This document shows positions 1 to 53,644 of a stretch of DNA of 53,644 nt, piece after piece (the first letter of the stretch is position 1; every line of letters begins with the position of its first letter). The position numbers and the translations under genes are program-made. The notes under the pieces are model-generated. The model ran no database searches, was not told where the DNA came from, and saw only the letters and a program-made list of their open reading frames with translations. The DNA comes from Pseudomonadota bacterium (GTDB taxonomy: Bacteria; Pseudomonadota; Gammaproteobacteria; Burkholderiales; Methylophilaceae): positions 1-53,644 of the forward strand of contig JAKQTB010000011.1 in NCBI GenBank assembly GCA_029569495.1, given 5' to 3'.

Positions 1-1
1 A

Positions 2-451
2 ACAGGTGTTTGGATGTCAGTAACACCACAAATTAACGAAAATAGCGCTGTAACACTAAATGTACGCCCGACAATCGCGAGGAAAGTTGGATTGGGCATA
101 CAAGATCCAAACCCTAGTCTGCGAATAGATAGTCGAATACCTGAAATACAAGTGCGGGAAATGGAGTCCATGCTGCAAGTTAACAGTGGGAACACAGTTG
201 TTTTAGGGGGCTTAATGCAGGATGAAATTTCTAAAACTGATAACGGCGTGCCGAAATTGATGTCAATCCCAGTAATTGGTAAGTTATTTAATGCTAAGAA
301 TGATAGTGCCAGAAAAACCGAATTAGTGATTTTCTTACGCCCAACAGTTGTCAAAAATGCAAGCTTAGAAAGCGATGAACTCTCTCGCTATAAACAATAT
401 CTGCCAAGTTCACAGTTGCAACAAACGCTTGAAGTTGATGGTGAAAGGTAA
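2..451 (+). CDS. mshL: Secretin C-terminal part (MshL/PilQ/GspD family), truncated by window edge
   Basis: The reading frame is open from the first bases of the window, so the gene starts upstream and only about the last 150 residues are seen. They carry the C-terminal signature of the outer-membrane secretin barrel: a VTLNVRPTI strand, then NTVVLGGLMQDE, the GVPKLMSIPVIGKLF segment and ELVIFLRPTVV. Secretins of this family form the outer-membrane channel for type IV pili or type II secretion. The next gene starts 8 bases after the stop, consistent with a single operon. The choice of MshL over PilQ or GspD rests on the downstream gene set and is inference. Confidence 0.85.
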   Translation, partial: TGVWMSVTPQINENSAVTLNVRPTIARKVGLGIQDPNPSLRIDSRIPEIQVREMESMLQVNSGNTVVLGGLMQDEISKTDNGVPKLMSIPVIGKLFNAKNDSARKTELVIFLRPTVVKNASLESDELSRYKQYLPSSQLQQTLEVDGER

Positions 452-459
452 GTTGCGCA

Positions 460-1755
460 ATGAGTTTACTCATTAAGGCTTTGGCGAATGCTGAAAAAGA
501 CAAGCAGGCGGAACTCGATAAAAAGAAGTCAGTCGAGCGTGATTCCGCACTATCTCTAGAGTTGGCCCCTATCGATCAAGCGCAAAATAGCAATAAAAGT
601 AGAACACCTCGTCAATCATTTGAGAAAGCGCCAATTCATAGTGATAATGAATTAAAGCATCAAGAGGCGGCAAAAGTGTTTGTGGCCAACCAGGCAGCAA
701 GTACGCCAAAATCAAATTTAAATTTATTGTTAATTGGTGTCGCAGGGGCAGCCATTATTTTGTTAGGCTTTCAGGGATACGTCTACATACAAAGTTTATC
801 CTCACCACAAATAGCATCAGCAAAAGTAAGTGTACCTGCCGTGCAACCCATCCCGGACCAGCAAGTTCAGATTGAAGAGACTTCCACACAAAGTCAGACT
901 GAACTCAATACGCAGGCTGTTGCAATTAACTCAGACGAACCTGAAAAAACGCAAGATGAAACTTTGGTAGAAAAGCAGTCGGAGCCTGATTCATTTTCTG
1001 TTGATAATGATGAACTTAATAAAGCAAGCCCAAAGCCAGTTAAAAAAAGTAATTTAAAAGCAAATACGGTTAATAATAGTGAATCTTCTATTGATAACTC
1101 ACAGCAACAAGTTCGCGGCAAGCCCTCAAAACAAGCGCCGTTAAAGTTAACCACTAAATCACCAGCTGCAGGGGTTGACCCAACATTATTGGCGGCTTAT
1201 GAAGCACTTAATCGAGGGGAATATGCGATCGCACAGCAACAATATCGAGCGGTGTTGCAAAAAGATGTGCGTAACGTGGATGCTTTACTTGGCATGGCAG
1301 TGATTGCACAACGGCAAACTAGAGATGCGGATGCTGAAGGCTGGTTTCAAAAAGTGCTAGAGGTTGAACCAAGAAACGTTATTGCCCAGACCGCGCTGAT
1401 GGGTGTGAAAGAAGGTGGCGGTGGAAGCGATAGGCTTGAGCAGAACTCAGAAAGTCATATTAAAAGTATGCTTGCTCAACAGCCAGAAGCAGCCAATTTG
1501 CATGCCGCTTTAGGCAATGTATATGCTGAGCAGGGCCAATGGACATCTGCCCAAAGTGCTTATTTCGAGGCAAGCAAGTTAGCGCCTCATAATGCAGATT
1601 ACGCATTTAATTTAGCGGTGAGTCTAGAACAAATGAGAAAGCCACACTTAGCTTTAGAGCAGTATCAGCGTACGTTGGCTTTGTTAAATCAATCAGGGGC
1701 TACCAGCCCAGATAGACTCACTCTAGAAACGAGAATTCAAGCACTACAAAAATGA
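460..1755 (+). CDS. TPR-repeat inner-membrane protein, MshN-like
   Basis: A 431-residue protein with an N-terminal cytoplasmic stretch rich in charge, one membrane segment at about residues 87-109, a long low-complexity Q/S/K/E linker (about 125-235), and a C-terminal half built of tetratricopeptide repeats (YEALNRGEYAIAQQQYRAVL, then NLHAALGNVYAEQGQWTSAQ). This matches the layout of MshN in MSHA pilus loci, a scaffold of the inner-membrane assembly complex. It lies between the secretin and the assembly ATPase. The linker is probably periplasmic. Assignment to MshN is by architecture and position only. Confidence 0.75.
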   Translation: MSLLIKALANAEKDKQAELDKKKSVERDSALSLELAPIDQAQNSNKSRTPRQSFEKAPIHSDNELKHQEAAKVFVANQAASTPKSNLNLLLIGVAGAAIILLGFQGYVYIQSLSSPQIASAKVSVPAVQPIPDQQVQIEETSTQSQTELNTQAVAINSDEPEKTQDETLVEKQSEPDSFSVDNDELNKASPKPVKKSNLKANTVNNSESSIDNSQQQVRGKPSKQAPLKLTTKSPAAGVDPTLLAAYEALNRGEYAIAQQQYRAVLQKDVRNVDALLGMAVIAQRQTRDADAEGWFQKVLEVEPRNVIAQTALMGVKEGGGGSDRLEQNSESHIKSMLAQQPEAANLHAALGNVYAEQGQWTSAQSAYFEASKLAPHNADYAFNLAVSLEQMRKPHLALEQYQRTLALLNQSGATSPDRLTLETRIQALQK

Positions 1756-1793
1756 CAATATTAAATTTAAAAATAATAAAGCAGGTTAAATAG

Positions 1794-3530
1794 ATGGCTG
1801 AGCAGCGACGCATACTCCGCCTAGGCGAACTCATGGTGCAGCAAGGCTTGATTAGTCAAGATCAGCTACGCATTGCACTCATAGAACAAGAGCAAAATGA
1901 CCTACCATTAGGCCGCCAACTGGTGCGCTTAGGTTTTGTGACGGAAGCGATGGTGCGTGATACGGTGGCGCATACTATTGGCCAAGAAAGCGTAGATCTA
2001 TCGGCGGTGGTAGCAGATATTGAAGCCTTGCAAATGGTGCCTCAAGATTTTTGTCGCCGATATCATGTACTACCCGTTGCATTTGAGGAATCAAGCAAAT
2101 CCATGGTGGTCGCCATGGCAGATTTATTCAATGTCGTGGCGCTAGACCAATTGCGTGCAATGCTCGGCGGCCAGATTCAGCTAAAGCCTGTGTTGGCGGC
2201 CGAAGCGCAACTTGAAGAGTTTATTGATCAGTTTTATGGATATGAACTCTCTGTTGATGGCATTCTGCGTGAAATTGAAACAGGTGAAATTGATTATCAA
2301 AGTTTGACTGCGGGTGGTGATGAATACACGCAGCCTGTCGTACGCCTGGTTGGGGCGTTGTTGATGGATGCAGTAAAGCGCGGCGCATCCGATATTCACT
2401 TTGAACCAGAGTATGCTTTTTTGCGTATTCGTTACAGAATCGATGGCGTGCTTCAGCAAATACGCAGCTTGCATAAAAGCTATTGGGGTGGTTTAGCAGT
2501 AAGGCTTAAGGTTGTGAGCGGTCTTGATATTGCTGAAACACGAGCGCCTCAAGATGGCCGTTTGAACATGAATTTGTGTGGGCGTCCAATTGATTTTAGG
2601 GTTTCTACGCACCCAACGATACACGGTGAAAATATCGTTTTACGTGTGCTCGATCGTGAAAAATCGATTATTCCAATGGAGCGCATGGGTCTGCGACCAT
2701 CAACGTTAGACGAAATGCGCTTGATGATGACGAGGCCGGAGGGCATATTAATTGTTACCGGCCCTACAGGTAGTGGTAAAACAACCACGCTATATTCACT
2801 GCTATCGCATAGAAATACCGAGGCGGTAAACATTATGACACTGGAAGACCCAGTGGAATACCCTGTCACGATGATGCGTCAAACTTCAGTGGCAGAGGTC
2901 AATAAAGTAGATTTTGCCAATGGTATCCGATCCATTATGCGGCAAGACCCTGACATTATATTAGTCGGCGAGATTCGTGATACTGATACTGCGACGATGG
3001 CTTTTCGTGCAGCCATGACTGGGCATCAAGTTTTTAGTACGTTACACACTAACTCTGCTTTAGGCGCTTTTCCGCGTTTAGCCGATATAGGCATTCTGCC
3101 AGACATTATGGCGGGCAATATCATTGGCGTGGTAGCGCAGCGCTTGGTTCGCGTGTTGTGTCCGCATTGTAAAGAAGTACACAAACTCGATAGCTTAGAA
3201 CGGAAAATATTACGGCTTAAAACGACTGATAAGCCACAAATTTACAAGTCAAAGGGTTGCAAGCTTTGTAATCAAACCGGATATCGCGGTCGGATGGCAA
3301 TTATTGAATTGTTGCGTATTGACAGTGATTTTGATTCGTTAATTTCGCGTCGCGCGCATTTAGATGAATTGCAAAAACTAGCCTTAGATAAGGGTTTTGT
3401 CACACTTGCCGAAGATGGCGTTCGTAGAATTCTAGAAGGTTATACAAGTTTGGCCGAGGTGATGCGTGTGATTGACCTGACAAGTCGTATGCATGATGGC
3501 GTCAAAACCAAGGTAGCTAGCAAGTCATAG
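1794..3530 (+). CDS. mshE: Pilus/secretion assembly ATPase (GspE/PilB/MshE family)
   Basis: A 578-residue cytoplasmic hexameric ATPase that powers pilin polymerisation. The N-terminal third is a MshEN/T2SSE-N type domain (LGELMVQQGLISQDQLRIAL). The motor domain has a Walker A GPTGSGKT at about residues 323-330, an Asp-box region near VNIMTLEDPVEY, Walker B DIILVGEIRD (388-397) and a His box STLHTNSALGA. Four cysteines at about 456, 459, 489 and 492 form the usual zinc module. It starts 38 bases after the TPR gene, and the platform protein gene follows after 3 bases. All catalytic motifs are intact. Confidence 0.92.
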   Translation: MAEQRRILRLGELMVQQGLISQDQLRIALIEQEQNDLPLGRQLVRLGFVTEAMVRDTVAHTIGQESVDLSAVVADIEALQMVPQDFCRRYHVLPVAFEESSKSMVVAMADLFNVVALDQLRAMLGGQIQLKPVLAAEAQLEEFIDQFYGYELSVDGILREIETGEIDYQSLTAGGDEYTQPVVRLVGALLMDAVKRGASDIHFEPEYAFLRIRYRIDGVLQQIRSLHKSYWGGLAVRLKVVSGLDIAETRAPQDGRLNMNLCGRPIDFRVSTHPTIHGENIVLRVLDREKSIIPMERMGLRPSTLDEMRLMMTRPEGILIVTGPTGSGKTTTLYSLLSHRNTEAVNIMTLEDPVEYPVTMMRQTSVAEVNKVDFANGIRSIMRQDPDIILVGEIRDTDTATMAFRAAMTGHQVFSTLHTNSALGAFPRLADIGILPDIMAGNIIGVVAQRLVRVLCPHCKEVHKLDSLERKILRLKTTDKPQIYKSKGCKLCNQTGYRGRMAIIELLRIDSDFDSLISRRAHLDELQKLALDKGFVTLAEDGVRRILEGYTSLAEVMRVIDLTSRMHDGVKTKVASKS

Positions 3531-3533
3531 GGT

Positions 3534-4739
3534 ATGGCTGCGTATAATTATAAAGCGATAGACCAAATGGGTCGCCCAGCCATGGGGCAAATTGACGCAA
3601 TCAATGAAATTGACCTAGAAATCCGTCTAGAGCGTATGGGTTTGGATTTAATTACATTTAGAGCGGCAAAAAAATCGACCACCCTTTTTAACCGCAACAA
3701 AGTGAGCAATCAAGATTTAGTGATGTTTTGTTTTCAGATGGAGCAACTCTCAAGTGCTGGAGTTCCATTATTAGAAAGCCTGAATGATATTAGAGAAAAT
3801 AATCCTAATCTGTATTTTCAAAAAATATTGGGCGCAGTCAGTGCTGAAGTTGAAGGCGGAAAAATGCTTTCTCAGGCGTTGGCAGAGCATCAAAGTGTAT
3901 TTGGTGAGGTGTTCGTGAGTTTAATCCACGCAGGCGAACAAACCGGCCAATTGCCAGTAGTATTTAACAACTTATTTGAAACAATTCGTTGGCAAGATGA
4001 ATTAATGTCTCAAACAAAGAAACTACTTGCATACCCTGCTTTTGTGGCGGTGGTTGTATTGGGCGCGGTCGCTTTTCTGATGTCCTATTTAGTACCGCAA
4101 ATGGTTTCTTTTTTGCGTAATATGGGGCAAGAGTTACCATTAAATACAAAAATTTTAATTATGTTTTCAAATGCGTTTGTGCATTATTGGTGGTTGATGA
4201 TTGGGTTACCTATTATTATTTTTATTGCCGCGACCGCTATCATTAAAACCAACCCAGTGGCGCGTTATCGATTTGATTTGTTTAAGCTGAACATGCCTAT
4301 TACAGGGCCAATTTTACATAAAATTATTATGGCGCGATTTGCACGTTACTTTGCCTTAATGTATCAAACGGGCATCCCAATTTTGGATGCCATTAAAATA
4401 TGTGAAAAAATTGTGGGTAATCGTGTGGTGACTGACGCACTGAGTCGTGTGCATGCACAAATTAATTCGGGCGATGCGATGTCTGAGAGTTTTCGGAATG
4501 CAGGATTATTTCCTCCTTTGGTGGTTCGTATGATTCGCGTGGGTGAAAATACTGGCGCGTTAGATAAGTCATTGTTGAATATCAGCTATTTTTATGACAG
4601 AGATGTAAAAGACTCGATGGAAAAAATGCTTAAATTAATTGAGCCAGCGCTCACCGTGATATTAGGTGCAATACTTGGATTTATTATGTTCTCGGTATTA
4701 GGGCCAGTTTATGACTCATTCAGTAAACTTAACTTTTAA
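3534..4739 (+). CDS. mshG: Inner-membrane platform protein (GspF/PilC/MshG family)
   Basis: A 401-residue polytopic protein with the two-fold T2SSF repeat. Each half carries a helical cytoplasmic domain with the Q-x-x-x-L-x-x-A-G-x-P-L pattern (FQMEQLSSAGVPLLESL and FALMYQTGIPILDAIK) followed by membrane segments (about 168-190, 218-240 and 370-392). It couples the ATPase to pilin extrusion. It begins 3 bases after the ATPase stop codon, so translational coupling is likely. The length is normal for the family. Confidence 0.93.
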   Translation: MAAYNYKAIDQMGRPAMGQIDAINEIDLEIRLERMGLDLITFRAAKKSTTLFNRNKVSNQDLVMFCFQMEQLSSAGVPLLESLNDIRENNPNLYFQKILGAVSAEVEGGKMLSQALAEHQSVFGEVFVSLIHAGEQTGQLPVVFNNLFETIRWQDELMSQTKKLLAYPAFVAVVVLGAVAFLMSYLVPQMVSFLRNMGQELPLNTKILIMFSNAFVHYWWLMIGLPIIIFIAATAIIKTNPVARYRFDLFKLNMPITGPILHKIIMARFARYFALMYQTGIPILDAIKICEKIVGNRVVTDALSRVHAQINSGDAMSESFRNAGLFPPLVVRMIRVGENTGALDKSLLNISYFYDRDVKDSMEKMLKLIEPALTVILGAILGFIMFSVLGPVYDSFSKLNF

Positions 4740-4772
4740 AGCGTCGAGCATCAGTTAACCAGAAATCAAAAC

Positions 4773-6428
4773 ATGTTTAAAGCTAGTCAACACAAAATAG
4801 TACTATGCGCAACAGCCAACAATTTGCTAGCTGGGGTTTGGCGCAACGGTCAATTGCAGGGTAATCAGGCGTTTGCAAACGACGATGTTGGGTATGTAGC
4901 ATTTACGGAGTTTTTAAAGCAATACGAATCAGCACCCATTTATTTGATTGCAGATGCCGTTGAAGAAGATTATAAGTTAGAAAGTTTGCCTCATACTTCA
5001 GGTGCGGCAAAACGTGAATTAATTGAGCGTAAACTGAATCAGTTTTATCGAGGCCTAGCTTATCGTACTGCGCATTTTATCCATCGAGAAAAAGACAAGC
5101 GCAAAGATGATAAGTATTTATTTGTTGCATTAAGTAATGATGAATTTTTAAAAAACTGGGTTGCGCTGATACACGCTGCCAAAGCCCAGCTGGTTGGTGT
5201 TTACCTGCTACCAATGCTAAGTCAGGTATTGGTGCGCCAATTAAAACTGATGTCCCCGCACATTTTGCTATGTGAAAAACTTTCTTCAGGCTTGCGGCAA
5301 ACATATTTTCATAATGGTCGGCTACGTATGAGCCGCCTCGTAACGAGCGTTCCAACAGCAGCAAATCAACTGGGCTATTTTTATTTAGTAGAAACTGAAA
5401 AAACACGTTTATATTTAATTAGCCAACGATTTATTTCGCAAGATACGCCAATCAACCTAGTGTTGGTAAGTATAGACGGCAGCACAAAAGCAATTAGCCA
5501 AGGGATAAGTCAAGAGCAAACGCTTGAGTGTACAGATCTTGATTTGAGTCAAACTGCGAAGAGCTTAAATTTACCAGCACATTTAGTGCAACAAATGCCA
5601 GAACTCTTGCATATGCAACTATTGGCAAAGGGTCATTTAGTTGATAATTTGGCACCATCTTCTCAGACAAAAGAATATCAGTTTAATCAAGTTAAAAGGG
5701 CTATTTTCATCGCCACTGCTTTGATTGGGTTGATTGGTTTATTGGTGGCAGGATGGTTTTTTAAACTAGGATTAGACAATAAAGAAGCGTTTAACCAAGC
5801 GGTACAAGATACTGTTATTCAAGAGCATCGTTATAGTGAAGCGGCAAAAAACTTTCCAGCAACACCCGTCAGTGCAGCGGATTTAAAACTCGCTGTAGAA
5901 TTAGATCAATCAATCGCAGCTTATCCAAAATCACCGCGGCGCATGATGTTAGTGGTGAGTGCTGCATTAGAGCTTTCATCTGAAATTCAACTTGATAGAT
6001 TGCGTTGGGCGTTCACGAATGATTTAAATATAAAAGATGAAGATAATTTGTTGGCTTTGCCTGCCAGCAATTTGCAGCCGACTGCCAGTGTGATGGATGA
6101 TCCAGCTAAACTGATTGAACTGGGCTACGTGAATGCACAAATATCTAATTTTAACGGCGATTACCGCGCAGCGCTCAATAGTGTAAATAAGTTTGTCGCC
6201 AATTTAAAAGCGAATAAGCAGGTGGCTACAGTTGAAGTGTTGCAGGCACCGGTAAATGTTAGTTCTTATGTAGGCTTGCAGGGCAGCACAACCGACGAGC
6301 AATCGACGCAAAGGCAACCCGCTTTATTTAAACTTAAAGTAATACTTAAATCAGCTGACGCGCTTGTGGAAACGCCTCTAGTAGAGCAAGTGCCCAGTAA
6401 TCAGGCTTTAGGAAAACAGCTGCCATGA
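4773..6428 (+). CDS. MshI/PilM-PilN-like pilus assembly protein
   Basis: A 551-residue protein with a cytoplasmic N-terminal half, one membrane helix at about residues 310-330, and a periplasmic C-terminal half with coiled-coil and ferredoxin-like character. The first residues (KIVLCATANNLLAGVW) resemble the opening strands of an actin-like PilM fold, and the membrane helix plus periplasmic part resembles PilN. It may therefore combine the roles of PilM and PilN in one chain, as GspL does in type II secretion. Its stop overlaps the start of the next gene (ATGA). No motif proves the function. The assignment is by layout and neighbours. Confidence 0.6.
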   Translation: MFKASQHKIVLCATANNLLAGVWRNGQLQGNQAFANDDVGYVAFTEFLKQYESAPIYLIADAVEEDYKLESLPHTSGAAKRELIERKLNQFYRGLAYRTAHFIHREKDKRKDDKYLFVALSNDEFLKNWVALIHAAKAQLVGVYLLPMLSQVLVRQLKLMSPHILLCEKLSSGLRQTYFHNGRLRMSRLVTSVPTAANQLGYFYLVETEKTRLYLISQRFISQDTPINLVLVSIDGSTKAISQGISQEQTLECTDLDLSQTAKSLNLPAHLVQQMPELLHMQLLAKGHLVDNLAPSSQTKEYQFNQVKRAIFIATALIGLIGLLVAGWFFKLGLDNKEAFNQAVQDTVIQEHRYSEAAKNFPATPVSAADLKLAVELDQSIAAYPKSPRRMMLVVSAALELSSEIQLDRLRWAFTNDLNIKDEDNLLALPASNLQPTASVMDDPAKLIELGYVNAQISNFNGDYRAALNSVNKFVANLKANKQVATVEVLQAPVNVSSYVGLQGSTTDEQSTQRQPALFKLKVILKSADALVETPLVEQVPSNQALGKQLP

Positions 6429-7078
6429 AGTTAGAAGCAACTAAGCAAGAGGCTAGGCCAAGTGCTAAAGATGCACACAAACTACAGGTGCCGATATTGC
6501 TGATTGGCATCACGCTCATTGTGGTGATTATTTTAATTGTTTTGGCGCATCGATATAGCACTGAACAGGAAAAAGCCTTGCAGACTCAGCAAGGGTTGCT
6601 GAATACCGCGCGTCAACATTTTCAATCTTCTGGCATTGAAAAAGACATGATTACAGAATATTTGCCAAAGTATCAAATGCTGATTGATAAAGGATTTGTG
6701 GGCGAAGAGCGACGCATTGAATGGGTAGATGAGCTACGCGCACAGCATAAAAATCACAAACTTTTTGGTGTTAAATATAGCATTAGCCAGCAAGAGGTTT
6801 ATAAGCCTGCGTTTATTTCAAATACTGGCGGGTTTGTATTACACCGTTCTGTCATGACGCTAGATTTAGACATGCTGCATGAAGGTGACATCTTGCAATT
6901 AATCGAAAGTTTAGGAGCCAAAAATGGCGCGCCATTTGTGTTACGTGATTGTGAAATAAGAAGATTAAATGCAAATACAGAGCTTAGTCGACAACTGGTT
7001 GCTAACTTACACGCGCAATGTGAGCTCGACTGGTTGACTTTACATGAGCCCTTGGCCCAACCGGCAACAAACCCATGA
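6425..7078 (+). CDS. PilO/MshJ-like single-pass membrane protein
   Basis: A 217-residue protein with a short cytoplasmic tail, a membrane helix at about residues 22-41 (VPILLIGITLIVVIILIVLA), a coiled-coil stretch after it and a mixed alpha/beta periplasmic domain. This is the topology of PilO/GspM/MshJ, which pairs with the PilN/GspL-like partner encoded just upstream. It overlaps both neighbours by ATGA stop-start junctions, so equal-stoichiometry translation is likely. No diagnostic residues are visible; the assignment comes from topology and order. Confidence 0.55.
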   Translation: MKLEATKQEARPSAKDAHKLQVPILLIGITLIVVIILIVLAHRYSTEQEKALQTQQGLLNTARQHFQSSGIEKDMITEYLPKYQMLIDKGFVGEERRIEWVDELRAQHKNHKLFGVKYSISQQEVYKPAFISNTGGFVLHRSVMTLDLDMLHEGDILQLIESLGAKNGAPFVLRDCEIRRLNANTELSRQLVANLHAQCELDWLTLHEPLAQPATNP

Positions 7079-7626
7079 CTAGCATGATGAATTATTTATT
7101 TACTTTTCTTTTATTGCTTGGTTTAGCCATGCCAAAAGTTCATGCCGCCCCCGGTGATAACTTGGGACGGTTATTTAGTCGCCCGATGGAGCGCAATAAT
7201 CTAGATGTGTTAAGGCAAAATCAAAAATTAAAAGTGATTGTGCCGCAAGAAAATACAGCGCCAGAAATTGAAGAGAAAGCGGCACCAGAAGAGCTACCAG
7301 ACCCCATCACCCTGCAAGGGTATGTGAAGCGCAGTGATGGCAAAGGTAACACAATATGGATTAACAATCAGGCCGTGCAGGAAAATAGTACGGTTGATAA
7401 AGTTAAAGTTGGCAAAGTTAACCAGCGCGGGTTTTCAAAAAAAGGTGCAAGTACCGACGGCGTAGATGTAAAAATTCCCATGACAGGAAAACAAGTAAGA
7501 TTGAAACCAGGCCAAATGTACGCGCCAGAAAATAACAAGATTTATGAAATGCAGGTTGTAGAAAAATCCAAAAGACTCGAGCTAGAGCAAAGTGGTGTTA
7601 TAGATGGCGATGAAACACCACAGTAA
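7075..7626 (+). CDS. Secreted PilP/MshK-like protein
   Basis: A 183-residue protein with a Sec signal peptide (hydrophobic LFTFLLLLGLAM, likely cleaved after residue 24, KVHA). The mature part has a proline- and glutamate-rich linker, then a small beta domain (ITLQGYVKRSDGKGNTIWIN; LKPGQMYAPENNKIYEMQVV). Short periplasmic beta proteins of this kind (PilP, MshK, GspC-like) link the inner-membrane subcomplex to the secretin. It overlaps the upstream gene by 4 bases and the downstream gene by 23 bases. Function is inferred from these features and the locus. Confidence 0.55.
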   Translation: MTSMMNYLFTFLLLLGLAMPKVHAAPGDNLGRLFSRPMERNNLDVLRQNQKLKVIVPQENTAPEIEEKAAPEELPDPITLQGYVKRSDGKGNTIWINNQAVQENSTVDKVKVGKVNQRGFSKKGASTDGVDVKIPMTGKQVRLKPGQMYAPENNKIYEMQVVEKSKRLELEQSGVIDGDETPQ

Positions 7627-8923
7627 TATCAAATTAAACCAACGAGGGGCATCGTTAATTATTTTGGTGTTGATTTTAGTTCTGGGTGGGTTGGCGGTAG
7701 TTTTTTCAAGTCTTGATGGGCAGAGTATTCGAGTTGAGCGAGATAAAAAGACCCATGATGCCTTAGCAGAGGCAAAATTAGCGCTGATTGGCTACGCAAC
7801 CAGAAGTGGTCTAGCTACAGGCGCTGCTAGGCCAGGTGAGTTGCCTTGCCCAGATGCAAATAATGATGGATCGTCAGACGTCTGTGCAGTGAATGCAGTA
7901 GGAAGACTGCCTTGGAGAACGCTTGGCATCAATGATTTACGTGATGGCGATGGTGAAAGACTTTGGTATGCTGTTTCAACAAGTTTTAAGAATAATCCAA
8001 GGATATACCCACTTAATAGTGATACGTTAGGGACTATTTCACTGCGAGATTCAGCTGGAAATATGCTTAATGACGGATCTGCAAATAATGGGTTGGTCGC
8101 AGTGATAGTTTCGCCAAGTGCACCTATGACACGTCAGGATGGCGTAGAGCAGGTGCGAGATGTCGCAAACATAAATAATGCGATTAACTACATGGACATT
8201 GTGTTAGGCGAAGACAATCAAAACTTTGTAAATGGTAACGTGAATGGATTTATCTCCGGACCTATTAAAGACGCCACTGGTAACATTATCCTAAACGATA
8301 AATTAGTTTCAATTTCTCGACGTGAAATTATGATGCCAGTTGAAAGACGAGTTGCAGCCACAGTTATCAACGCATTATTAGATTATTTTTGTGGTTCAGG
8401 TAATGTGAATTACGACACGAACGCTTGTCTTGCCGTAGGTGGCTCAAGAAGCTATCCGCATCCGGCAAATTTCGCTGAGTCAACATGTTTAGGAATAGGA
8501 AACTTAGCCGCTGGTTGCACTTCAGATTTGGCGGTAAATCACGGCCGATTGCCTGCTAATCCGAATCTAAGCTGGGACACAACTTCATTGTTGTTGGGTT
8601 CGAATGGGAATTGGTTTCAAAGAAACGGCTGGCGCGAGCAGGTACATTATGCAGTGGCACCAGCATGTCTTATGGGTACAACCGATTGTGATGGCGCAGG
8701 TTTTCTAACATTGAATACATCACTTGTGAATACAGTTAATGTCAATGTGATAGTTGCGGTGGGTGGCGAGATGCTCGCGGGTCAATCACGTGCCTCAGTT
8801 GCCGATAAATTAAATGAAACAAATTATTTAGAGGATGAAAATTTGACAACAGCAGATGATGTTTATACAAACTTATCTCTAATGGGAAATCCATTCAACG
8901 ACCGAGTGCTGAGCCTTCCATAA
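7604..8923 (+). CDS. Large prepilin-like protein without Glu5, LPCPD-type domain
   Basis: A 439-residue protein with a prepilin-like N-terminus: basic leader ending Q-R-G (residue 15) and then a hydrophobic helix ASLIILVLILVLGGLAVVF. After the predicted cleavage site, position +5 is Ile rather than the usual Glu, a property shared with GspK/PilX-type minor pilins. A conserved module follows: LPCPD at about 80, GRLPW at 100, ERLWYAV at 118. A weaker second copy appears near the C-terminus (HGRLPANPNLSWD, REQVHYAVAPAC). The start could also be the ATG at 7610. It shares a TAATG stop-start with the next gene. It is likely a minor pilin or tip subunit; the ligand is unknown. Confidence 0.7.
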   Translation: MAMKHHSNIKLNQRGASLIILVLILVLGGLAVVFSSLDGQSIRVERDKKTHDALAEAKLALIGYATRSGLATGAARPGELPCPDANNDGSSDVCAVNAVGRLPWRTLGINDLRDGDGERLWYAVSTSFKNNPRIYPLNSDTLGTISLRDSAGNMLNDGSANNGLVAVIVSPSAPMTRQDGVEQVRDVANINNAINYMDIVLGEDNQNFVNGNVNGFISGPIKDATGNIILNDKLVSISRREIMMPVERRVAATVINALLDYFCGSGNVNYDTNACLAVGGSRSYPHPANFAESTCLGIGNLAAGCTSDLAVNHGRLPANPNLSWDTTSLLLGSNGNWFQRNGWREQVHYAVAPACLMGTTDCDGAGFLTLNTSLVNTVNVNVIVAVGGEMLAGQSRASVADKLNETNYLEDENLTTADDVYTNLSLMGNPFNDRVLSLP

Positions 8924-9645
8924 TGCGCGATAAAACCAATCAGTTAAAAGGATTTACTTTGATAGAAATGGCCGTCGTACTGGTCATTTTGGCGTTGCTG
9001 TTGGGCGGTTTGCTTTTACCTTTATCTGCACAGCTAGATCAAAAAAATTACACTGATGCAAAAAGGCAGTTAGAGAGTTCGATGGAAGCTGTGATGGGGT
9101 ATAGCTTGTCTAATAAGCACTTACCCTGCCCAGATAAAACTGCTGGAGCGAACAATGGACCAAATGATAACCCCAATGACGGTATAGAAGATTTTGATGT
9201 GGTAGCCGGGACATGCATTACGCAAGAAGGGAATTTGCCGTGGGCAACATTAAGTATGAAGGATGCTGATTCGTGGAATCAACGATTTATTTATCGCGCG
9301 AGCGCCGCTTTTACCGTAAGGGCGCCAATCGGAACTTTTGGATTAACAACAAATGGTGTTCTGCGGGTGTGTAATGAAGCCGCATGTAATGTACCGCGGT
9401 TAACAGATACTGCGGTAGCCGTAATCGTTTCGAGAGGAAAAAATCGGGGTATCTGCACAACGTTACCTTCGCCGCCTGCTTGTGCAGATGAACGTGAAAA
9501 TGACGATGTTGATAACGATTTTGTGAGTCATGAACTAAGAGCAAGTAGTGTAGCAAGTCCTAATGCAGAATATGATGATGTTGTCGTGTGGCTTTCAAGT
9601 AATATATTAGTGAACCGTATGGTGTCAGCAGGTCAGTTACCCTAA
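8923..9645 (+). CDS. Type IV prepilin-like protein with LPCPD-type domain
   Basis: A 240-residue protein with a canonical prepilin signal: leader ending L-K-G at residue 10, then FTLIEMAVVLVILALLLGG with Glu at +5. The head domain starts with a paralogous version of the module in the upstream gene: LPCPD at about residue 67, GNLPW at 103 and RFIYRAS at 121. Several cysteines (69, 98 and a C-x-x-x-x-x-x-x-x-C pair near 180-190) could form disulfides. The start codon overlaps the upstream stop (TAATG) and the stop overlaps the moeB start (TAATG). Probably a pilin or pseudopilin of this system. Confidence 0.78.
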   Translation: MRDKTNQLKGFTLIEMAVVLVILALLLGGLLLPLSAQLDQKNYTDAKRQLESSMEAVMGYSLSNKHLPCPDKTAGANNGPNDNPNDGIEDFDVVAGTCITQEGNLPWATLSMKDADSWNQRFIYRASAAFTVRAPIGTFGLTTNGVLRVCNEAACNVPRLTDTAVAVIVSRGKNRGICTTLPSPPACADERENDDVDNDFVSHELRASSVASPNAEYDDVVVWLSSNILVNRMVSAGQLP

Positions 9646-10388
9646 TGAACGACAATCAACTCTTACGTTATAGCCGCCATATCTTGATGCCAGAAATTGG
9701 TTATGAAGGGCAAGATAAGCTCACAAAAAGCCATGCGCTGATTGTGGGTGCGGGCGGTTTGGGTTCGCCGGTGGCGCTGTATTTGGCGGCAAGTGGTGTG
9801 GGTACGCTCACCATTTGCGATTTTGATGTGGTGGATTTAACCAATTTGCAGCGTCAAATTATTCATACCACGCAAAGTGTAGGCATCAATAAAGCCGTTT
9901 CAGCACAGCAAACCTTGTATGAAATTAACCCTGATGTGAACGTTAAAACCATACAGAAAAAATCAACAGAACAGGAATTGGCCGACTTGGTGGCGCAAGC
10001 GGACGTTGTGATTGATTGCTCTGACAATTTTGCAACGCGCTATGCGCTCAACAGGCAGTGTGTTCAACATCAAAAACCGCTGGTTTCGGGTGCGGCGTTA
10101 AAGTTTGAGGGGCAGATTACGGTGTACGATATGCGCGCAAGCACAAGCCCTTGTTATCACTGTTTGTTCCCCGATAATGGTGAAGACACTGATTTACGTT
10201 GTGCGACGAATGGCGTTTTTTCGCCTTTGGTGGGAATGGTTGGTACTACGCAGGCAGCTGAGGCTTTAAAAATATTGATGGGAATTGGCGAGAGTCTGCA
10301 AGGGCGCTTATTGCTATTAGATGCGCTTGCGATGGAGTGGCGCACAATTAGGCTAAAAAAAGACCCAGCTTGTATTGTTTGTGGCTAA
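9645..10388 (+). CDS. moeB: MoeB/ThiF/HesA adenylyltransferase
   Basis: A 247-residue E1-like enzyme that adenylates the C-terminal glycine of a ubiquitin-fold sulfur carrier (MoaD or ThiS). Visible features are the nucleotide loop VGAGGLGSPVALYLAASGVG (residues about 35-54), the DFDVVDLTNLQRQ segment, the catalytic-region Cys-rich strand (SPCYHCLFPD) and a C-terminal C-x-x-C (DPACIVCG). Together the four cysteines bind zinc. It starts by a TAATG overlap with the preceding pilin gene, an odd partner. The choice of moeB over thiF is by common beta-proteobacterial naming; no moaD or thiS is in the window. Confidence 0.88.
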   Translation: MNDNQLLRYSRHILMPEIGYEGQDKLTKSHALIVGAGGLGSPVALYLAASGVGTLTICDFDVVDLTNLQRQIIHTTQSVGINKAVSAQQTLYEINPDVNVKTIQKKSTEQELADLVAQADVVIDCSDNFATRYALNRQCVQHQKPLVSGAALKFEGQITVYDMRASTSPCYHCLFPDNGEDTDLRCATNGVFSPLVGMVGTTQAAEALKILMGIGESLQGRLLLLDALAMEWRTIRLKKDPACIVCG

Positions 10389-10397
10389 TGTTTAATA

Positions 10398-10425
10398 GTA
10401 AGGGTGCAATCAATTGCGCCCCTAC
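10398..10425. terminator. Hairpin between convergent moeB and the SPFH gene
   Basis: The arms GTA-GGGTGCAAT and ATTGCGCCC-TAC pair around a CA loop with one G-T pair and single-base bulges. It lies in the 67-base gap between two convergent genes and could end transcription from both sides, although no long T run follows. Confidence 0.45.
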
Positions 10426-10455
10426 CTTCTAAACGTGTTCCTTATTTCTATTCGT

Positions 10456-11298
10456 TTATTTACCGCCGACTAAGCTTTTGACAGCACCAACCAAGTCGCC
10501 CGGCATCATCACAATTTTGCTATTCTCAGAGTCGGAAATTTTCTGCAACGCGGTAATGTAGCGGTCACCCAATAAAAACATGGCGGAAGCGTTATTTTCT
10601 TTTACGGCTTCGGTAATGAATTTGATTGATTCTGCCGAGGCTTTGGCTGCAACCATTTGTGCTTCAGCATCTTTACGCGCTGCTTCCAGGCGTGCTTCAG
10701 CATTCAAAATGAGTGATTGTTTTGCGCCTTCGGCTTCTGTTACCACGGCCACACGTTCACGCTCTGCCGCAGCTTGGCGTTCCATCGCATCTTGCATATT
10801 TGGTGATGGTTTAATGTCTTGAATTTCAACCGATTTAACTGTTAAGCCCCAGTCGAGGGCCTCATCGGCAATGGCGGTTTTGAGTTCGCTTTTAATGCGG
10901 TCGCGTGAGGTGAGTGCTTGGTTTAAGTCCATGCCGCCGATAATCGAACGCAAGCTGGTTTGCACCATGTTACGCATGGCTTCTCTAAAGTTTTCAATGC
11001 CATAAACCGCACGTTCAATTTTTGAAACTTTAATAAAGGCGATGGCGTTGGCCAAAATCACCGCATTATCTTTAGTAATGACTTCTTGTTCAGGCACATC
11101 TAAAATAATGTCTTTGGTGGTGACTTTATAGGTGACTTTTGTAAAAATTGGGTTAATCACATGCAAGCCGGGTGACAAAACCCCGGCAAACTTACCAAGG
11201 CGTTCTACCACCCACTCTTCGCCCTGCGGCACAATGCGGATGCCCTTAAAGGCTAAAATCACCGCCACAATGACTAAAATACCAGATAATTCAAACAT
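10456..11298 (-). CDS. SPFH/stomatin-family membrane protein (QmcA-like)
   Basis: A 280-residue protein with one N-terminal membrane helix (LSGILVIVAVILAFKGI) and a complete SPFH/band-7 domain (VPQGEEWVVERLGKFAGVLSPG at the start, RDRIKSELKTAIADEALDWG later). A coiled-coil follows, rich in A/E/R (about 180-230). Paraslipin/stomatin proteins assemble into membrane-associated oligomers and scaffold membrane proteases. The NfeD partner is encoded directly upstream on the same strand, the usual pairing. The length is near normal. It is not an HflK/HflC pair, because only one SPFH gene is present. Confidence 0.88.
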   Translation of the reverse strand: MFELSGILVIVAVILAFKGIRIVPQGEEWVVERLGKFAGVLSPGLHVINPIFTKVTYKVTTKDIILDVPEQEVITKDNAVILANAIAFIKVSKIERAVYGIENFREAMRNMVQTSLRSIIGGMDLNQALTSRDRIKSELKTAIADEALDWGLTVKSVEIQDIKPSPNMQDAMERQAAAERERVAVVTEAEGAKQSLILNAEARLEAARKDAEAQMVAAKASAESIKFITEAVKENNASAMFLLGDRYITALQKISDSENSKIVMMPGDLVGAVKSLVGGK

Positions 11299-11354
11299 AA
11301 TTCACTACCTTTCAGTTGGTTTATACTAATTAAATTTATTTTTAAAACGGTGTG

Positions 11355-11798
11355 TTAGTGGGCTTTTACGCGCAAAGAGTTGCCTTCTACGGCAATCACT
11401 TCTGCCTGTCTGCCAATTTCAATCGCCTCGCTAGAAACAGCATCCCACTCGCGGCTGCCCATCACGCCTTGGGTAAATTGAATGCGGCCCGTTTGTGCGG
11501 CGCTGATTGGCACAATAATGGTGCCAATGCGGCCAATTTCTTCACCTTGTGATTGCCCTACGCGATGGTCAACACTGGTTTTTTTGTAATAGTTGCGCCA
11601 AATAAAGAGCGCGCCGATTGAGAGCACTGAAAATAAAATCAGCTGTGTGCTCACATTTAGGTCGGGCACCAGCCAAGTTAAAATGGCAAGAATAATGGCG
11701 GCAACGCCAAACCACAACACATAAAATGTACCGGTCGCCATTTCGGCTGCCAGCAATACTAAACCGATAACCCCCCAAACCCACATTGCTTCAGTCAT
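11355..11798 (-). CDS. NfeD-family membrane protein, short form
   Basis: A 147-residue protein with three N-terminal hydrophobic segments (about 5-25, 28-46, 50-68) and a C-terminal OB-fold-like beta domain (GRIGTIIVPISAAQTGRIQF ... WDAVSSEAIEIGRQAEVIAVEGN). This is the short NfeD architecture, lacking the serine protease domain. It is transcribed just before the SPFH gene. NfeD OB domains interact with SPFH oligomers; the exact role is not known. Confidence 0.87.
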   Translation of the reverse strand: MTEAMWVWGVIGLVLLAAEMATGTFYVLWFGVAAIILAILTWLVPDLNVSTQLILFSVLSIGALFIWRNYYKKTSVDHRVGQSQGEEIGRIGTIIVPISAAQTGRIQFTQGVMGSREWDAVSSEAIEIGRQAEVIAVEGNSLRVKAH

Positions 11799-12261
11799 AT
11801 TCTTCCTTTTTTATTGACGAACGATGATGGGCTATTATGGCATAGAAAATTCTTGGCGTGAAAGCGCGCGCCGTGTTTTGCAATGCGGGTGGCAATGGAA
11901 AATGTGCAATTTTAGGCCGTATGAATGCCCGAGGATTTTTTTATGCTCTGTGGGCCTTTATTTATAAGGCTCGCAGAGCATCGAAAAAGGTTGGTGCGTT
12001 TTTTGTCAAAAAAAGATGAATGTTTGGTCAAAAATTGAATTCGAATGGAGTGCAAATTTTTTATGAATGCGTGTATTTTTTGCAGTAGTGTCACTTAAAA
12101 CCCAGCAAAGCACTTGAGCAATGGAGATTTCTGGGCACATTTATTTGCAGCAAAAGTAAAAAAAGCATGTTTGAAGCGTTTAAAACACTCAAGATGTCAC
12201 AAAATATGACGTGAAAATAGTACACTTGCATTAAATGACGGAATAAGTAAATTACTGTTAA
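11799..12261. other. Divergent intergenic region, 463 bases, no gene
   Basis: This gap separates nfeD (minus strand) from the photolyase-like gene (plus strand). It holds one copy of the palindromic repeat (11928-11994). Short reading frames across the repeat are not convincing. Towards the right end, TTGCAT at 12226-12231 and TAAATT at 12248-12253, 16 bases apart, could be a promoter for the photolyase-like gene. A short GTCA/TGAC dyad lies at 12196-12210. Nothing else is recognisable. Confidence 0.6.
11928..11994 (-). repeat. Palindromic intergenic repeat, copy A
   Basis: One of eight copies of a roughly 65-bp element. Arms are at 11942-11956 and 11968-11982 around an 11-base loop (11957-11967). 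Flanks are CCCGAGG on the left and AAAAAGGTTGG on the right, so the element is in reverse orientation as defined by the CCAACC flank. Two transitions in the left arm leave G-T pairs, so a plus-strand RNA would still fold. Confidence 0.9.
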
Positions 12262-13491
12262 ATGAAATCTTCACAAAAACTAATTATTCCTAGCGACCGG
12301 GGTGAACGTTGGCATTACATTAAGCGTATGTTTTCATCCGCCCAAGGGCCAGACTTAGACTTTAATTGGGCGGGCGGGCGCTTGAATGGCCTCAAAAGAT
12401 TGCATAGCATTGATGTGGCAACGTATGCGCGAAATCGCAATTTTTTGAACGGGGCGGTCACACATCTTTCACCCTATATTCGGCACGGTTGTATTACGTT
12501 GCCCGAAGCATTTAATTTTGTTAAAAAACAAAATGCGCCGCTGGCCGATAGATTGTTAATGCAATTGGCATGGCGAGAATATTGGCAGCAAGTATGGCAG
12601 GTTCAAGGGGATGCGATTTTTAGCGAATTAGAGCCAGCCAAAGTGATGCTTGGCTACCAGCCCATGGCAGACGACATATTAAAGGGCAAAACCGGCTTGC
12701 CCTGTATGGATGGCTTTATTGCGGACCTCATTAAAACGGGTTATGTACATAACCATGCCCGTATGTGGCTGGCGAGCTATATTGTGCATCACCGAAAAAT
12801 CGACTGGCGCGCAGGGGCCGATTGGTTTGAATCGCACTTGCTTGATGGCGACTTTGCCAGCAATCACCTTTCATGGCAGTGGGTGGCTTCAACATTCAGT
12901 TCTAAGCCTTATTTCACCAATAAAGAGAGTTTAAGCCGCTTTACGGGTGAACAATATTGTGCGGGTTGCCTAGCGCAGTGCCCGTTTAATGCCAGTTATG
13001 AAGTGCTGAGCAGCAAATTGTTTGACCAAACGATTTCGCCTGCGGCCAAGCAATACGTCATTACGCATCTACCCAAAAAAGCGGTTTCAACGTCTACCGC
13101 CATGTCCGTGTTTGTGCATGATGAAATGCTCTCCGCCGCCAACCCCTTGCTTGAAAAACCTTTTCCAAAGCTATTTGTGTTTGACCCGCAAATTCACGGC
13201 ACTTGGTCGCTCAACCGCCTGCAGTTTGTGGCTGATAGCCTCAGTGAAATGCAAGATGTAGAAGTTTGGTTGGGCGACACCTACGAAGTGCTGTTAAACC
13301 GCGGTGTTGGGCGAGTGATTACGCAAGATACGCCAAATCGACGCATAAAAGAGTTGCTTGAACCCTTTGTGCCGAAATACGAACCGGTGGTTAAATTAGT
13401 CAAGGTTGAAGTGAGTGCGCAACGCCTAAAACGCTTTTCGCGCTATTGGGAGAAAGTGGGCCCGCATTTGCTACATACGCCCGCAACATAA
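12262..13491 (+). CDS. Photolyase/cryptochrome-like flavoprotein with permuted domain order
   Basis: A 409-residue protein. Residues about 34-225 match the FAD-binding domain of DNA photolyases: GGR..GLKRL, LSPYIRHGCITL (69-80), LAWREYWQQV (102-111), TGLPCMDGFIADLIKTGYVH, NHARMWLASY, and LLDGDFASNHLSWQWVAS (193-210). Asn201 and Trp206 stand where E. coli PhrB has Asn378 and Trp382. The usual N-terminal alpha/beta domain is absent at the front. Instead residues about 278-370 (MSVFVHDEMLSAANPLL, KLFVFDP, RLQFVADSLSEM, VEVWLGD, GVGRVITQDT) read like that alpha/beta domain placed at the C-terminus. Cysteines 233, 236 and 240 lie at the junction. It is probably a light-dependent flavoprotein; repair activity is not established. 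No good Shine-Dalgarno is seen. Confidence 0.8.
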   Translation: MKSSQKLIIPSDRGERWHYIKRMFSSAQGPDLDFNWAGGRLNGLKRLHSIDVATYARNRNFLNGAVTHLSPYIRHGCITLPEAFNFVKKQNAPLADRLLMQLAWREYWQQVWQVQGDAIFSELEPAKVMLGYQPMADDILKGKTGLPCMDGFIADLIKTGYVHNHARMWLASYIVHHRKIDWRAGADWFESHLLDGDFASNHLSWQWVASTFSSKPYFTNKESLSRFTGEQYCAGCLAQCPFNASYEVLSSKLFDQTISPAAKQYVITHLPKKAVSTSTAMSVFVHDEMLSAANPLLEKPFPKLFVFDPQIHGTWSLNRLQFVADSLSEMQDVEVWLGDTYEVLLNRGVGRVITQDTPNRRIKELLEPFVPKYEPVVKLVKVEVSAQRLKRFSRYWEKVGPHLLHTPAT

Positions 13492-13537
13492 GGCGTTTAC
13501 TAGCGCAAAACAACCAAAAATCCGCATGATTTTTCAA

Positions 13538-13602
13538 CCAACCTTTTTCGATGCCCTGCGAGCCTTTATTTACAAGGCTCGCAGGGCATTAAATTTTTCT
13601 CG
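13538..13602 (+). repeat. Palindromic intergenic repeat, copy B
   Basis: Arms are at 13550-13564 and 13576-13590 (C/G variants CCC/GGG and GAG/CTC), loop TTTATTTACAA, left flank CCAACCTTTTT and right flank TTTTTCTCG. It lies between the photolyase-like gene and lemA in a tandem arrangement. Confidence 0.9.
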
Positions 13603-13652
13603 TAGATTTTTGAATGATTTTCCGCGCTTATTTTGTATCCACAAAATATCGT

Positions 13653-13658
13653 TATAAT
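13653..13658 (+). promoter_or_regulatory. Probable -10 box (TATAAT) upstream of lemA
   Basis: A perfect TATAAT lies 66 bases before the lemA start, just downstream of repeat copy B. No convincing -35 hexamer is at the right distance; TTTTGT at 13631-13636 (16 bases upstream) is the best weak candidate. Position and match make it the likely lemA promoter. Confidence 0.4.
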
Positions 13659-13724
13659 GACCTTTAGTTTAAGTATTTTTTTGAATTTTTTTGTAAAAGC
13701 ACGTCATTTTATTTAGGAAATAGC

Positions 13725-14285
13725 ATGATTACTTTAGTGGTTTTAGCAGTTGTCGGTATTTATTTTGTTATCACTTATAACGGCTTGGTCAACATTAAAC
13801 ACAATGTTGAAAAGGCGTGGGCAAATATTGATGTGCTACTCAAGCAGCGTCATGAAGAATTGCCAAAACTGGTAGACACTTGCAAGCAGTACATGAAGTT
13901 TGAGCAAGAAACATTAGAAAAAGTCATTCAGGCGCGTTCACGCGTGTCGGACGCACGCGAGTCGCATAATGTGGCTGCGCTGGGTGTTGCAGAAAATGCA
14001 TTGAGAAGCGGCTTGGGCCAATTGTTTGCACTGGCTGAATCTTACCCGGAACTTAAAGCCAACGAGCAGTTTTTACATTTGCAGTCACGCATTAGTGGCC
14101 TTGAAAATGCCATTGCGGATAGGCGCGAGTTTTATAATGACAGCGTGAATATTAATAATGTGAGAATTGAGCAGTTTCCTGATGTTTTAGTGGCAAAATT
14201 ATTTAATTTCAAAGCGGCCGATTTGTTGAAGTTTGCTGCTGAAGAGTTAAAAGATATTGATATTAGTCAACGCTTTAACGGGTAG
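13725..14285 (+). CDS. lemA: LemA family protein
   Basis: A 186-residue protein with an N-terminal membrane helix (ITLVVLAVVGIYFVITYNGLV) and the long-helix LemA domain: KHNVEKAWANIDVLLKQRHE, VIQARSRV, LGQLFALAESYPELKAN and LQSRISGLENAIADRREFYN. The family is membrane-anchored with an extracytoplasmic helical bundle; its biochemical role is poorly defined. It lies 8 bases upstream of a GIDE-domain gene, a pairing often seen. A GAAAT-type weak ribosome site (AGGAAATAGC) precedes the ATG. Confidence 0.92.
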   Translation: MITLVVLAVVGIYFVITYNGLVNIKHNVEKAWANIDVLLKQRHEELPKLVDTCKQYMKFEQETLEKVIQARSRVSDARESHNVAALGVAENALRSGLGQLFALAESYPELKANEQFLHLQSRISGLENAIADRREFYNDSVNINNVRIEQFPDVLVAKLFNFKAADLLKFAAEELKDIDISQRFNG

Positions 14286-14293
14286 GTGTCGCT

Positions 14294-15184
14294 GTGTTAA
14301 GTGGCCTGCGTAGATATTATATTGAGGCGATTTCCTCAACAAGCTACCTAGGCATACTCGCCCTATCTGCTTATGCTTATAAGGACGGCTCAGCGACCTT
14401 TTCCATCTTACTTATGGCAGTGGTGAGTGTTTTGGCTTGGATTTCTACCACTAAACGCGTTCGCGCAATTGCCGATATCGCCACATCACGCATCGGCTCG
14501 GCCGCACAAGGTTATGTGGAGTTATATGGCCGCGCCAGTGCACATGCAGATAATCTTATTAAAAGTCCACTCAGCGGCATGCCTTGCATCTGGTTTCGCT
14601 ACTGGGTTTATTCCAAAGAAAACAGTAAGCGTGAATGGCGCGAAGTGAGCCGTGGTGTGAGTGACACTACTTTTGAAATTAGCGACCACACTGGCAAATG
14701 CCAAGTTGATCCAGACGATGCAGAAGTGATTTCACCCGAGCGGCGTGTCAGTTATCAAGGTGTTTATAAACATGTGGAAGAGTTGCTGTATGCGGGTGGC
14801 TCAGTCTATGTGCTGGGTGAATTTTCAACCATAGGCGGGGCTAATTCTGTACTTAGCGTAAAAGAAGATGTGGGGGCATTACTCGCGGACTGGAAAAAAG
14901 ACCCAACACAGCTCAAAAAACGCTTCGATTTAGACGGCAATGGTGAGATTGATACGCAAGAGTGGGAATTGGCGCGCAAAGCCGCCAAACGCGAAATTGA
15001 ACATTTGCATCGCGAGATTCGCAAAGAATCAGGCGTGCATATTATCCGCGCCCCACGTGACCGCCGGCTGTTTTTAATTTCCAGTATGTCACCACAAAAG
15101 CTCAGGCAACGTTATCAAAGGTGGAGCTATTTTCACTTTGCAGTGTTGGTTCTGTCGGTGGGTGCCTTTTTCTGGCTGATGTGA
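14294..15184 (+). CDS. GIDE-domain membrane protein with embedded EF-hand
   Basis: A 296-residue protein with membrane helices at both ends (about 17-52 and 278-296) and a central GIDE-type domain, the module shared with mitochondrial MUL1-like E3 ligases (GYVELYGRASAHADNLIKSP, CIWFRYWVY, YKHVEELLYAGGSVYVLGEF). It has no RING finger, so ligase activity is not implied. Residues 212-223 (DLDGNGEIDTQE) form a textbook EF-hand calcium loop with D, D, N, E, D, E at positions 1, 3, 5, 7, 9 and 12. The start is a GTG, 8 bases after lemA, suggesting an operon. The function is unknown. Confidence 0.8.
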   Translation: MLSGLRRYYIEAISSTSYLGILALSAYAYKDGSATFSILLMAVVSVLAWISTTKRVRAIADIATSRIGSAAQGYVELYGRASAHADNLIKSPLSGMPCIWFRYWVYSKENSKREWREVSRGVSDTTFEISDHTGKCQVDPDDAEVISPERRVSYQGVYKHVEELLYAGGSVYVLGEFSTIGGANSVLSVKEDVGALLADWKKDPTQLKKRFDLDGNGEIDTQEWELARKAAKREIEHLHREIRKESGVHIIRAPRDRRLFLISSMSPQKLRQRYQRWSYFHFAVLVLSVGAFFWLM

Positions 15185-15256
15185 ATCGTGAATTTTAAGT
15201 TTACACTGCGCTAGACTTCCACAAAAGCCGCATGAGGCTGTGTTAAAATTGCACGC

Positions 15257-18103
15257 ATGACTACGCAAAATACAACACCACCTAATCAAGAAAGCGCCCA
15301 AGGGTTAGACAAATCCTTTGACCCCAAAACCATAGAAAGCAAATGGTATGCATTTTGGGAGAGCAAAGGCTACTACGCCGCAGGCTTAAACCCAGAAGTG
15401 AAAGATAACTTCTGCATTTTATTGCCACCGCCTAACGTTACAGGCACTTTGCACATGGGGCATGGGTTTAACCAAACCTTGATGGATGCACTGACGCGTT
15501 ATCACCGTATGCGCGGCGATAATACTTTGTGGCAACCGGGTACAGACCACGCTGGCATCGCCACGCAAATCGTGGTGGAGCGTCAGCTAGATGCGCAAGG
15601 CGTGAGTCGTCACGATTTAGGGCGTGAAAAATTCTTAGAAAAAGTGTGGGAATGGAAAGCCTATTCAGGCGGCACCATTACGCAACAAATGCGTCGCTTA
15701 GGTACTTCGCCAGATTGGTCACGCGAGCGCTTTACCATGGACGCTGGTCTTAATAAAGTGGTCACCGAGACCTTTGTGCGTTTGTATAACGAAGGGCTAA
15801 TTTATCGCGGTAAACGCTTGGTGAACTGGGATGTGAAACTCGGCACGGCCGTTTCAGATTTAGAAGTGGTGCAGGAAGAAGAAGATGGCTTTATGTGGCA
15901 CATCAACTATCCGCTTTGCAGTGGTGAAGGTCACCTAACGGTTGCGACAACGCGTCCAGAAACCATGTTGGGTGACGTGGCGGTAATGGTGCACCCTGAA
16001 GATAAACGCTACGCACACTTAATTGGTAAAAACGTAAAACTACCACTGTGCGACCGCGAAATTCCGATTATTGCCGATGATTATGTGGATAAAGAGTTCG
16101 GCACGGGCGTGGTTAAAGTCACGCCAGCGCATGACTTTAATGACTATGCCGTGGGCCAGCGCCACAAATTGCCGATGATAGAGATTTTGTCATTAACAGG
16201 CTTAGTCAATGAAAATGCGCCAGAAAAATATCGTGGTTTAACCACCATTGCTGCGCGTAAGCTCGTGGTGGCTGATTTAGAAGAAAACGGTTATTTAGTT
16301 AAAACCGATAAACACAAACTCAAAGTACCGCGTGGCGACCGCACGGGCGTCATTATTGAGCCAATGCTTACCGACCAATGGTTTGTCGCCATGAGTAAAC
16401 CTGCGACTGATGGCAAATCGATCACGCAAAAAGCGCTTGATGTTGTAGCAAGCGGCGAAATTAAGTTTTACCCAGAAAACTGGGTAAACACTTACAACCA
16501 ATGGCTCAATAATATTCAAGATTGGTGCATCTCTCGCCAATTATGGTGGGGGCATCAAATTCCCGCTTGGTATTCAGATAGCGGTAAAGTCTATGTGGCG
16601 AAGGATGAGGCAGGCGCTAAAGTGTTAGCCGCTAAAGATGGCTACACAGGTAATTTAGTGCGCGATAACGATGTGCTGGACACTTGGTATTCAAGTGCCC
16701 TTTGGCCGTTTTCAACACTGGATTGGACAGGTGACGATGGGATAGACGCGCAAAATCAGGCGCTACAACAATATTTGCCTTCAAGCGTATTAGTGACAGG
16801 TTTTGATATCATCTTTTTCTGGGTGGCGCGCATGGTGATGATGACCACGCACATCACCGGCAAAATTCCCTTCAAGCACGTGTATGTACATGGCCTGATT
16901 CGTGATGCTGAAGGCCAAAAAATGAGTAAATCTAAGGGCAATGTATTAGACCCGATTGATTTGATTGACGGCATTGGGCTGGACGATTTAATTAAAAAGC
17001 GCACCACGGGTTTAATGAACCCGAAAGACGCCGAGAAAATTGAAAAACGCACGCGTAAAGAATTCCCTGAAGGCATTGCCGCTTATGGCACCGATGCCTT
17101 GCGCTTTACCTTTGCCGCACTTGCCAGCCCTGGGCGTGATATTAAGTTTGATTTGCAACGCTGTGACGGCTACCGTAATTTCTGCAATAAACTGTGGAAT
17201 GCCACGCGCTTTGTGCTGATGAACACAGAAGGTCAGGATAACGGTTTTGATGCGGCCAGCTGTGGCGAGGGCGGGCGTAAATTTAGCCAAGCGGATTTCT
17301 GGATCGTATCCAAACTACAGCGTACCGAAGCTGAAGTTGAAAAAGCATTCGAAGATTATCGCTTTGACTTAGCCGCAAAAGCCATTTATGAATTTGTCTG
17401 GGATGAATATTGCGACTGGTATTTAGAGCTCGCCAAAGTGCAAATTCAAAATGGTACAGAGGCTGAAAAACGCGCGACACGCCGCACACTATTACGCGTG
17501 CTTGAGACGATTTTACGATTAGCACACCCCATCATGCCATTTATTACCGAAGAGATTTGGCAAACCATTGCGCCAATGACGGGCGTGAATGCGCCCAGCA
17601 TCATGCTGCAACCATACCCAAAATCGCAGCCCGATAAATTGGACGAGGCCTCAGAAGCGTGGGTCGCACAGCTCAAACAAATGGTAGATACTTGCCGTCG
17701 TTTACGCGGTGAAATGAGCATTTCGCCCGCCACACGTGTGCCGTTGATTGCCACAGGTAATGCCGAAACATTAACGGCCTATGCGCCTTATTTAAAAGCC
17801 TTGGCTAAACTGGAAGAAGTTGCGATTGTGGCCGAATTGCCTGAGGCGGATGCACCTGTGATGTTGGTGGATGACTTTAAACTCATGTTAAAAGTTGAAA
17901 TTGACGTTGCAGCAGAGAAAGAGCGTTTAGGCAAAGAAATTGCGCGCTTAGAAAATGAAATCAACAAAGCCAATGGCAAATTAAATAACGAAAGTTTTGT
18001 TGCACGGGCGCCCGCCGCTGTGGTGGAACAAGAAAAAGCGCGGGTAGCAGAATTCAGTGCCAGTGTAGATAAACTTAAAAATCAATTCGCAAAGTTGAAG
18101 TAG
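15257..18103 (+). CDS. valS: Valyl-tRNA synthetase
   Basis: A 948-residue class I aminoacyl-tRNA synthetase charging tRNA-Val. The HIGH motif is HMGH in [14 protein letters not shown], and KMSKS is at residues 555-559 ([10 protein letters not shown]). The CP1 editing domain is present ([19 protein letters not shown] ... [16 protein letters not shown]). The anticodon-binding domain and the C-terminal coiled-coil arm ([20 protein letters not shown]) complete the protein. Length and motif order are normal for bacterial ValS. It is followed by an intrinsic terminator. Confidence 0.98.
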
Positions 18104-18130
18104 AAGCGAAGCGGAAAATATGACAAATAA

Positions 18131-18156
18131 AAAAGGCACTAAAGTGCCTTTTTTAT
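18131..18156 (+). terminator. Intrinsic terminator of valS
   Basis: A stem AAAAGGCACT / AGTGCCTTTT with a short AA loop is followed by more T residues. It lies 27 bases after the valS stop codon. The A-rich left side makes it potentially active on both strands. Confidence 0.85.
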
Positions 18157-18181
18157 TGCTAAAAGATAAGCCATATTTGAT

Positions 18182-18248
18182 ACAACCCTTATGAGATGCT
18201 CTGGAAGCCTTGTAAATAGAGGCTCGCAGGGCAGCGAATTTCGCTCGG
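18182..18248 (+). repeat. Palindromic intergenic repeat, copy C (degenerate)
   Basis: Arms are at 18195-18209 and 18221-18235, with several mismatches between GATGCTCTGGAAGCC and GGCTCGCAGGGCAGC. The loop is TTGTAAATAGA, the left flank CAACCCTT and the right flank AATTTCGCTCGG. It lies between convergent valS and tusA. It is the second most decayed copy. Confidence 0.8.
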
Positions 18249-18272
18249 CGTCAAAAGCGCCTATTTTATGAA

Positions 18273-18506
18273 TTAATTTTCGCGCTTTTTGATATAAAAA
18301 GTATAGGTGCCGTTATCTGAATCTAACTGTAAAAGCTCATGGCCAGTTTGCACGCAAAATGCATTAAAATCTTTCACAGAACCTGCGTCGGTAGAAATTA
18401 CTTTTAAAATTTGATGTTCATTTATTTCGCTCAAGCCCTTTTTGCAGCGCAAAATTGGCAGCGGGCAATTTAAGCCTGTTGCATCCACAAGTTTGTCGAA
18501 CTCCAT
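18273..18506 (-). CDS. tusA: TusA-family sulfur carrier protein
   Basis: A 77-residue protein of the TusA/SirA fold with the signature NCPLPILRCKKGL, where the Cys of C-P-x-P carries the persulfide. TusA-like proteins pass sulfur for tRNA thiolation and other uses. The start overlaps the rhodanese stop (TAATG), so the two are co-translated, and a sulfur relay from the rhodanese to TusA is the natural reading. Genuine E. coli-type TusA versus a general TusA-like carrier cannot be separated here. Confidence 0.88.
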   Translation of the reverse strand: MEFDKLVDATGLNCPLPILRCKKGLSEINEHQILKVISTDAGSVKDFNAFCVQTGHELLQLDSDNGTYTFYIKKREN

Positions 18507-18859
18507 TATTTGTTTTCCCCTTCTGCTGGTGTCGCGCTATTCTGCGCGATGAGTGGGTAGCCCGCCTTGCCCCAGGCAAGAATGCCGCCCACTAAGTTGT
18601 AAACATTTTTACAGCCTTTGCTGGTAATAAAAGCGGCCGCATGCGCTGACCGCACGCCGCTGTGGCAATAAAATACAACCGTTTCAACTTTGGTTAAAGG
18701 CTCATATTGCACAGGCAACATGGCTAATGGCACATGAATTGCACCAGGAATAATACCGCGCGCAACTTCATCATCATTACGCACATCCACCAATAACAAC
18801 GGCTGCTCAGCCATCAGGTTGAATAAGTCTTTTGCTTCAATTTCGTGATAAATGCTCAT
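18506..18859 (-). CDS. Single-domain rhodanese (GlpE/PspE-like)
   Basis: A 117-residue rhodanese with the active-site loop CHSGVRS (persulfide-forming Cys in VVFYCHSGVRSAHAAAF), the LLVDVRNDDEVARGIIPGAIHVPL strand-helix at the start, and the GGILAWGKAGYP end motif. I chose the ATG at 18859; a TTG four codons upstream is also possible. It sits upstream of tusA with a one-base overlap and probably provides protein-bound sulfane sulfur to it. Confidence 0.9.
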   Translation of the reverse strand: MSIYHEIEAKDLFNLMAEQPLLLVDVRNDDEVARGIIPGAIHVPLAMLPVQYEPLTKVETVVFYCHSGVRSAHAAAFITSKGCKNVYNLVGGILAWGKAGYPLIAQNSATPAEGENK

Positions 18860-18977
18860 TTGAACAATCAATTTTAACTAAGTGAAATAATAGCAATTAT
18901 GTGGCTAGACTGCATTAAAAAGTGTCAGAAGCTAAGCCAAAGAAGTATTTGTAGGTTAAGAGAACTCTTAAAAATAC

Positions 18978-19053
<76 letters not shown>

Positions 19054-19201
19054 ATCATGCAAACGTCGGTAAATGTTTGCAAGGCGCGAATTATAGCAAA
19101 CTTCCAAAAAACTTCCAAAGATAATTGCTGAATTATATGAAGTCTTATCGGATGTTATCTTTACGCAGGGTGTCTTTTGGGCGTGCGGTGTACATATTTA
19201 G

Positions 19202-19233
19202 ATGAGCACTAATGAATTTGTAGTGTTGCTCAT
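19202..19233 (+). promoter_or_regulatory. Hairpin in the cobT leader
   Basis: The arms ATGAGCACTA (19202-19211) and TAGTG-TTG-CTCAT (19221-19233) pair over 10 bp with a 3-base bulge, ending 13 bases before the cobT ATG. It would place the ribosome-binding area next to a stable stem. No cobalamin riboswitch box is seen in this leader. Confidence 0.4.
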
Positions 19234-19246
19234 GTAAAATTCGGCT

Positions 19247-20284
19247 ATGAATTTCACCATAACTAAGCCTAACCAAGCCCTCAAAAGTGCGCTTGTTGAC
19301 AAAATCAACCATAAAACAAAGCCATTAGGGGCATTGGGCATGTTAGAGGCGGTCGCGCTGCAAATTGGACTCATGCAACAATCGCTCGAACCAAAACTCA
19401 CGCATCCTACAATGCTGGTATTTGCTGGCGATCATGGAATTGTTGAAGCAGGTGTCAGCCCCTATCCTCAAGCCGTCACAGCACAGATGGTTCTTAATTT
19501 TTTGCAAGGCGGAGCGGCAATTAACGTATTTACTACCCAAAATAACATTCGGTTACGCGTTGTAGATGCTGGGGTAAACCATCAATTTGCAGATAACGCC
19601 AACTTAATCAACGCCAAAATTGCGCCAGGTACGCGTAATTTTTTAGCTGAAGCTGCAATGACAACTTCGCAATGTGAGAGTGCCATAGAAAAAGGTGCAA
19701 AAATCGTTGATGCTGAAATAGCCGCAGGTTGCAATGTGTTTGCGTTTGGTGAAATGGGCATTGGTAACACTTCTTCAGCAAGTTGTTTAATGAGCGTGCT
19801 GTGCGGTTTGCCTTTAGAGGATTGCGTGGGGCGAGGCACGGGTCTGGATGACGCAGGTTTACATCACAAAACTAATATTTTGGCGCAAGCTATCGCGCAT
19901 CATGCACTCAATCAAGATGATGCCGAGCAAGTGCTGGCGACATTTGGTGGCTTTGAAATTGCCATGATGGTGGGTGCCATGCTACAGGCAGCGGCGAGTG
20001 GTTGTACTTTGTTGATTGATGGGTTTATCACAACCGCAGCGCTGCTGGTTGCGGCCAAATTGCAGCCCAACATATTGCATTATTGCGTGTTTACGCATTG
20101 CTCAAATGAGGCCGGACATCAAAAAATGCTCGCATTTTTAAATGTTAAGCCACTACTGAATATAGATTTAAGATTAGGCGAAGGCACAGGCGCGGCCTTA
20201 GCTTACCCGCTAGTGAATGCATCGGTGAATTTTTTAAATCAGATGGCTTCGTTTGAATCCGCTAAAGTTTCGCAAAAAACATGA
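19247..20284 (+). CDS. cobT: Nicotinate-nucleotide-dimethylbenzimidazole phosphoribosyltransferase
   Basis: A 345-residue enzyme making alpha-ribazole phosphate from a lower-ligand base and nicotinate mononucleotide in cobamide nucleotide-loop assembly. Family motifs include KPLGALGMLEAVALQIG, VFAGDHGIVEAGVSPYPQ, FGEMGIGNTSSAS, GRGTGLDDAGL and a C-terminal LRLGEGTGAALAYPL with the catalytic Glu. It heads a cobT-cobS-cobC operon joined by ATGA overlaps. The length matches the family (about 350). Confidence 0.96.
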   Translation: MNFTITKPNQALKSALVDKINHKTKPLGALGMLEAVALQIGLMQQSLEPKLTHPTMLVFAGDHGIVEAGVSPYPQAVTAQMVLNFLQGGAAINVFTTQNNIRLRVVDAGVNHQFADNANLINAKIAPGTRNFLAEAAMTTSQCESAIEKGAKIVDAEIAAGCNVFAFGEMGIGNTSSASCLMSVLCGLPLEDCVGRGTGLDDAGLHHKTNILAQAIAHHALNQDDAEQVLATFGGFEIAMMVGAMLQAAASGCTLLIDGFITTAALLVAAKLQPNILHYCVFTHCSNEAGHQKMLAFLNVKPLLNIDLRLGEGTGAALAYPLVNASVNFLNQMASFESAKVSQKT

Positions 20285-21054
20285 TGCGCCAAATGCAAAC
20301 CCAATGGCGTTACTTTTTAACAGCGGTAATGTTTTTTACACGCGTGCCCGTGCACTTTGAGCAGTTTGTGGCGTCTGATTTAAATCGCGCGACGCGATTT
20401 TTCCCACTGGTGGGCATCTTAGTTGGCGCGATTGCCGCATTAGCCTTTTGGATTTTTCAGTTTGTTTTGCCCTCAGAAATAGCCGTAATTTTGAGCATGG
20501 TCACTTCAATTTTACTCACCGGTGCTTTTCATGAAGATGGCTTGGCAGATGCAATTGATGGCTTAGGTGGTGGATGGAAGCGTGAGCAAGTGCTCGCTAT
20601 TATGATGGATTCGCGCATTGGCAGTTATGGTGCAATCGGCTTGGTGATGGTGCTGCTCGCTAAATTTCAGGCCCTGATTCATTTAGATGTGTGGTTGATT
20701 CCAATCGTACTAGTTGCAGGTCATGCATTGAGTCGATGGTGCGCTGTCGTGGTAATGGCAACGCAGCACTATGTAAAGGCTGAAGGGAAATCTAAGCCAC
20801 TTGCCACACAATTATCTTGGCTTGAGTTGGCAATAGCTACTTTTTTTGGATTGGTCCCTTTGTTATTTGTAGGCGTTGCAGGGTTGTTAGCGCTATTGCC
20901 AGTGTTTTTTGTCTGGGTTTGGTTCAGTCTGAAAATTAAACGCCGTATCGGCGGATATACCGGTGACTGCCTAGGCGCAATGCAACAGCTCACCGAAGTC
21001 ACCTTTTATATTGGTTTGCTTGCAAGTTTAAGTGTATTGGTTAGGTTCGTATGA
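20281..21054 (+). CDS. cobS: Adenosylcobinamide-GDP ribazoletransferase (cobalamin synthase)
   Basis: A 257-residue polytopic membrane enzyme joining adenosylcobinamide-GDP to alpha-ribazole (phosphate). The family motif is present: FTRVPV at the start, ATRFFPLVGILVGAIAAL, the conserved FHEDGLADAIDGLGGGW with its acidic metal ligands (about residues 83-99), DSRIGSYGAIGLV, and GGYTGDCLGAMQQLTEV at the end. It overlaps cobT and cobC by 4 bases each. Confidence 0.96.
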   Translation: MMRQMQTQWRYFLTAVMFFTRVPVHFEQFVASDLNRATRFFPLVGILVGAIAALAFWIFQFVLPSEIAVILSMVTSILLTGAFHEDGLADAIDGLGGGWKREQVLAIMMDSRIGSYGAIGLVMVLLAKFQALIHLDVWLIPIVLVAGHALSRWCAVVVMATQHYVKAEGKSKPLATQLSWLELAIATFFGLVPLLFVGVAGLLALLPVFFVWVWFSLKIKRRIGGYTGDCLGAMQQLTEVTFYIGLLASLSVLVRFV

Positions 21055-21641
21055 AGCTCACCTTAGTGCGCCACACTACTTTAGATATAGCACCGCATAT
21101 TTGTTACGGGCAAAGCGATGTTGACGTTTCAGCAAATTTTGACAATGAGCGATTAGCGTTACAGCGCAAACTTGGAGATACGCAGTTTGATGCCATCTAC
21201 ACAAGCCCGCTGCGGCGTTGCCAGCAGTTAGCACGGGCCTTATGTCATCACAATGATTTTGGGTTTACAGCAGACGATATTCTGCATGATCACCGCCTTA
21301 AAGAGTTAAATTTTGGCGACTGGGAAATGCAAGCCTGGGATGCGATTCCGCGCGATATGTTTGATGTATGGGCCAATGATTATGCCAATTTGGCGCCACC
21401 CAATGGCGAAACATTTTCACAACTTCATGCGCGTGCTAAAGATTTTGTAGATGAAGTAGCAAAAGACGCGCAAAACCAGCATCTATTAGTGATTACCCAT
21501 GGTGGATTTATTCGTGCGTTAATTGCAGAAGTTTTACAAATGCCACTCAAACGTTTGTTTAGACTGTCTATTAGCCATGCAAGCGTCACCTTACTTGAGT
21601 TTAAAGATGATGTGCCAAAAGTGCACTTTATGAATTTATAG
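21051..21641 (+). CDS. cobC: Alpha-ribazole phosphatase (histidine phosphatase family)
   Basis: A 196-residue phosphoglycerate-mutase-like phosphatase. The RHG-type motif is changed to LVRHTT (His8 is the phospho-acceptor), and the second catalytic His is in LLVITHGGFIRALIAEVL. The acid-base region LKELNFGDWEMQAWD is typical of CobC. It would dephosphorylate alpha-ribazole-5-phosphate or cobalamin-5-phosphate, completing the last steps of the operon. Operon position supports cobC over a general phosphatase. Confidence 0.9.
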   Translation: MKLTLVRHTTLDIAPHICYGQSDVDVSANFDNERLALQRKLGDTQFDAIYTSPLRRCQQLARALCHHNDFGFTADDILHDHRLKELNFGDWEMQAWDAIPRDMFDVWANDYANLAPPNGETFSQLHARAKDFVDEVAKDAQNQHLLVITHGGFIRALIAEVLQMPLKRLFRLSISHASVTLLEFKDDVPKVHFMNL

Positions 21642-21738
21642 TCAAACTTAACCTAAGACGATGTCTCGTAAAAATAACGCACATTCACCCGTTAAGACTA
21701 ATAGGTGTTGTAATACATTTAAAAATACACGTTAGCTA

Positions 21739-21768
21739 TTGACTACAATAAACTTTTTAACTTATAGT
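21739..21768 (+). promoter_or_regulatory. Promoter of the zapB-like gene, probably leaderless
   Basis: TTGACT (21739-21744) and TATAGT (21763-21768) are 18 bases apart (17 if TTATAG is used). Only six bases separate the -10 box from the ATG at 21775, so transcription should start at or next to the start codon. No Shine-Dalgarno sequence precedes the ATG. Confidence 0.6.
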
Positions 21769-21774
21769 GACTGA

Positions 21775-21963
21775 ATGGACGCCGATTTAAAAGCATTAGA
21801 GACTAAGTTAACAGGTTTAATTTCCCTGTGTACGGACCTGCGCAATCAAAATGCGCAGTTACGCCAAGATTTAGACGCCACCTTGCGAGATACCGCAGAG
21901 CTAAAAGCAAATATGGCGCAAGCCAGTGAGCGTATAGAAGCGTTGATGGAGACCTTGCCATAG
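21775..21963 (+). CDS. Small coiled-coil protein upstream of ZapA (ZapB-like)
   Basis: A 62-residue protein that is almost entirely one coiled-coil helix with leucine/alanine heptads (LKALETKLTGLISLCTDL, LRQDLDATLRDTAELK). Such short proteins are commonly encoded directly before zapA in beta- and gamma-proteobacteria and are annotated as ZapB-like or TIGR02449. A role in Z-ring or nucleoid linkage is inferred. It lies 13 bases before zapA. Confidence 0.7.
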   Translation: MDADLKALETKLTGLISLCTDLRNQNAQLRQDLDATLRDTAELKANMAQASERIEALMETLP

Positions 21964-21976
21964 CGGGTAAAAACGG

Positions 21977-22282
21977 ATGAGCGAAAATAAAGGTGTAGAT
22001 GTCAACATAATGGGCCGTGAATTCACGGTGGCATGTTCTGAAGAAGAACGCCCCGGCTTGATTGAGGCGGTTAATTTTTTAGATAAAAAAATGCGTGATA
22101 TTCGCGACACGGGTAAAATTGTTGGGGTTGAGCGGATTGCCATTATGGCAGCACTTAATTTGGCACACGAATTACTCAATACAAAAAATGGCACAGTGGA
22201 TGTGGGAGACATTAAACGCAGAATCAGCCACATGCAAGACCAAATTGATCAGGTTTATGCCACAAAAGAGCTTTTTAGTTAA
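21977..22282 (+). CDS. zapA: Cell division protein ZapA
   Basis: A 101-residue FtsZ-ring stabiliser: N-terminal beta hairpin (VDVNIMGREFTVACSEEERPGL), the LDKKMRDIRDTGKIVGVERIAIMAALNLAHELL helix segment and a C-terminal coiled coil. Length and motif order are normal. It is followed by 6S RNA, the conserved zapA-ssrS arrangement. Confidence 0.93.
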   Translation: MSENKGVDVNIMGREFTVACSEEERPGLIEAVNFLDKKMRDIRDTGKIVGVERIAIMAALNLAHELLNTKNGTVDVGDIKRRISHMQDQIDQVYATKELFS

Positions 22283-22352
22283 TTCAACTTCACGTTAATA
22301 CAAACTCCGTTATTGCGCGTAGAATTGTAGTGAGCGTTTTCAGTTTCAAAGT

Positions 22353-22534
22353 TTGTTCTCTGCGGTGCGGTTTAGGCTAATAATTCCTTGAACTAGTTTA
22401 TAGCATCGGTTTTAGTCATTCGAGTTGCGGTGTGCGCGCCACATGGTTGGTGTACCTAATGCGCTCTAGGCTGTTACCACTTGAGCCTTTTTGGTTCAGG
22501 ATGCTGGTCTAGGCCATATCCGTAGAGAACTTCC
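22353..22534 (+). ncRNA. ssrS: 6S RNA
   Basis: Directly after zapA, the segment GTTCTCTGCGG (22355-22365) pairs with CCGTAGAGAAC (22520-22530) to form the closing stem, with one G-U pair. About 155 bases between them hold the expected long, broken duplex (for example TTGAGCC / GGTTCAG in the right half). Length (about 180), stem ends and position after zapA fit 6S RNA, which binds sigma-70 RNA polymerase and serves as template for product RNAs. Exact ends are estimates. Confidence 0.85.
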
Positions 22535-22572
22535 CTCATTTTAATGTTATTAAATTCATTTTAAGAGTAAAA

Positions 22573-23034
22573 ATGCGTTATTGGCTGATGAAGTCTGAGC
22601 CCTCGGACGTTTCTATTGATGATTTAGCGGCGATGCCTAATCAAACGGTTGATTGGTATGGTGTGCGCAATTATCAGGCGCGCAATTTTATGCGTGACCA
22701 AATGCAATTGGGTGACGGCGTGCTGTTTTACCACTCCAATTGTGAAACACCAGGCATCGCAGGCATATGCGAGGTGAGCCAGCTCGCTTATCCTGACCGG
22801 TTGCAGTTCATCAAAGGCCATCATTACTACGATGAAAAATCTACCCCAGAAAATCCACGTTGGTTGAATGTTGATGTGAAGTTGGTGCAAAAAACGCGGC
22901 TTTTAAGCTTGAAAGAAATGCGTGAAACGCCTGAACTTGCCAATTTGCGTATTTTGCAGCGCGGTAACCGTCTATCTATTACGCCAGTTGACCCAAAAGA
23001 TTGGCAGTTTATTATGGACATATTAAAGCGTTAG
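22573..23034 (+). CDS. EVE-domain protein
   Basis: A 153-residue stand-alone EVE domain (MRYWLMKSEPSDVSIDDLA at the front, VDWYGVRNYQARNFMRDQM, GVLFYHSNCETPGIAGICEV, NPRWLNVDVKLV). EVE is a PUA-related fold that recognises modified bases in DNA or RNA. The length equals that of the single-domain family. It lies just after 6S RNA. The substrate cannot be told from sequence. Confidence 0.9.
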   Translation: MRYWLMKSEPSDVSIDDLAAMPNQTVDWYGVRNYQARNFMRDQMQLGDGVLFYHSNCETPGIAGICEVSQLAYPDRLQFIKGHHYYDEKSTPENPRWLNVDVKLVQKTRLLSLKEMRETPELANLRILQRGNRLSITPVDPKDWQFIMDILKR

Positions 23035-23070
23035 TTTTAAACGGTGATTTCAACCGTGACTAAATAAAAA

Positions 23071-23083
23071 AAAGCCCGCGATT
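23071..23083. terminator. Left half of a bidirectional terminator split by the IS
   Basis: A-rich AAAAAAAGCCCGCG before the IS and TGCTCGGGCTTTTTT after it (24530-24544), with one ATT removed, rebuild a stem AAAAAAGCCCG / CGGGCTTTTTT. This would have ended both the EVE gene and the convergent beta-propeller gene. The IS now occupies its loop. Confidence 0.8.
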
Positions 23084-23108
23084 TGATCTGACCCCTAAAA
23101 GTTGGACA

Positions 23109-23930
23109 TTAAGCCTGGGTTAAAAATAAGGACTGATTTCTGTATTGCACAGGACTCAGTCCTTTTAATTTTGTCTTAATCCTTTCGTGATTGTAATACC
23201 AAATATATTCTTTTAGTTCTGTGATAAAGTCATCTGCATCTGTAAATTTCTTGGTGTAGTAAAACTCTGATTTGAGAATGCCAAAGAAACTCTCCATCGC
23301 AGCATTATCTAAACAGTTGCCTTTCCTCGACATGCTTTGAAGCATGCCACGCTGTTTCAATATGGTTTGATAGGTTTTCATTTGATATTGCCAGCCTTGA
23401 TCACTATGAACGACTGGTTGCTCGTCATGCTTTAACTTCTTGAGTGCTACTTGAATCATATTCGGTATGAGCTGTGCATGCGGACGCTTATCTACAGTAA
23501 ATGACACAATCTCACGATTAAATAAATCAAGTACAGGCGAAAGATAAACCTTTTGTCCTGCGATATTAAATTCCGTTACATCTGTCACCCACTTCTCATT
23601 GGGACGGTTCGCTTCAAACTCACGTGCCAAATAATTTGGCGCAACTGCACCAACCTGTCCGCGATAAGATTGATATTTCTTTACACGTACAATCGATTTA
23701 ATCTCCAACTCTTTCATCAATCTTAAGACTGTCTTGTGATTCAGGCCATAGCCCATCTGTTTTAATACCAGACAAATACGGCGGTAGCCATAACGTCCTT
23801 TATGTTGATGATAGATTTCTTGAATCTTGGATTTCTCCACTGCATAACGTGGTGATGCATCAATAGAATGTTGCCTGTAATAAAACGAACTCTTAGCCAT
23901 CCCTGTTGCACGTATCAGATTCTGCGCCAT
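23109..23930 (-). CDS. IS3-family transposase OrfB (DDE integrase core)
   Basis: A 273-residue retroviral-integrase-fold protein. An HTH_21-like region (KGRYGYRRICLVLKQMGYGLNHKTVLRLM) precedes the rve core with the catalytic triad D in WVTDVTEF, D in VVHSDQGWQY and E in NAAMESFFGILKSE. The frame stays open upstream of this ATG in the -1 frame relative to orfA, through an A-rich stretch at about 23969-23977. It is therefore probably made mainly as an OrfAB fusion by frameshifting. No disabling change is visible. Confidence 0.93.
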   Translation of the reverse strand: MAQNLIRATGMAKSSFYYRQHSIDASPRYAVEKSKIQEIYHQHKGRYGYRRICLVLKQMGYGLNHKTVLRLMKELEIKSIVRVKKYQSYRGQVGAVAPNYLAREFEANRPNEKWVTDVTEFNIAGQKVYLSPVLDLFNREIVSFTVDKRPHAQLIPNMIQVALKKLKHDEQPVVHSDQGWQYQMKTYQTILKQRGMLQSMSRKGNCLDNAAMESFFGILKSEFYYTKKFTDADDFITELKEYIWYYNHERIKTKLKGLSPVQYRNQSLFLTQA

Positions 23931-23953
23931 ATGATGTGGCCTTAATTCAGCAA

Positions 23954-24469
23954 TTATTTCTGCTTGTTCTTTTCTTCCAATTGCTTGCGCTGAATCAAGG
24001 CATCGAGCTTTTTTAGATAAGCATGCTCCGTACGTAAAAAACGTACTTCTGCTAATAACTCTTGATGTGTCATTTCTTCCGGAGGCTTCTCTGGATATTG
24101 CAGTGGTTTGGACATGACCTCAGGTCGACTTCTACGCTTATTGGAAACATCCATCCTACCGCGTTCGTCAAGCTTTGCCCAGAGAGAAACAGTGGTGAAT
24201 GCTGGAATGTTAAAGTGCGCAGCAGTTTGTTTAATTGACAGCATATGTATTCGCATATGCGCAACGACTGAGCGTTTGAAATCAAGCGTGTACTTCGCAT
24301 TAGGCTTCTTCTTTAAAGAATCCTCACCATGATGCTTATATAACGCTACCCACTTACGTACTGCACTATAGTCAACTTGAAACTTCTTAGAAGTGGCACT
24401 ATATCCACCAAGATCTTGAAGGTAATGCTGAACAACTGTTAGTTTGAATTCATAAGAATATTTAGCCAT
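23954..24469 (-). CDS. IS3-family transposase OrfA (helix-turn-helix)
   Basis: A 171-residue DNA-binding subunit with two helix-turn-helix segments (VQHYLQDLGGYSATSKKFQV / YSAVRKWVALYKHHG and VAHMRIHMLSIKQTAAHFNI) and a C-terminal leucine-zipper-like stretch (ELLAEVRFLRTEHAYLKKLD). The ATG at 24469 gives the usual MAKYSYEF start; a GTG four codons upstream is possible. Its ribosome site lies inside a 47-bp palindrome at the IS end. Confidence 0.9.
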   Translation of the reverse strand: MAKYSYEFKLTVVQHYLQDLGGYSATSKKFQVDYSAVRKWVALYKHHGEDSLKKKPNAKYTLDFKRSVVAHMRIHMLSIKQTAAHFNIPAFTTVSLWAKLDERGRMDVSNKRRSRPEVMSKPLQYPEKPPEEMTHQELLAEVRFLRTEHAYLKKLDALIQRKQLEEKNKQK

Positions 24470-24475
24470 AAAAAA

Positions 24476-24522
24476 CTGCACCCCAAAAGTTGGACATTAA
24501 TGTCTAACTTATTGAGGTGCAG
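24476..24522. repeat. 47-bp near-palindrome at the right end of the IS
   Basis: The arm 24476-24499 (CTGCACCCCAAAAGTTGGAC, then ATTA) pairs with 24500-24522 (ATGTCTAACTTATTGAGGTG, then CAG) around ATTAAT. The inner arm is almost identical to the left IS end, so this end carries the inverted repeat twice, in opposite orientations. It covers the orfA ribosome-binding region. Confidence 0.85.
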
Positions 24523-24568
24523 TTCAATTTGCTCGGGCTTTTTTATGTGCTGCAATATACCAAGAGTT

Positions 24569-25726
24569 CTATCTGATTGAAGTCTCTAAACTGCCCATGG
24601 CTTTAGGGTAAGTAACCACACCCCAAGGCATGCCTTTTACTTCAATTTGACTGCTTACGGTGAATTGATTAGCATCCACCACCAACACGGCATCTGACTT
24701 ACCACAGGCTAACAAGATTTGCTGATGGTCTGGTGTAAAACTAAAGTGCCAGCAGCGATTGCCTGTGGTGACTTCTTTCGTTTTAACAAACGTTTTTGCA
24801 TCAAACACTTCAAGCAACTTGGCTTTGTTACTTGCCACATAGATATTGTTACCTGTCGCATCGTATGCAACGCCGTAGGGTGTTTCACCCGTATCAACAG
24901 TGCGTACAAAGTTAAAGTCTTTATCTAATACCATGAATTTGTTGCCGTATTCTAATGTTGCAATGTAGTTGCTGCCATCGGGCGATGCTTTAATGCCGCG
25001 TGGCCTGTCGCCGTGTTCGTGTGTGGAGATGGTTTTAAGTAATTCACCTGTTTCAATGTTATGTACAGTCACCGTGTTATCAGCTTCATTGGTGATAATC
25101 ATCTTGCTACCATCGTTTGAAAACTCAATGCCTTCAGTTTCTGGGCCGCCTGTGATTTCACGTACTTTTTTACCTTGCGCTAAATCAACCACCACAATTT
25201 GTGCTGGGATTTTCTCTTCGTCATCGTCGTCATCTTCCTCTTCCTTGGCGCCTGGCTTCGGTGGAGGCCCGCCTTTAGAGCTTGGTTCAGAAGAAATAAA
25301 AGCAAAGTTGCTGCGCACGCGCACAAACTCGGGGTTTTTGCCGATTAAGATTTGCTGTAATACTTCACCAGTCGCGGTGTCAATCACTGAAATACTGTCA
25401 TTGCCACGCGTTGCCACAATCAGTTTTTTACCATCATCAGTAATGCCAATACCACGTGGGCTTTCAGCTTTTACGTCAAATTGCTTAATCACTTTCATTG
25501 TGGCGAGGTCAATCACGCTCACGCCTGCATCCTGTGAAGTTACATAAGCAAAACCGCTGGCAGTTACACTATTCGTTGGTGTTGTAGTGTCGGCTGCTTG
25601 GTTATTTGTAGCTGAGTCACTACTCGTTTTTGCTTCTTCAGATTTCTCTTTAGTACAGGCGCTTAACCCTGCAATAAGCGCTAAAAGCACTAAACTCAGG
25701 CGCGTTTTATGTTGCGTATATTTCAT
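24569..25726 (-). CDS. YncE-like beta-propeller lipoprotein
   Basis: A 385-residue protein with a lipoprotein signal (LVLLALIAGLSAC, lipid-modified Cys at about 24) and a seven-blade-type propeller of repeats such as VSVIDLATMKVIKQFDVKAESPRGIGITDDGKKL (given here as start and end: VSVIDLATMKV ... GIGITDDGKKL). Each repeat carries the D-x-x-T/A-x-x-V pattern of YncE and PQQ-associated propellers. A low-complexity insert between blades has proline-rich then acidic residues (PPPKPGAKEEEDDDDDEE). Likely periplasmic, anchored in a membrane; the ligand is unknown. A GGAG ribosome site precedes the ATG. Confidence 0.82.
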   Translation of the reverse strand: MKYTQHKTRLSLVLLALIAGLSACTKEKSEEAKTSSDSATNNQAADTTTPTNSVTASGFAYVTSQDAGVSVIDLATMKVIKQFDVKAESPRGIGITDDGKKLIVATRGNDSISVIDTATGEVLQQILIGKNPEFVRVRSNFAFISSEPSSKGGPPPKPGAKEEEDDDDDEEKIPAQIVVVDLAQGKKVREITGGPETEGIEFSNDGSKMIITNEADNTVTVHNIETGELLKTISTHEHGDRPRGIKASPDGSNYIATLEYGNKFMVLDKDFNFVRTVDTGETPYGVAYDATGNNIYVASNKAKLLEVFDAKTFVKTKEVTTGNRCWHFSFTPDHQQILLACGKSDAVLVVDANQFTVSSQIEVKGMPWGVVTYPKAMGSLETSIR

Positions 25727-25861
25727 TTAATATCTCCAAAGTGATTGCTACAGTAGTAAGGTCAATTTTTATTGATTTAGTTCAATGCCTTAAGGGGTAT
25801 TTCCTAGCAAGAAACGTGCTGAAAATAAACTTGAATTTAAACAATGCATTGTAATTTAATG

Positions 25862-25897
25862 CACCATTTATTGGCTGAATATAACCAATAAATGGTG
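25862..25897 (-). terminator. Terminator-like hairpin after ilvA
   Basis: A perfect 13-bp stem CACCATTTATTGG / CCAATAAATGGTG with a 10-base loop lies 29 bases past the ilvA stop and upstream of the lipoprotein gene. The stem is AT-rich and no long T run follows on the minus strand, so efficiency is uncertain. Confidence 0.55.
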
Positions 25898-25925
25898 GTT
25901 TTATCCAGCCAATCTATAATGACAC

Positions 25926-27449
25926 TCATCCTAAAAATAATTGATAAGCGGGGTTATTTGTTTCATCCCAGTATGGATACCCTAAGTTGTGTAAAAAATT
26001 GAGATATTCATCTTGCTCATTTGGTGGCACTTGCATACCCACCAGCACGCGCCCAAAATCCGCGCCATGATTGCGGTAATGGAATAAACTGATGTTCCAG
26101 TCGTGCCCCATCGTATCTAAAAACTTCATGAGAGCGCCTGGTTTTTCAGGGAACTCAAAGCGATACACCACTTCATGCTCAGCTTGCGGGGCGTGACCAC
26201 CGACTAAGTGGCGTAAATGTAATTTGGCCATTTCGTTATCAGTTAAATCCAACGTAGATAACCCTTGTGCTTGTAACTCTGCCACCAACTTGGCAGATTC
26301 TGTTGGGTCTGTAATGGCAATACCCACAAAAATATGGGCATTTTTGGGGTCAGAATAGCGATAGTTGAATTCGGTAATATTGCGGTTACCCAGTAATCGG
26401 CAAAAGTTCTTAAACGCACCGGGCTTTTCAGGAATCGTCACAGCTAAAACCGCTTCACGTTTTTCGCCAATCTCGGCGCGCTCGGCCACAAAGCGCAAGC
26501 GGTCAAAGTTCATATTGGCACCAGATGCAATACCAATGAGCGTTTTGTTGTGCAGGTTTTCGCGCTCTGCATACTCTTTAAGCCCCGCCAAGGCGAGCGC
26601 GCCAGCAGGCTCAAGAATGCTGCGCGTATCTTCAAACACATCTTTAATGGCTGCACAAATCGCATCGTTATCGACCACAATCATTTCATCCACATACTGC
26701 TGGCAAAGTTTAAAAGTGTGAACGCCCACTTGTTTAACAGCAGCACCATCGGCAAAAAGTCCTACTTGGTCAAGGATGATGCGCTCGCCTTTTTTTAGCG
26801 ATTCCGTCATCGCTTCGGCATCTTTGGCTTCTACGCCAATGACTTTGATTTCTGGGCGAACCGCTTTAACATACGCCGCAATGCCTGCTAATAAGCCGCC
26901 GCCGCCAACACAGCAAAATATGGCTTCAATGGGTTGCGGGTGTTCGTCTAAAATCTCGAGTGCAATTGTGCCTTGCCCTGCAATCACGTCGGGGTCGTCA
27001 TAGGGATGCACAAAGGTGAGTTTTTCGGCTTTTTCAAGTTCAAGCGCGTGTACGTAGGCATCTGAATAGCTGTCGCCAAACAACACGACTTCAGCACCAC
27101 GGTTTTTAACTGCATCTACTTTAATGGCCGGCGTGGTGGTTGGCATTACAATTACCGCGCGGCAGCCTAATTTTTGTGCGCTTAATGCCACACCCTGCGC
27201 ATGGTTGCCAGCAGAGGCTGCAATCACGCCACGTTTGAGCACATCTTTTGGCAGATGAGCCATTTTGTTATATGCACCGCGAATTTTGAATGAAAACACC
27301 GGTTGCATATCTTCGCGCTTGAGCAACACACGGTTGCCAATACGGGCAGAAATATTAGGCTGAAATTCAAGCGGCGTCTTGTTCGCAACGTCGTAAACGC
27401 GCGAATGCTCTATTTTTTCCTGATAATTGATGGGTGCGATTGTTGTCAT
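25926..27449 (-). CDS. ilvA: Threonine ammonia-lyase, biosynthetic (IlvA)
   Basis: A 507-residue PLP enzyme converting threonine to 2-oxobutanoate, the first step to isoleucine. The PLP lysine is in SFKIRGAYN (K55), and the phosphate-binding glycine loop is CVGGGGLLAG. Two C-terminal ACT-like regulatory domains are present (AVLAVTIPEKPGAFKNFCRL and VVYRFEFPEKPGALMKFLD), which in the family bind isoleucine and valine. The two-ACT, 500-residue form marks the biosynthetic, not catabolic, enzyme. It is transcribed away from rpiA. Confidence 0.97.
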   Translation of the reverse strand: MTTIAPINYQEKIEHSRVYDVANKTPLEFQPNISARIGNRVLLKREDMQPVFSFKIRGAYNKMAHLPKDVLKRGVIAASAGNHAQGVALSAQKLGCRAVIVMPTTTPAIKVDAVKNRGAEVVLFGDSYSDAYVHALELEKAEKLTFVHPYDDPDVIAGQGTIALEILDEHPQPIEAIFCCVGGGGLLAGIAAYVKAVRPEIKVIGVEAKDAEAMTESLKKGERIILDQVGLFADGAAVKQVGVHTFKLCQQYVDEMIVVDNDAICAAIKDVFEDTRSILEPAGALALAGLKEYAERENLHNKTLIGIASGANMNFDRLRFVAERAEIGEKREAVLAVTIPEKPGAFKNFCRLLGNRNITEFNYRYSDPKNAHIFVGIAITDPTESAKLVAELQAQGLSTLDLTDNEMAKLHLRHLVGGHAPQAEHEVVYRFEFPEKPGALMKFLDTMGHDWNISLFHYRNHGADFGRVLVGMQVPPNEQDEYLNFLHNLGYPYWDETNNPAYQLFLG

Positions 27450-27531
27450 GCGATATTCTTAAAAATGCGTCAGCAGTGTATTATGTTGAATTGACTTACA
27501 TTATAGAGAATTTGTAGAGGAAAAAGGCAAA

Positions 27532-28191
27532 ATGGCATATACCCAAGACGAATTAAAACAACAAGTGGCACGCGCCGCGGTTGAATACGTAAAAGAAGGC
27601 ATCATCGGCGTGGGCACAGGCTCAACCGCCAACTTCTTTATTGAAGAGCTTGCAAAAGTAAAACACAAAATAGAAGGTGCAGTGGCCAGCTCAGAAGCTA
27701 CCGCGCAACGTTTACGTGCGCATGGGATTGAAGTGTTTGATTTAAATAACGTCGATAGCCTAGATATTTATGTAGATGGCGCAGATGAAATTACCGAACA
27801 CCTGCATATGCTCAAAGGCGGCGGCGGCGCACTCACCCGTGAAAAAATCGTAGCAGCCGTAGCAAAAACCTTTATTTGCATCTGTGATGAAACCAAATAT
27901 GTGCCCGTATTAGGCAAATTTCCGTTGCCAGTAGAAGTGCTACCAATGGCCCGCAGTTACGTTGCGCGTGAGTTGGTCAAGCTTGGCGGCCAACCATCAC
28001 TACGTAACTTTACCACCGATAACGGCAACGTGATTTTAGACGTACACGGTTTAAATATTGTTGACCCAATTGCGACTGAGGCAAAAATCAACCAAATCGT
28101 TGGCGTCGTCACCAATGGATTATTCGCAGCGCGTCCAGCCAATGTACTATTATTGGCAACTGCTGAGGGTGTAAAAACTTACAAAAAATAA
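27532..28191 (+). CDS. rpiA: Ribose-5-phosphate isomerase A
   Basis: A 219-residue enzyme interconverting ribose 5-phosphate and ribulose 5-phosphate. Family motifs are [54 protein letters not shown] (catalytic Glu) and the C-terminal [20 protein letters not shown]. An AGAGGAAAAAGG ribosome site precedes the ATG. A clear intrinsic terminator follows. Confidence 0.97.
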
Positions 28192-28212
28192 ATTGCTAGC
28201 TGCTTAAAATTT

Positions 28213-28248
28213 AAGGTGCGTAACTTGGTAGTTACGCACCTTTTTTAT
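28213..28248 (+). terminator. Intrinsic terminator of rpiA
   Basis: Arms AAGGTGCGTAAC and GTTACGCACCTT enclose a TTGGTA loop and are followed by TTTT. The hairpin starts 22 bases after the stop codon. Confidence 0.9.
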
Positions 28249-28270
28249 TGCCCAAACAGACCAAAAATCC

Positions 28271-28337
28271 CCCGAGAGATTTTCGCTGCCCTGCGAGCCT
28301 TTATTTACAAGGCTTCCAAAGGAGGTGAAAAGGGTTG
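28271..28337 (-). repeat. Palindromic intergenic repeat, copy D (right arm decayed)
   Basis: The left flank CCCGAGAGATTTT, left arm 28285-28299 (GCTGCCCTGCGAGCC) and loop TTTATTTACAA are intact. The right arm starts GGCTTCCA and then no longer matches, but an AAAAGGGTTG flank remains at about 28328-28337. It lies between rpiA and the convergent small-gene cluster. Confidence 0.75.
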
Positions 28338-28412
28338 TGATGATTTTGTGTTGAAAAAGTAAGTATTTTCACAGACGGATTACGCAATCTAATCCGTCCT
28401 ATGAGTTCTTAG

Positions 28413-28595
28413 TTACCCTTCTATTTCGAGTCTTTCATGAAGCTCTTTTAACTCGCTTATGCACCATTTAATGTGCTGTATAATTCCTTGCTTTTCTTCT
28501 AGGGATAGCTGTTTAGATGCAATATCTTGCCAATCTAATTTGATTGAATCGCTTAATGATTCAATGTCACGCTTGAATTTTTCTTGTTTTGTCAT
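28413..28595 (-). CDS. Small hypothetical protein, helical
   Basis: A 60-residue charged, probably all-helical protein (FKRDIESLSDSIKLDWQDIA, then EEKQGIIQHIKWCISELKEL). An AAGGAAA ribosome site stands at a good distance from the ATG, supporting a real gene. I do not recognise the family. Local AT content is higher than in neighbouring genes. Confidence 0.5.
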   Translation of the reverse strand: MTKQEKFKRDIESLSDSIKLDWQDIASKQLSLEEKQGIIQHIKWCISELKELHERLEIEG

Positions 28596-28675
28596 AAAAA
28601 TTTCCTTATTTTAAATAAAAATAGGTATACATGTTGTACACCTATTATATTTAGTGAAATTCAATTTTCACTTGT

Positions 28676-28999
28676 TTACTGTCTATCTTGGTATCCAGTG
28701 ACATTACCGTCAGCATCATAAATTCTCACTTTATCAGAAACTGGGTAGTCACGTTCCCAAGGTTCAATAGAATCTGCCAATCTTTTTATCCAAAATATAT
28801 TACAAACAAATCCAAACAGCACAAGAGCAACACTTAGGTTATCATGTCCTGATAACCATAACCAAACACCGCCAACAACTCCAATTAGAGATGGAAAATA
28901 CGTCCAAATTATATAACCAATATATACAATACCAATAAAAAGCCATAAGAGTAAAATTACGCCAATAACAATTCCAAGTAGTATCAGTAATACGTCCAT
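28676..28999 (-). CDS. Small hypothetical membrane protein
   Basis: A 107-residue protein with about three hydrophobic segments (4-24, 27-49, 57-72) and a soluble C-terminal tail ending VRIYDADGNVTGYQDRQ. That tail resembles short beta-hairpin motifs found at the ends of several small uncharacterised proteins. It starts 6 bases after the iron-trafficking gene stop and could be co-transcribed with it. The family is not recognised. Confidence 0.55.
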   Translation of the reverse strand: MDVLLILLGIVIGVILLLWLFIGIVYIGYIIWTYFPSLIGVVGGVWLWLSGHDNLSVALVLFGFVCNIFWIKRLADSIEPWERDYPVSDKVRIYDADGNVTGYQDRQ

Positions 29000-29005
29000 A
29001 TAAGC

Positions 29006-29278
29006 TCAACTTTTCTCAGGCACATACCCACTCGCCGTATCTGCACCTTCACCAAAAAAATACTTCTCGGTTTGTTCGGTCAAATATTTACGCGCAGAAG
29101 GGTCGGCCAAGCTTAAACGGTTTTCGTTCACCAGCATGGTTTGCTGTTTTAACCAAGCTGCCCAGGCCTCTTTTGAAACATTTTCAAAAATACGTTTGCC
29201 CAACGCGCCAGGGTAGGGAGGAAAATCTAAACCTTCTGCTTCTTTGTCGAGTTTGATACATTTTACGGTGCGTGCCAT
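29006..29278 (-). CDS. yggX: Probable Fe(2+)-trafficking protein (YggX family)
   Basis: A 90-residue protein with the full YggX pattern: [10 protein letters not shown] with the conserved Cys7, [40 protein letters not shown] and a C-terminal FFGEGAD. The family protects iron-sulfur clusters and is linked to oxidative-stress resistance. Length is as expected (about 90). Confidence 0.95.
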
Positions 29279-29386
29279 TGTTGTGCCTTTAGGTGTTCAA
29301 TAAAACCACTATGATAGCGCAAGCCTTTAAACGGCGCGAGTGCGCATGTTATCATTCGCGAATTAGTTTTTTAATGAAGGCGTGTC

Positions 29387-29755
29387 ATGGAAAGTCCATT
29401 TAAAGGTAAAACGGGGTTAAGCCGTTTGATTAATGCGTTTGGTTATTCAGTAGAAGGATTTAAAGCGGCGTTTAAACATGAAGACGCGTTTCGGCAAGAA
29501 GTATTTTTGTCGGTTGTGTTGATTCCGCTCGGGCTTTATTTGGGTAAAACAGGCGTTGAAAAGGCTTTGTTGGTATCGGCCGTGTTACTGGTGCTGATTG
29601 TGGAGTTGTTTAATTCGGCGATTGAAGCAGCGGTGGATCACACGTCTTTGGAGCGTCACGCACTGGCTAAACGCGCAAAAGACATAGGCAGTGCGGCTGT
29701 TTTTGTGGCGTTGGGTATTGTGGTAAGCGTTTGGGGTTTGGTGTTGTTTTTGTAG
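29387..29755 (+). CDS. dgkA: Diacylglycerol kinase
   Basis: A 122-residue integral membrane kinase phosphorylating diacylglycerol. It has three membrane helices and the signature ELFNSAIEAAVDHTSLERH with the catalytic Glu, plus KRAKDIGSAAVFVA. Length and motif agree with bacterial DgkA. The stop codon lies inside a strong hairpin. Confidence 0.96.
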   Translation: MESPFKGKTGLSRLINAFGYSVEGFKAAFKHEDAFRQEVFLSVVLIPLGLYLGKTGVEKALLVSAVLLVLIVELFNSAIEAAVDHTSLERHALAKRAKDIGSAAVFVALGIVVSVWGLVLFL

Positions 29756-29780
29756 GAGCGATTTGAAAATCGCTCCTACA
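29751..29780. terminator. Bidirectional hairpin between dgkA and TonB receptor
   Basis: A perfect 14-bp stem TGTAGGAGCGATTT / AAATCGCTCCTACA with a 2-base loop sits between convergent genes and includes the dgkA stop codon (29753-29755). A TTTT run precedes it. The sequence resembles the GTAGGAGCG-type extragenic palindromes of other proteobacteria. Confidence 0.7.
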
Positions 29781-29793
29781 ATATGTGGCTTAT

Positions 29794-31890
29794 TTAAAAA
29801 TCGGCACGCAGCCCCAGCAAGACCGAGCGTTCTCCTGCAGGTGAAATATCTTTCAAGAAAGACGTATGTTCACGAATTTCTTGATTGAGCAGATTCTTTG
29901 CTTTTGCAAACAGCTCAACATGCACTTTAGTGGGTAATTTATAAGTCACTGTTGCGCTCACATCGGTATAACCATCTGTTTTAAGTTCATTTTCAGCCGT
30001 GCGGTTTTGGCTAAATGCATGTAAAACATCAACTCTGGCACCCAGTGCATTTTTTTGATACCGCAAGCCAGCGCCCAAACGCAGCGGCGTTATGCGCGGC
30101 AGTGCTTGGCCGTTATCGCGATTGGTTGCGCGCACGTAATCGCCGCGTAGGGTTAAATCCAGATTATCTACCAAGTTGAATTTTCCCTCTGCTTCTAAAC
30201 CTTTGAAGGTGGCGGCAAACATGCTGAATTGCGCCTCTGGTAAAATGTCTTCTCCTGATAGGTCGGCAACGCCATCACCATCTAAATCATCGGGGTTCAG
30301 TTCACCATCGATACCACGCGTATTGCCGCTATCAAGCAAGCCCAAAAAGCGGCTAAAGCGGGTGTAGTAAGCGCCAACACTGAAAGAGTTTTTACCGTCT
30401 TTCCAGCGGATTTGTGCATCGATGCCATTAGAGCGCTCTTTGTCAAAATTGGTATTACCTACTTCATATTGCCCGGTGGCCAAGTGTACGCCATCAGCAT
30501 ACAGCTCAAAATAGCTCGGCGCGCGTTCGTTGTGCGATAAATTTGTCGCAAAAGACCAGTTTGGATTAAAGGTATAAAGCCCGCCAAGCGCATAGCTGTA
30601 AGGCGTAAAACTGTTATTTTGACCCGCGCCAAACTTGGCATTGGTGCGTGAATCCACATTGACACGCTCCACACGTCCGCCAAAGCTCAGTTTTAATTGA
30701 TCAATCGGGAGTTCTTCATACAGATAAAGTGCTTTATTTTGCGTATTTACCCCTGGCACAAAGGCTTCATCTCCCAATGCTTCAAAGTCTGTGTTTTGAA
30801 ACTGAAAGCCGAGCACACCTTCTATATTGCCGATTTTTGCATGGCCAAATTCTAAACTACCTTCAACCCCTTCATTTTTAAAGGTGGTGCCTACTTCACC
30901 GTCTTCAATTTCTTGATGTTGATAATCAGTGTAGGCCATGCGCGCTTTTACGCGGTTGATGACATTACCTAAGTCGCGAAACTCGGTCGCCACATCAACG
31001 CGGTCACTGCGCATATCTGCGCGTACAGCTTCTTCAGCCACGGTACCGTAATTATTTCTAAATGCAGAGTACGAGGCGCCTAAATAACCGTTATCAAAAA
31101 TAAACGACGCGCCCAATGCACCGCCTTCACCACTAGCACTACTATTGACCAGCTTACCGCGATTCTCTCGTGGTGTGCCATCGGCACGGCTTTTTCGGCT
31201 TGATACAGCATAGCCGTCTATATCCGTATCGCTTGTTTTGCGAGTGTAAGCGTCAGCGTGAATCACCAATGCGCCATAACCGACATCAACCACGCCTGCT
31301 AAATTATTTTGGCTTTCAGCGCCGCCAATTGAGCCTTCCACACGGCCAGTAACACCATCAAACGACTCTTTAGGAATACGGTGGTCAATTGCATTGACCA
31401 CACCGCCAACAGCACTGCCGCCATACAGCAGGGCGGCAGGGCCGCGCACCACATCAATTTGCTCAATAATCAGCGGGTCAATTGTCACTGCGTGGTCAAA
31501 ACTCAAGCTAGACGCATCCAACACACCAACGCCATTTTGCATAATACGTACCCGTTCAGCATCTAAGCCGCGAATCACCGGACGTGATGCGTTAGGCCCA
31601 AAATGCGTGGCCGCCACCCCCGGAATACCATTGAGCGTATCGCCAAGTGTGCTTTCACGGCGATTTGCTAATTCGCGTCCGTTTAAAATTGAAATGGGTA
31701 TCACCAAAGCGTCAGAACCAACGCCCAGCGGATTACCTGTGACTGAGATGGTGGATAATTCAAAAGCGGTTGTGTCGGTTGGCAAGGGCGCTTCAGCCTT
31801 GGCATTTTCAATAAACAGGCAACTAAGCGCCAAAAATAATGTATTCAACGCAAATGCAGGGCGCACTTGCTTTAAGTGATGTTTTTTCAT
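29794..31890 (-). CDS. TonB-dependent outer-membrane receptor, ZnuD-like
   Basis: A 698-residue receptor with signal peptide, TonB-box region (FELSTISVTG), plug domain (LGDTLNGIPGVAATHFGPNA, RPVIRGLDAERVRIMQNGVG, IEQIDVVRGPAALLYGGSAV) and a 22-strand barrel ending in Phe (LGLRADF). The plug segment VRIMQNGVGVLDASSLSFDH is typical of ZnuD-type zinc receptors. The small Cys/His-rich secreted protein encoded directly upstream suggests a metal substrate. Zinc is inference. No clear Zur operator was found. Confidence 0.85.
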   Translation of the reverse strand: MKKHHLKQVRPAFALNTLFLALSCLFIENAKAEAPLPTDTTAFELSTISVTGNPLGVGSDALVIPISILNGRELANRRESTLGDTLNGIPGVAATHFGPNASRPVIRGLDAERVRIMQNGVGVLDASSLSFDHAVTIDPLIIEQIDVVRGPAALLYGGSAVGGVVNAIDHRIPKESFDGVTGRVEGSIGGAESQNNLAGVVDVGYGALVIHADAYTRKTSDTDIDGYAVSSRKSRADGTPRENRGKLVNSSASGEGGALGASFIFDNGYLGASYSAFRNNYGTVAEEAVRADMRSDRVDVATEFRDLGNVINRVKARMAYTDYQHQEIEDGEVGTTFKNEGVEGSLEFGHAKIGNIEGVLGFQFQNTDFEALGDEAFVPGVNTQNKALYLYEELPIDQLKLSFGGRVERVNVDSRTNAKFGAGQNNSFTPYSYALGGLYTFNPNWSFATNLSHNERAPSYFELYADGVHLATGQYEVGNTNFDKERSNGIDAQIRWKDGKNSFSVGAYYTRFSRFLGLLDSGNTRGIDGELNPDDLDGDGVADLSGEDILPEAQFSMFAATFKGLEAEGKFNLVDNLDLTLRGDYVRATNRDNGQALPRITPLRLGAGLRYQKNALGARVDVLHAFSQNRTAENELKTDGYTDVSATVTYKLPTKVHVELFAKAKNLLNQEIREHTSFLKDISPAGERSVLLGLRADF

Positions 31891-31952
31891 GTGAAAGCCT
31901 CAAAAAATAGCAAACCTCGGTCGATTGATTAAAGCACCGAGAAATTTAAAAA

Positions 31953-32267
31953 TTAAATGCTGATGTTTTGAGGCGGGGCGCGGGCTGCGTAAGCCGTTAA
32001 AAGAGAGGGTTGAAGATTAAATCGTTTGCTTGAATTGAGTTCAAAGCTTGTTATAAAGTCGTGCAACTCGAAAGCGTGCGGCTGCAAGCCACTGGCGACT
32101 TGTGCATAGCTGATACATTGCCCGCATTGCTCGGCTGAGGTGTTTTTATCTTGCTGGCTGTGTTTGGCAGCATCTGAAAAATGGCTGATTTCATGCGTAA
32201 CAACGCCTATTTGCGTGAAGGCAAATAGAAAAATAAGTAGAAATTGAATGACGATGCGTTGCAACAT
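31953..32267 (-). CDS. Small secreted Cys/His protein upstream of the receptor
   Basis: A 104-residue protein with a signal peptide or N-terminal anchor (IVIQFLLIFLFAFTQIGVV), then VTHEISHFSDAAKHSQQDKN and EQCGQCISYAQVASGL, i.e. clustered His residues and a C-x-x-C. This looks like DUF2946-type or related small periplasmic metal-binding proteins found beside metal-linked TonB receptors. It lies 62 bases upstream of the receptor gene on the same strand. Function is inferred only. Confidence 0.6.
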   Translation of the reverse strand: MLQRIVIQFLLIFLFAFTQIGVVTHEISHFSDAAKHSQQDKNTSAEQCGQCISYAQVASGLQPHAFELHDFITSFELNSSKRFNLQPSLLTAYAARAPPQNISI

Positions 32268-32302
32268 AGACTTATGTTAACAGCTTAACTAAGCGATATA
32301 AA

Positions 32303-32650
32303 CTAAAATAATGCCCTAATAAAATTGCTACCATAGTGATAAAGATAATAAAACAGCGCTAGCAATGGTGGCAAAATGAGGCCGCGAAAAATAAAAATGG
32401 ACTTTTTAGCGAGTTTGTTGAGGTAATAAGCAGACATCACAATCGCAATGTTGAGAGCAAAAGTAAACCCATAAAAAGGCAGTAATCGCTTAAAGTATGT
32501 GCCGAATTTGCATTCACCCTCTAAATCAAGCATGCAAGGCACTTCGCCTAAGAACATGATGCCAATGAGAAATGTTCCAGCATAAAGCGCCAATAAAATA
32601 ACGATGAAATATTTTTCAGTATCCGATAACGTTTCGTAGTTTGGAGACAT
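32303..32650 (-). CDS. Hypothetical three-helix membrane protein
   Basis: A 115-residue protein with membrane segments at about 12-34, 52-72 and 83-103 and an AAGGGA ribosome site before its ATG. A pair of cysteines (VPCMLDLEGECKFG) faces the first loop. No known family is recognised. It lies between sodB and the small metal-binding gene. Confidence 0.6.
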   Translation of the reverse strand: MSPNYETLSDTEKYFIVILLALYAGTFLIGIMFLGEVPCMLDLEGECKFGTYFKRLLPFYGFTFALNIAIVMSAYYLNKLAKKSIFIFRGLILPPLLALFYYLYHYGSNFIRALF

Positions 32651-32704
32651 TCAATATCCCTTAAAAAATAGTGGTTAGTCTTTAAGCAGATTTTAAAGAA
32701 TAAA

Positions 32705-32729
32705 AGGCTAGCTTATGTAAAGCTAGCCT
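32705..32729 (-). terminator. Intrinsic terminator of sodB
   Basis: On the minus strand AGGCTAGCTT and AAGCTAGCCT form a perfect 10-bp stem with a 5-base loop, followed by TTTATTCTTT, 21 bases after the sodB stop. Confidence 0.9.
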
Positions 32730-32749
32730 AAAATTAAACACTTTAAATG

Positions 32750-33334
32750 TTAAGCGGCAAAATTGCTGGCTGCAAAATCCCAATTGGCTAAAGAAGTTAA
32801 GAAGGTCTCAACAAATTTAGGGCGTGCGTTGCGGTAATCGATGTAATAAGCGTGTTCCCACACATCAATCGCCAATAGCGCTTTATCACCTGTTGTCAAT
32901 GGTGTGCCAGCAGCACCCATATTCACAATATCAACTGAACCATCCGCCTTTTTCACTAACCATGTCCAGCCAGAGCCGAAGTTACCAACGGCTGAAGCTT
33001 GAAAAGCCTTTTTGAATTCGTCAAAAGAACCCCATTTTTTGTTAATCGCATCAGCCAATGCACCTGTTGGAGCGCCACCGCCATTTGGTTTTAAGCTGCT
33101 CCAAAAGAATGTGTGGTTCCACACTTGCGCTGAGTTATTGTAAATACCACCAGAAGATTTTTTGATAATGTCTTCTAGGCTGGCATTTTCAAATTCTGTG
33201 CCTTTAATCAAGTTGTTTAAGTTTGTTACGTAGGCTTGGTGATGTTTGCCGTAATGGTATTCAAAGGTTTCTTCTGAAATGTGTGGCACCAAAGCGTTTT
33301 TTGCATAAGGTAGAGCGGGTAGGGTGTGTTCCAT
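32750..33334 (-). CDS. sodB: Iron superoxide dismutase
   Basis: A 194-residue Fe/Mn-type superoxide dismutase. The metal ligands are visible as His in [10 protein letters not shown] (about 27), His in [10 protein letters not shown] (about 75), and Asp and His in [11 protein letters not shown] (about 157 and 161). The [16 protein letters not shown] and [10 protein letters not shown] patterns and the short length favour the iron enzyme. A strong terminator follows. Confidence 0.95.
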
Positions 33335-33424
33335 GATGTTTCCTTTTTGTGAGTCAAAAATTATGTGGCTCTATTTTGCCATAATTTACGCTGAGATAAT
33401 AGCAGGGTAAATTAGTCAGGTATT

Positions 33425-34306
33425 TTATTTTTTCTTGGCGCGAGGGTGAGCAGTATCGTAAATTTTGGCCAGATGATGAAAATCCAAGTGCGTGTAAACC
33501 TGCGTAGTGCTAATGTTGGCGTGGCCGAGCATTTCTTGAACAGCACGTAAATCTTGGCTAGATTGCAGCACATGGGTAGCAAAGCTATGGCGTAGCAAAT
33601 GCGGGTGCATGTCAGTGTTAACACCTTGCTTGATGGCCCATTCTTTTACACGATATTGCACAGCACGCGGTGTGATACGCCTTCCTTGCTGCGTTACAAA
33701 CAGTGCGTTGGGGTTTGCCTCGGCAATTTGAATGCGCGCGCGATGTTGTAGCCAGGTTTGAATGGCATTCATCGAATGGCTGCCCATCGGCACGATGCGC
33801 GTTTTATTGCCTTTACCCGTCACCGTTACCGTGCCTTCAGAAAAGTCTAAGCGGTCTGTGTCTAAATTAACGAGTTCTGATAAACGCAAGCCAGAGGAGT
33901 AAAACAGTTCCAAAATCGCGTGGTCCCGTGTTTCAAGTAAGCCATCGCCTTGAATGTCAACAAACTGAATCGCCTGGTCAGTGGAGAGCGCTTGTGGCAG
34001 TGTTTTAGCAGATTTGGGTGCGCGCAAACCAACGACAGGGTTTTGGGTGAAGCCCTTATGGTGGATGAGGTAGTCAAAAAAACCGCGCCATGCCGACAGC
34101 GCGCGCGCAATGGATTTGCTACTTAAGCCACGGCTGTGCAGGGTGGCAATAAAACGCCGAATTTGCGTATTTTGAATATTTGCTAAGTCAGACTCTTGCG
34201 CTAACCCTTGTAGCAATTGAATGTCACGGGTGTAACTTTTGAGCGTGTTTGTACTTAAGCCACGCTCAAAAGTTAAATGTTGCAGGTAGTCGTCTAAATG
34301 CGGCAT
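33425..34306 (-). CDS. xerC: Tyrosine recombinase XerC
   Basis: A 293-residue site-specific recombinase resolving chromosome dimers at dif. The N-terminal SAM-like domain (YLQHLTFERGLSTNTLKSYT) is followed by the catalytic domain with Arg in SSGLRLSELVNL, HPHLLRHSFATHVL (H-x-x-R), HANISTTQVYTHLDF with His and the nucleophile Tyr. It lies in the common dapF-DUF484-xerC cluster, which supports XerC over XerD. Confidence 0.95.
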   Translation of the reverse strand: MPHLDDYLQHLTFERGLSTNTLKSYTRDIQLLQGLAQESDLANIQNTQIRRFIATLHSRGLSSKSIARALSAWRGFFDYLIHHKGFTQNPVVGLRAPKSAKTLPQALSTDQAIQFVDIQGDGLLETRDHAILELFYSSGLRLSELVNLDTDRLDFSEGTVTVTGKGNKTRIVPMGSHSMNAIQTWLQHRARIQIAEANPNALFVTQQGRRITPRAVQYRVKEWAIKQGVNTDMHPHLLRHSFATHVLQSSQDLRAVQEMLGHANISTTQVYTHLDFHHLAKIYDTAHPRAKKK

Positions 34307-34325
34307 TCCTTAGCGGTGCGCACAA

Positions 34326-35027
34326 CTACTCAATATATTGTAGTAGCGACGCGCTGACGAATTCGCCAATGCGCGCTAAGTACATGAGGCCCATGTCTGC
34401 TTTAAAGCGCTCGGCATCAGCCGCGCCTAACATTAAAACGCCAAAAGCTTGCTTTTCAGCGCTGTTTTGATATAGCGGGATAAAAGCAAAAGAAGCCAGA
34501 TGGTCATTGAGCATGCCTTTTGCAGCGTCTGGCAGCGCGCCACAATGCGGCGCGTTGAGCGTTAGCACCCATTCTATAAAAGCCTTATTTTCAGGCGTGA
34601 ATTCAGTCGGCTGAGGCGAATCAGGGTTAGCCCAAATACGAATAGCTGATTGCGTTACCGCAAAATCGTCTTGCATGCTTTTTGCAATGAGGTTTTGCAG
34701 GTTTCCAAAGCCCTGATTTTTTAATAAGTTAACACAAAGCGCATGAATTTTTTCACTGGTTGCGTCGTTTTCTTGAGCGTAGCCAATCAGGCTGGCCAGT
34801 TTGACTTCAAGAACGCGAATTTTATCGCGCTGGGCTAATTGTTGACGCTCCGCAAGCGAAATCGCGCCTGCGCCATGCGGGCTGGGCAAGTAGATTTCTG
34901 TCAGTAAGCTTGCGTGGTGCTCAAAAAAATGTGGATGGCTACGCAGATAGCTGGTCACTTGGTCGTCAGAAATGCTCTGTTGTTGCGCTGGCGTGTTCAG
35001 GTTTTGGTTATCTTGTTGCATGGTCAT
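34326..35027 (-). CDS. DUF484 family protein
   Basis: A 233-residue protein with the DUF484 opening (VTSYLRSHPHFFEHHASLLT) and a GAF-like C-terminal domain (FGVLMLGAADAERFKADMGL, then MYLARIGEFVSASL). The family is nearly always found between dapF and xerC, as here. Its function is unknown. Confidence 0.9.
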   Translation of the reverse strand: MTMQQDNQNLNTPAQQQSISDDQVTSYLRSHPHFFEHHASLLTEIYLPSPHGAGAISLAERQQLAQRDKIRVLEVKLASLIGYAQENDATSEKIHALCVNLLKNQGFGNLQNLIAKSMQDDFAVTQSAIRIWANPDSPQPTEFTPENKAFIEWVLTLNAPHCGALPDAAKGMLNDHLASFAFIPLYQNSAEKQAFGVLMLGAADAERFKADMGLMYLARIGEFVSASLLQYIE

Positions 35028-35057
35028 CCTTCTAAATTGTTGTTACAGCTTCATTTA

Positions 35058-35882
35058 TTACAATGTTAAGCTGCCTGTGAATACGGTCACAGCAGGGCCG
35101 GTCATCATCACGGGCGAATTTACGCCTAACCAGGCAATGTGGAGTTCACCACCACGCGCGGTCACGTTAACAGGCGATTGTAATCGCCCTAACTGAATGC
35201 CCGTCACAACCGCCGCACAAGCGCCCGTGCCGCAGGCCAGCGTTTCTCCACTGCCACGCTCAAACACGCGCAACTTAATGTGATGCGGGTCAATCACTTG
35301 CATAAAACCCGCATTCACACGCTCAGGAAAGCGCGGATGCACTTCAATTTGGCTGCCAAGCGCCACCACTGGCGCTGTTTCAACGTCATCGACAATTTGT
35401 ACGGCATGTGGATTGCCCATGGAAACCGCAGCGATGGTCAAGTTTTGCTCGCCAACGTTTAGCGTATAACTCGTCGCGATGTTATCTGCAATAAAGGGTA
35501 TTTCATTTGGCGCAAATTTTGGCGCGCCCATGTTCACAGTCACCAGTCCATTGGCTTCTAGTTTGGGTGTGATGATGCCGCTAGCCGTTTCAACGCTGAT
35601 TTCTGTTTTGTTAGTTAAGTGTTGGTCAACCACAAAGCGCACAAAACAGCGCGCGCCATTGCCGCATTGTGACACCTCAGAGCCATCGGCGTTAAAAATG
35701 CGGTATTTAAAATCGGCAATGGTTGAAGGTTCAACCAATAATAATTGGTCAAAGCCAACCCCAAACTGCCGATGGGCGAGCGATTTAATTTGCGCTGGCG
35801 TCAGCGCAACGTTTTGATGTATGGCGTCAATCACCATAAAATCATTGCCAGCGCCCTGCATTTTTGTGAAATTCAAATTCAT
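35058..35882 (-). CDS. dapF: Diaminopimelate epimerase
   Basis: A 274-residue enzyme converting LL- to meso-diaminopimelate for lysine and peptidoglycan synthesis. The two catalytic cysteines are in SQCGNGARC and [10 protein letters not shown]. The start [15 protein letters not shown] at 35882 matches the family; an in-frame ATG at 35954 would add an unlikely 24 residues. It is first in dapF-DUF484-xerC. Confidence 0.96.
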
Positions 35883-36316
35883 CCGATTATTATAATTGTA
35901 ACTGCCAGCGGATAACACTTTATTTACGTGAAGCAGCGCTTGTAGTGTTGGCAACTAAGCGCATTTATTTTTTTAAAATTGCTGAATATTTTCAGCAAAA
36001 AAATGGGTTTTATTGTGCTTTTACAAGCCCAACCTTTTTTGATGCTCTGCGAGCCTTTATTTATAAGGCTCGCAGAGCATCAAAATTTTCTCGGACAAAA
36101 ATTCGATACAAAATGAATGTAAAAACATCACGTTATCAATCCATATCCGTTACAAATTATTGACAAGATTGTTGGTCATAGTCCCTATATATTAGGTAGA
36201 ATGACTGTCCGATGTTGACCTGATGTTTATCCTTTAGCCTTTAGTGATAAATATCATTTCATTTTTAACTAATATTTTCAGACACGAAAGTTTGAAATTT
36301 ACCCCAAGGCGCACAA
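35883..36316. other. Divergent intergenic region between dapF and metK
   Basis: 434 bases without a gene. It holds repeat copy E (36028-36094) and the metK leader. TTGACA at 36160-36165 and TATATT at 36188-36193 are 22 bases apart, too far for a normal sigma-70 promoter, so the real promoter is uncertain. No SAM or methionine riboswitch fold was recognised. Confidence 0.6.
36028..36094 (+). repeat. Palindromic intergenic repeat, copy E (perfect arms)
   Basis: The 15-bp arms GATGCTCTGCGAGCC (36041-36055) and GGCTCGCAGAGCATC (36067-36081) are perfectly complementary, with loop TTTATTTATAA. The left flank is CCCAACCTTTTTT and the right flank AAAATTTTCTCGG. It lies upstream of both dapF and metK. 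Confidence 0.95.
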
Positions 36317-37480
36317 ATGAACACTTATCTTTTTACTTCAGAGTCCGTTTCTGAAGGTCATCCAGACAAACTCGCAGACCAAGTATCCGACAGTATTTTA
36401 GATGCGATTCTCGCACAAGACCCTACCGCGCGCGTTGCCGCAGAAACGTTAGCCAATACAGGGCTGATCGTTTTAGCGGGTGAAATCACAACAACTGCAA
36501 ATGTAGATTATATTAAAGTAGCACGCGATGCGATTAAACGCATTGGCTACGACAATACCGAATACGGCATTGATTACAAAGGTTGCGCGGTGTTGGTGGC
36601 TTACGATAAGCAATCGCCCGACATTGCACAAGGCGTGGATAACGCCAATGACGACCCGCTAGACCAAGGCGCGGGCGACCAGGGTTTGATGTTCGGCTAT
36701 GCCGTGAATGAAACACCGCAACTAATGCCTTTGCCGATTTGGTTAAGCCATCGTTTAATGGAGCGCCAAGCGCAATTGCGTAAAGATGGCCGCCTGCCTT
36801 GGTTGCGCCCAGATGCAAAATCGCAAGTGACGATTCAGTATGTAGATGGCAAACCGCACAAAATTGATACGGTGCTGGTTTCAACCCAACACGCGCCAGA
36901 AATGAGCTTAGAGGCCATTCGCGAAGCGACGATTGAAGAAATCATTAAACCGATGTTGCCAAAAGAGTTGATTAAGGGCGAGATTAAATATTTGGTGAAC
37001 CCAACTGGCCGCTTTGTTGTGGGCGGCCCACAAGGCGATTGCGGCTTAACTGGCCGTAAGATTATTGTGGATACTTACGGTGGCGCGGCGCCACATGGCG
37101 GCGGTGCTTTTTCAGGTAAAGATCCGTCAAAAGTAGACCGTTCAGCAGCCTACGCGGGTCGTTATGTTGCCAAAAACATTGTGGCAGCTGGCTTGGCAGA
37201 TAAATGCCTGGTGCAGGTTTCTTACGCAATTGGCGTAGCGCAACCCACATCTGTGATGGTAGAAACTTACGGCACGGGTAAAGTGTCGAATGAGGTGCTA
37301 ACGGCATTGGTGTTAGCGCATTTTGACTTGCGCCCAAAAGGCATTGTTAAAATGCTTGATTTGTTACGCCCGATTTACGCTAAAACGGCAGCTTATGGCC
37401 ATTTTGGTCGTGATGAGCCTGAGTTTACTTGGGAAGCCACCGACAAAGCGTCTACATTACGCGCAGCTGCGGGATTATAA
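36317..37480 (+). CDS. metK: S-adenosylmethionine synthetase
   Basis: A 387-residue enzyme forming SAM from methionine and ATP. Motifs include [16 protein letters not shown] (catalytic His), [12 protein letters not shown], the [20 protein letters not shown] region and [16 protein letters not shown]. It heads the local SAM-cycle cluster, with ahcY and metF downstream behind a SAH riboswitch. Confidence 0.97.
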
Positions 37481-37559
37481 TTTGTAATGTTGAAATTCAA
37501 TTCGCTATGTTAAGTATTTGCGTAGCGAATTGAAAAAGTAATATAATTCAAACAATTAA

Positions 37560-37667
37560 CCGAGGAACGTTGCGAGGGTTGATGCGCGTAGTCAAAAGCA
37601 TCGGCCCCTAGGCTCGGTTTTCAAGCCGCCAACTTAGAAGCGTTTGGCAATCTTGTAACGGCGTTCA
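37560..37667 (+). promoter_or_regulatory. S-adenosylhomocysteine (SAH) riboswitch
   Basis: The leader of ahcY opens CCGAGGAACGTTGCGAGGG (37560-37578), continues to AGGCTCGG (37610-37617) and closes with AACGGCGTTCA (37657-37667). These are the conserved segments of the SAH aptamer: CCGAGG pairs with GGCTCGG, and the closing AACGGCG segment pairs back to the CGTTG region. In this class SAH binding raises ahcY expression. A longer than usual linker (about 39 bases, 37618-37656) separates the last two segments. Confidence 0.88.
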
Positions 37668-37720
37668 TTTTATTAACCGACTGTTCGGTGAAGTAAAGTG
37701 AAACGCCGTTTTGCTTTTTG
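37657..37720 (+). terminator. Terminator of the SAH riboswitch expression platform
   Basis: AACGGCGTT (37657-37665), which is also part of the aptamer, pairs perfectly with AACGCCGTT (37702-37710). TCATTTTA / TAAAGTGA and CCGA / TCGG extend the stem, and TTGCTTTTTG follows. The shared segment makes aptamer and terminator mutually exclusive, giving an ON switch when SAH is bound. Confidence 0.75.
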
Positions 37721-37758
37721 TACGTCATCAACAGTCACGAAACTTTAAGGATTTAATG

Positions 37759-39168
37759 ATGAACGCTGTGACTAATTTTAACGATTACATTGTTGCTGAT
37801 ATCAATTTAGCGGCTTTTGGCCGCAAAGAAATTGCCATTGCCGAAACGGAAATGCCAGGCTTGATGGCGATTCGCCAAGAGTACGCCAAAGCGCAACCAC
37901 TCAAAGGCGCGCGTATTACTGGCTCATTACACATGACCATTCAAACAGCAGTGCTGATTGAAACTCTCAAAGATTTAGGCGCCGAAGTACGCTGGGCATC
38001 TTGCAATATTTACTCAACGCAAGACCACGCGGCGGCTGCGATTGCGGCTGGCGGTACAGCTGTTTTTGCCATTAAAGGTGAAACGCTGACTGAATATTGG
38101 GATTACACCCACCGTATTTTTGAATGGACTGACGGTGGCTACAGCAACATGATTTTGGATGATGGCGGCGATGCGACTTTGTTACTGCACCTCGGCACAC
38201 GTGCAGAAAAAGATTTATCAGTGATTGCAAAACCAACTTCAGAGGAAGAAATATGTTTGTTTGATGCGATTAAAGCCAAGCTTAAAACTGACCCAACTTG
38301 GTATTCAACCCGGTTAGCAAAAATTATTGGCGTGACGGAAGAAACCACTACAGGCGTGCATCGTTTGTATCAAATGCATAAAGAAGGCAAACTCGCTTTC
38401 CCGGCCATCAACGTGAACGACTCTGTGACAAAATCAAAATTTGACAACTTATATGGCTGCCGAGAGAGCTTGGTTGATGCAATTAAACGCGCAACCGATG
38501 TGATGATTGCAGGAAAAATTGCAGTCGTGGCAGGTTATGGTGATGTGGGTAAAGGCTCTGCGCAGGCGTTGCGTGCGCTTTCTGCTCAAGTGTGGGTGAC
38601 AGAAATTGACCCAATCTGCGCATTGCAGGCGGCCATGGAAGGCTACCGTGTGGTCACCATGGATTACGCTTCAGCCCATGGCGATATTTTTGTGACGGCA
38701 ACGGGTAACTATCACGTCATTACACATGACCACATGGCAAAAATGAAAGACCAGGCCATTGTGTGCAACATTGGCCATTTTGATAACGAGATAGATGTAG
38801 CAAGCCTTGAAAAATACGAGTGGGACGAAATCAAACCACAAGTAGACCATGTGATTTTCCCTGATGGTAAAAAAATTATCTTGTTGGCAAAAGGCCGTTT
38901 GGTGAATTTAGGTTGTGGCACAGGCCACCCAAGTTATGTCATGAGCTCAAGTTTTGCCAATCAAACCATTGCGCAAATCGAGTTGTTTACGCAAACTGAC
39001 AAATACCCGGTAGGCGTTTATACTTTGCCTAAGCATTTGGATGAAAAAGTCGCCGTTTTGCAATTGAAAAAATTAAATGCACAATTGACGACACTGACTG
39101 ATGCACAAGCAGATTATATTGGCGTATCTAAATCAGGCCCATATAAACCAGATACTTATCGTTATTAA
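37759..39168 (+). CDS. ahcY: Adenosylhomocysteinase
   Basis: A 469-residue NAD-dependent enzyme hydrolysing SAH to adenosine and homocysteine. Visible motifs are [20 protein letters not shown], the [16 protein letters not shown] segment, the NAD loop [18 protein letters not shown] and the C-terminal [11 protein letters not shown]. The start is one of two adjacent ATGs (37756 or 37759). The second has better spacing from AAGGA, and an upstream in-frame start at 37711 would lie inside the riboswitch terminator. Confidence 0.96.
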
Positions 39169-39189
39169 GTTCAAAAAAGGAGTCGCCAC

Positions 39190-39534
39190 ATGAAATTATT
39201 ATTAGCATGGGTATTAAATGCTTTAGCGCTGTTAGCGGTTGCATATTTAATCCCTGAGATTCATGTGGCGAATTTTATTACCGCGTTAATTGCGGCAGTT
39301 TTTATCGGCCTTGCCAATATTCTGATTAAACCTATTTTGACGGTGCTGACACTGCCCATTACTATTATTACGCTCGGGCTTTTTATACTGGTGATCAATG
39401 GCTTATTGTTTTATGCCGTTGGTAATTTGTTGCAAGGTTTTGAAGTCACAACCTTTACCGCTGGTATTATTGGTGCCATTGCGTACAGCATCATTTCGTG
39501 GCTTTTAAGTGCGCTATTGATTGAAAAAGATTAA
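39190..39534 (+). CDS. Small membrane protein, phage holin family 4 / YvlD-like
   Basis: A 114-residue protein of four hydrophobic segments (about 5-24, 28-48, 57-78, 88-109) with the family pattern FIGLANILIKPILTVLTLPITI. The name comes from database family labels only; nothing phage-like is nearby. It stands between ahcY and metF, as in many beta-proteobacteria, with an AAAGGAG ribosome site. Its role is unknown. Confidence 0.82.
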   Translation: MKLLLAWVLNALALLAVAYLIPEIHVANFITALIAAVFIGLANILIKPILTVLTLPITIITLGLFILVINGLLFYAVGNLLQGFEVTTFTAGIIGAIAYSIISWLLSALLIEKD

Positions 39535-39572
39535 TCAACGGCTCGCAGGCAATTACATTGAATAAGAATGAA

Positions 39573-40409
39573 ATGAATAACAACATACCCCTCAGTTTTG
39601 AGTTTTTTCCGCCAAAAACAGCGGAAGGCATCGATAAGCTCCGTGAAACACGCCAACAGCTTGCTAAATTTGACCCTGAATTTTTTTCAGTCACCTTTGG
39701 TGCAGGCGGCTCAACACGTGACAGAACCATGGATACCGTGCTGGAAATTCAGGCCGAAGGCTTTTCTGCAGCGCCGCATATTTCGTGCATCTCATCGAGT
39801 AAATCTGAAATTCGAGAATTGTTGCACGCCTACCAGTCGCATGGCATCAAGCGTCTTGTCACATTGCGCGGCGACGTACCTTCAGGTGAAGTCAGCAGTG
39901 GCGATTTTCGCTATGCGCTTGAATTGGTAGAGTTTATTCGTGCTGAAACAGGCAACTATTTTCATATAGAAGTGGCTGCTTACCCGGAGTTTCACCCAGA
40001 AGCGCGTAGCCCGGCCGCTGATTTGTTGAACTTAAAACGCAAAGTGGAGGCAGGTGCCAATTCTGCCATTACGCAATATTTTTACAATGCAGACGCCTAT
40101 TTTCGCTTTATTGACCAATGTGCAACCGCTAATATCAATGTACCGGTAGTGCCTGGCATTATGCCGATTTATAACATTACACAGCTAGCGCGCTTTTCTA
40201 GCGTGTGCGGTGCTGAGATTCCGCGCTGGTTAAAAATGCGGTTGGAAGAATACGGAGATGACTTGCAGTCATTACGTGCTTTCGGCATTGATGTGGTGAG
40301 CGAGTTGTGTGCGCATTTGCTTGAAAGCGGCGTGCCAAGCTTGCATTTTTATACGCTCAATCAAGCGGGCATCATCAGTAATATTATTGAAAATATCCGC
40401 GCAGAATAA
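39573..40409 (+). CDS. metF: Methylenetetrahydrofolate reductase
   Basis: A 278-residue FAD enzyme giving 5-methyltetrahydrofolate for methionine regeneration. Motifs are LSFEFFPPKT (catalytic Glu), FFSVTFGAGGSTRDRT, HISCISSSKSEIRELL, LVTLRGDVPSGE and ITQYFYNADAYFRF. I chose the ATG at 39573; a TTG at 39558 would add five residues. It completes the metK-ahcY-metF methyl cycle cluster. Confidence 0.94.
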   Translation: MNNNIPLSFEFFPPKTAEGIDKLRETRQQLAKFDPEFFSVTFGAGGSTRDRTMDTVLEIQAEGFSAAPHISCISSSKSEIRELLHAYQSHGIKRLVTLRGDVPSGEVSSGDFRYALELVEFIRAETGNYFHIEVAAYPEFHPEARSPAADLLNLKRKVEAGANSAITQYFYNADAYFRFIDQCATANINVPVVPGIMPIYNITQLARFSSVCGAEIPRWLKMRLEEYGDDLQSLRAFGIDVVSELCAHLLESGVPSLHFYTLNQAGIISNIIENIRAE

Positions 40410-40467
40410 CGGATTTTTGCGTAGTAAATTGCATGGTTAAAACAACCCTCAAATAAGCACATTTTCA

Positions 40468-40534
40468 CCCGAGAAAAAATATATGCCCTGCAAGCCTTTA
40501 TTTATAAGGCTTGCAGGGCATCGAAAAAGGTTGG
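40468..40534 (-). repeat. Palindromic intergenic repeat, copy F
   Basis: Arms are at 40482-40496 (TATGCCCTGCAAGCC) and 40508-40522 (GGCTTGCAGGGCATC), both carrying the matched A/T and C/G variants. The loop is TTTATTTATAA, the left flank CCCGAGAAAAAA and the right flank GAAAAAGGTTGG. It lies between convergent metF and smg. Confidence 0.92.
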
Positions 40535-40617
40535 CGAATTATTTAGCCTTTTTTTTGGTTTATTTAGGGCTTAAACTTCGGTAGACATTTGCGAAAAAAT
40601 TCGCACGCTGAAAGCTA

Positions 40618-41091
40618 TTAATGCAGGGTTGGTTTTTGCTTACTCATCAAAACATCTTCAATAAATAAGTAATCTTTGGTGTGGTCTTTGCCCGATTGGC
40701 CAGCGCCCCAGGTGGTCATAAGCACAATCCAGCGAATCTCATCAACGCTGATTTCAGCCTGCGGTAAATGCATGGCTAACTCAAGAATAATTTCGCGCTG
40801 TGCAGAATTTAAAATATTGGCCTGCTCTAAAAACAAAATAAAGCCGATACTTTCTAAGGTGACTTTTTTAAGCTCATCCTCGGTAAAAATACGTGTGCTG
40901 GTAAATTTGGGCGGTTGAAAAATATCAGGTTGGCTCGTTTTGCGCTCAAGCTGATTAAACCAATGAAACGCACCATTGATGTCTTGCTCATCAAACCCAG
41001 CAGCAACCAGCTCTTTTGAAAGTGTATATTCGTCTGGCCTGGCATGCGTATCAATGTAGTTTTCAAACATATATACTAATACTTCAAACAT
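40618..41091 (-). CDS. smg: Smg/DUF494 family protein
   Basis: A 157-residue protein with the DUF494 pattern: FEVLVYMFENYI at the front, LVAAGFDEQDINGAFHWFNQLE, and a C-terminal helical half ending WGAGQSGKDHTKDYLFIEDV. The gene is usually found next to dprA, as here. Function is unknown. Confidence 0.9.
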   Translation of the reverse strand: MFEVLVYMFENYIDTHARPDEYTLSKELVAAGFDEQDINGAFHWFNQLERKTSQPDIFQPPKFTSTRIFTEDELKKVTLESIGFILFLEQANILNSAQREIILELAMHLPQAEISVDEIRWIVLMTTWGAGQSGKDHTKDYLFIEDVLMSKQKPTLH

Positions 41092-41212
41092 TGTCTTTTA
41101 TCACCCAAAATCATTATTTAATTACTTGCGTGTAGCGTGCATGGATATTAGCTTAATGAAGCGCGGCAAGTTCAAATTGCCAACATCTACACTGCGTGAA
41201 GCGCGGTTTTAA

Positions 41213-42328
41213 TTAGACAATGCGTTGAAAATTTCCACCCGCAATGCTCGCCACACTTCCTTCTAATTCCAATAGCATAAGCATGGAGGAAACCTCACTG
41301 ACGGTCAAGTCACTCAAATGGACTAAGCGGTCAAGGGCAATGGGTTCAAAGCCCATTAAATCAAGTAAAGTTTGGTGGCTGCCAGTTTGTGTGTTTGCCG
41401 CATTATCATGGTTGGCAGTAGTGCTGATTTGGCTGTTAAGCTGGCGAGATAAGCCCAGCTCTTCAACAATATCCTGTAAATCATCTACCAGTTTAGCGCC
41501 TTGTTTGATGAGTTGATGGCAGCCTTTAGACATGGGTGAGTGAATAGAACCGGGAATGGCAAACACTTCACGTCCTTGCTCGCCTGCGAGCCGTGCGGTA
41601 ATTTGTGAGCCGCTTTGCAGATTAGCTTCAACCACCAAACAACCCAAACTCAAGCCGCTGATAATGCGATTGCGCTTTGGAAAATTTTGCGGCTTAGATG
41701 GTGTGCCCAAGGCAAATTCAGAAATAATCAAACCATGCTCAACAATATGATGCGCCAAATCACGATGTTTGGCAGGGTAGACAATATCAAGCCCTGTACC
41801 CACCACCGCAATGGTCGCACCATTTGCCTTGAGCGCACCACGGTGGGCCGCGCCATCAATACCAAGTGCCAAGCCACTCACCACACATAAACCGTGGTGA
41901 CATAGCCCTTCAGCAAAGGCTTCAGCATTTTTTTCGCCCTGCACAGAAGCGTTGCGGCTACCCACAATGGCAATGCTCGGTTGGTTGAGTAAAGCAAGAT
42001 TGCCTTTAGCGTATAAATACGGTGGCGGGTCGTTGATTTCAAGTAAAAGTTGAGGGTATTGCGCATCCGCAAGCGTAACCAGATGATTGTTGGCTTGCAT
42101 CAGCCAATTTTGTGAAGTTTTCAGGCTGTCTTCATTGAAATCTTGTTTGATACTAAGCGCGATTTTTTCTGAGACGATCGCTGTCAGTTGCTTAAAAGTT
42201 GCAGAAAATACATTGGCTGGGCTGCCAAACTCTTTTAACAACTGACAAAAAGTTTGTGAACCAATACCCTCAATACTGCTTAAACGAATCCACAGCGTTT
42301 TTTCTGCAATCTCTTCGCCGCTGTACAT
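41213..42328 (-). CDS. dprA: DNA-processing protein DprA/Smf
   Basis: A 371-residue RecA loader for incoming single-stranded DNA in natural transformation. The Rossmann-like core shows IAIVGSRNASVQGEKNAEAF, VVSGLALGIDGAAHRGAL, AVVGTGLDIVYPAKHRDL and PKRNRIISGLSLGCLVVEA. A C-terminal winged-helix-like domain (LLDLMGFEPIALDRLVHLSD) is present. An N-terminal SAM/HhH-like segment completes the normal length. Confidence 0.95.
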   Translation of the reverse strand: MYSGEEIAEKTLWIRLSSIEGIGSQTFCQLLKEFGSPANVFSATFKQLTAIVSEKIALSIKQDFNEDSLKTSQNWLMQANNHLVTLADAQYPQLLLEINDPPPYLYAKGNLALLNQPSIAIVGSRNASVQGEKNAEAFAEGLCHHGLCVVSGLALGIDGAAHRGALKANGATIAVVGTGLDIVYPAKHRDLAHHIVEHGLIISEFALGTPSKPQNFPKRNRIISGLSLGCLVVEANLQSGSQITARLAGEQGREVFAIPGSIHSPMSKGCHQLIKQGAKLVDDLQDIVEELGLSRQLNSQISTTANHDNAANTQTGSHQTLLDLMGFEPIALDRLVHLSDLTVSEVSSMLMLLELEGSVASIAGGNFQRIV

Positions 42329-42340
42329 TCTTTAGATTAT

Positions 42341-43492
42341 TTAAGGGGTAGTAACAGCGTCTAGCTCATAAACAGGTTCTGATGCCTGCATCACCAGCGC
42401 GTATGACACGCGGTCAAACACACGGAACACCATGAGCAAGCCAACGCGTTCATCAGGTAACTTCACCATGCCAGGTTCGAGCACAATCTTGCCGCTTGGG
42501 TCTACAGGTTCTTTTTCAAAATTGACAATTTTTTTGCCGTCAGGGCCAGTGGTCACATCAAAATTAAGTTCCTTTAACTTGGGTTTTGATGGCGCGTTTT
42601 TGTTTTTTTGATACTCAGGGTCTTTAATCACGCGGCCATAACGATTAATTGCCAGCACATGCCCAACTTCAACGCCATCTGTACTGCCGCGGTTGAGGCT
42701 GACGATGCTTTGTGGGCCGCCCTCAGCCACGCCGCCATAAATATGCATGATGCGGCCAGTAATCAATGACTCTGGTGCGCGGGGAACAAAGTTGGTGGTC
42801 ACTTCATCACCACTCACCACTAACCGGTCTTTGGTGAAAATTTCTTCTTTTGCTTTTGTAATGTCTGCACTGGCTGGTTCGCCATATTTAGTAATTCTTG
42901 CGTTACCCAAGTAGTTTGCTTCAATGCCTAATACTTCTTTGGTGTCAGGGTCAACTAAGTTTTTACCCGGACGATACACAAACCAATCAAGGCCGTCGCC
43001 TTCATTCAGGTCATTAATGTAGACACGTGTGCCGGGACTTAACACCACGCGGTTGTCTTGGGCACCAATAATTCTGGGAGAAGTGGCCAGTTGGTCTTTT
43101 TCAATCACCAAAGGTTGATTTAAAAATGGGCTGATAACACTGAGCGGAATGGTTGAAATGGCTTCTTTATCGAGCGGTTCTTCCACGGCCCCCGGTTGCA
43201 GGGTGACGGTTTCACGTAATAAGCGCAATCTCGGGTTTTTACCGCTACGGTCAAGTACGACGACATCGCCAGGGTAAATAAGATGTGGGTTTTTGATTTC
43301 AGCGCGATTAAATTGCCAAACTTTTGGCCACAGCCAAGGGTCTTTCAGAAACTTGCCTGAAATGCCCCACAGGGTGTCACCTTTTTTAACGACATGTCGG
43401 TCTGGATGATTGTTATTTAATTGAACTTCCTGCGCATTCGCAGTCAAGCTTATGCAACAAAACATGAGCAGCGTTATAATATGACGAAACAT
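42341..43492 (-). CDS. LysM-domain secreted protein
   Basis: A 383-residue exported protein with signal peptide (FRHIITLLMFCCISLTANAQ) and one LysM domain (VVKKGDTLWGISGKFLKDPW, LIYPGDVVVL), followed by about 300 residues of beta-rich sequence common to beta-proteobacterial LysM proteins near dprA. The ATG at 43492 has a GAGG ribosome site and starts the signal peptide; longer in-frame starts seem false. It likely binds peptidoglycan. Confidence 0.88.
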   Translation of the reverse strand: MFRHIITLLMFCCISLTANAQEVQLNNNHPDRHVVKKGDTLWGISGKFLKDPWLWPKVWQFNRAEIKNPHLIYPGDVVVLDRSGKNPRLRLLRETVTLQPGAVEEPLDKEAISTIPLSVISPFLNQPLVIEKDQLATSPRIIGAQDNRVVLSPGTRVYINDLNEGDGLDWFVYRPGKNLVDPDTKEVLGIEANYLGNARITKYGEPASADITKAKEEIFTKDRLVVSGDEVTTNFVPRAPESLITGRIMHIYGGVAEGGPQSIVSLNRGSTDGVEVGHVLAINRYGRVIKDPEYQKNKNAPSKPKLKELNFDVTTGPDGKKIVNFEKEPVDPSGKIVLEPGMVKLPDERVGLLMVFRVFDRVSYALVMQASEPVYELDAVTTP

Positions 43493-43662
43493 ACTGAAGA
43501 CCTCAGTCGAAAATGCATTAAAAATAGGCGGTAAAAACACATGAACAAACCGCGAAACTACGTTAAATTTATCACGTAATCCTTTAAACAATCAAGCTTT
43601 TTTAAAAAATGCCTTGATTTTTTTGAACAAATTTACACTTTTTATCAAAATAAAGACACTTT

Positions 43663-44163
43663 ATGGCAGTTTTAAATATTTTAAATTATCCAGATCCGCG
43701 GCTGCACACGGTTGCCAAGCCTGTGAAAGAAGTGGATGCGAATATTCGGCGTTTAATTAATGATATGACTGAGACCATGTACGCAGCGCCCGGTATTGGC
43801 TTGGCAGCTACGCAAGTAAATCAGCATATCCAGTTGTTGATTATCGACACCAGCGAAACCAAAGACGCGTTGCAGGTATTTATCAATCCAAAAATCATCG
43901 AAAAAAACGGTGAACGTGCCTTTGAAGAAGGCTGTTTGTCTGTGCCTGGTGTATATGAAAGTGTGACAAGAGCTGAAACCGTTAAAGTTGAAGCCTTAAA
44001 CCGCCACGGTGAAAAATTCACTCTTCATGCTGAAGGGCTATTAAGTGTGTGTATTCAGCACGAAATGGACCATCTGTTGGGTAAGGTGTTTGTTGAATAT
44101 TTGTCACCGCTAAAACGCAGTCGCATCAAAAACAAAATGCTTAAATTAAGCCGTCAAAAATAA
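43663..44163 (+). CDS. def: Peptide deformylase
   Basis: A 166-residue metalloenzyme removing the formyl group from nascent proteins. All three motifs are present: [17 protein letters not shown] (metal Cys) and [12 protein letters not shown] (H-E-x-x-D-H). It starts the plus-strand def-fmt-htpX-rsmB series, divergent from the LysM gene. Confidence 0.97.
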
Positions 44164-44183
44164 CAACCCAAAAGGCGCAACCA

Positions 44184-45107
44184 TTGAAGATTATATTTGC
44201 AGGCACTCCAGAGTTTGCCGTCCCAGCGCTTGCAGCGCTAATAGCGGCTGGGCACGAAATAGTGATGGTGCTCACCCAGCCAGACCGCCCCGCAGGGCGC
44301 GGCATGAAGTTGCAAGCAAGCCCTGTTAAGCAATTAGCTTTGCAACATCAGTTGCATGTTTTTCAGCCAGAAAGCTTAAAGCCCGCAGACGTGCAGGCGC
44401 AAATTGCTGCCACAGGGGCTGATGTCATGATTGTGGCTGCATATGGGCTGATTATTCCAACGTCCGTATTGCACATGCCCAAAAAGGGTTGCTATAACAT
44501 TCACGCCTCACTTTTACCACGTTGGCGCGGCGCGGCACCGATTCATCGCGCACTGCTGGCGGGGGACCATGAAACAGGTGTGACCATTATGGAAGTTGTA
44601 CCCGCGTTAGACGCAGGCGCGATGGTCAGCAAAGGTGTAATTCCGATTACAGAAAGCGACACCACCCAAACGTTGCACGATGCATTAGCACAGCTTGGCG
44701 CTGAGTTAATGGGTCAAGCCATGCAAAAATTAGCTGAAGATGGCGCGCTACCCAGCACACCGCAAGATGAGCGATTGGTCACTTACGCGCACAAGCTTGA
44801 AAAATCCGAAGCGGCCATTGATTGGCGTAAATCTGCGGTTGAAATTTCACGGCAAGTGCGCGGATTTAACCCTTTTCCTGTTGCTACCGCGCATTTGCGC
44901 GGAATGACATGTCGAATCTGGTTTGCAAATGCCGCAGCAGGCGATGGCGCGATTGGTGAAATACGCAACCTAGGCGAAACAATTAGCGTGGCATGCGGGC
45001 AAGGCGTTTTGCACATTTACGAGCTACAAATGCCGGGCGGCAAGCGCCAAAGTGCTAAAGTGTTTGCGCAATCGCAGCAACTCAAGGCGGGGGAATTTTT
45101 TAGTTAA
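44184..45107 (+). CDS. fmt: Methionyl-tRNA formyltransferase
   Basis: A 307-residue enzyme formylating initiator Met-tRNA. It shows IIFAGTPEFAVPALAAL, VMVLTQPDRPAGRGMKL and the catalytic NIHASLLPRWRGAAPI, with the C-terminal OB-like domain. The start is TTG at 44184; no ATG or GTG fits the conserved N-terminus. It follows def after 20 bases. Confidence 0.96.
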   Translation: MKIIFAGTPEFAVPALAALIAAGHEIVMVLTQPDRPAGRGMKLQASPVKQLALQHQLHVFQPESLKPADVQAQIAATGADVMIVAAYGLIIPTSVLHMPKKGCYNIHASLLPRWRGAAPIHRALLAGDHETGVTIMEVVPALDAGAMVSKGVIPITESDTTQTLHDALAQLGAELMGQAMQKLAEDGALPSTPQDERLVTYAHKLEKSEAAIDWRKSAVEISRQVRGFNPFPVATAHLRGMTCRIWFANAAAGDGAIGEIRNLGETISVACGQGVLHIYELQMPGGKRQSAKVFAQSQQLKAGEFFS

Positions 45108-45199
45108 ACTTTGTAATCTCAGCTGATTTTTTCTTGAATTTTTTGGCATTAAGCAGCATATTAGATAAGCACGTTTTTTAAAAGAATCAGGAGATGCTT

Positions 45200-46075
45200 A
45201 TGTTAGGCAATTGGATTAAAACTTTTGTACTCATGGCAGCCATCACCGCATTGTTTGGTGTGGTTGGTGCGGCATTAGGTGGCCAGGCGGGCATGCTGTT
45301 GGCATTGTTGTTTGCGGCGGCCATGAATGTATATGCCTATTGGTTTTCAGACAAAGCGGTGCTCAAAATGTATGGCGCACAAGAAGTTTCAGCAGAAAAC
45401 AATTATGGCGATGGTCAATTTACCAAGTACTACCATATGGTGAAGGAACTGGCTGAAAACGCCCAATTACCAATGCCAAAAGTCTATGTGATGAACGAAA
45501 CGCAGCCTAACGCCTTTGCAACAGGCCGCAATCCTGAACACGCTGCGGTTGCAGCAACGGTGGGCATCATGCGGGCTTTAAGTGAGCGCGAGTTACGCGG
45601 TGTGATGGCGCATGAACTTGCACACATTAAACATCGCGATACATTAATTTCAACCATTTCTGCCACCGTTGCGGGGGCGATTTCTTCACTTGCACAATTC
45701 GGTATGTTTTTTGGCGGCGCTAGAGGCGGTGATGGCGAGCGTAGCGGCAGCCCCATTGTAAGTATGTTGATGATGTTTTTGGCGCCAATGGCGGCCTCGC
45801 TTATTCAAATGGCGATTTCGAGAAGCCGTGAGTTTGAGGCTGACCGTGGCGGCGCAGAAATCAGTAAAGACCCGCAAGCGTTAGCCAGTGCTTTAGAGAA
45901 AATTCACAATTACGCACATCAAATTACCAATCAAACGGCAGAAGCACACCCCGAAACCGGGCAGATGATGATTATCAACCCATTATCAGGGGTGTCATTT
46001 GATAGTTTATTCAGTACGCACCCCAAAACCGAAGAGCGGGTAGCAAAGCTAAGAGCCATGGCAAATCATTTTTAA
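45200..46075 (+). CDS. htpX: Membrane protease HtpX
   Basis: A 291-residue zinc metalloprotease for membrane-protein quality control. The zinc site is [10 protein letters not shown] with the third ligand Glu in [11 protein letters not shown]. Membrane helices are at about 5-50 and 155-205. Of two in-frame ATGs, 45200 is preferred because AGGAG (45189-45193) directly abuts the one at 45194. Confidence 0.95.
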
Positions 46076-46379
46076 TGCATTTGTGCTGAACAAGTGCATA
46101 TTTTTTGTTGAATATTGCAGCAAAAAATACTAACAAGATTTAGCTAAAATACGTGGTTTTTGGCCTTAATTAACTTGCAACCTTTTACGCTGCCCTGCGA
46201 GCCTTATAAATAAAGGCTCGCAGGGCAGCGTTTTTCTCTCGCAGTATGCAAGGTTAATTTTAATCAATTTTTAGGGTGTGAATAGCCGTGATGCGCGCGA
46301 TATTTTTATGCCGCTAGAAGTGTGGTTATCAAGTAAAATTCATGCTTAAAATTATCATGCCACTTCTAGAAAGTTTTCT
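46076..46379. other. Intergenic region between htpX and rsmB
   Basis: 304 bases without a gene. It holds repeat copy G (46177-46241). The remainder is AT-rich and no clear promoter or terminator was seen. Confidence 0.5.
46177..46241 (+). repeat. Palindromic intergenic repeat, copy G (perfect arms)
   Basis: Arms GCTGCCCTGCGAGCC (46189-46203) and GGCTCGCAGGGCAGC (46215-46229) are perfectly complementary. The loop TTATAAATAAA is in the opposite orientation to copies B and E. Flanks are GCAACCTTTT on the left and TTTTTCTCTCG on the right. The outermost GCTGC / GCAGC change is matched in both arms. Confidence 0.93.
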
Positions 46380-47684
46380 TTGTATATTTCACAACAAATT
46401 GCTGCAAATTCGGTAAATCAAGTGTTGTCCGGGCGCAATCTTACGCTCGCGCTACCAGCAGCCCTGGCGGTTTTTCCTAATGCCACGCCACAGCAACGCG
46501 GTGCGGCGCAGGATTTAAGTTACGGCACCTTGCGTTTTTATGGGGAGATTTCAGCGTATCTCTCGCAGCTGTTAGAAAAACCATTGACCGATAATCGCAT
46601 TGATGCGCTGTTGTTGGTGGCGATTTATCAATTGTTGCACGACAAAGCCGATGCGTTTACGGTGGTGAATCAGGCCGTGCAAGCAGTCAGCCAGTTAAAA
46701 AAGCCAGCAGCAAAACATTGGGCGAAAGGGTTGGTCAATGCGATTTTGCGTAATTTTTTACGCCAAAAAGACCATTTGGCAAAACAATTAACCACCAGTG
46801 AAGTGGCCACTTACTCTTATCCACAGTGGTGGATTAACAAGCTTAAACTACAATATCCAGACCATTGGCAAACAATGCTCACAGCAGGCAATCAGCATCC
46901 GCCCATGACGCTGCGCGTGAATACACAAAAAATCAATATGGATGATTATGTGCAGTTGTTAGTGCGCCAAAACTTAGATGCAAGTGCTATCGGCGCGCAA
47001 GCGGTGATTTTAACCAAGCCGCAAACAGTAGAAAAAGTGCCGGGATTTACCGATGGTATTGTTTCGGTGCAAGATTATGGCGCGCAACTGGCGGGTCATC
47101 TACTTGATGCAAAGCCCAATATGCGGGTGTTGGATGCCTGCTGCGCACCAGGCGGAAAAACCGGACATGTACTAGAATTGGTAGACGTGAAAATGACAGC
47201 GCTAGATAGTGACGAAGCGCGCCTAGAACGCGTGCAAAGCAATTTAAATCGGCTCAATCTGCAAGCTGATTTACGTGTGGGTGATGCCGCATCAACAGAC
47301 TGGTGGGATGGTATTGCCTTTGACAGAATTTTAGCCGACGTACCTTGCAGTGCGTCGGGCATCGTGCGGCGCCATGTGGATATTAAATGGTTGCGGCGTG
47401 AGGCAGATATCGCCTCTTTTTCGGCACAACAGGCCAAAATTCTGGCCAACTTATGGCAGATGTTGGCAAAGGGTGGTAAATTACTTTATGTAACCTGTTC
47501 TGTCTTTAATGAAGAAAATCAACAACAAGTGAATCAATTTCTACAGCAAAACGCCAATGCCATCCAACTGCCTTTTGTTTTACCAGCGCAGTATCCGCAG
47601 GCAGGTATGGTGCAGATGAATGGTCAGTTAATTCCAAACAATGCTCACGATGGTTTTTTCTATGCGCTTCTACAAAAAAATTAA
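46380..47684 (+). CDS. rsmB: 16S rRNA (cytosine-967-C5)-methyltransferase
   Basis: A 434-residue enzyme with the NusB-like N-terminal domain and a SAM-binding Rsm domain: VLDACCAPGGKTGHVLEL, the DVPCSASGIVRRHVDIKWLR motif and the catalytic Cys in VTCSVFNEENQ. The start is the TTG at 46380; an in-frame stop lies shortly upstream and no ATG fits. The 3' end overlaps the next gene. Confidence 0.93.
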   Translation: MYISQQIAANSVNQVLSGRNLTLALPAALAVFPNATPQQRGAAQDLSYGTLRFYGEISAYLSQLLEKPLTDNRIDALLLVAIYQLLHDKADAFTVVNQAVQAVSQLKKPAAKHWAKGLVNAILRNFLRQKDHLAKQLTTSEVATYSYPQWWINKLKLQYPDHWQTMLTAGNQHPPMTLRVNTQKINMDDYVQLLVRQNLDASAIGAQAVILTKPQTVEKVPGFTDGIVSVQDYGAQLAGHLLDAKPNMRVLDACCAPGGKTGHVLELVDVKMTALDSDEARLERVQSNLNRLNLQADLRVGDAASTDWWDGIAFDRILADVPCSASGIVRRHVDIKWLRREADIASFSAQQAKILANLWQMLAKGGKLLYVTCSVFNEENQQQVNQFLQQNANAIQLPFVLPAQYPQAGMVQMNGQLIPNNAHDGFFYALLQKN

Positions 47685-48267
47685 GCAACTTTTGTTTTTT
47701 TTCATGTGTGCGCTGATGGCGCAAAGTGCATATGCAAATAGTACAAGTTTAACGATTCGAACGGCCGAGCTTGTTGCCGTGGATGATGGGTATGTTTTAA
47801 ATGCCGATGTGGACATGAAATTTAGTGCAAAAGTCGAAGAAGCCATCAGCAAAGGCTTTGTATTGAATTTTTTGGTGGAGTTTCAACTCGCTAAGCCCAG
47901 AAAATATTGGTTTGACGATGAAGTCGTCACGGTAGTCCATGCGCTTGCACTGAGCTATCATGCGCTTTCGCGACAGTATTTAGTGACGCGTGGTGATCAG
48001 CAAAAAGCGTTTGTTCGGCTAGATGAAGCGCTGGATGATTTGTCAGATATCAGTGGCCTAAAAGTGTTAAAAAAATCTGAAGTTGACCTCGATGAAGCTT
48101 ATAAAGCCGCGATATTGATGCGGCTGGACACCAAAAAACTGCCGCAAGCCTTGCAGGGGGTAGCCAATGACGGGGATTGGGGAATGCGCTCGCAGCGCTT
48201 TGAGTGGGCACCAAATTTTACCCATCATCCTGCCAAAACTGAAATCAAGCTCGAGCTAGCGAAATAG
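47662..48267 (+). CDS. DUF4390 secreted protein
   Basis: A 201-residue protein with a signal peptide (LLFFFMCALMAQSAYA) and the DUF4390 domain (VLNADVDMKFSAKVEEAISK, then FVLNFLVEFQLAKPRKYW and LRLDEAL). The gene typically lies between rsmB and ntrY, as here. It starts inside rsmB (22-base overlap from the chosen ATG). Function is unknown; a link to the envelope sensing by NtrY is speculation. Confidence 0.82.
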   Translation: MRFYKKIKQLLFFFMCALMAQSAYANSTSLTIRTAELVAVDDGYVLNADVDMKFSAKVEEAISKGFVLNFLVEFQLAKPRKYWFDDEVVTVVHALALSYHALSRQYLVTRGDQQKAFVRLDEALDDLSDISGLKVLKKSEVDLDEAYKAAILMRLDTKKLPQALQGVANDGDWGMRSQRFEWAPNFTHHPAKTEIKLELAK

Positions 48268-48319
48268 ACCTGAAGAAATGAAACCGGTGAAATGAAATCC
48301 AGACCATGAAATCCACATC

Positions 48320-50584
48320 ATGAAATATGTCGCATTCATCAGCACGGTATTAGGCGCATTTTTGCTGTACTTGCTTTCAAACGCAAGTGCTAATACGGCT
48401 GCCTCGGGCGCCTATTACACACTGCTGGTGACACTCAATATTGTTTTGGCCATTTTTTTAGTGCTGGTGATTGGCTACCAAATTTGGCGAATATCCCGGC
48501 AAATTCGTAAGCGTGTTGTCGGTAGCCGCTTTACCCTGCGTTTGCTCACTAGTTTTGCCATGATGGCATTGATACCGGGCCTGATTGTGTATTTAGTCTC
48601 GGTGAATTTTTTAACGCGTTCAATTGAATCCTGGTTTAATGTAAAAGTAGAAGCAGCCCTTGAAGGTGGCTTGAACTTGGGTCGCACCGCCCTAGACATT
48701 ATGCTGGCAGACTTAAAAGAAAAAGGGGAAAGTATGGCGATAAGTCTTGCTTTTCAGCCTGATAAAGCCCGCTCCATTTTAAATGATCTGCGTGAAAAAA
48801 GCGGTATTGAGGATGTGACTTTGCTCACGGTACAAGGCAGAATTTTAGAGGTTTCCAGCAGTGATTCTGCGACTTTTTTACCTGAATTACCAAGTGTTGT
48901 ACAACTGCGGGCAGCACAAAAACATACGGTTAGCAGTGTAGAGCCCATCGGCAACAAAGGCCTTTATCTGCGCGTACTTACTCCGGTGAGCGGACAAACA
49001 CTGGTGGGCGATAAGCATATTTTACAGTTATTGCAGCCCGTGCCAAAGCAGCTCGCCACCACGGCGGAAAGTGTGCAAGATGTGTATCAGGATTATCAGC
49101 AACTATCGTTTAGCCGCGCGTCACTCAGAGAAGTATTTGCGCTTACGCTGACTTTAGTGATGATGCTTGCCATGTTGGGTGCGGTATCAATTGCCTTTGT
49201 ACTCAGCCGCCGATTATCGACACCGCTGACTGTGCTGGCAGAGGGCACCAAAGCGATTGCCAGCGGAGACTACAGTACCGTTTTACCCGCACATGGTAAA
49301 GATGAGCTTGGCGTATTAGTGCAATCATTCAACAGCATGACGCAACAACTGGGTGACGCAACAAAAGCGGCTGACAGTAACCGTGCCCGCGTAGAGGCGG
49401 CACGGCGTTACCTCGAGACGATACTCGCACACTTGTCTTCTGGCGTGCTGGCCCTTAATCAGCATGGCGAATTGCGTACATTTAATGAAGCTGCGATGCA
49501 TATTTTAGACGTGCCGCTTGCACCCTATGTGGGGTTTACGCCCGATAGAATTATTGAAAAACAGCCACGGCTAGCCATTTTCTTTCAAGAAATTGCGGCC
49601 GACCTTCAACAAGATAAAATAAGCGCTGACATGGCGATTAACGAACCTGAACTCAGCAAAAACACCACGAACCATCAGCCGCAAAAAGATGAAAAACAAA
49701 CGCAGATTGAGCTTTTGAATGCGCATGGCAAGCAAATTTTAACCTTGCGCGGCACGCCATTGCCCGATGGCGGCTATGTGGTCGTGTTTGATGATGCCAC
49801 GACCATGGTGCAGGCCCAGCGCGATGCAGCGTGGGGAGAAGTCGCGCGCCGTCTCGCGCACGAAATTAAAAATCCGCTCACGCCAATACAGCTTTCTGCC
49901 GAGCGCATGGCGCATAAGTTGCAAAATAAATTAGAAGGTGCAGACGCACAAATGCTAAAGCGGTCAACGGAAACCATTGTCAACCAAGTGGATGCAATGA
50001 AAAAAATGGTGAATGAATTCAGTGAGTATGCGCGTGCGCCTGCACCAAAAATGCAGCCTTTAAATTTGAATCAGTTGATAGAAGAAGTGGTTTCTTTTTA
50101 TGAGTTACCAAAAATTAAAGTACTGCTATCACTTGAAAAGCAAGCCTGTGATATTCAAGGGGATAGCACCATGCTTCGCCAAGTGATTCATAATTTATTG
50201 CAGAATGCGCAAGATGCGATGACCAACCATCCACATACAATGCCGCCCACTGCGCAAATTAAAGTGACAACCCATATTGAAGGTAATATGCTGCAATTAC
50301 GCGTGGAAGATAACGGCGCAGGCTTTCCTGCGGAGATGCTTTTGCATGCGTTTGAACCCTATATGACCACAAAACCGCATGGTACGGGTTTGGGGCTGGC
50401 GATTGTTAAAAAAATCGTTGAAGAACACAAAGGTAGTATTAAAATTGAAAACATCAAACCAAAAGTGGCGCATGATACGCATGATGATAAGGTAGAGCCT
50501 ATTTCTAATAACAGCCAAACAGGTGCCGTCGTGACCATCAGCATCCCGCTTTTGAAGCATCATGTTGGTAGCCGTTTACAATGA
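48320..50584 (+). CDS. ntrY: Sensor histidine kinase NtrY-type
   Basis: A 754-residue membrane kinase. Two membrane segments (about 5-55 and 70-92), then a periplasmic sensor region, a third helix (about 275-297), HAMP (SRRLSTPLTVLAEGTKAIAS), a PAS domain, a DHp helix with phospho-His in RLAHEIKNPLTPIQLSAERM (His514), and an ATPase with N, G1 and G2 boxes (NLLQNAQDAM, NGAGFPAEM, GTGLGLAIV). It pairs with ntrX downstream. The stimulus is unknown; nitrogen control is by family name only. Confidence 0.93.
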   Translation: MKYVAFISTVLGAFLLYLLSNASANTAASGAYYTLLVTLNIVLAIFLVLVIGYQIWRISRQIRKRVVGSRFTLRLLTSFAMMALIPGLIVYLVSVNFLTRSIESWFNVKVEAALEGGLNLGRTALDIMLADLKEKGESMAISLAFQPDKARSILNDLREKSGIEDVTLLTVQGRILEVSSSDSATFLPELPSVVQLRAAQKHTVSSVEPIGNKGLYLRVLTPVSGQTLVGDKHILQLLQPVPKQLATTAESVQDVYQDYQQLSFSRASLREVFALTLTLVMMLAMLGAVSIAFVLSRRLSTPLTVLAEGTKAIASGDYSTVLPAHGKDELGVLVQSFNSMTQQLGDATKAADSNRARVEAARRYLETILAHLSSGVLALNQHGELRTFNEAAMHILDVPLAPYVGFTPDRIIEKQPRLAIFFQEIAADLQQDKISADMAINEPELSKNTTNHQPQKDEKQTQIELLNAHGKQILTLRGTPLPDGGYVVVFDDATTMVQAQRDAAWGEVARRLAHEIKNPLTPIQLSAERMAHKLQNKLEGADAQMLKRSTETIVNQVDAMKKMVNEFSEYARAPAPKMQPLNLNQLIEEVVSFYELPKIKVLLSLEKQACDIQGDSTMLRQVIHNLLQNAQDAMTNHPHTMPPTAQIKVTTHIEGNMLQLRVEDNGAGFPAEMLLHAFEPYMTTKPHGTGLGLAIVKKIVEEHKGSIKIENIKPKVAHDTHDDKVEPISNNSQTGAVVTISIPLLKHHVGSRLQ

Positions 50585-50665
50585 CAACGCACTGGGATTA
50601 AAAATTAACGTATTGATTTGAAAACAGCTAAAGACAATAATAGAAGGCAACGATAGAAGACAACA

Positions 50666-52024
50666 ATGGCATCAAAAAACATATTAGTCGTCGATGACGA
50701 AATTGGCATTCGCGAATTATTGCGCGACATTTTGCAAGATGAAGGCTACCAAGTGCAACTCGCCGAAAATGCTGCCTCTGCCCGCGCCATACGCCTACAA
50801 GAGCGCCCAGATATTGTATTGCTGGATATTTGGATGCCTGATTGCGATGGCATCACACTCTTAAAAGAATGGGCAAACAACAGTTTGTTGACCATGCCAG
50901 TAGTCATGATGTCCGGGCACGGCACCATTGATACTGCGGTTGAAGCCACGCGCATTGGCGCTTTTGATTTTTTAGAAAAGCCTATTGCCCTGCAAAAACT
51001 ACTCAAAACGGTAGAATCTGCGCTCAAGCACAGTGAGCAGTTACCGAAATCTGAAATGAATTTGAGTAGCCTGGGTAAAAGCCCGATTATTAGTGCGCTA
51101 AAAGAGCGGTTAGATAAAATTGCCATGAGTGTGAGTCCAAGCCCAATGTTGCTCATTGGCCCGAAAGGTTGCGGTGCTGAGTTATGCGCACGCTATTTGC
51201 ACCAGCCCGGAAGTCCTTGGCTACAACTTACTGAATTTAATCAGCTAGCCACAGCACCCATTGAGATTTTAGAAGCCACACGTGACGGTGTAGTGTTTAT
51301 CAGTGAAGTGGCCGAGCTCAACAAAATTGAGCAAAAAGGCCTGTTATTGCTGATAACCAAAGCAGAAAAATACAGCACACGCGTGGTGTGCGGCACTAGC
51401 GAAAACTTGCCAAAACTTCAGGCTGAATCGCTGTTTGACCATAATTTATTGCAGCTACTTTCAGCGGTGTCGCTACGCGTTCCTGCTTTGGATGAACACA
51501 AAGAAGATATTCCTGATTTGGTGGTGGCAATCGCCAATTTACAACTTGAATTGGCCGACGTTGAATACCGAGAGTTTGATGTCGCTGCACTCAATGCGCT
51601 ACGCAATGCTGATTGGCCCGGTGATTTGGCGCAGTTAGATGCCGTGATTCGCAACCTGATTCAAACTAGTCTAGGTGAAAAAATTACGCTGGAAGACGTT
51701 AAAAGGGTGTTGACGCAATTTGAGCATCCCAAAGCCCTACCTGAAGAACAGCCATCTGATGCAACTGCGGTCAATCTTTTGGTAACCAACAACGCCTCTG
51801 TCACGCAGGATAAGAATGAAGCAAAAGCCGCTGAAAACCAAACATGGCAACCCAATTTCAATCAGCCGCTACGTGAAGCGCGTGATGAGTTTGAGCGAAT
51901 GTATATTCAGTATCACATGAAAAAAGTGAGCAACAACATGAGCAAGCTGGCAGAAATTGCTGGTTTGGAGCGCACGCACTTGTACCGCAAACTCAAGCAA
52001 TTGAGCATAAAAATTAAAAATTAG
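50666..52024 (+). CDS. ntrX: Response regulator NtrX-type with degenerate AAA+ domain
   Basis: A 452-residue regulator. The receiver domain has Asp10, Asp11, phospho-acceptor Asp54 (VLLDIWMPD) and Lys105, all intact. The central AAA+ domain is shortened and its Walker A reads GPKGCGAE without the catalytic Lys. No GAFTGA sigma-54 loop is seen. A Fis-type helix-turn-helix ends the protein (NNMSKLAEIAGLERTHLYRK). It probably binds DNA without sigma-54 ATPase activity. Confidence 0.9.
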   Translation: MASKNILVVDDEIGIRELLRDILQDEGYQVQLAENAASARAIRLQERPDIVLLDIWMPDCDGITLLKEWANNSLLTMPVVMMSGHGTIDTAVEATRIGAFDFLEKPIALQKLLKTVESALKHSEQLPKSEMNLSSLGKSPIISALKERLDKIAMSVSPSPMLLIGPKGCGAELCARYLHQPGSPWLQLTEFNQLATAPIEILEATRDGVVFISEVAELNKIEQKGLLLLITKAEKYSTRVVCGTSENLPKLQAESLFDHNLLQLLSAVSLRVPALDEHKEDIPDLVVAIANLQLELADVEYREFDVAALNALRNADWPGDLAQLDAVIRNLIQTSLGEKITLEDVKRVLTQFEHPKALPEEQPSDATAVNLLVTNNASVTQDKNEAKAAENQTWQPNFNQPLREARDEFERMYIQYHMKKVSNNMSKLAEIAGLERTHLYRKLKQLSIKIKN

Positions 52025-52045
52025 CACGGTAAAATATTGTGCTAA
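52021..52045 (+). terminator. Weak hairpin at the end of ntrX
   Basis: TTAGCAC (52021-52027) and GTGCTAA (52039-52045) form a 7-bp stem with an 11-base loop that includes the ntrX stop. No T run follows. Confidence 0.3.
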
Positions 52046-52072
52046 ATTGCCTTTAAAAACCTCATTTTTAAG

Positions 52073-52138
52073 CCCAACCTTTTTCGATGCTCTGCAAGCC
52101 TTATAAACAAAGGCTTGCAGAGCATTTATTTTTTCTCG
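52073..52138 (+). repeat. Palindromic intergenic repeat, copy H
   Basis: Arms are at 52086-52100 (GATGCTCTGCAAGCC) and 52112-52126 (GGCTTGCAGAGCATT). The loop TTATAAACAAA is in the flipped orientation. Flanks are CCCAACCTTTTTC on the left and ATTTTTTCTCG on the right. It lies between convergent ntrX and xthA. Confidence 0.93.
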
Positions 52139-52168
52139 TAAGTTTTTTGTGCGAGAAAAAAGACTTTT

Positions 52169-52942
52169 TTATGATGAAGCCTGCAACGCCAAAATGACAG
52201 GCGTATGGTCTGATGGGCGCTCTAATTTGCGCGGATTTTTATCAATATAAGCCGCAGTGCATTTTGCCTTGAGCGCATCGCTTACTAAAATATGGTCAAT
52301 CCGCATTCCGAAATTGCGTCTAAACCCCATCATACGATAATCCCACCAACTAAAGCTTTTTTCGGGTTGCTCAAATAGCCTAAAGCTGTCATGCAAGCCT
52401 AAAGCAATTAGTTGTTGAAAAGCCTCACGTTCAGGCGGTGAAACCAACACTTGCCCCACCCAAGCAGCTGGGTCATGGCAATCACGGTCTTCAGGCGCAA
52501 TGTTGTAATCGCCCAGCAATACTAAATTCGGATATTTTTTTAGCTCATCCGCAAGCCAAGCATTGAGCGCCTTTAGCCAACGCATTTTATATGCGTATTT
52601 ATCAGAATCCACCGCTTGGCCATTCACTACGTAAACGCACACCACGCGCACCCCGTTAATGGTGGCAGAGATCACGCGCTTTTGTTCATCCTCAAAATTG
52701 GCAATGCCATATTCAACATCGCTCATGGCATGCTTACTTAAAATCGCCACGCCGTTATAAGTTTTTTGCCCGCTGTGAATCGCGTGGTAACCCGCCGCTT
52801 TCAAGTTATCGTACGGAAACTTACTGTCTTCTTGCTTGGTTTCTTGCAGGCAAAGCACATCAATCGGGTTGTCGCGCAGCCAATCCAGCACGTGTGGCAG
52901 GCGCACGTTGAGTGAATTCACATTCCAAGTAGCGAGTTTCAC
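52169..52942 (-). CDS. xthA: Exodeoxyribonuclease III / AP endonuclease
   Basis: A 257-residue EEP-fold nuclease acting at abasic sites. Motifs are LATWNVNSLNVRLPHVLDWL, CLQETKQED (metal Glu), LLGDYNIAPEDRDCHDP (Asp/Asn), the MGFRRNFGMRIDHILVSD segment and the C-terminal PSDHTPVILAL with Asp-His. Length is typical. Confidence 0.95.
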   Translation of the reverse strand: MKLATWNVNSLNVRLPHVLDWLRDNPIDVLCLQETKQEDSKFPYDNLKAAGYHAIHSGQKTYNGVAILSKHAMSDVEYGIANFEDEQKRVISATINGVRVVCVYVVNGQAVDSDKYAYKMRWLKALNAWLADELKKYPNLVLLGDYNIAPEDRDCHDPAAWVGQVLVSPPEREAFQQLIALGLHDSFRLFEQPEKSFSWWDYRMMGFRRNFGMRIDHILVSDALKAKCTAAYIDKNPRKLERPSDHTPVILALQASS

Positions 52943-52988
52943 GGTGAATTTCCTAGAAAAATTTAAGCCATTTTAGCACGCTAAAAAG

Positions 52989-53627
52989 TTAGCGCGGCTT
53001 TAACAACCACACATGCTCGGTGGCTGGATGTTGACCTTTTAAGCCATCGGGTATCGTCTCACTTGCTAACAAATTAACATCGTAAGCGGCTTGGTAATGC
53101 TGCAATACTTCACGCGCGCAGATTGAAAAAGGCGGCCCCGCATGCACGGCTTGGTCATACTCAAAGCAAATCAGCAATTGCGGCGCATGGTTGGTGAGCG
53201 TCATTAAATGCGCGCTATATTGCTGGCGTATCTGATCAGGCAAAGCCACCAAAGCTGCACGGTCATAAATGGCATCCACATTGCCCAGCATGGCAGCGCT
53301 CACGTTAAAAATATCACCCACAAAAATATCTATATTGGGTGCGCTGTAAAGCGTGATTTCACCTATTTGTTGAATGGCAGGTTTAAGTTGCAATTGCGCA
53401 AATAAAGCCTCAATCGCAATCTCGCTTAATTCTGCTCCAGCCACTTTATAACCTTGTGAAAGCAACCAAGCAATATCCAATGTTTTACCACAAAGCGGTA
53501 AAAAAATGCGTGCGCCTTGCTTTAGATGGAGCGCGGTTAAGTGTTTAACCAGAAATGGATTAGCCTCAGGCAAATGAAAACCAATTTGATTTTCTTGCCA
53601 CCTTTGATGCCAAAAGTCGTGGTGCAT
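52989..53627 (-). CDS. tpm: Thiopurine S-methyltransferase family protein
   Basis: A 212-residue SAM-dependent methyltransferase with the TPMT opening FWHQRWQENQIGFHLPEANP, LPLCGKTLDIAWLLSQGYKV (SAM loop) and AGAELSEIAIEALF. In bacteria the family detoxifies tellurite or selenite or methylates thiopurines; the natural substrate here is unknown. It starts near the window end; the region to its right is outside the sequence. Confidence 0.93.
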   Translation of the reverse strand: MHHDFWHQRWQENQIGFHLPEANPFLVKHLTALHLKQGARIFLPLCGKTLDIAWLLSQGYKVAGAELSEIAIEALFAQLQLKPAIQQIGEITLYSAPNIDIFVGDIFNVSAAMLGNVDAIYDRAALVALPDQIRQQYSAHLMTLTNHAPQLLICFEYDQAVHAGPPFSICAREVLQHYQAAYDVNLLASETIPDGLKGQHPATEHVWLLKPR

Positions 53628-53644
53628 ATAGACTACAGTTTAGG

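Follow-up and report, generated by a model that had tools for sequence, protein, structure and literature searches.

NewPHL and SPL proteins are said to have been described by Emmerich et al. in 2020 and by Xu et al. in 2021. In the parts of the published record drawn on here they are given an inverted topology (PMC13274461), the SPL class is presented as CPD photolyases that contain an Fe-S cluster (PMC9649867), a Trp dyad is reported for the NewPHL of D. shibae (PMC8948257; listed as A8LJA9 in PMC13274461), and the C-terminal part of the SPLs is termed the Z-domain (PMC9426592). The last of these sources, Haney et al. (2022; PMC9426592), reports photolyases of reversed domain order from Cyanobium and marine Synechococcus that are either split (Phr4/Phr5) or fused (Phr6) and have four Fe-S cysteines, which in RS9916 Phr4 are C169, C254, C257 and C263 with a spacing of 85/3/6. 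From these cysteines, (6-4) activity was predicted for Phr4, Phr5 and Phr6. As reported there, phr4/phr5 protects E. coli against UV-C, and Synechococcus without it survives UV-C less well, with no effect on survival after UV-B; the Phr4 and Phr5 ORFs are separated by seven G-C pairs, and frameshifting is discussed.

Here we describe a protein with this architecture encoded in a 53,644-nucleotide stretch of DNA from a pseudomonadotal genome (contig JAKQTB010000011.1; hereafter the window). Its gene, an intact ORF of 409 amino acids at 12262..13491 on the plus strand, encodes a FAD-first, or reversed-order, photolyase-type protein. As FAD-first proteins are already known from the work of Haney et al. 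(PMC9426592) and from the inverted-topology NewPHL/SPL proteins (PMC13274461), the architecture is not new and the protein is a further member. With it, the range of reversed-order photolyases grows beyond the published cyanobacteria and takes in a conserved locus of one pseudomonadotal genus, with fused and split relatives elsewhere and on Deinococcus plasmids. We show by sequence comparison the order of its domains, the homology of both, and the conservation of its key residues and of the gene itself, and these results bear on whether Fe-S reversed-order enzymes carry out CPD or (6-4) repair and on whether the alpha/beta domain was never present in SPLs or has been displaced.

The FAD-binding domain precedes the predicted alpha/beta domain

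A preliminary description of the window had placed a photolyase-like ORF at exactly the coordinates where we find it, with a FAD domain followed by a photolyase alpha/beta domain. Comparison with known families supports this interpretation and confirms the reversed order. The FAD-binding helical domain comprises residues about 34-225 (12361..12936, plus strand), an assignment supported by Pfam, NCBIfam and PDB sequence matches. FAD_binding_7, the sole Pfam match, lies at residues 99-218 (E 7.4e-26; 91.2 bits against a curated cut-off of 27) and aligns with profile positions 2-127 of 203, and phmmer returned 45 distinct PDB sequences at E up to 0.01, photolyases and cryptochromes whose FAD half aligns with stretches of the query that lie within residues 31-219. 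NCBIfam models for DASH cryptochrome and photolyase match the FAD half far under their cut-offs, that of DASH cryptochrome TIGR02765 being missed by the window protein with 104.4 bits against 317.05; the same library gave a lone weak lactonase match (E 0.094). In the Pfam search FAD_binding_7 stands alone and near the N-terminus, and a PhrB-like domain ahead of it is absent.

Positions 128-203 of the Pfam FAD model are unmatched, so the FAD domain has probably been trimmed. The circular permutation proposed earlier holds as far as the swapped order is concerned, but the protein looks like the product of relocation plus trimming of the FAD domain rather than of a bare permutation. Asn201, one of the two FAD-domain residues singled out at that stage, is correctly placed, and the other, given as Trp206, is a glutamine that lies between the tryptophans W205 and W207. 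We take Y55, S70, W104, R105, D195, D197 and N201 to be FAD- or substrate-site positions, in part after a legend in Haney et al.

Homology of the C-terminal domain to the photolyase alpha/beta domain

Residues 277-409 (13090..13488, plus strand) form a predicted alpha/beta domain that family profiles relate to the N-terminal domain of photolyases (PF00875 type). The elements previously listed for this region, VFVHDEMLSAANPLL, KLFVFDP, RLQFVADSLSEM, VEVWLGD and GVGRVITQDT, are present in the same order. A conserved end motif (RFSRYWEKV and similar, 13432-13458 in the window) resembles by eye the FTPYKNAWLKKV linker found after the alpha/beta domain of ordinary photolyases.

When searched alone, the last 139 residues of the window protein matched no Pfam or NCBIfam model, and the domain gave no significant single-sequence match. 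Relationship was instead recognised with a profile of 31 C-terminal domains chosen without regard to their resemblance to photolyase N-domains (20 of them from the window family, the rest being 3 stand-alone ORFs, 3 Deinococcus domains and 5 domains of further fused relatives). This profile gave all 17 ordinary photolyases tested a higher score than any of 207 decoys, with 16 aligned in the alpha/beta domain and modest individual probabilities of 1-68%; the 17 are mutually related and were taken from the 24 canonical proteins used for the tree described below, those omitted being mostly near relatives, and the decoys are those left of 297 after redundancy removal. Compared profile against profile, the C-terminal domains and photolyase N-domains scored 51.4 with a probability of 94%, whereas 100 column shuffles averaged 12.6 (standard deviation 2.4) and never exceeded 21.4. 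When a profile of the same 31 domains was searched against PDB sequences, the top 14 of the 23 matches listed were all cryptochromes or photolyases, matched within chain residues 23-97 at E 0.015-0.081, and such proteins made up 19 of the 23. A smaller profile of the 20 family sequences reached 45% against photolyases, with one end misplaced.

PF00875 itself was found at E up to 1 in 4 of the 31 C-terminal domains, two of these matches being weak (E 0.16 and 0.12), and was missing from the other 27 at that threshold. Two fused Deinococcus proteins matched it with E 5.6e-5 and 8.1e-5 (profile positions 2-110 and 3-110), and the split Deinococcus ORF L072 with E 2.3e-4; every such match in the relatives is below the curated cut-off. 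The comparison with the DNA_photolyase family suggested in the preliminary description therefore failed for the window protein alone and succeeded, below cut-off, for its relatives, so that this domain of the superfamily is recognised through the family profile and these relatives and not from the window sequence by itself. In addition, the C-terminal ORF of L010, one of the split loci described below, is 31% identical over 72 amino acids (E 4e-7) to the ordinary photolyase of the window genome, in an alignment that begins at about the photolyase's first strand and that represents one comparison only, of a pair picked after the neighbour-gene survey. A search with this ORF alone returned nothing from the PDB at E up to 1, and the C-terminal ORFs of L011 and L013 matched no Pfam family.

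An unrelated alpha/beta fold that has come to resemble the photolyase N-domain by convergence would be in keeping with the weak single-sequence scores and with sub-cut-off PF00875 matches in so few of the domains. We consider it highly improbable, given the ranking of every photolyase above the decoys, nearly always in the alpha/beta domain, the column shuffles, the PDB ranking, the L010 identity and the PF00875 matches of the Deinococcus relatives. Taken together, these lines of sequence evidence lead us to hold that the C-terminal domain is homologous to the one that is N-terminal in ordinary photolyases, as first suggested; the unrelated fold that would have overturned the suggestion was not encountered in these sequence comparisons.

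Active-site residues, putative Fe-S ligands and the type of repair

In an alignment to A. nidulans photolyase (1tez), N164, M168, W104 and W207 occupy CPD-site positions of that enzyme, and W205 and W182 occupy two of its three electron-transfer Trp positions. From this alignment and the family table, we take N164 and M168, which delimit the motif N164-H-A-R-M168 (12751..12765, plus strand), to be the CPD-type active-site pair, and within W205-Q-W207 (12874..12882, plus strand) we take W205 to be the proximal electron-transfer Trp and W207 the substrate-stacking one. N164 is found in 20/20 family members and M168 in 19/20, and W104, W182, W205 and W207 are each found in all 20; the place of the third electron-transfer Trp (residue 129) holds no Trp in any of the 20. 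At the position of the CPD-binding Glu the window protein has Q101 (12562-12564), and the 20 members comprise 10 with E, 8 with Q and 2 with A.

Four cysteines are putative Fe-S ligands: Cys148 (12703..12705, plus strand) and those of Cys233-x2-Cys236-x3-Cys240 (12958..12981, plus strand), kept in 20/20 members. Their spacing is 85/3/4 in the window protein and 85/3/7 in Deinococcus L043. The CxxC segment is also present in L072 and L078, and its cysteines are absent from, and thus taken as lost in, the other FAD-first groups tabulated, including 13 SPL-like proteins.

With an N-terminal FAD domain and a C-terminal photolyase domain in one ORF, the protein matches the Phr6 type in architecture and in its four cysteines, a placement beside Phr4, Phr5 and Phr6 that was made by published description. 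The likeness extends to the near-equal cysteine spacing and to the existence of fused and split forms; Phr4-6, however, are cyanobacterial whereas the window protein is pseudomonadotal, and a (6-4) role was proposed for them whereas the active-site reading here favours CPD. With NewPHL/SPL proteins it shares FAD-first order and a Trp dyad, as in the D. shibae NewPHL, and SPL-like proteins lie on its side of the tree, but their C-terminal domain is far diverged and the 13 mentioned above are without the CxxC cysteines. It has the four cysteines of FeS-BCP, the prokaryotic (6-4) photolyases, but not their N-terminal PhrB-like domain. Class I CPD photolyases, for example L036, the ordinary photolyase also encoded in the window genome, are homologous in both domains and share FAD- and CPD-site residues, whereas L036 has the opposite domain order, a full FAD tail and no Fe-S cysteines, and the class lies across the 99/96 branch from the FAD-first proteins.

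We think it likely that the protein as a whole is best explained as a FAD-first protein of the Phr6 type, within the photolyase/cryptochrome superfamily, that uses FAD and an Fe-S cluster, repairs CPDs and has its alpha/beta domain packed against the rest. In such a protein the N-terminal helical domain would bind FAD, and this domain and its tail would carry the cluster on C148, C233, C236 and C240. Repair of cyclobutane pyrimidine dimers would be driven by light, with reduced FAD as the electron donor and the Trp dyad of W205 and W182 as the route of photoreduction. The relocated alpha/beta domain would pack against the FAD domain in the manner of ordinary photolyases, close the FAD pocket and perhaps hold an antenna chromophore. 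Of these features, the probable CPD specificity is read from the N164/M168 pair.

The proposal made for Phr4, Phr5 and Phr6, in which Fe-S cysteines mark the prokaryotic (6-4) type, would make it a (6-4) photolyase instead. The four conserved cysteines agree with this, and so does the Q101-type Gln of 8/20 members, as Gln is typical of (6-4) enzymes at the CPD-binding Glu site. Eukaryotic (6-4) enzymes, however, have histidines at the places of N164 and M168, and the near-invariant N/M pair counts against the proposal. The importance of phr4/phr5 for UV-C rather than UV-B survival, as given by Haney et al. (PMC9426592), counts against the CPD reading, whereas the SPL class, as characterised in PMC9649867, provides a CPD photolyase that has an Fe-S cluster. 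On balance we regard (6-4) repair as unlikely. A cryptochrome-like blue-light sensor that has lost DNA repair would accord with the presence of an ordinary photolyase in the same genome and with a Glu at residue 101 that is not kept in 10/20 members. This we find distinctly improbable, since N164, W104 and W207 are kept in all members and M168 in 19, and since a canonical photolyase-like gene adjoins the FAD-first gene in G023 and on two Persicobacter plasmids.

Split relatives and the origin of the reversed order

Six loci (L010, L011, L013, L077, L072 from Deinococcus, and L078) encode the two domains in separate frames, and the second ORF begins shortly ahead of the first strand of the alpha/beta domain. 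A start codon for it lies between -5 and +2 bases relative to the base at which the stop codon of the first ORF begins in 5/6 of these loci, with alternative second-ORF starts also present in L011, L013 and L072; in L078, read by eye from the junction, the GTG of the second ORF overlaps the TGA of the first. Such overlapping or abutting codons suggest that two subunits are translationally coupled and that those lineages make two polypeptides instead of one product of frameshifting, and they differ from the arrangement of Phr4/Phr5, whose ORFs lie seven G-C pairs apart. The overlapping or abutting ORFs of split FAD-first photolyases lie at L066 2570-3885, L067 2944-4174, L077 1486-2725, L072 2878-4187 and in L078; the second ORF of L072, on a plasmid of Deinococcus sp. 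QL22, is annotated only as a hypothetical protein.

A tree of FAD domains, from which the duplicates L046, L047, L066 and L067, the C-terminal ORFs and the fragments L065_1048 and L020_2 were left out, places 47 FAD-first and 24 ordinary proteins on the two sides of one branch with support of 99/96. Without three long-branch rows, the branch separates 46 from 22 proteins with support of 100/100. The split is consistent with a single origin of the reversed order, provided that the root falls outside the FAD-first proteins. Proteins that we call SPL-like also fall on the FAD-first side, the label being our own and given by architecture.

Twelve SPL-like C-domains contained no Pfam family in more than one sequence and DNA_photolyase in none. 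Against the family profile they gave a score of 21.9 with a weak probability of 3.6%; enlarging the set to 24 (12 of 14 new loci gave a usable ORF) raised this to a score of 30.9 and a probability of 39.6%, against a shuffle maximum of 19.2, in an alignment that spans most of the C-terminal domain's length. Against photolyase N-domains, the 12 sequences placed 2/17 photolyases above the best decoy, and the 24 gave a score of 23.7 and a probability of 5.5%, with a shuffle maximum of 23.3 in 100. An initial probability of 96.6% for the Z-domain against the C-domain was discarded, as it included FAD-tail columns; without these it falls to the 3.6% and 39.6% given above.

The SPL Z-domain may be the same alpha/beta domain, diverged. 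More broadly, we see an even chance that the alpha/beta domain moved to the C-terminus just once and that every FAD-first photolyase, whether Phr6-like, split Phr4/5-like, from Deinococcus or SPL/NewPHL, descends from that event; the Z-domain would then be this domain, much diverged, and in the split lineages the domain would work as a separate, translationally coupled subunit. If so, SPLs would not be without the alpha/beta domain but would have it at the opposite end, and they would be derived and not primitive ancestors. The literature searched, which did not extend to Emmerich 2020 and Xu 2021, yielded no statement that the Z-domain is the relocated alpha/beta domain, and one may already be in print; this identity, the one-branch split of the FAD-first proteins and the abutting or overlapping codons of the six split forms are possibly new.

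Conservation and genomic context

Homologues with the same domain order, which the preliminary description had called for, are conserved: a near-full-length copy is present in 18/24 same-genus genomes at 48-72% identity. One TGA was counted in the copy of G011, yet its frame is open across nearly the whole match. The closest relative, L001, is 94% identical to the window protein and was the one relative among 13 stretches matched in a contig scan by pattern. Relative to L001, dN/dS is 0.036 overall, 0.021 for residues 1-250 and 0.075 for residues 276-409, so that both halves are under purifying selection. Matches at E up to 1e-25 were found in 14/370 sampled genomes of the class, and the C-domain profile matched 6/397 genomes of the phylum at E up to 1e-4, the window's own genome included in both counts. 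Viral contigs gave no match, and phage records gave 10 matches that cover <=49% of the query.

A LexA-box pattern had 0 matches in the window. The window's neighbouring genes encode SPFH/Band_7, NfeD, LemA and GIDE-like proteins and valyl-tRNA synthetase. Among the genes sought, NfeD is next upstream in 16 of the 19 other family loci, and next downstream is LemA in 14 and ValS instead in 4. In L006 the contig ends upstream of the gene, and L033, the most distant family member, has none of these neighbours. The gene copy in G021, one genome of the genus, appears to have decayed, with only broken C-terminal remnants lying beside LemA at a contig end (L042, G021:C30, 192-469). In L025, NfeD lies upstream, beyond an inserted photolyase-like gene. 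In three loci (L025 3343-5001, L044 4049-5527 and L071 3450-5024) the FAD-first gene has such a canonical photolyase-like gene as its immediate neighbour on the same strand, upstream in G023 and downstream in the two Persicobacter plasmids; the product of this neighbour reaches no NCBIfam cut-off.
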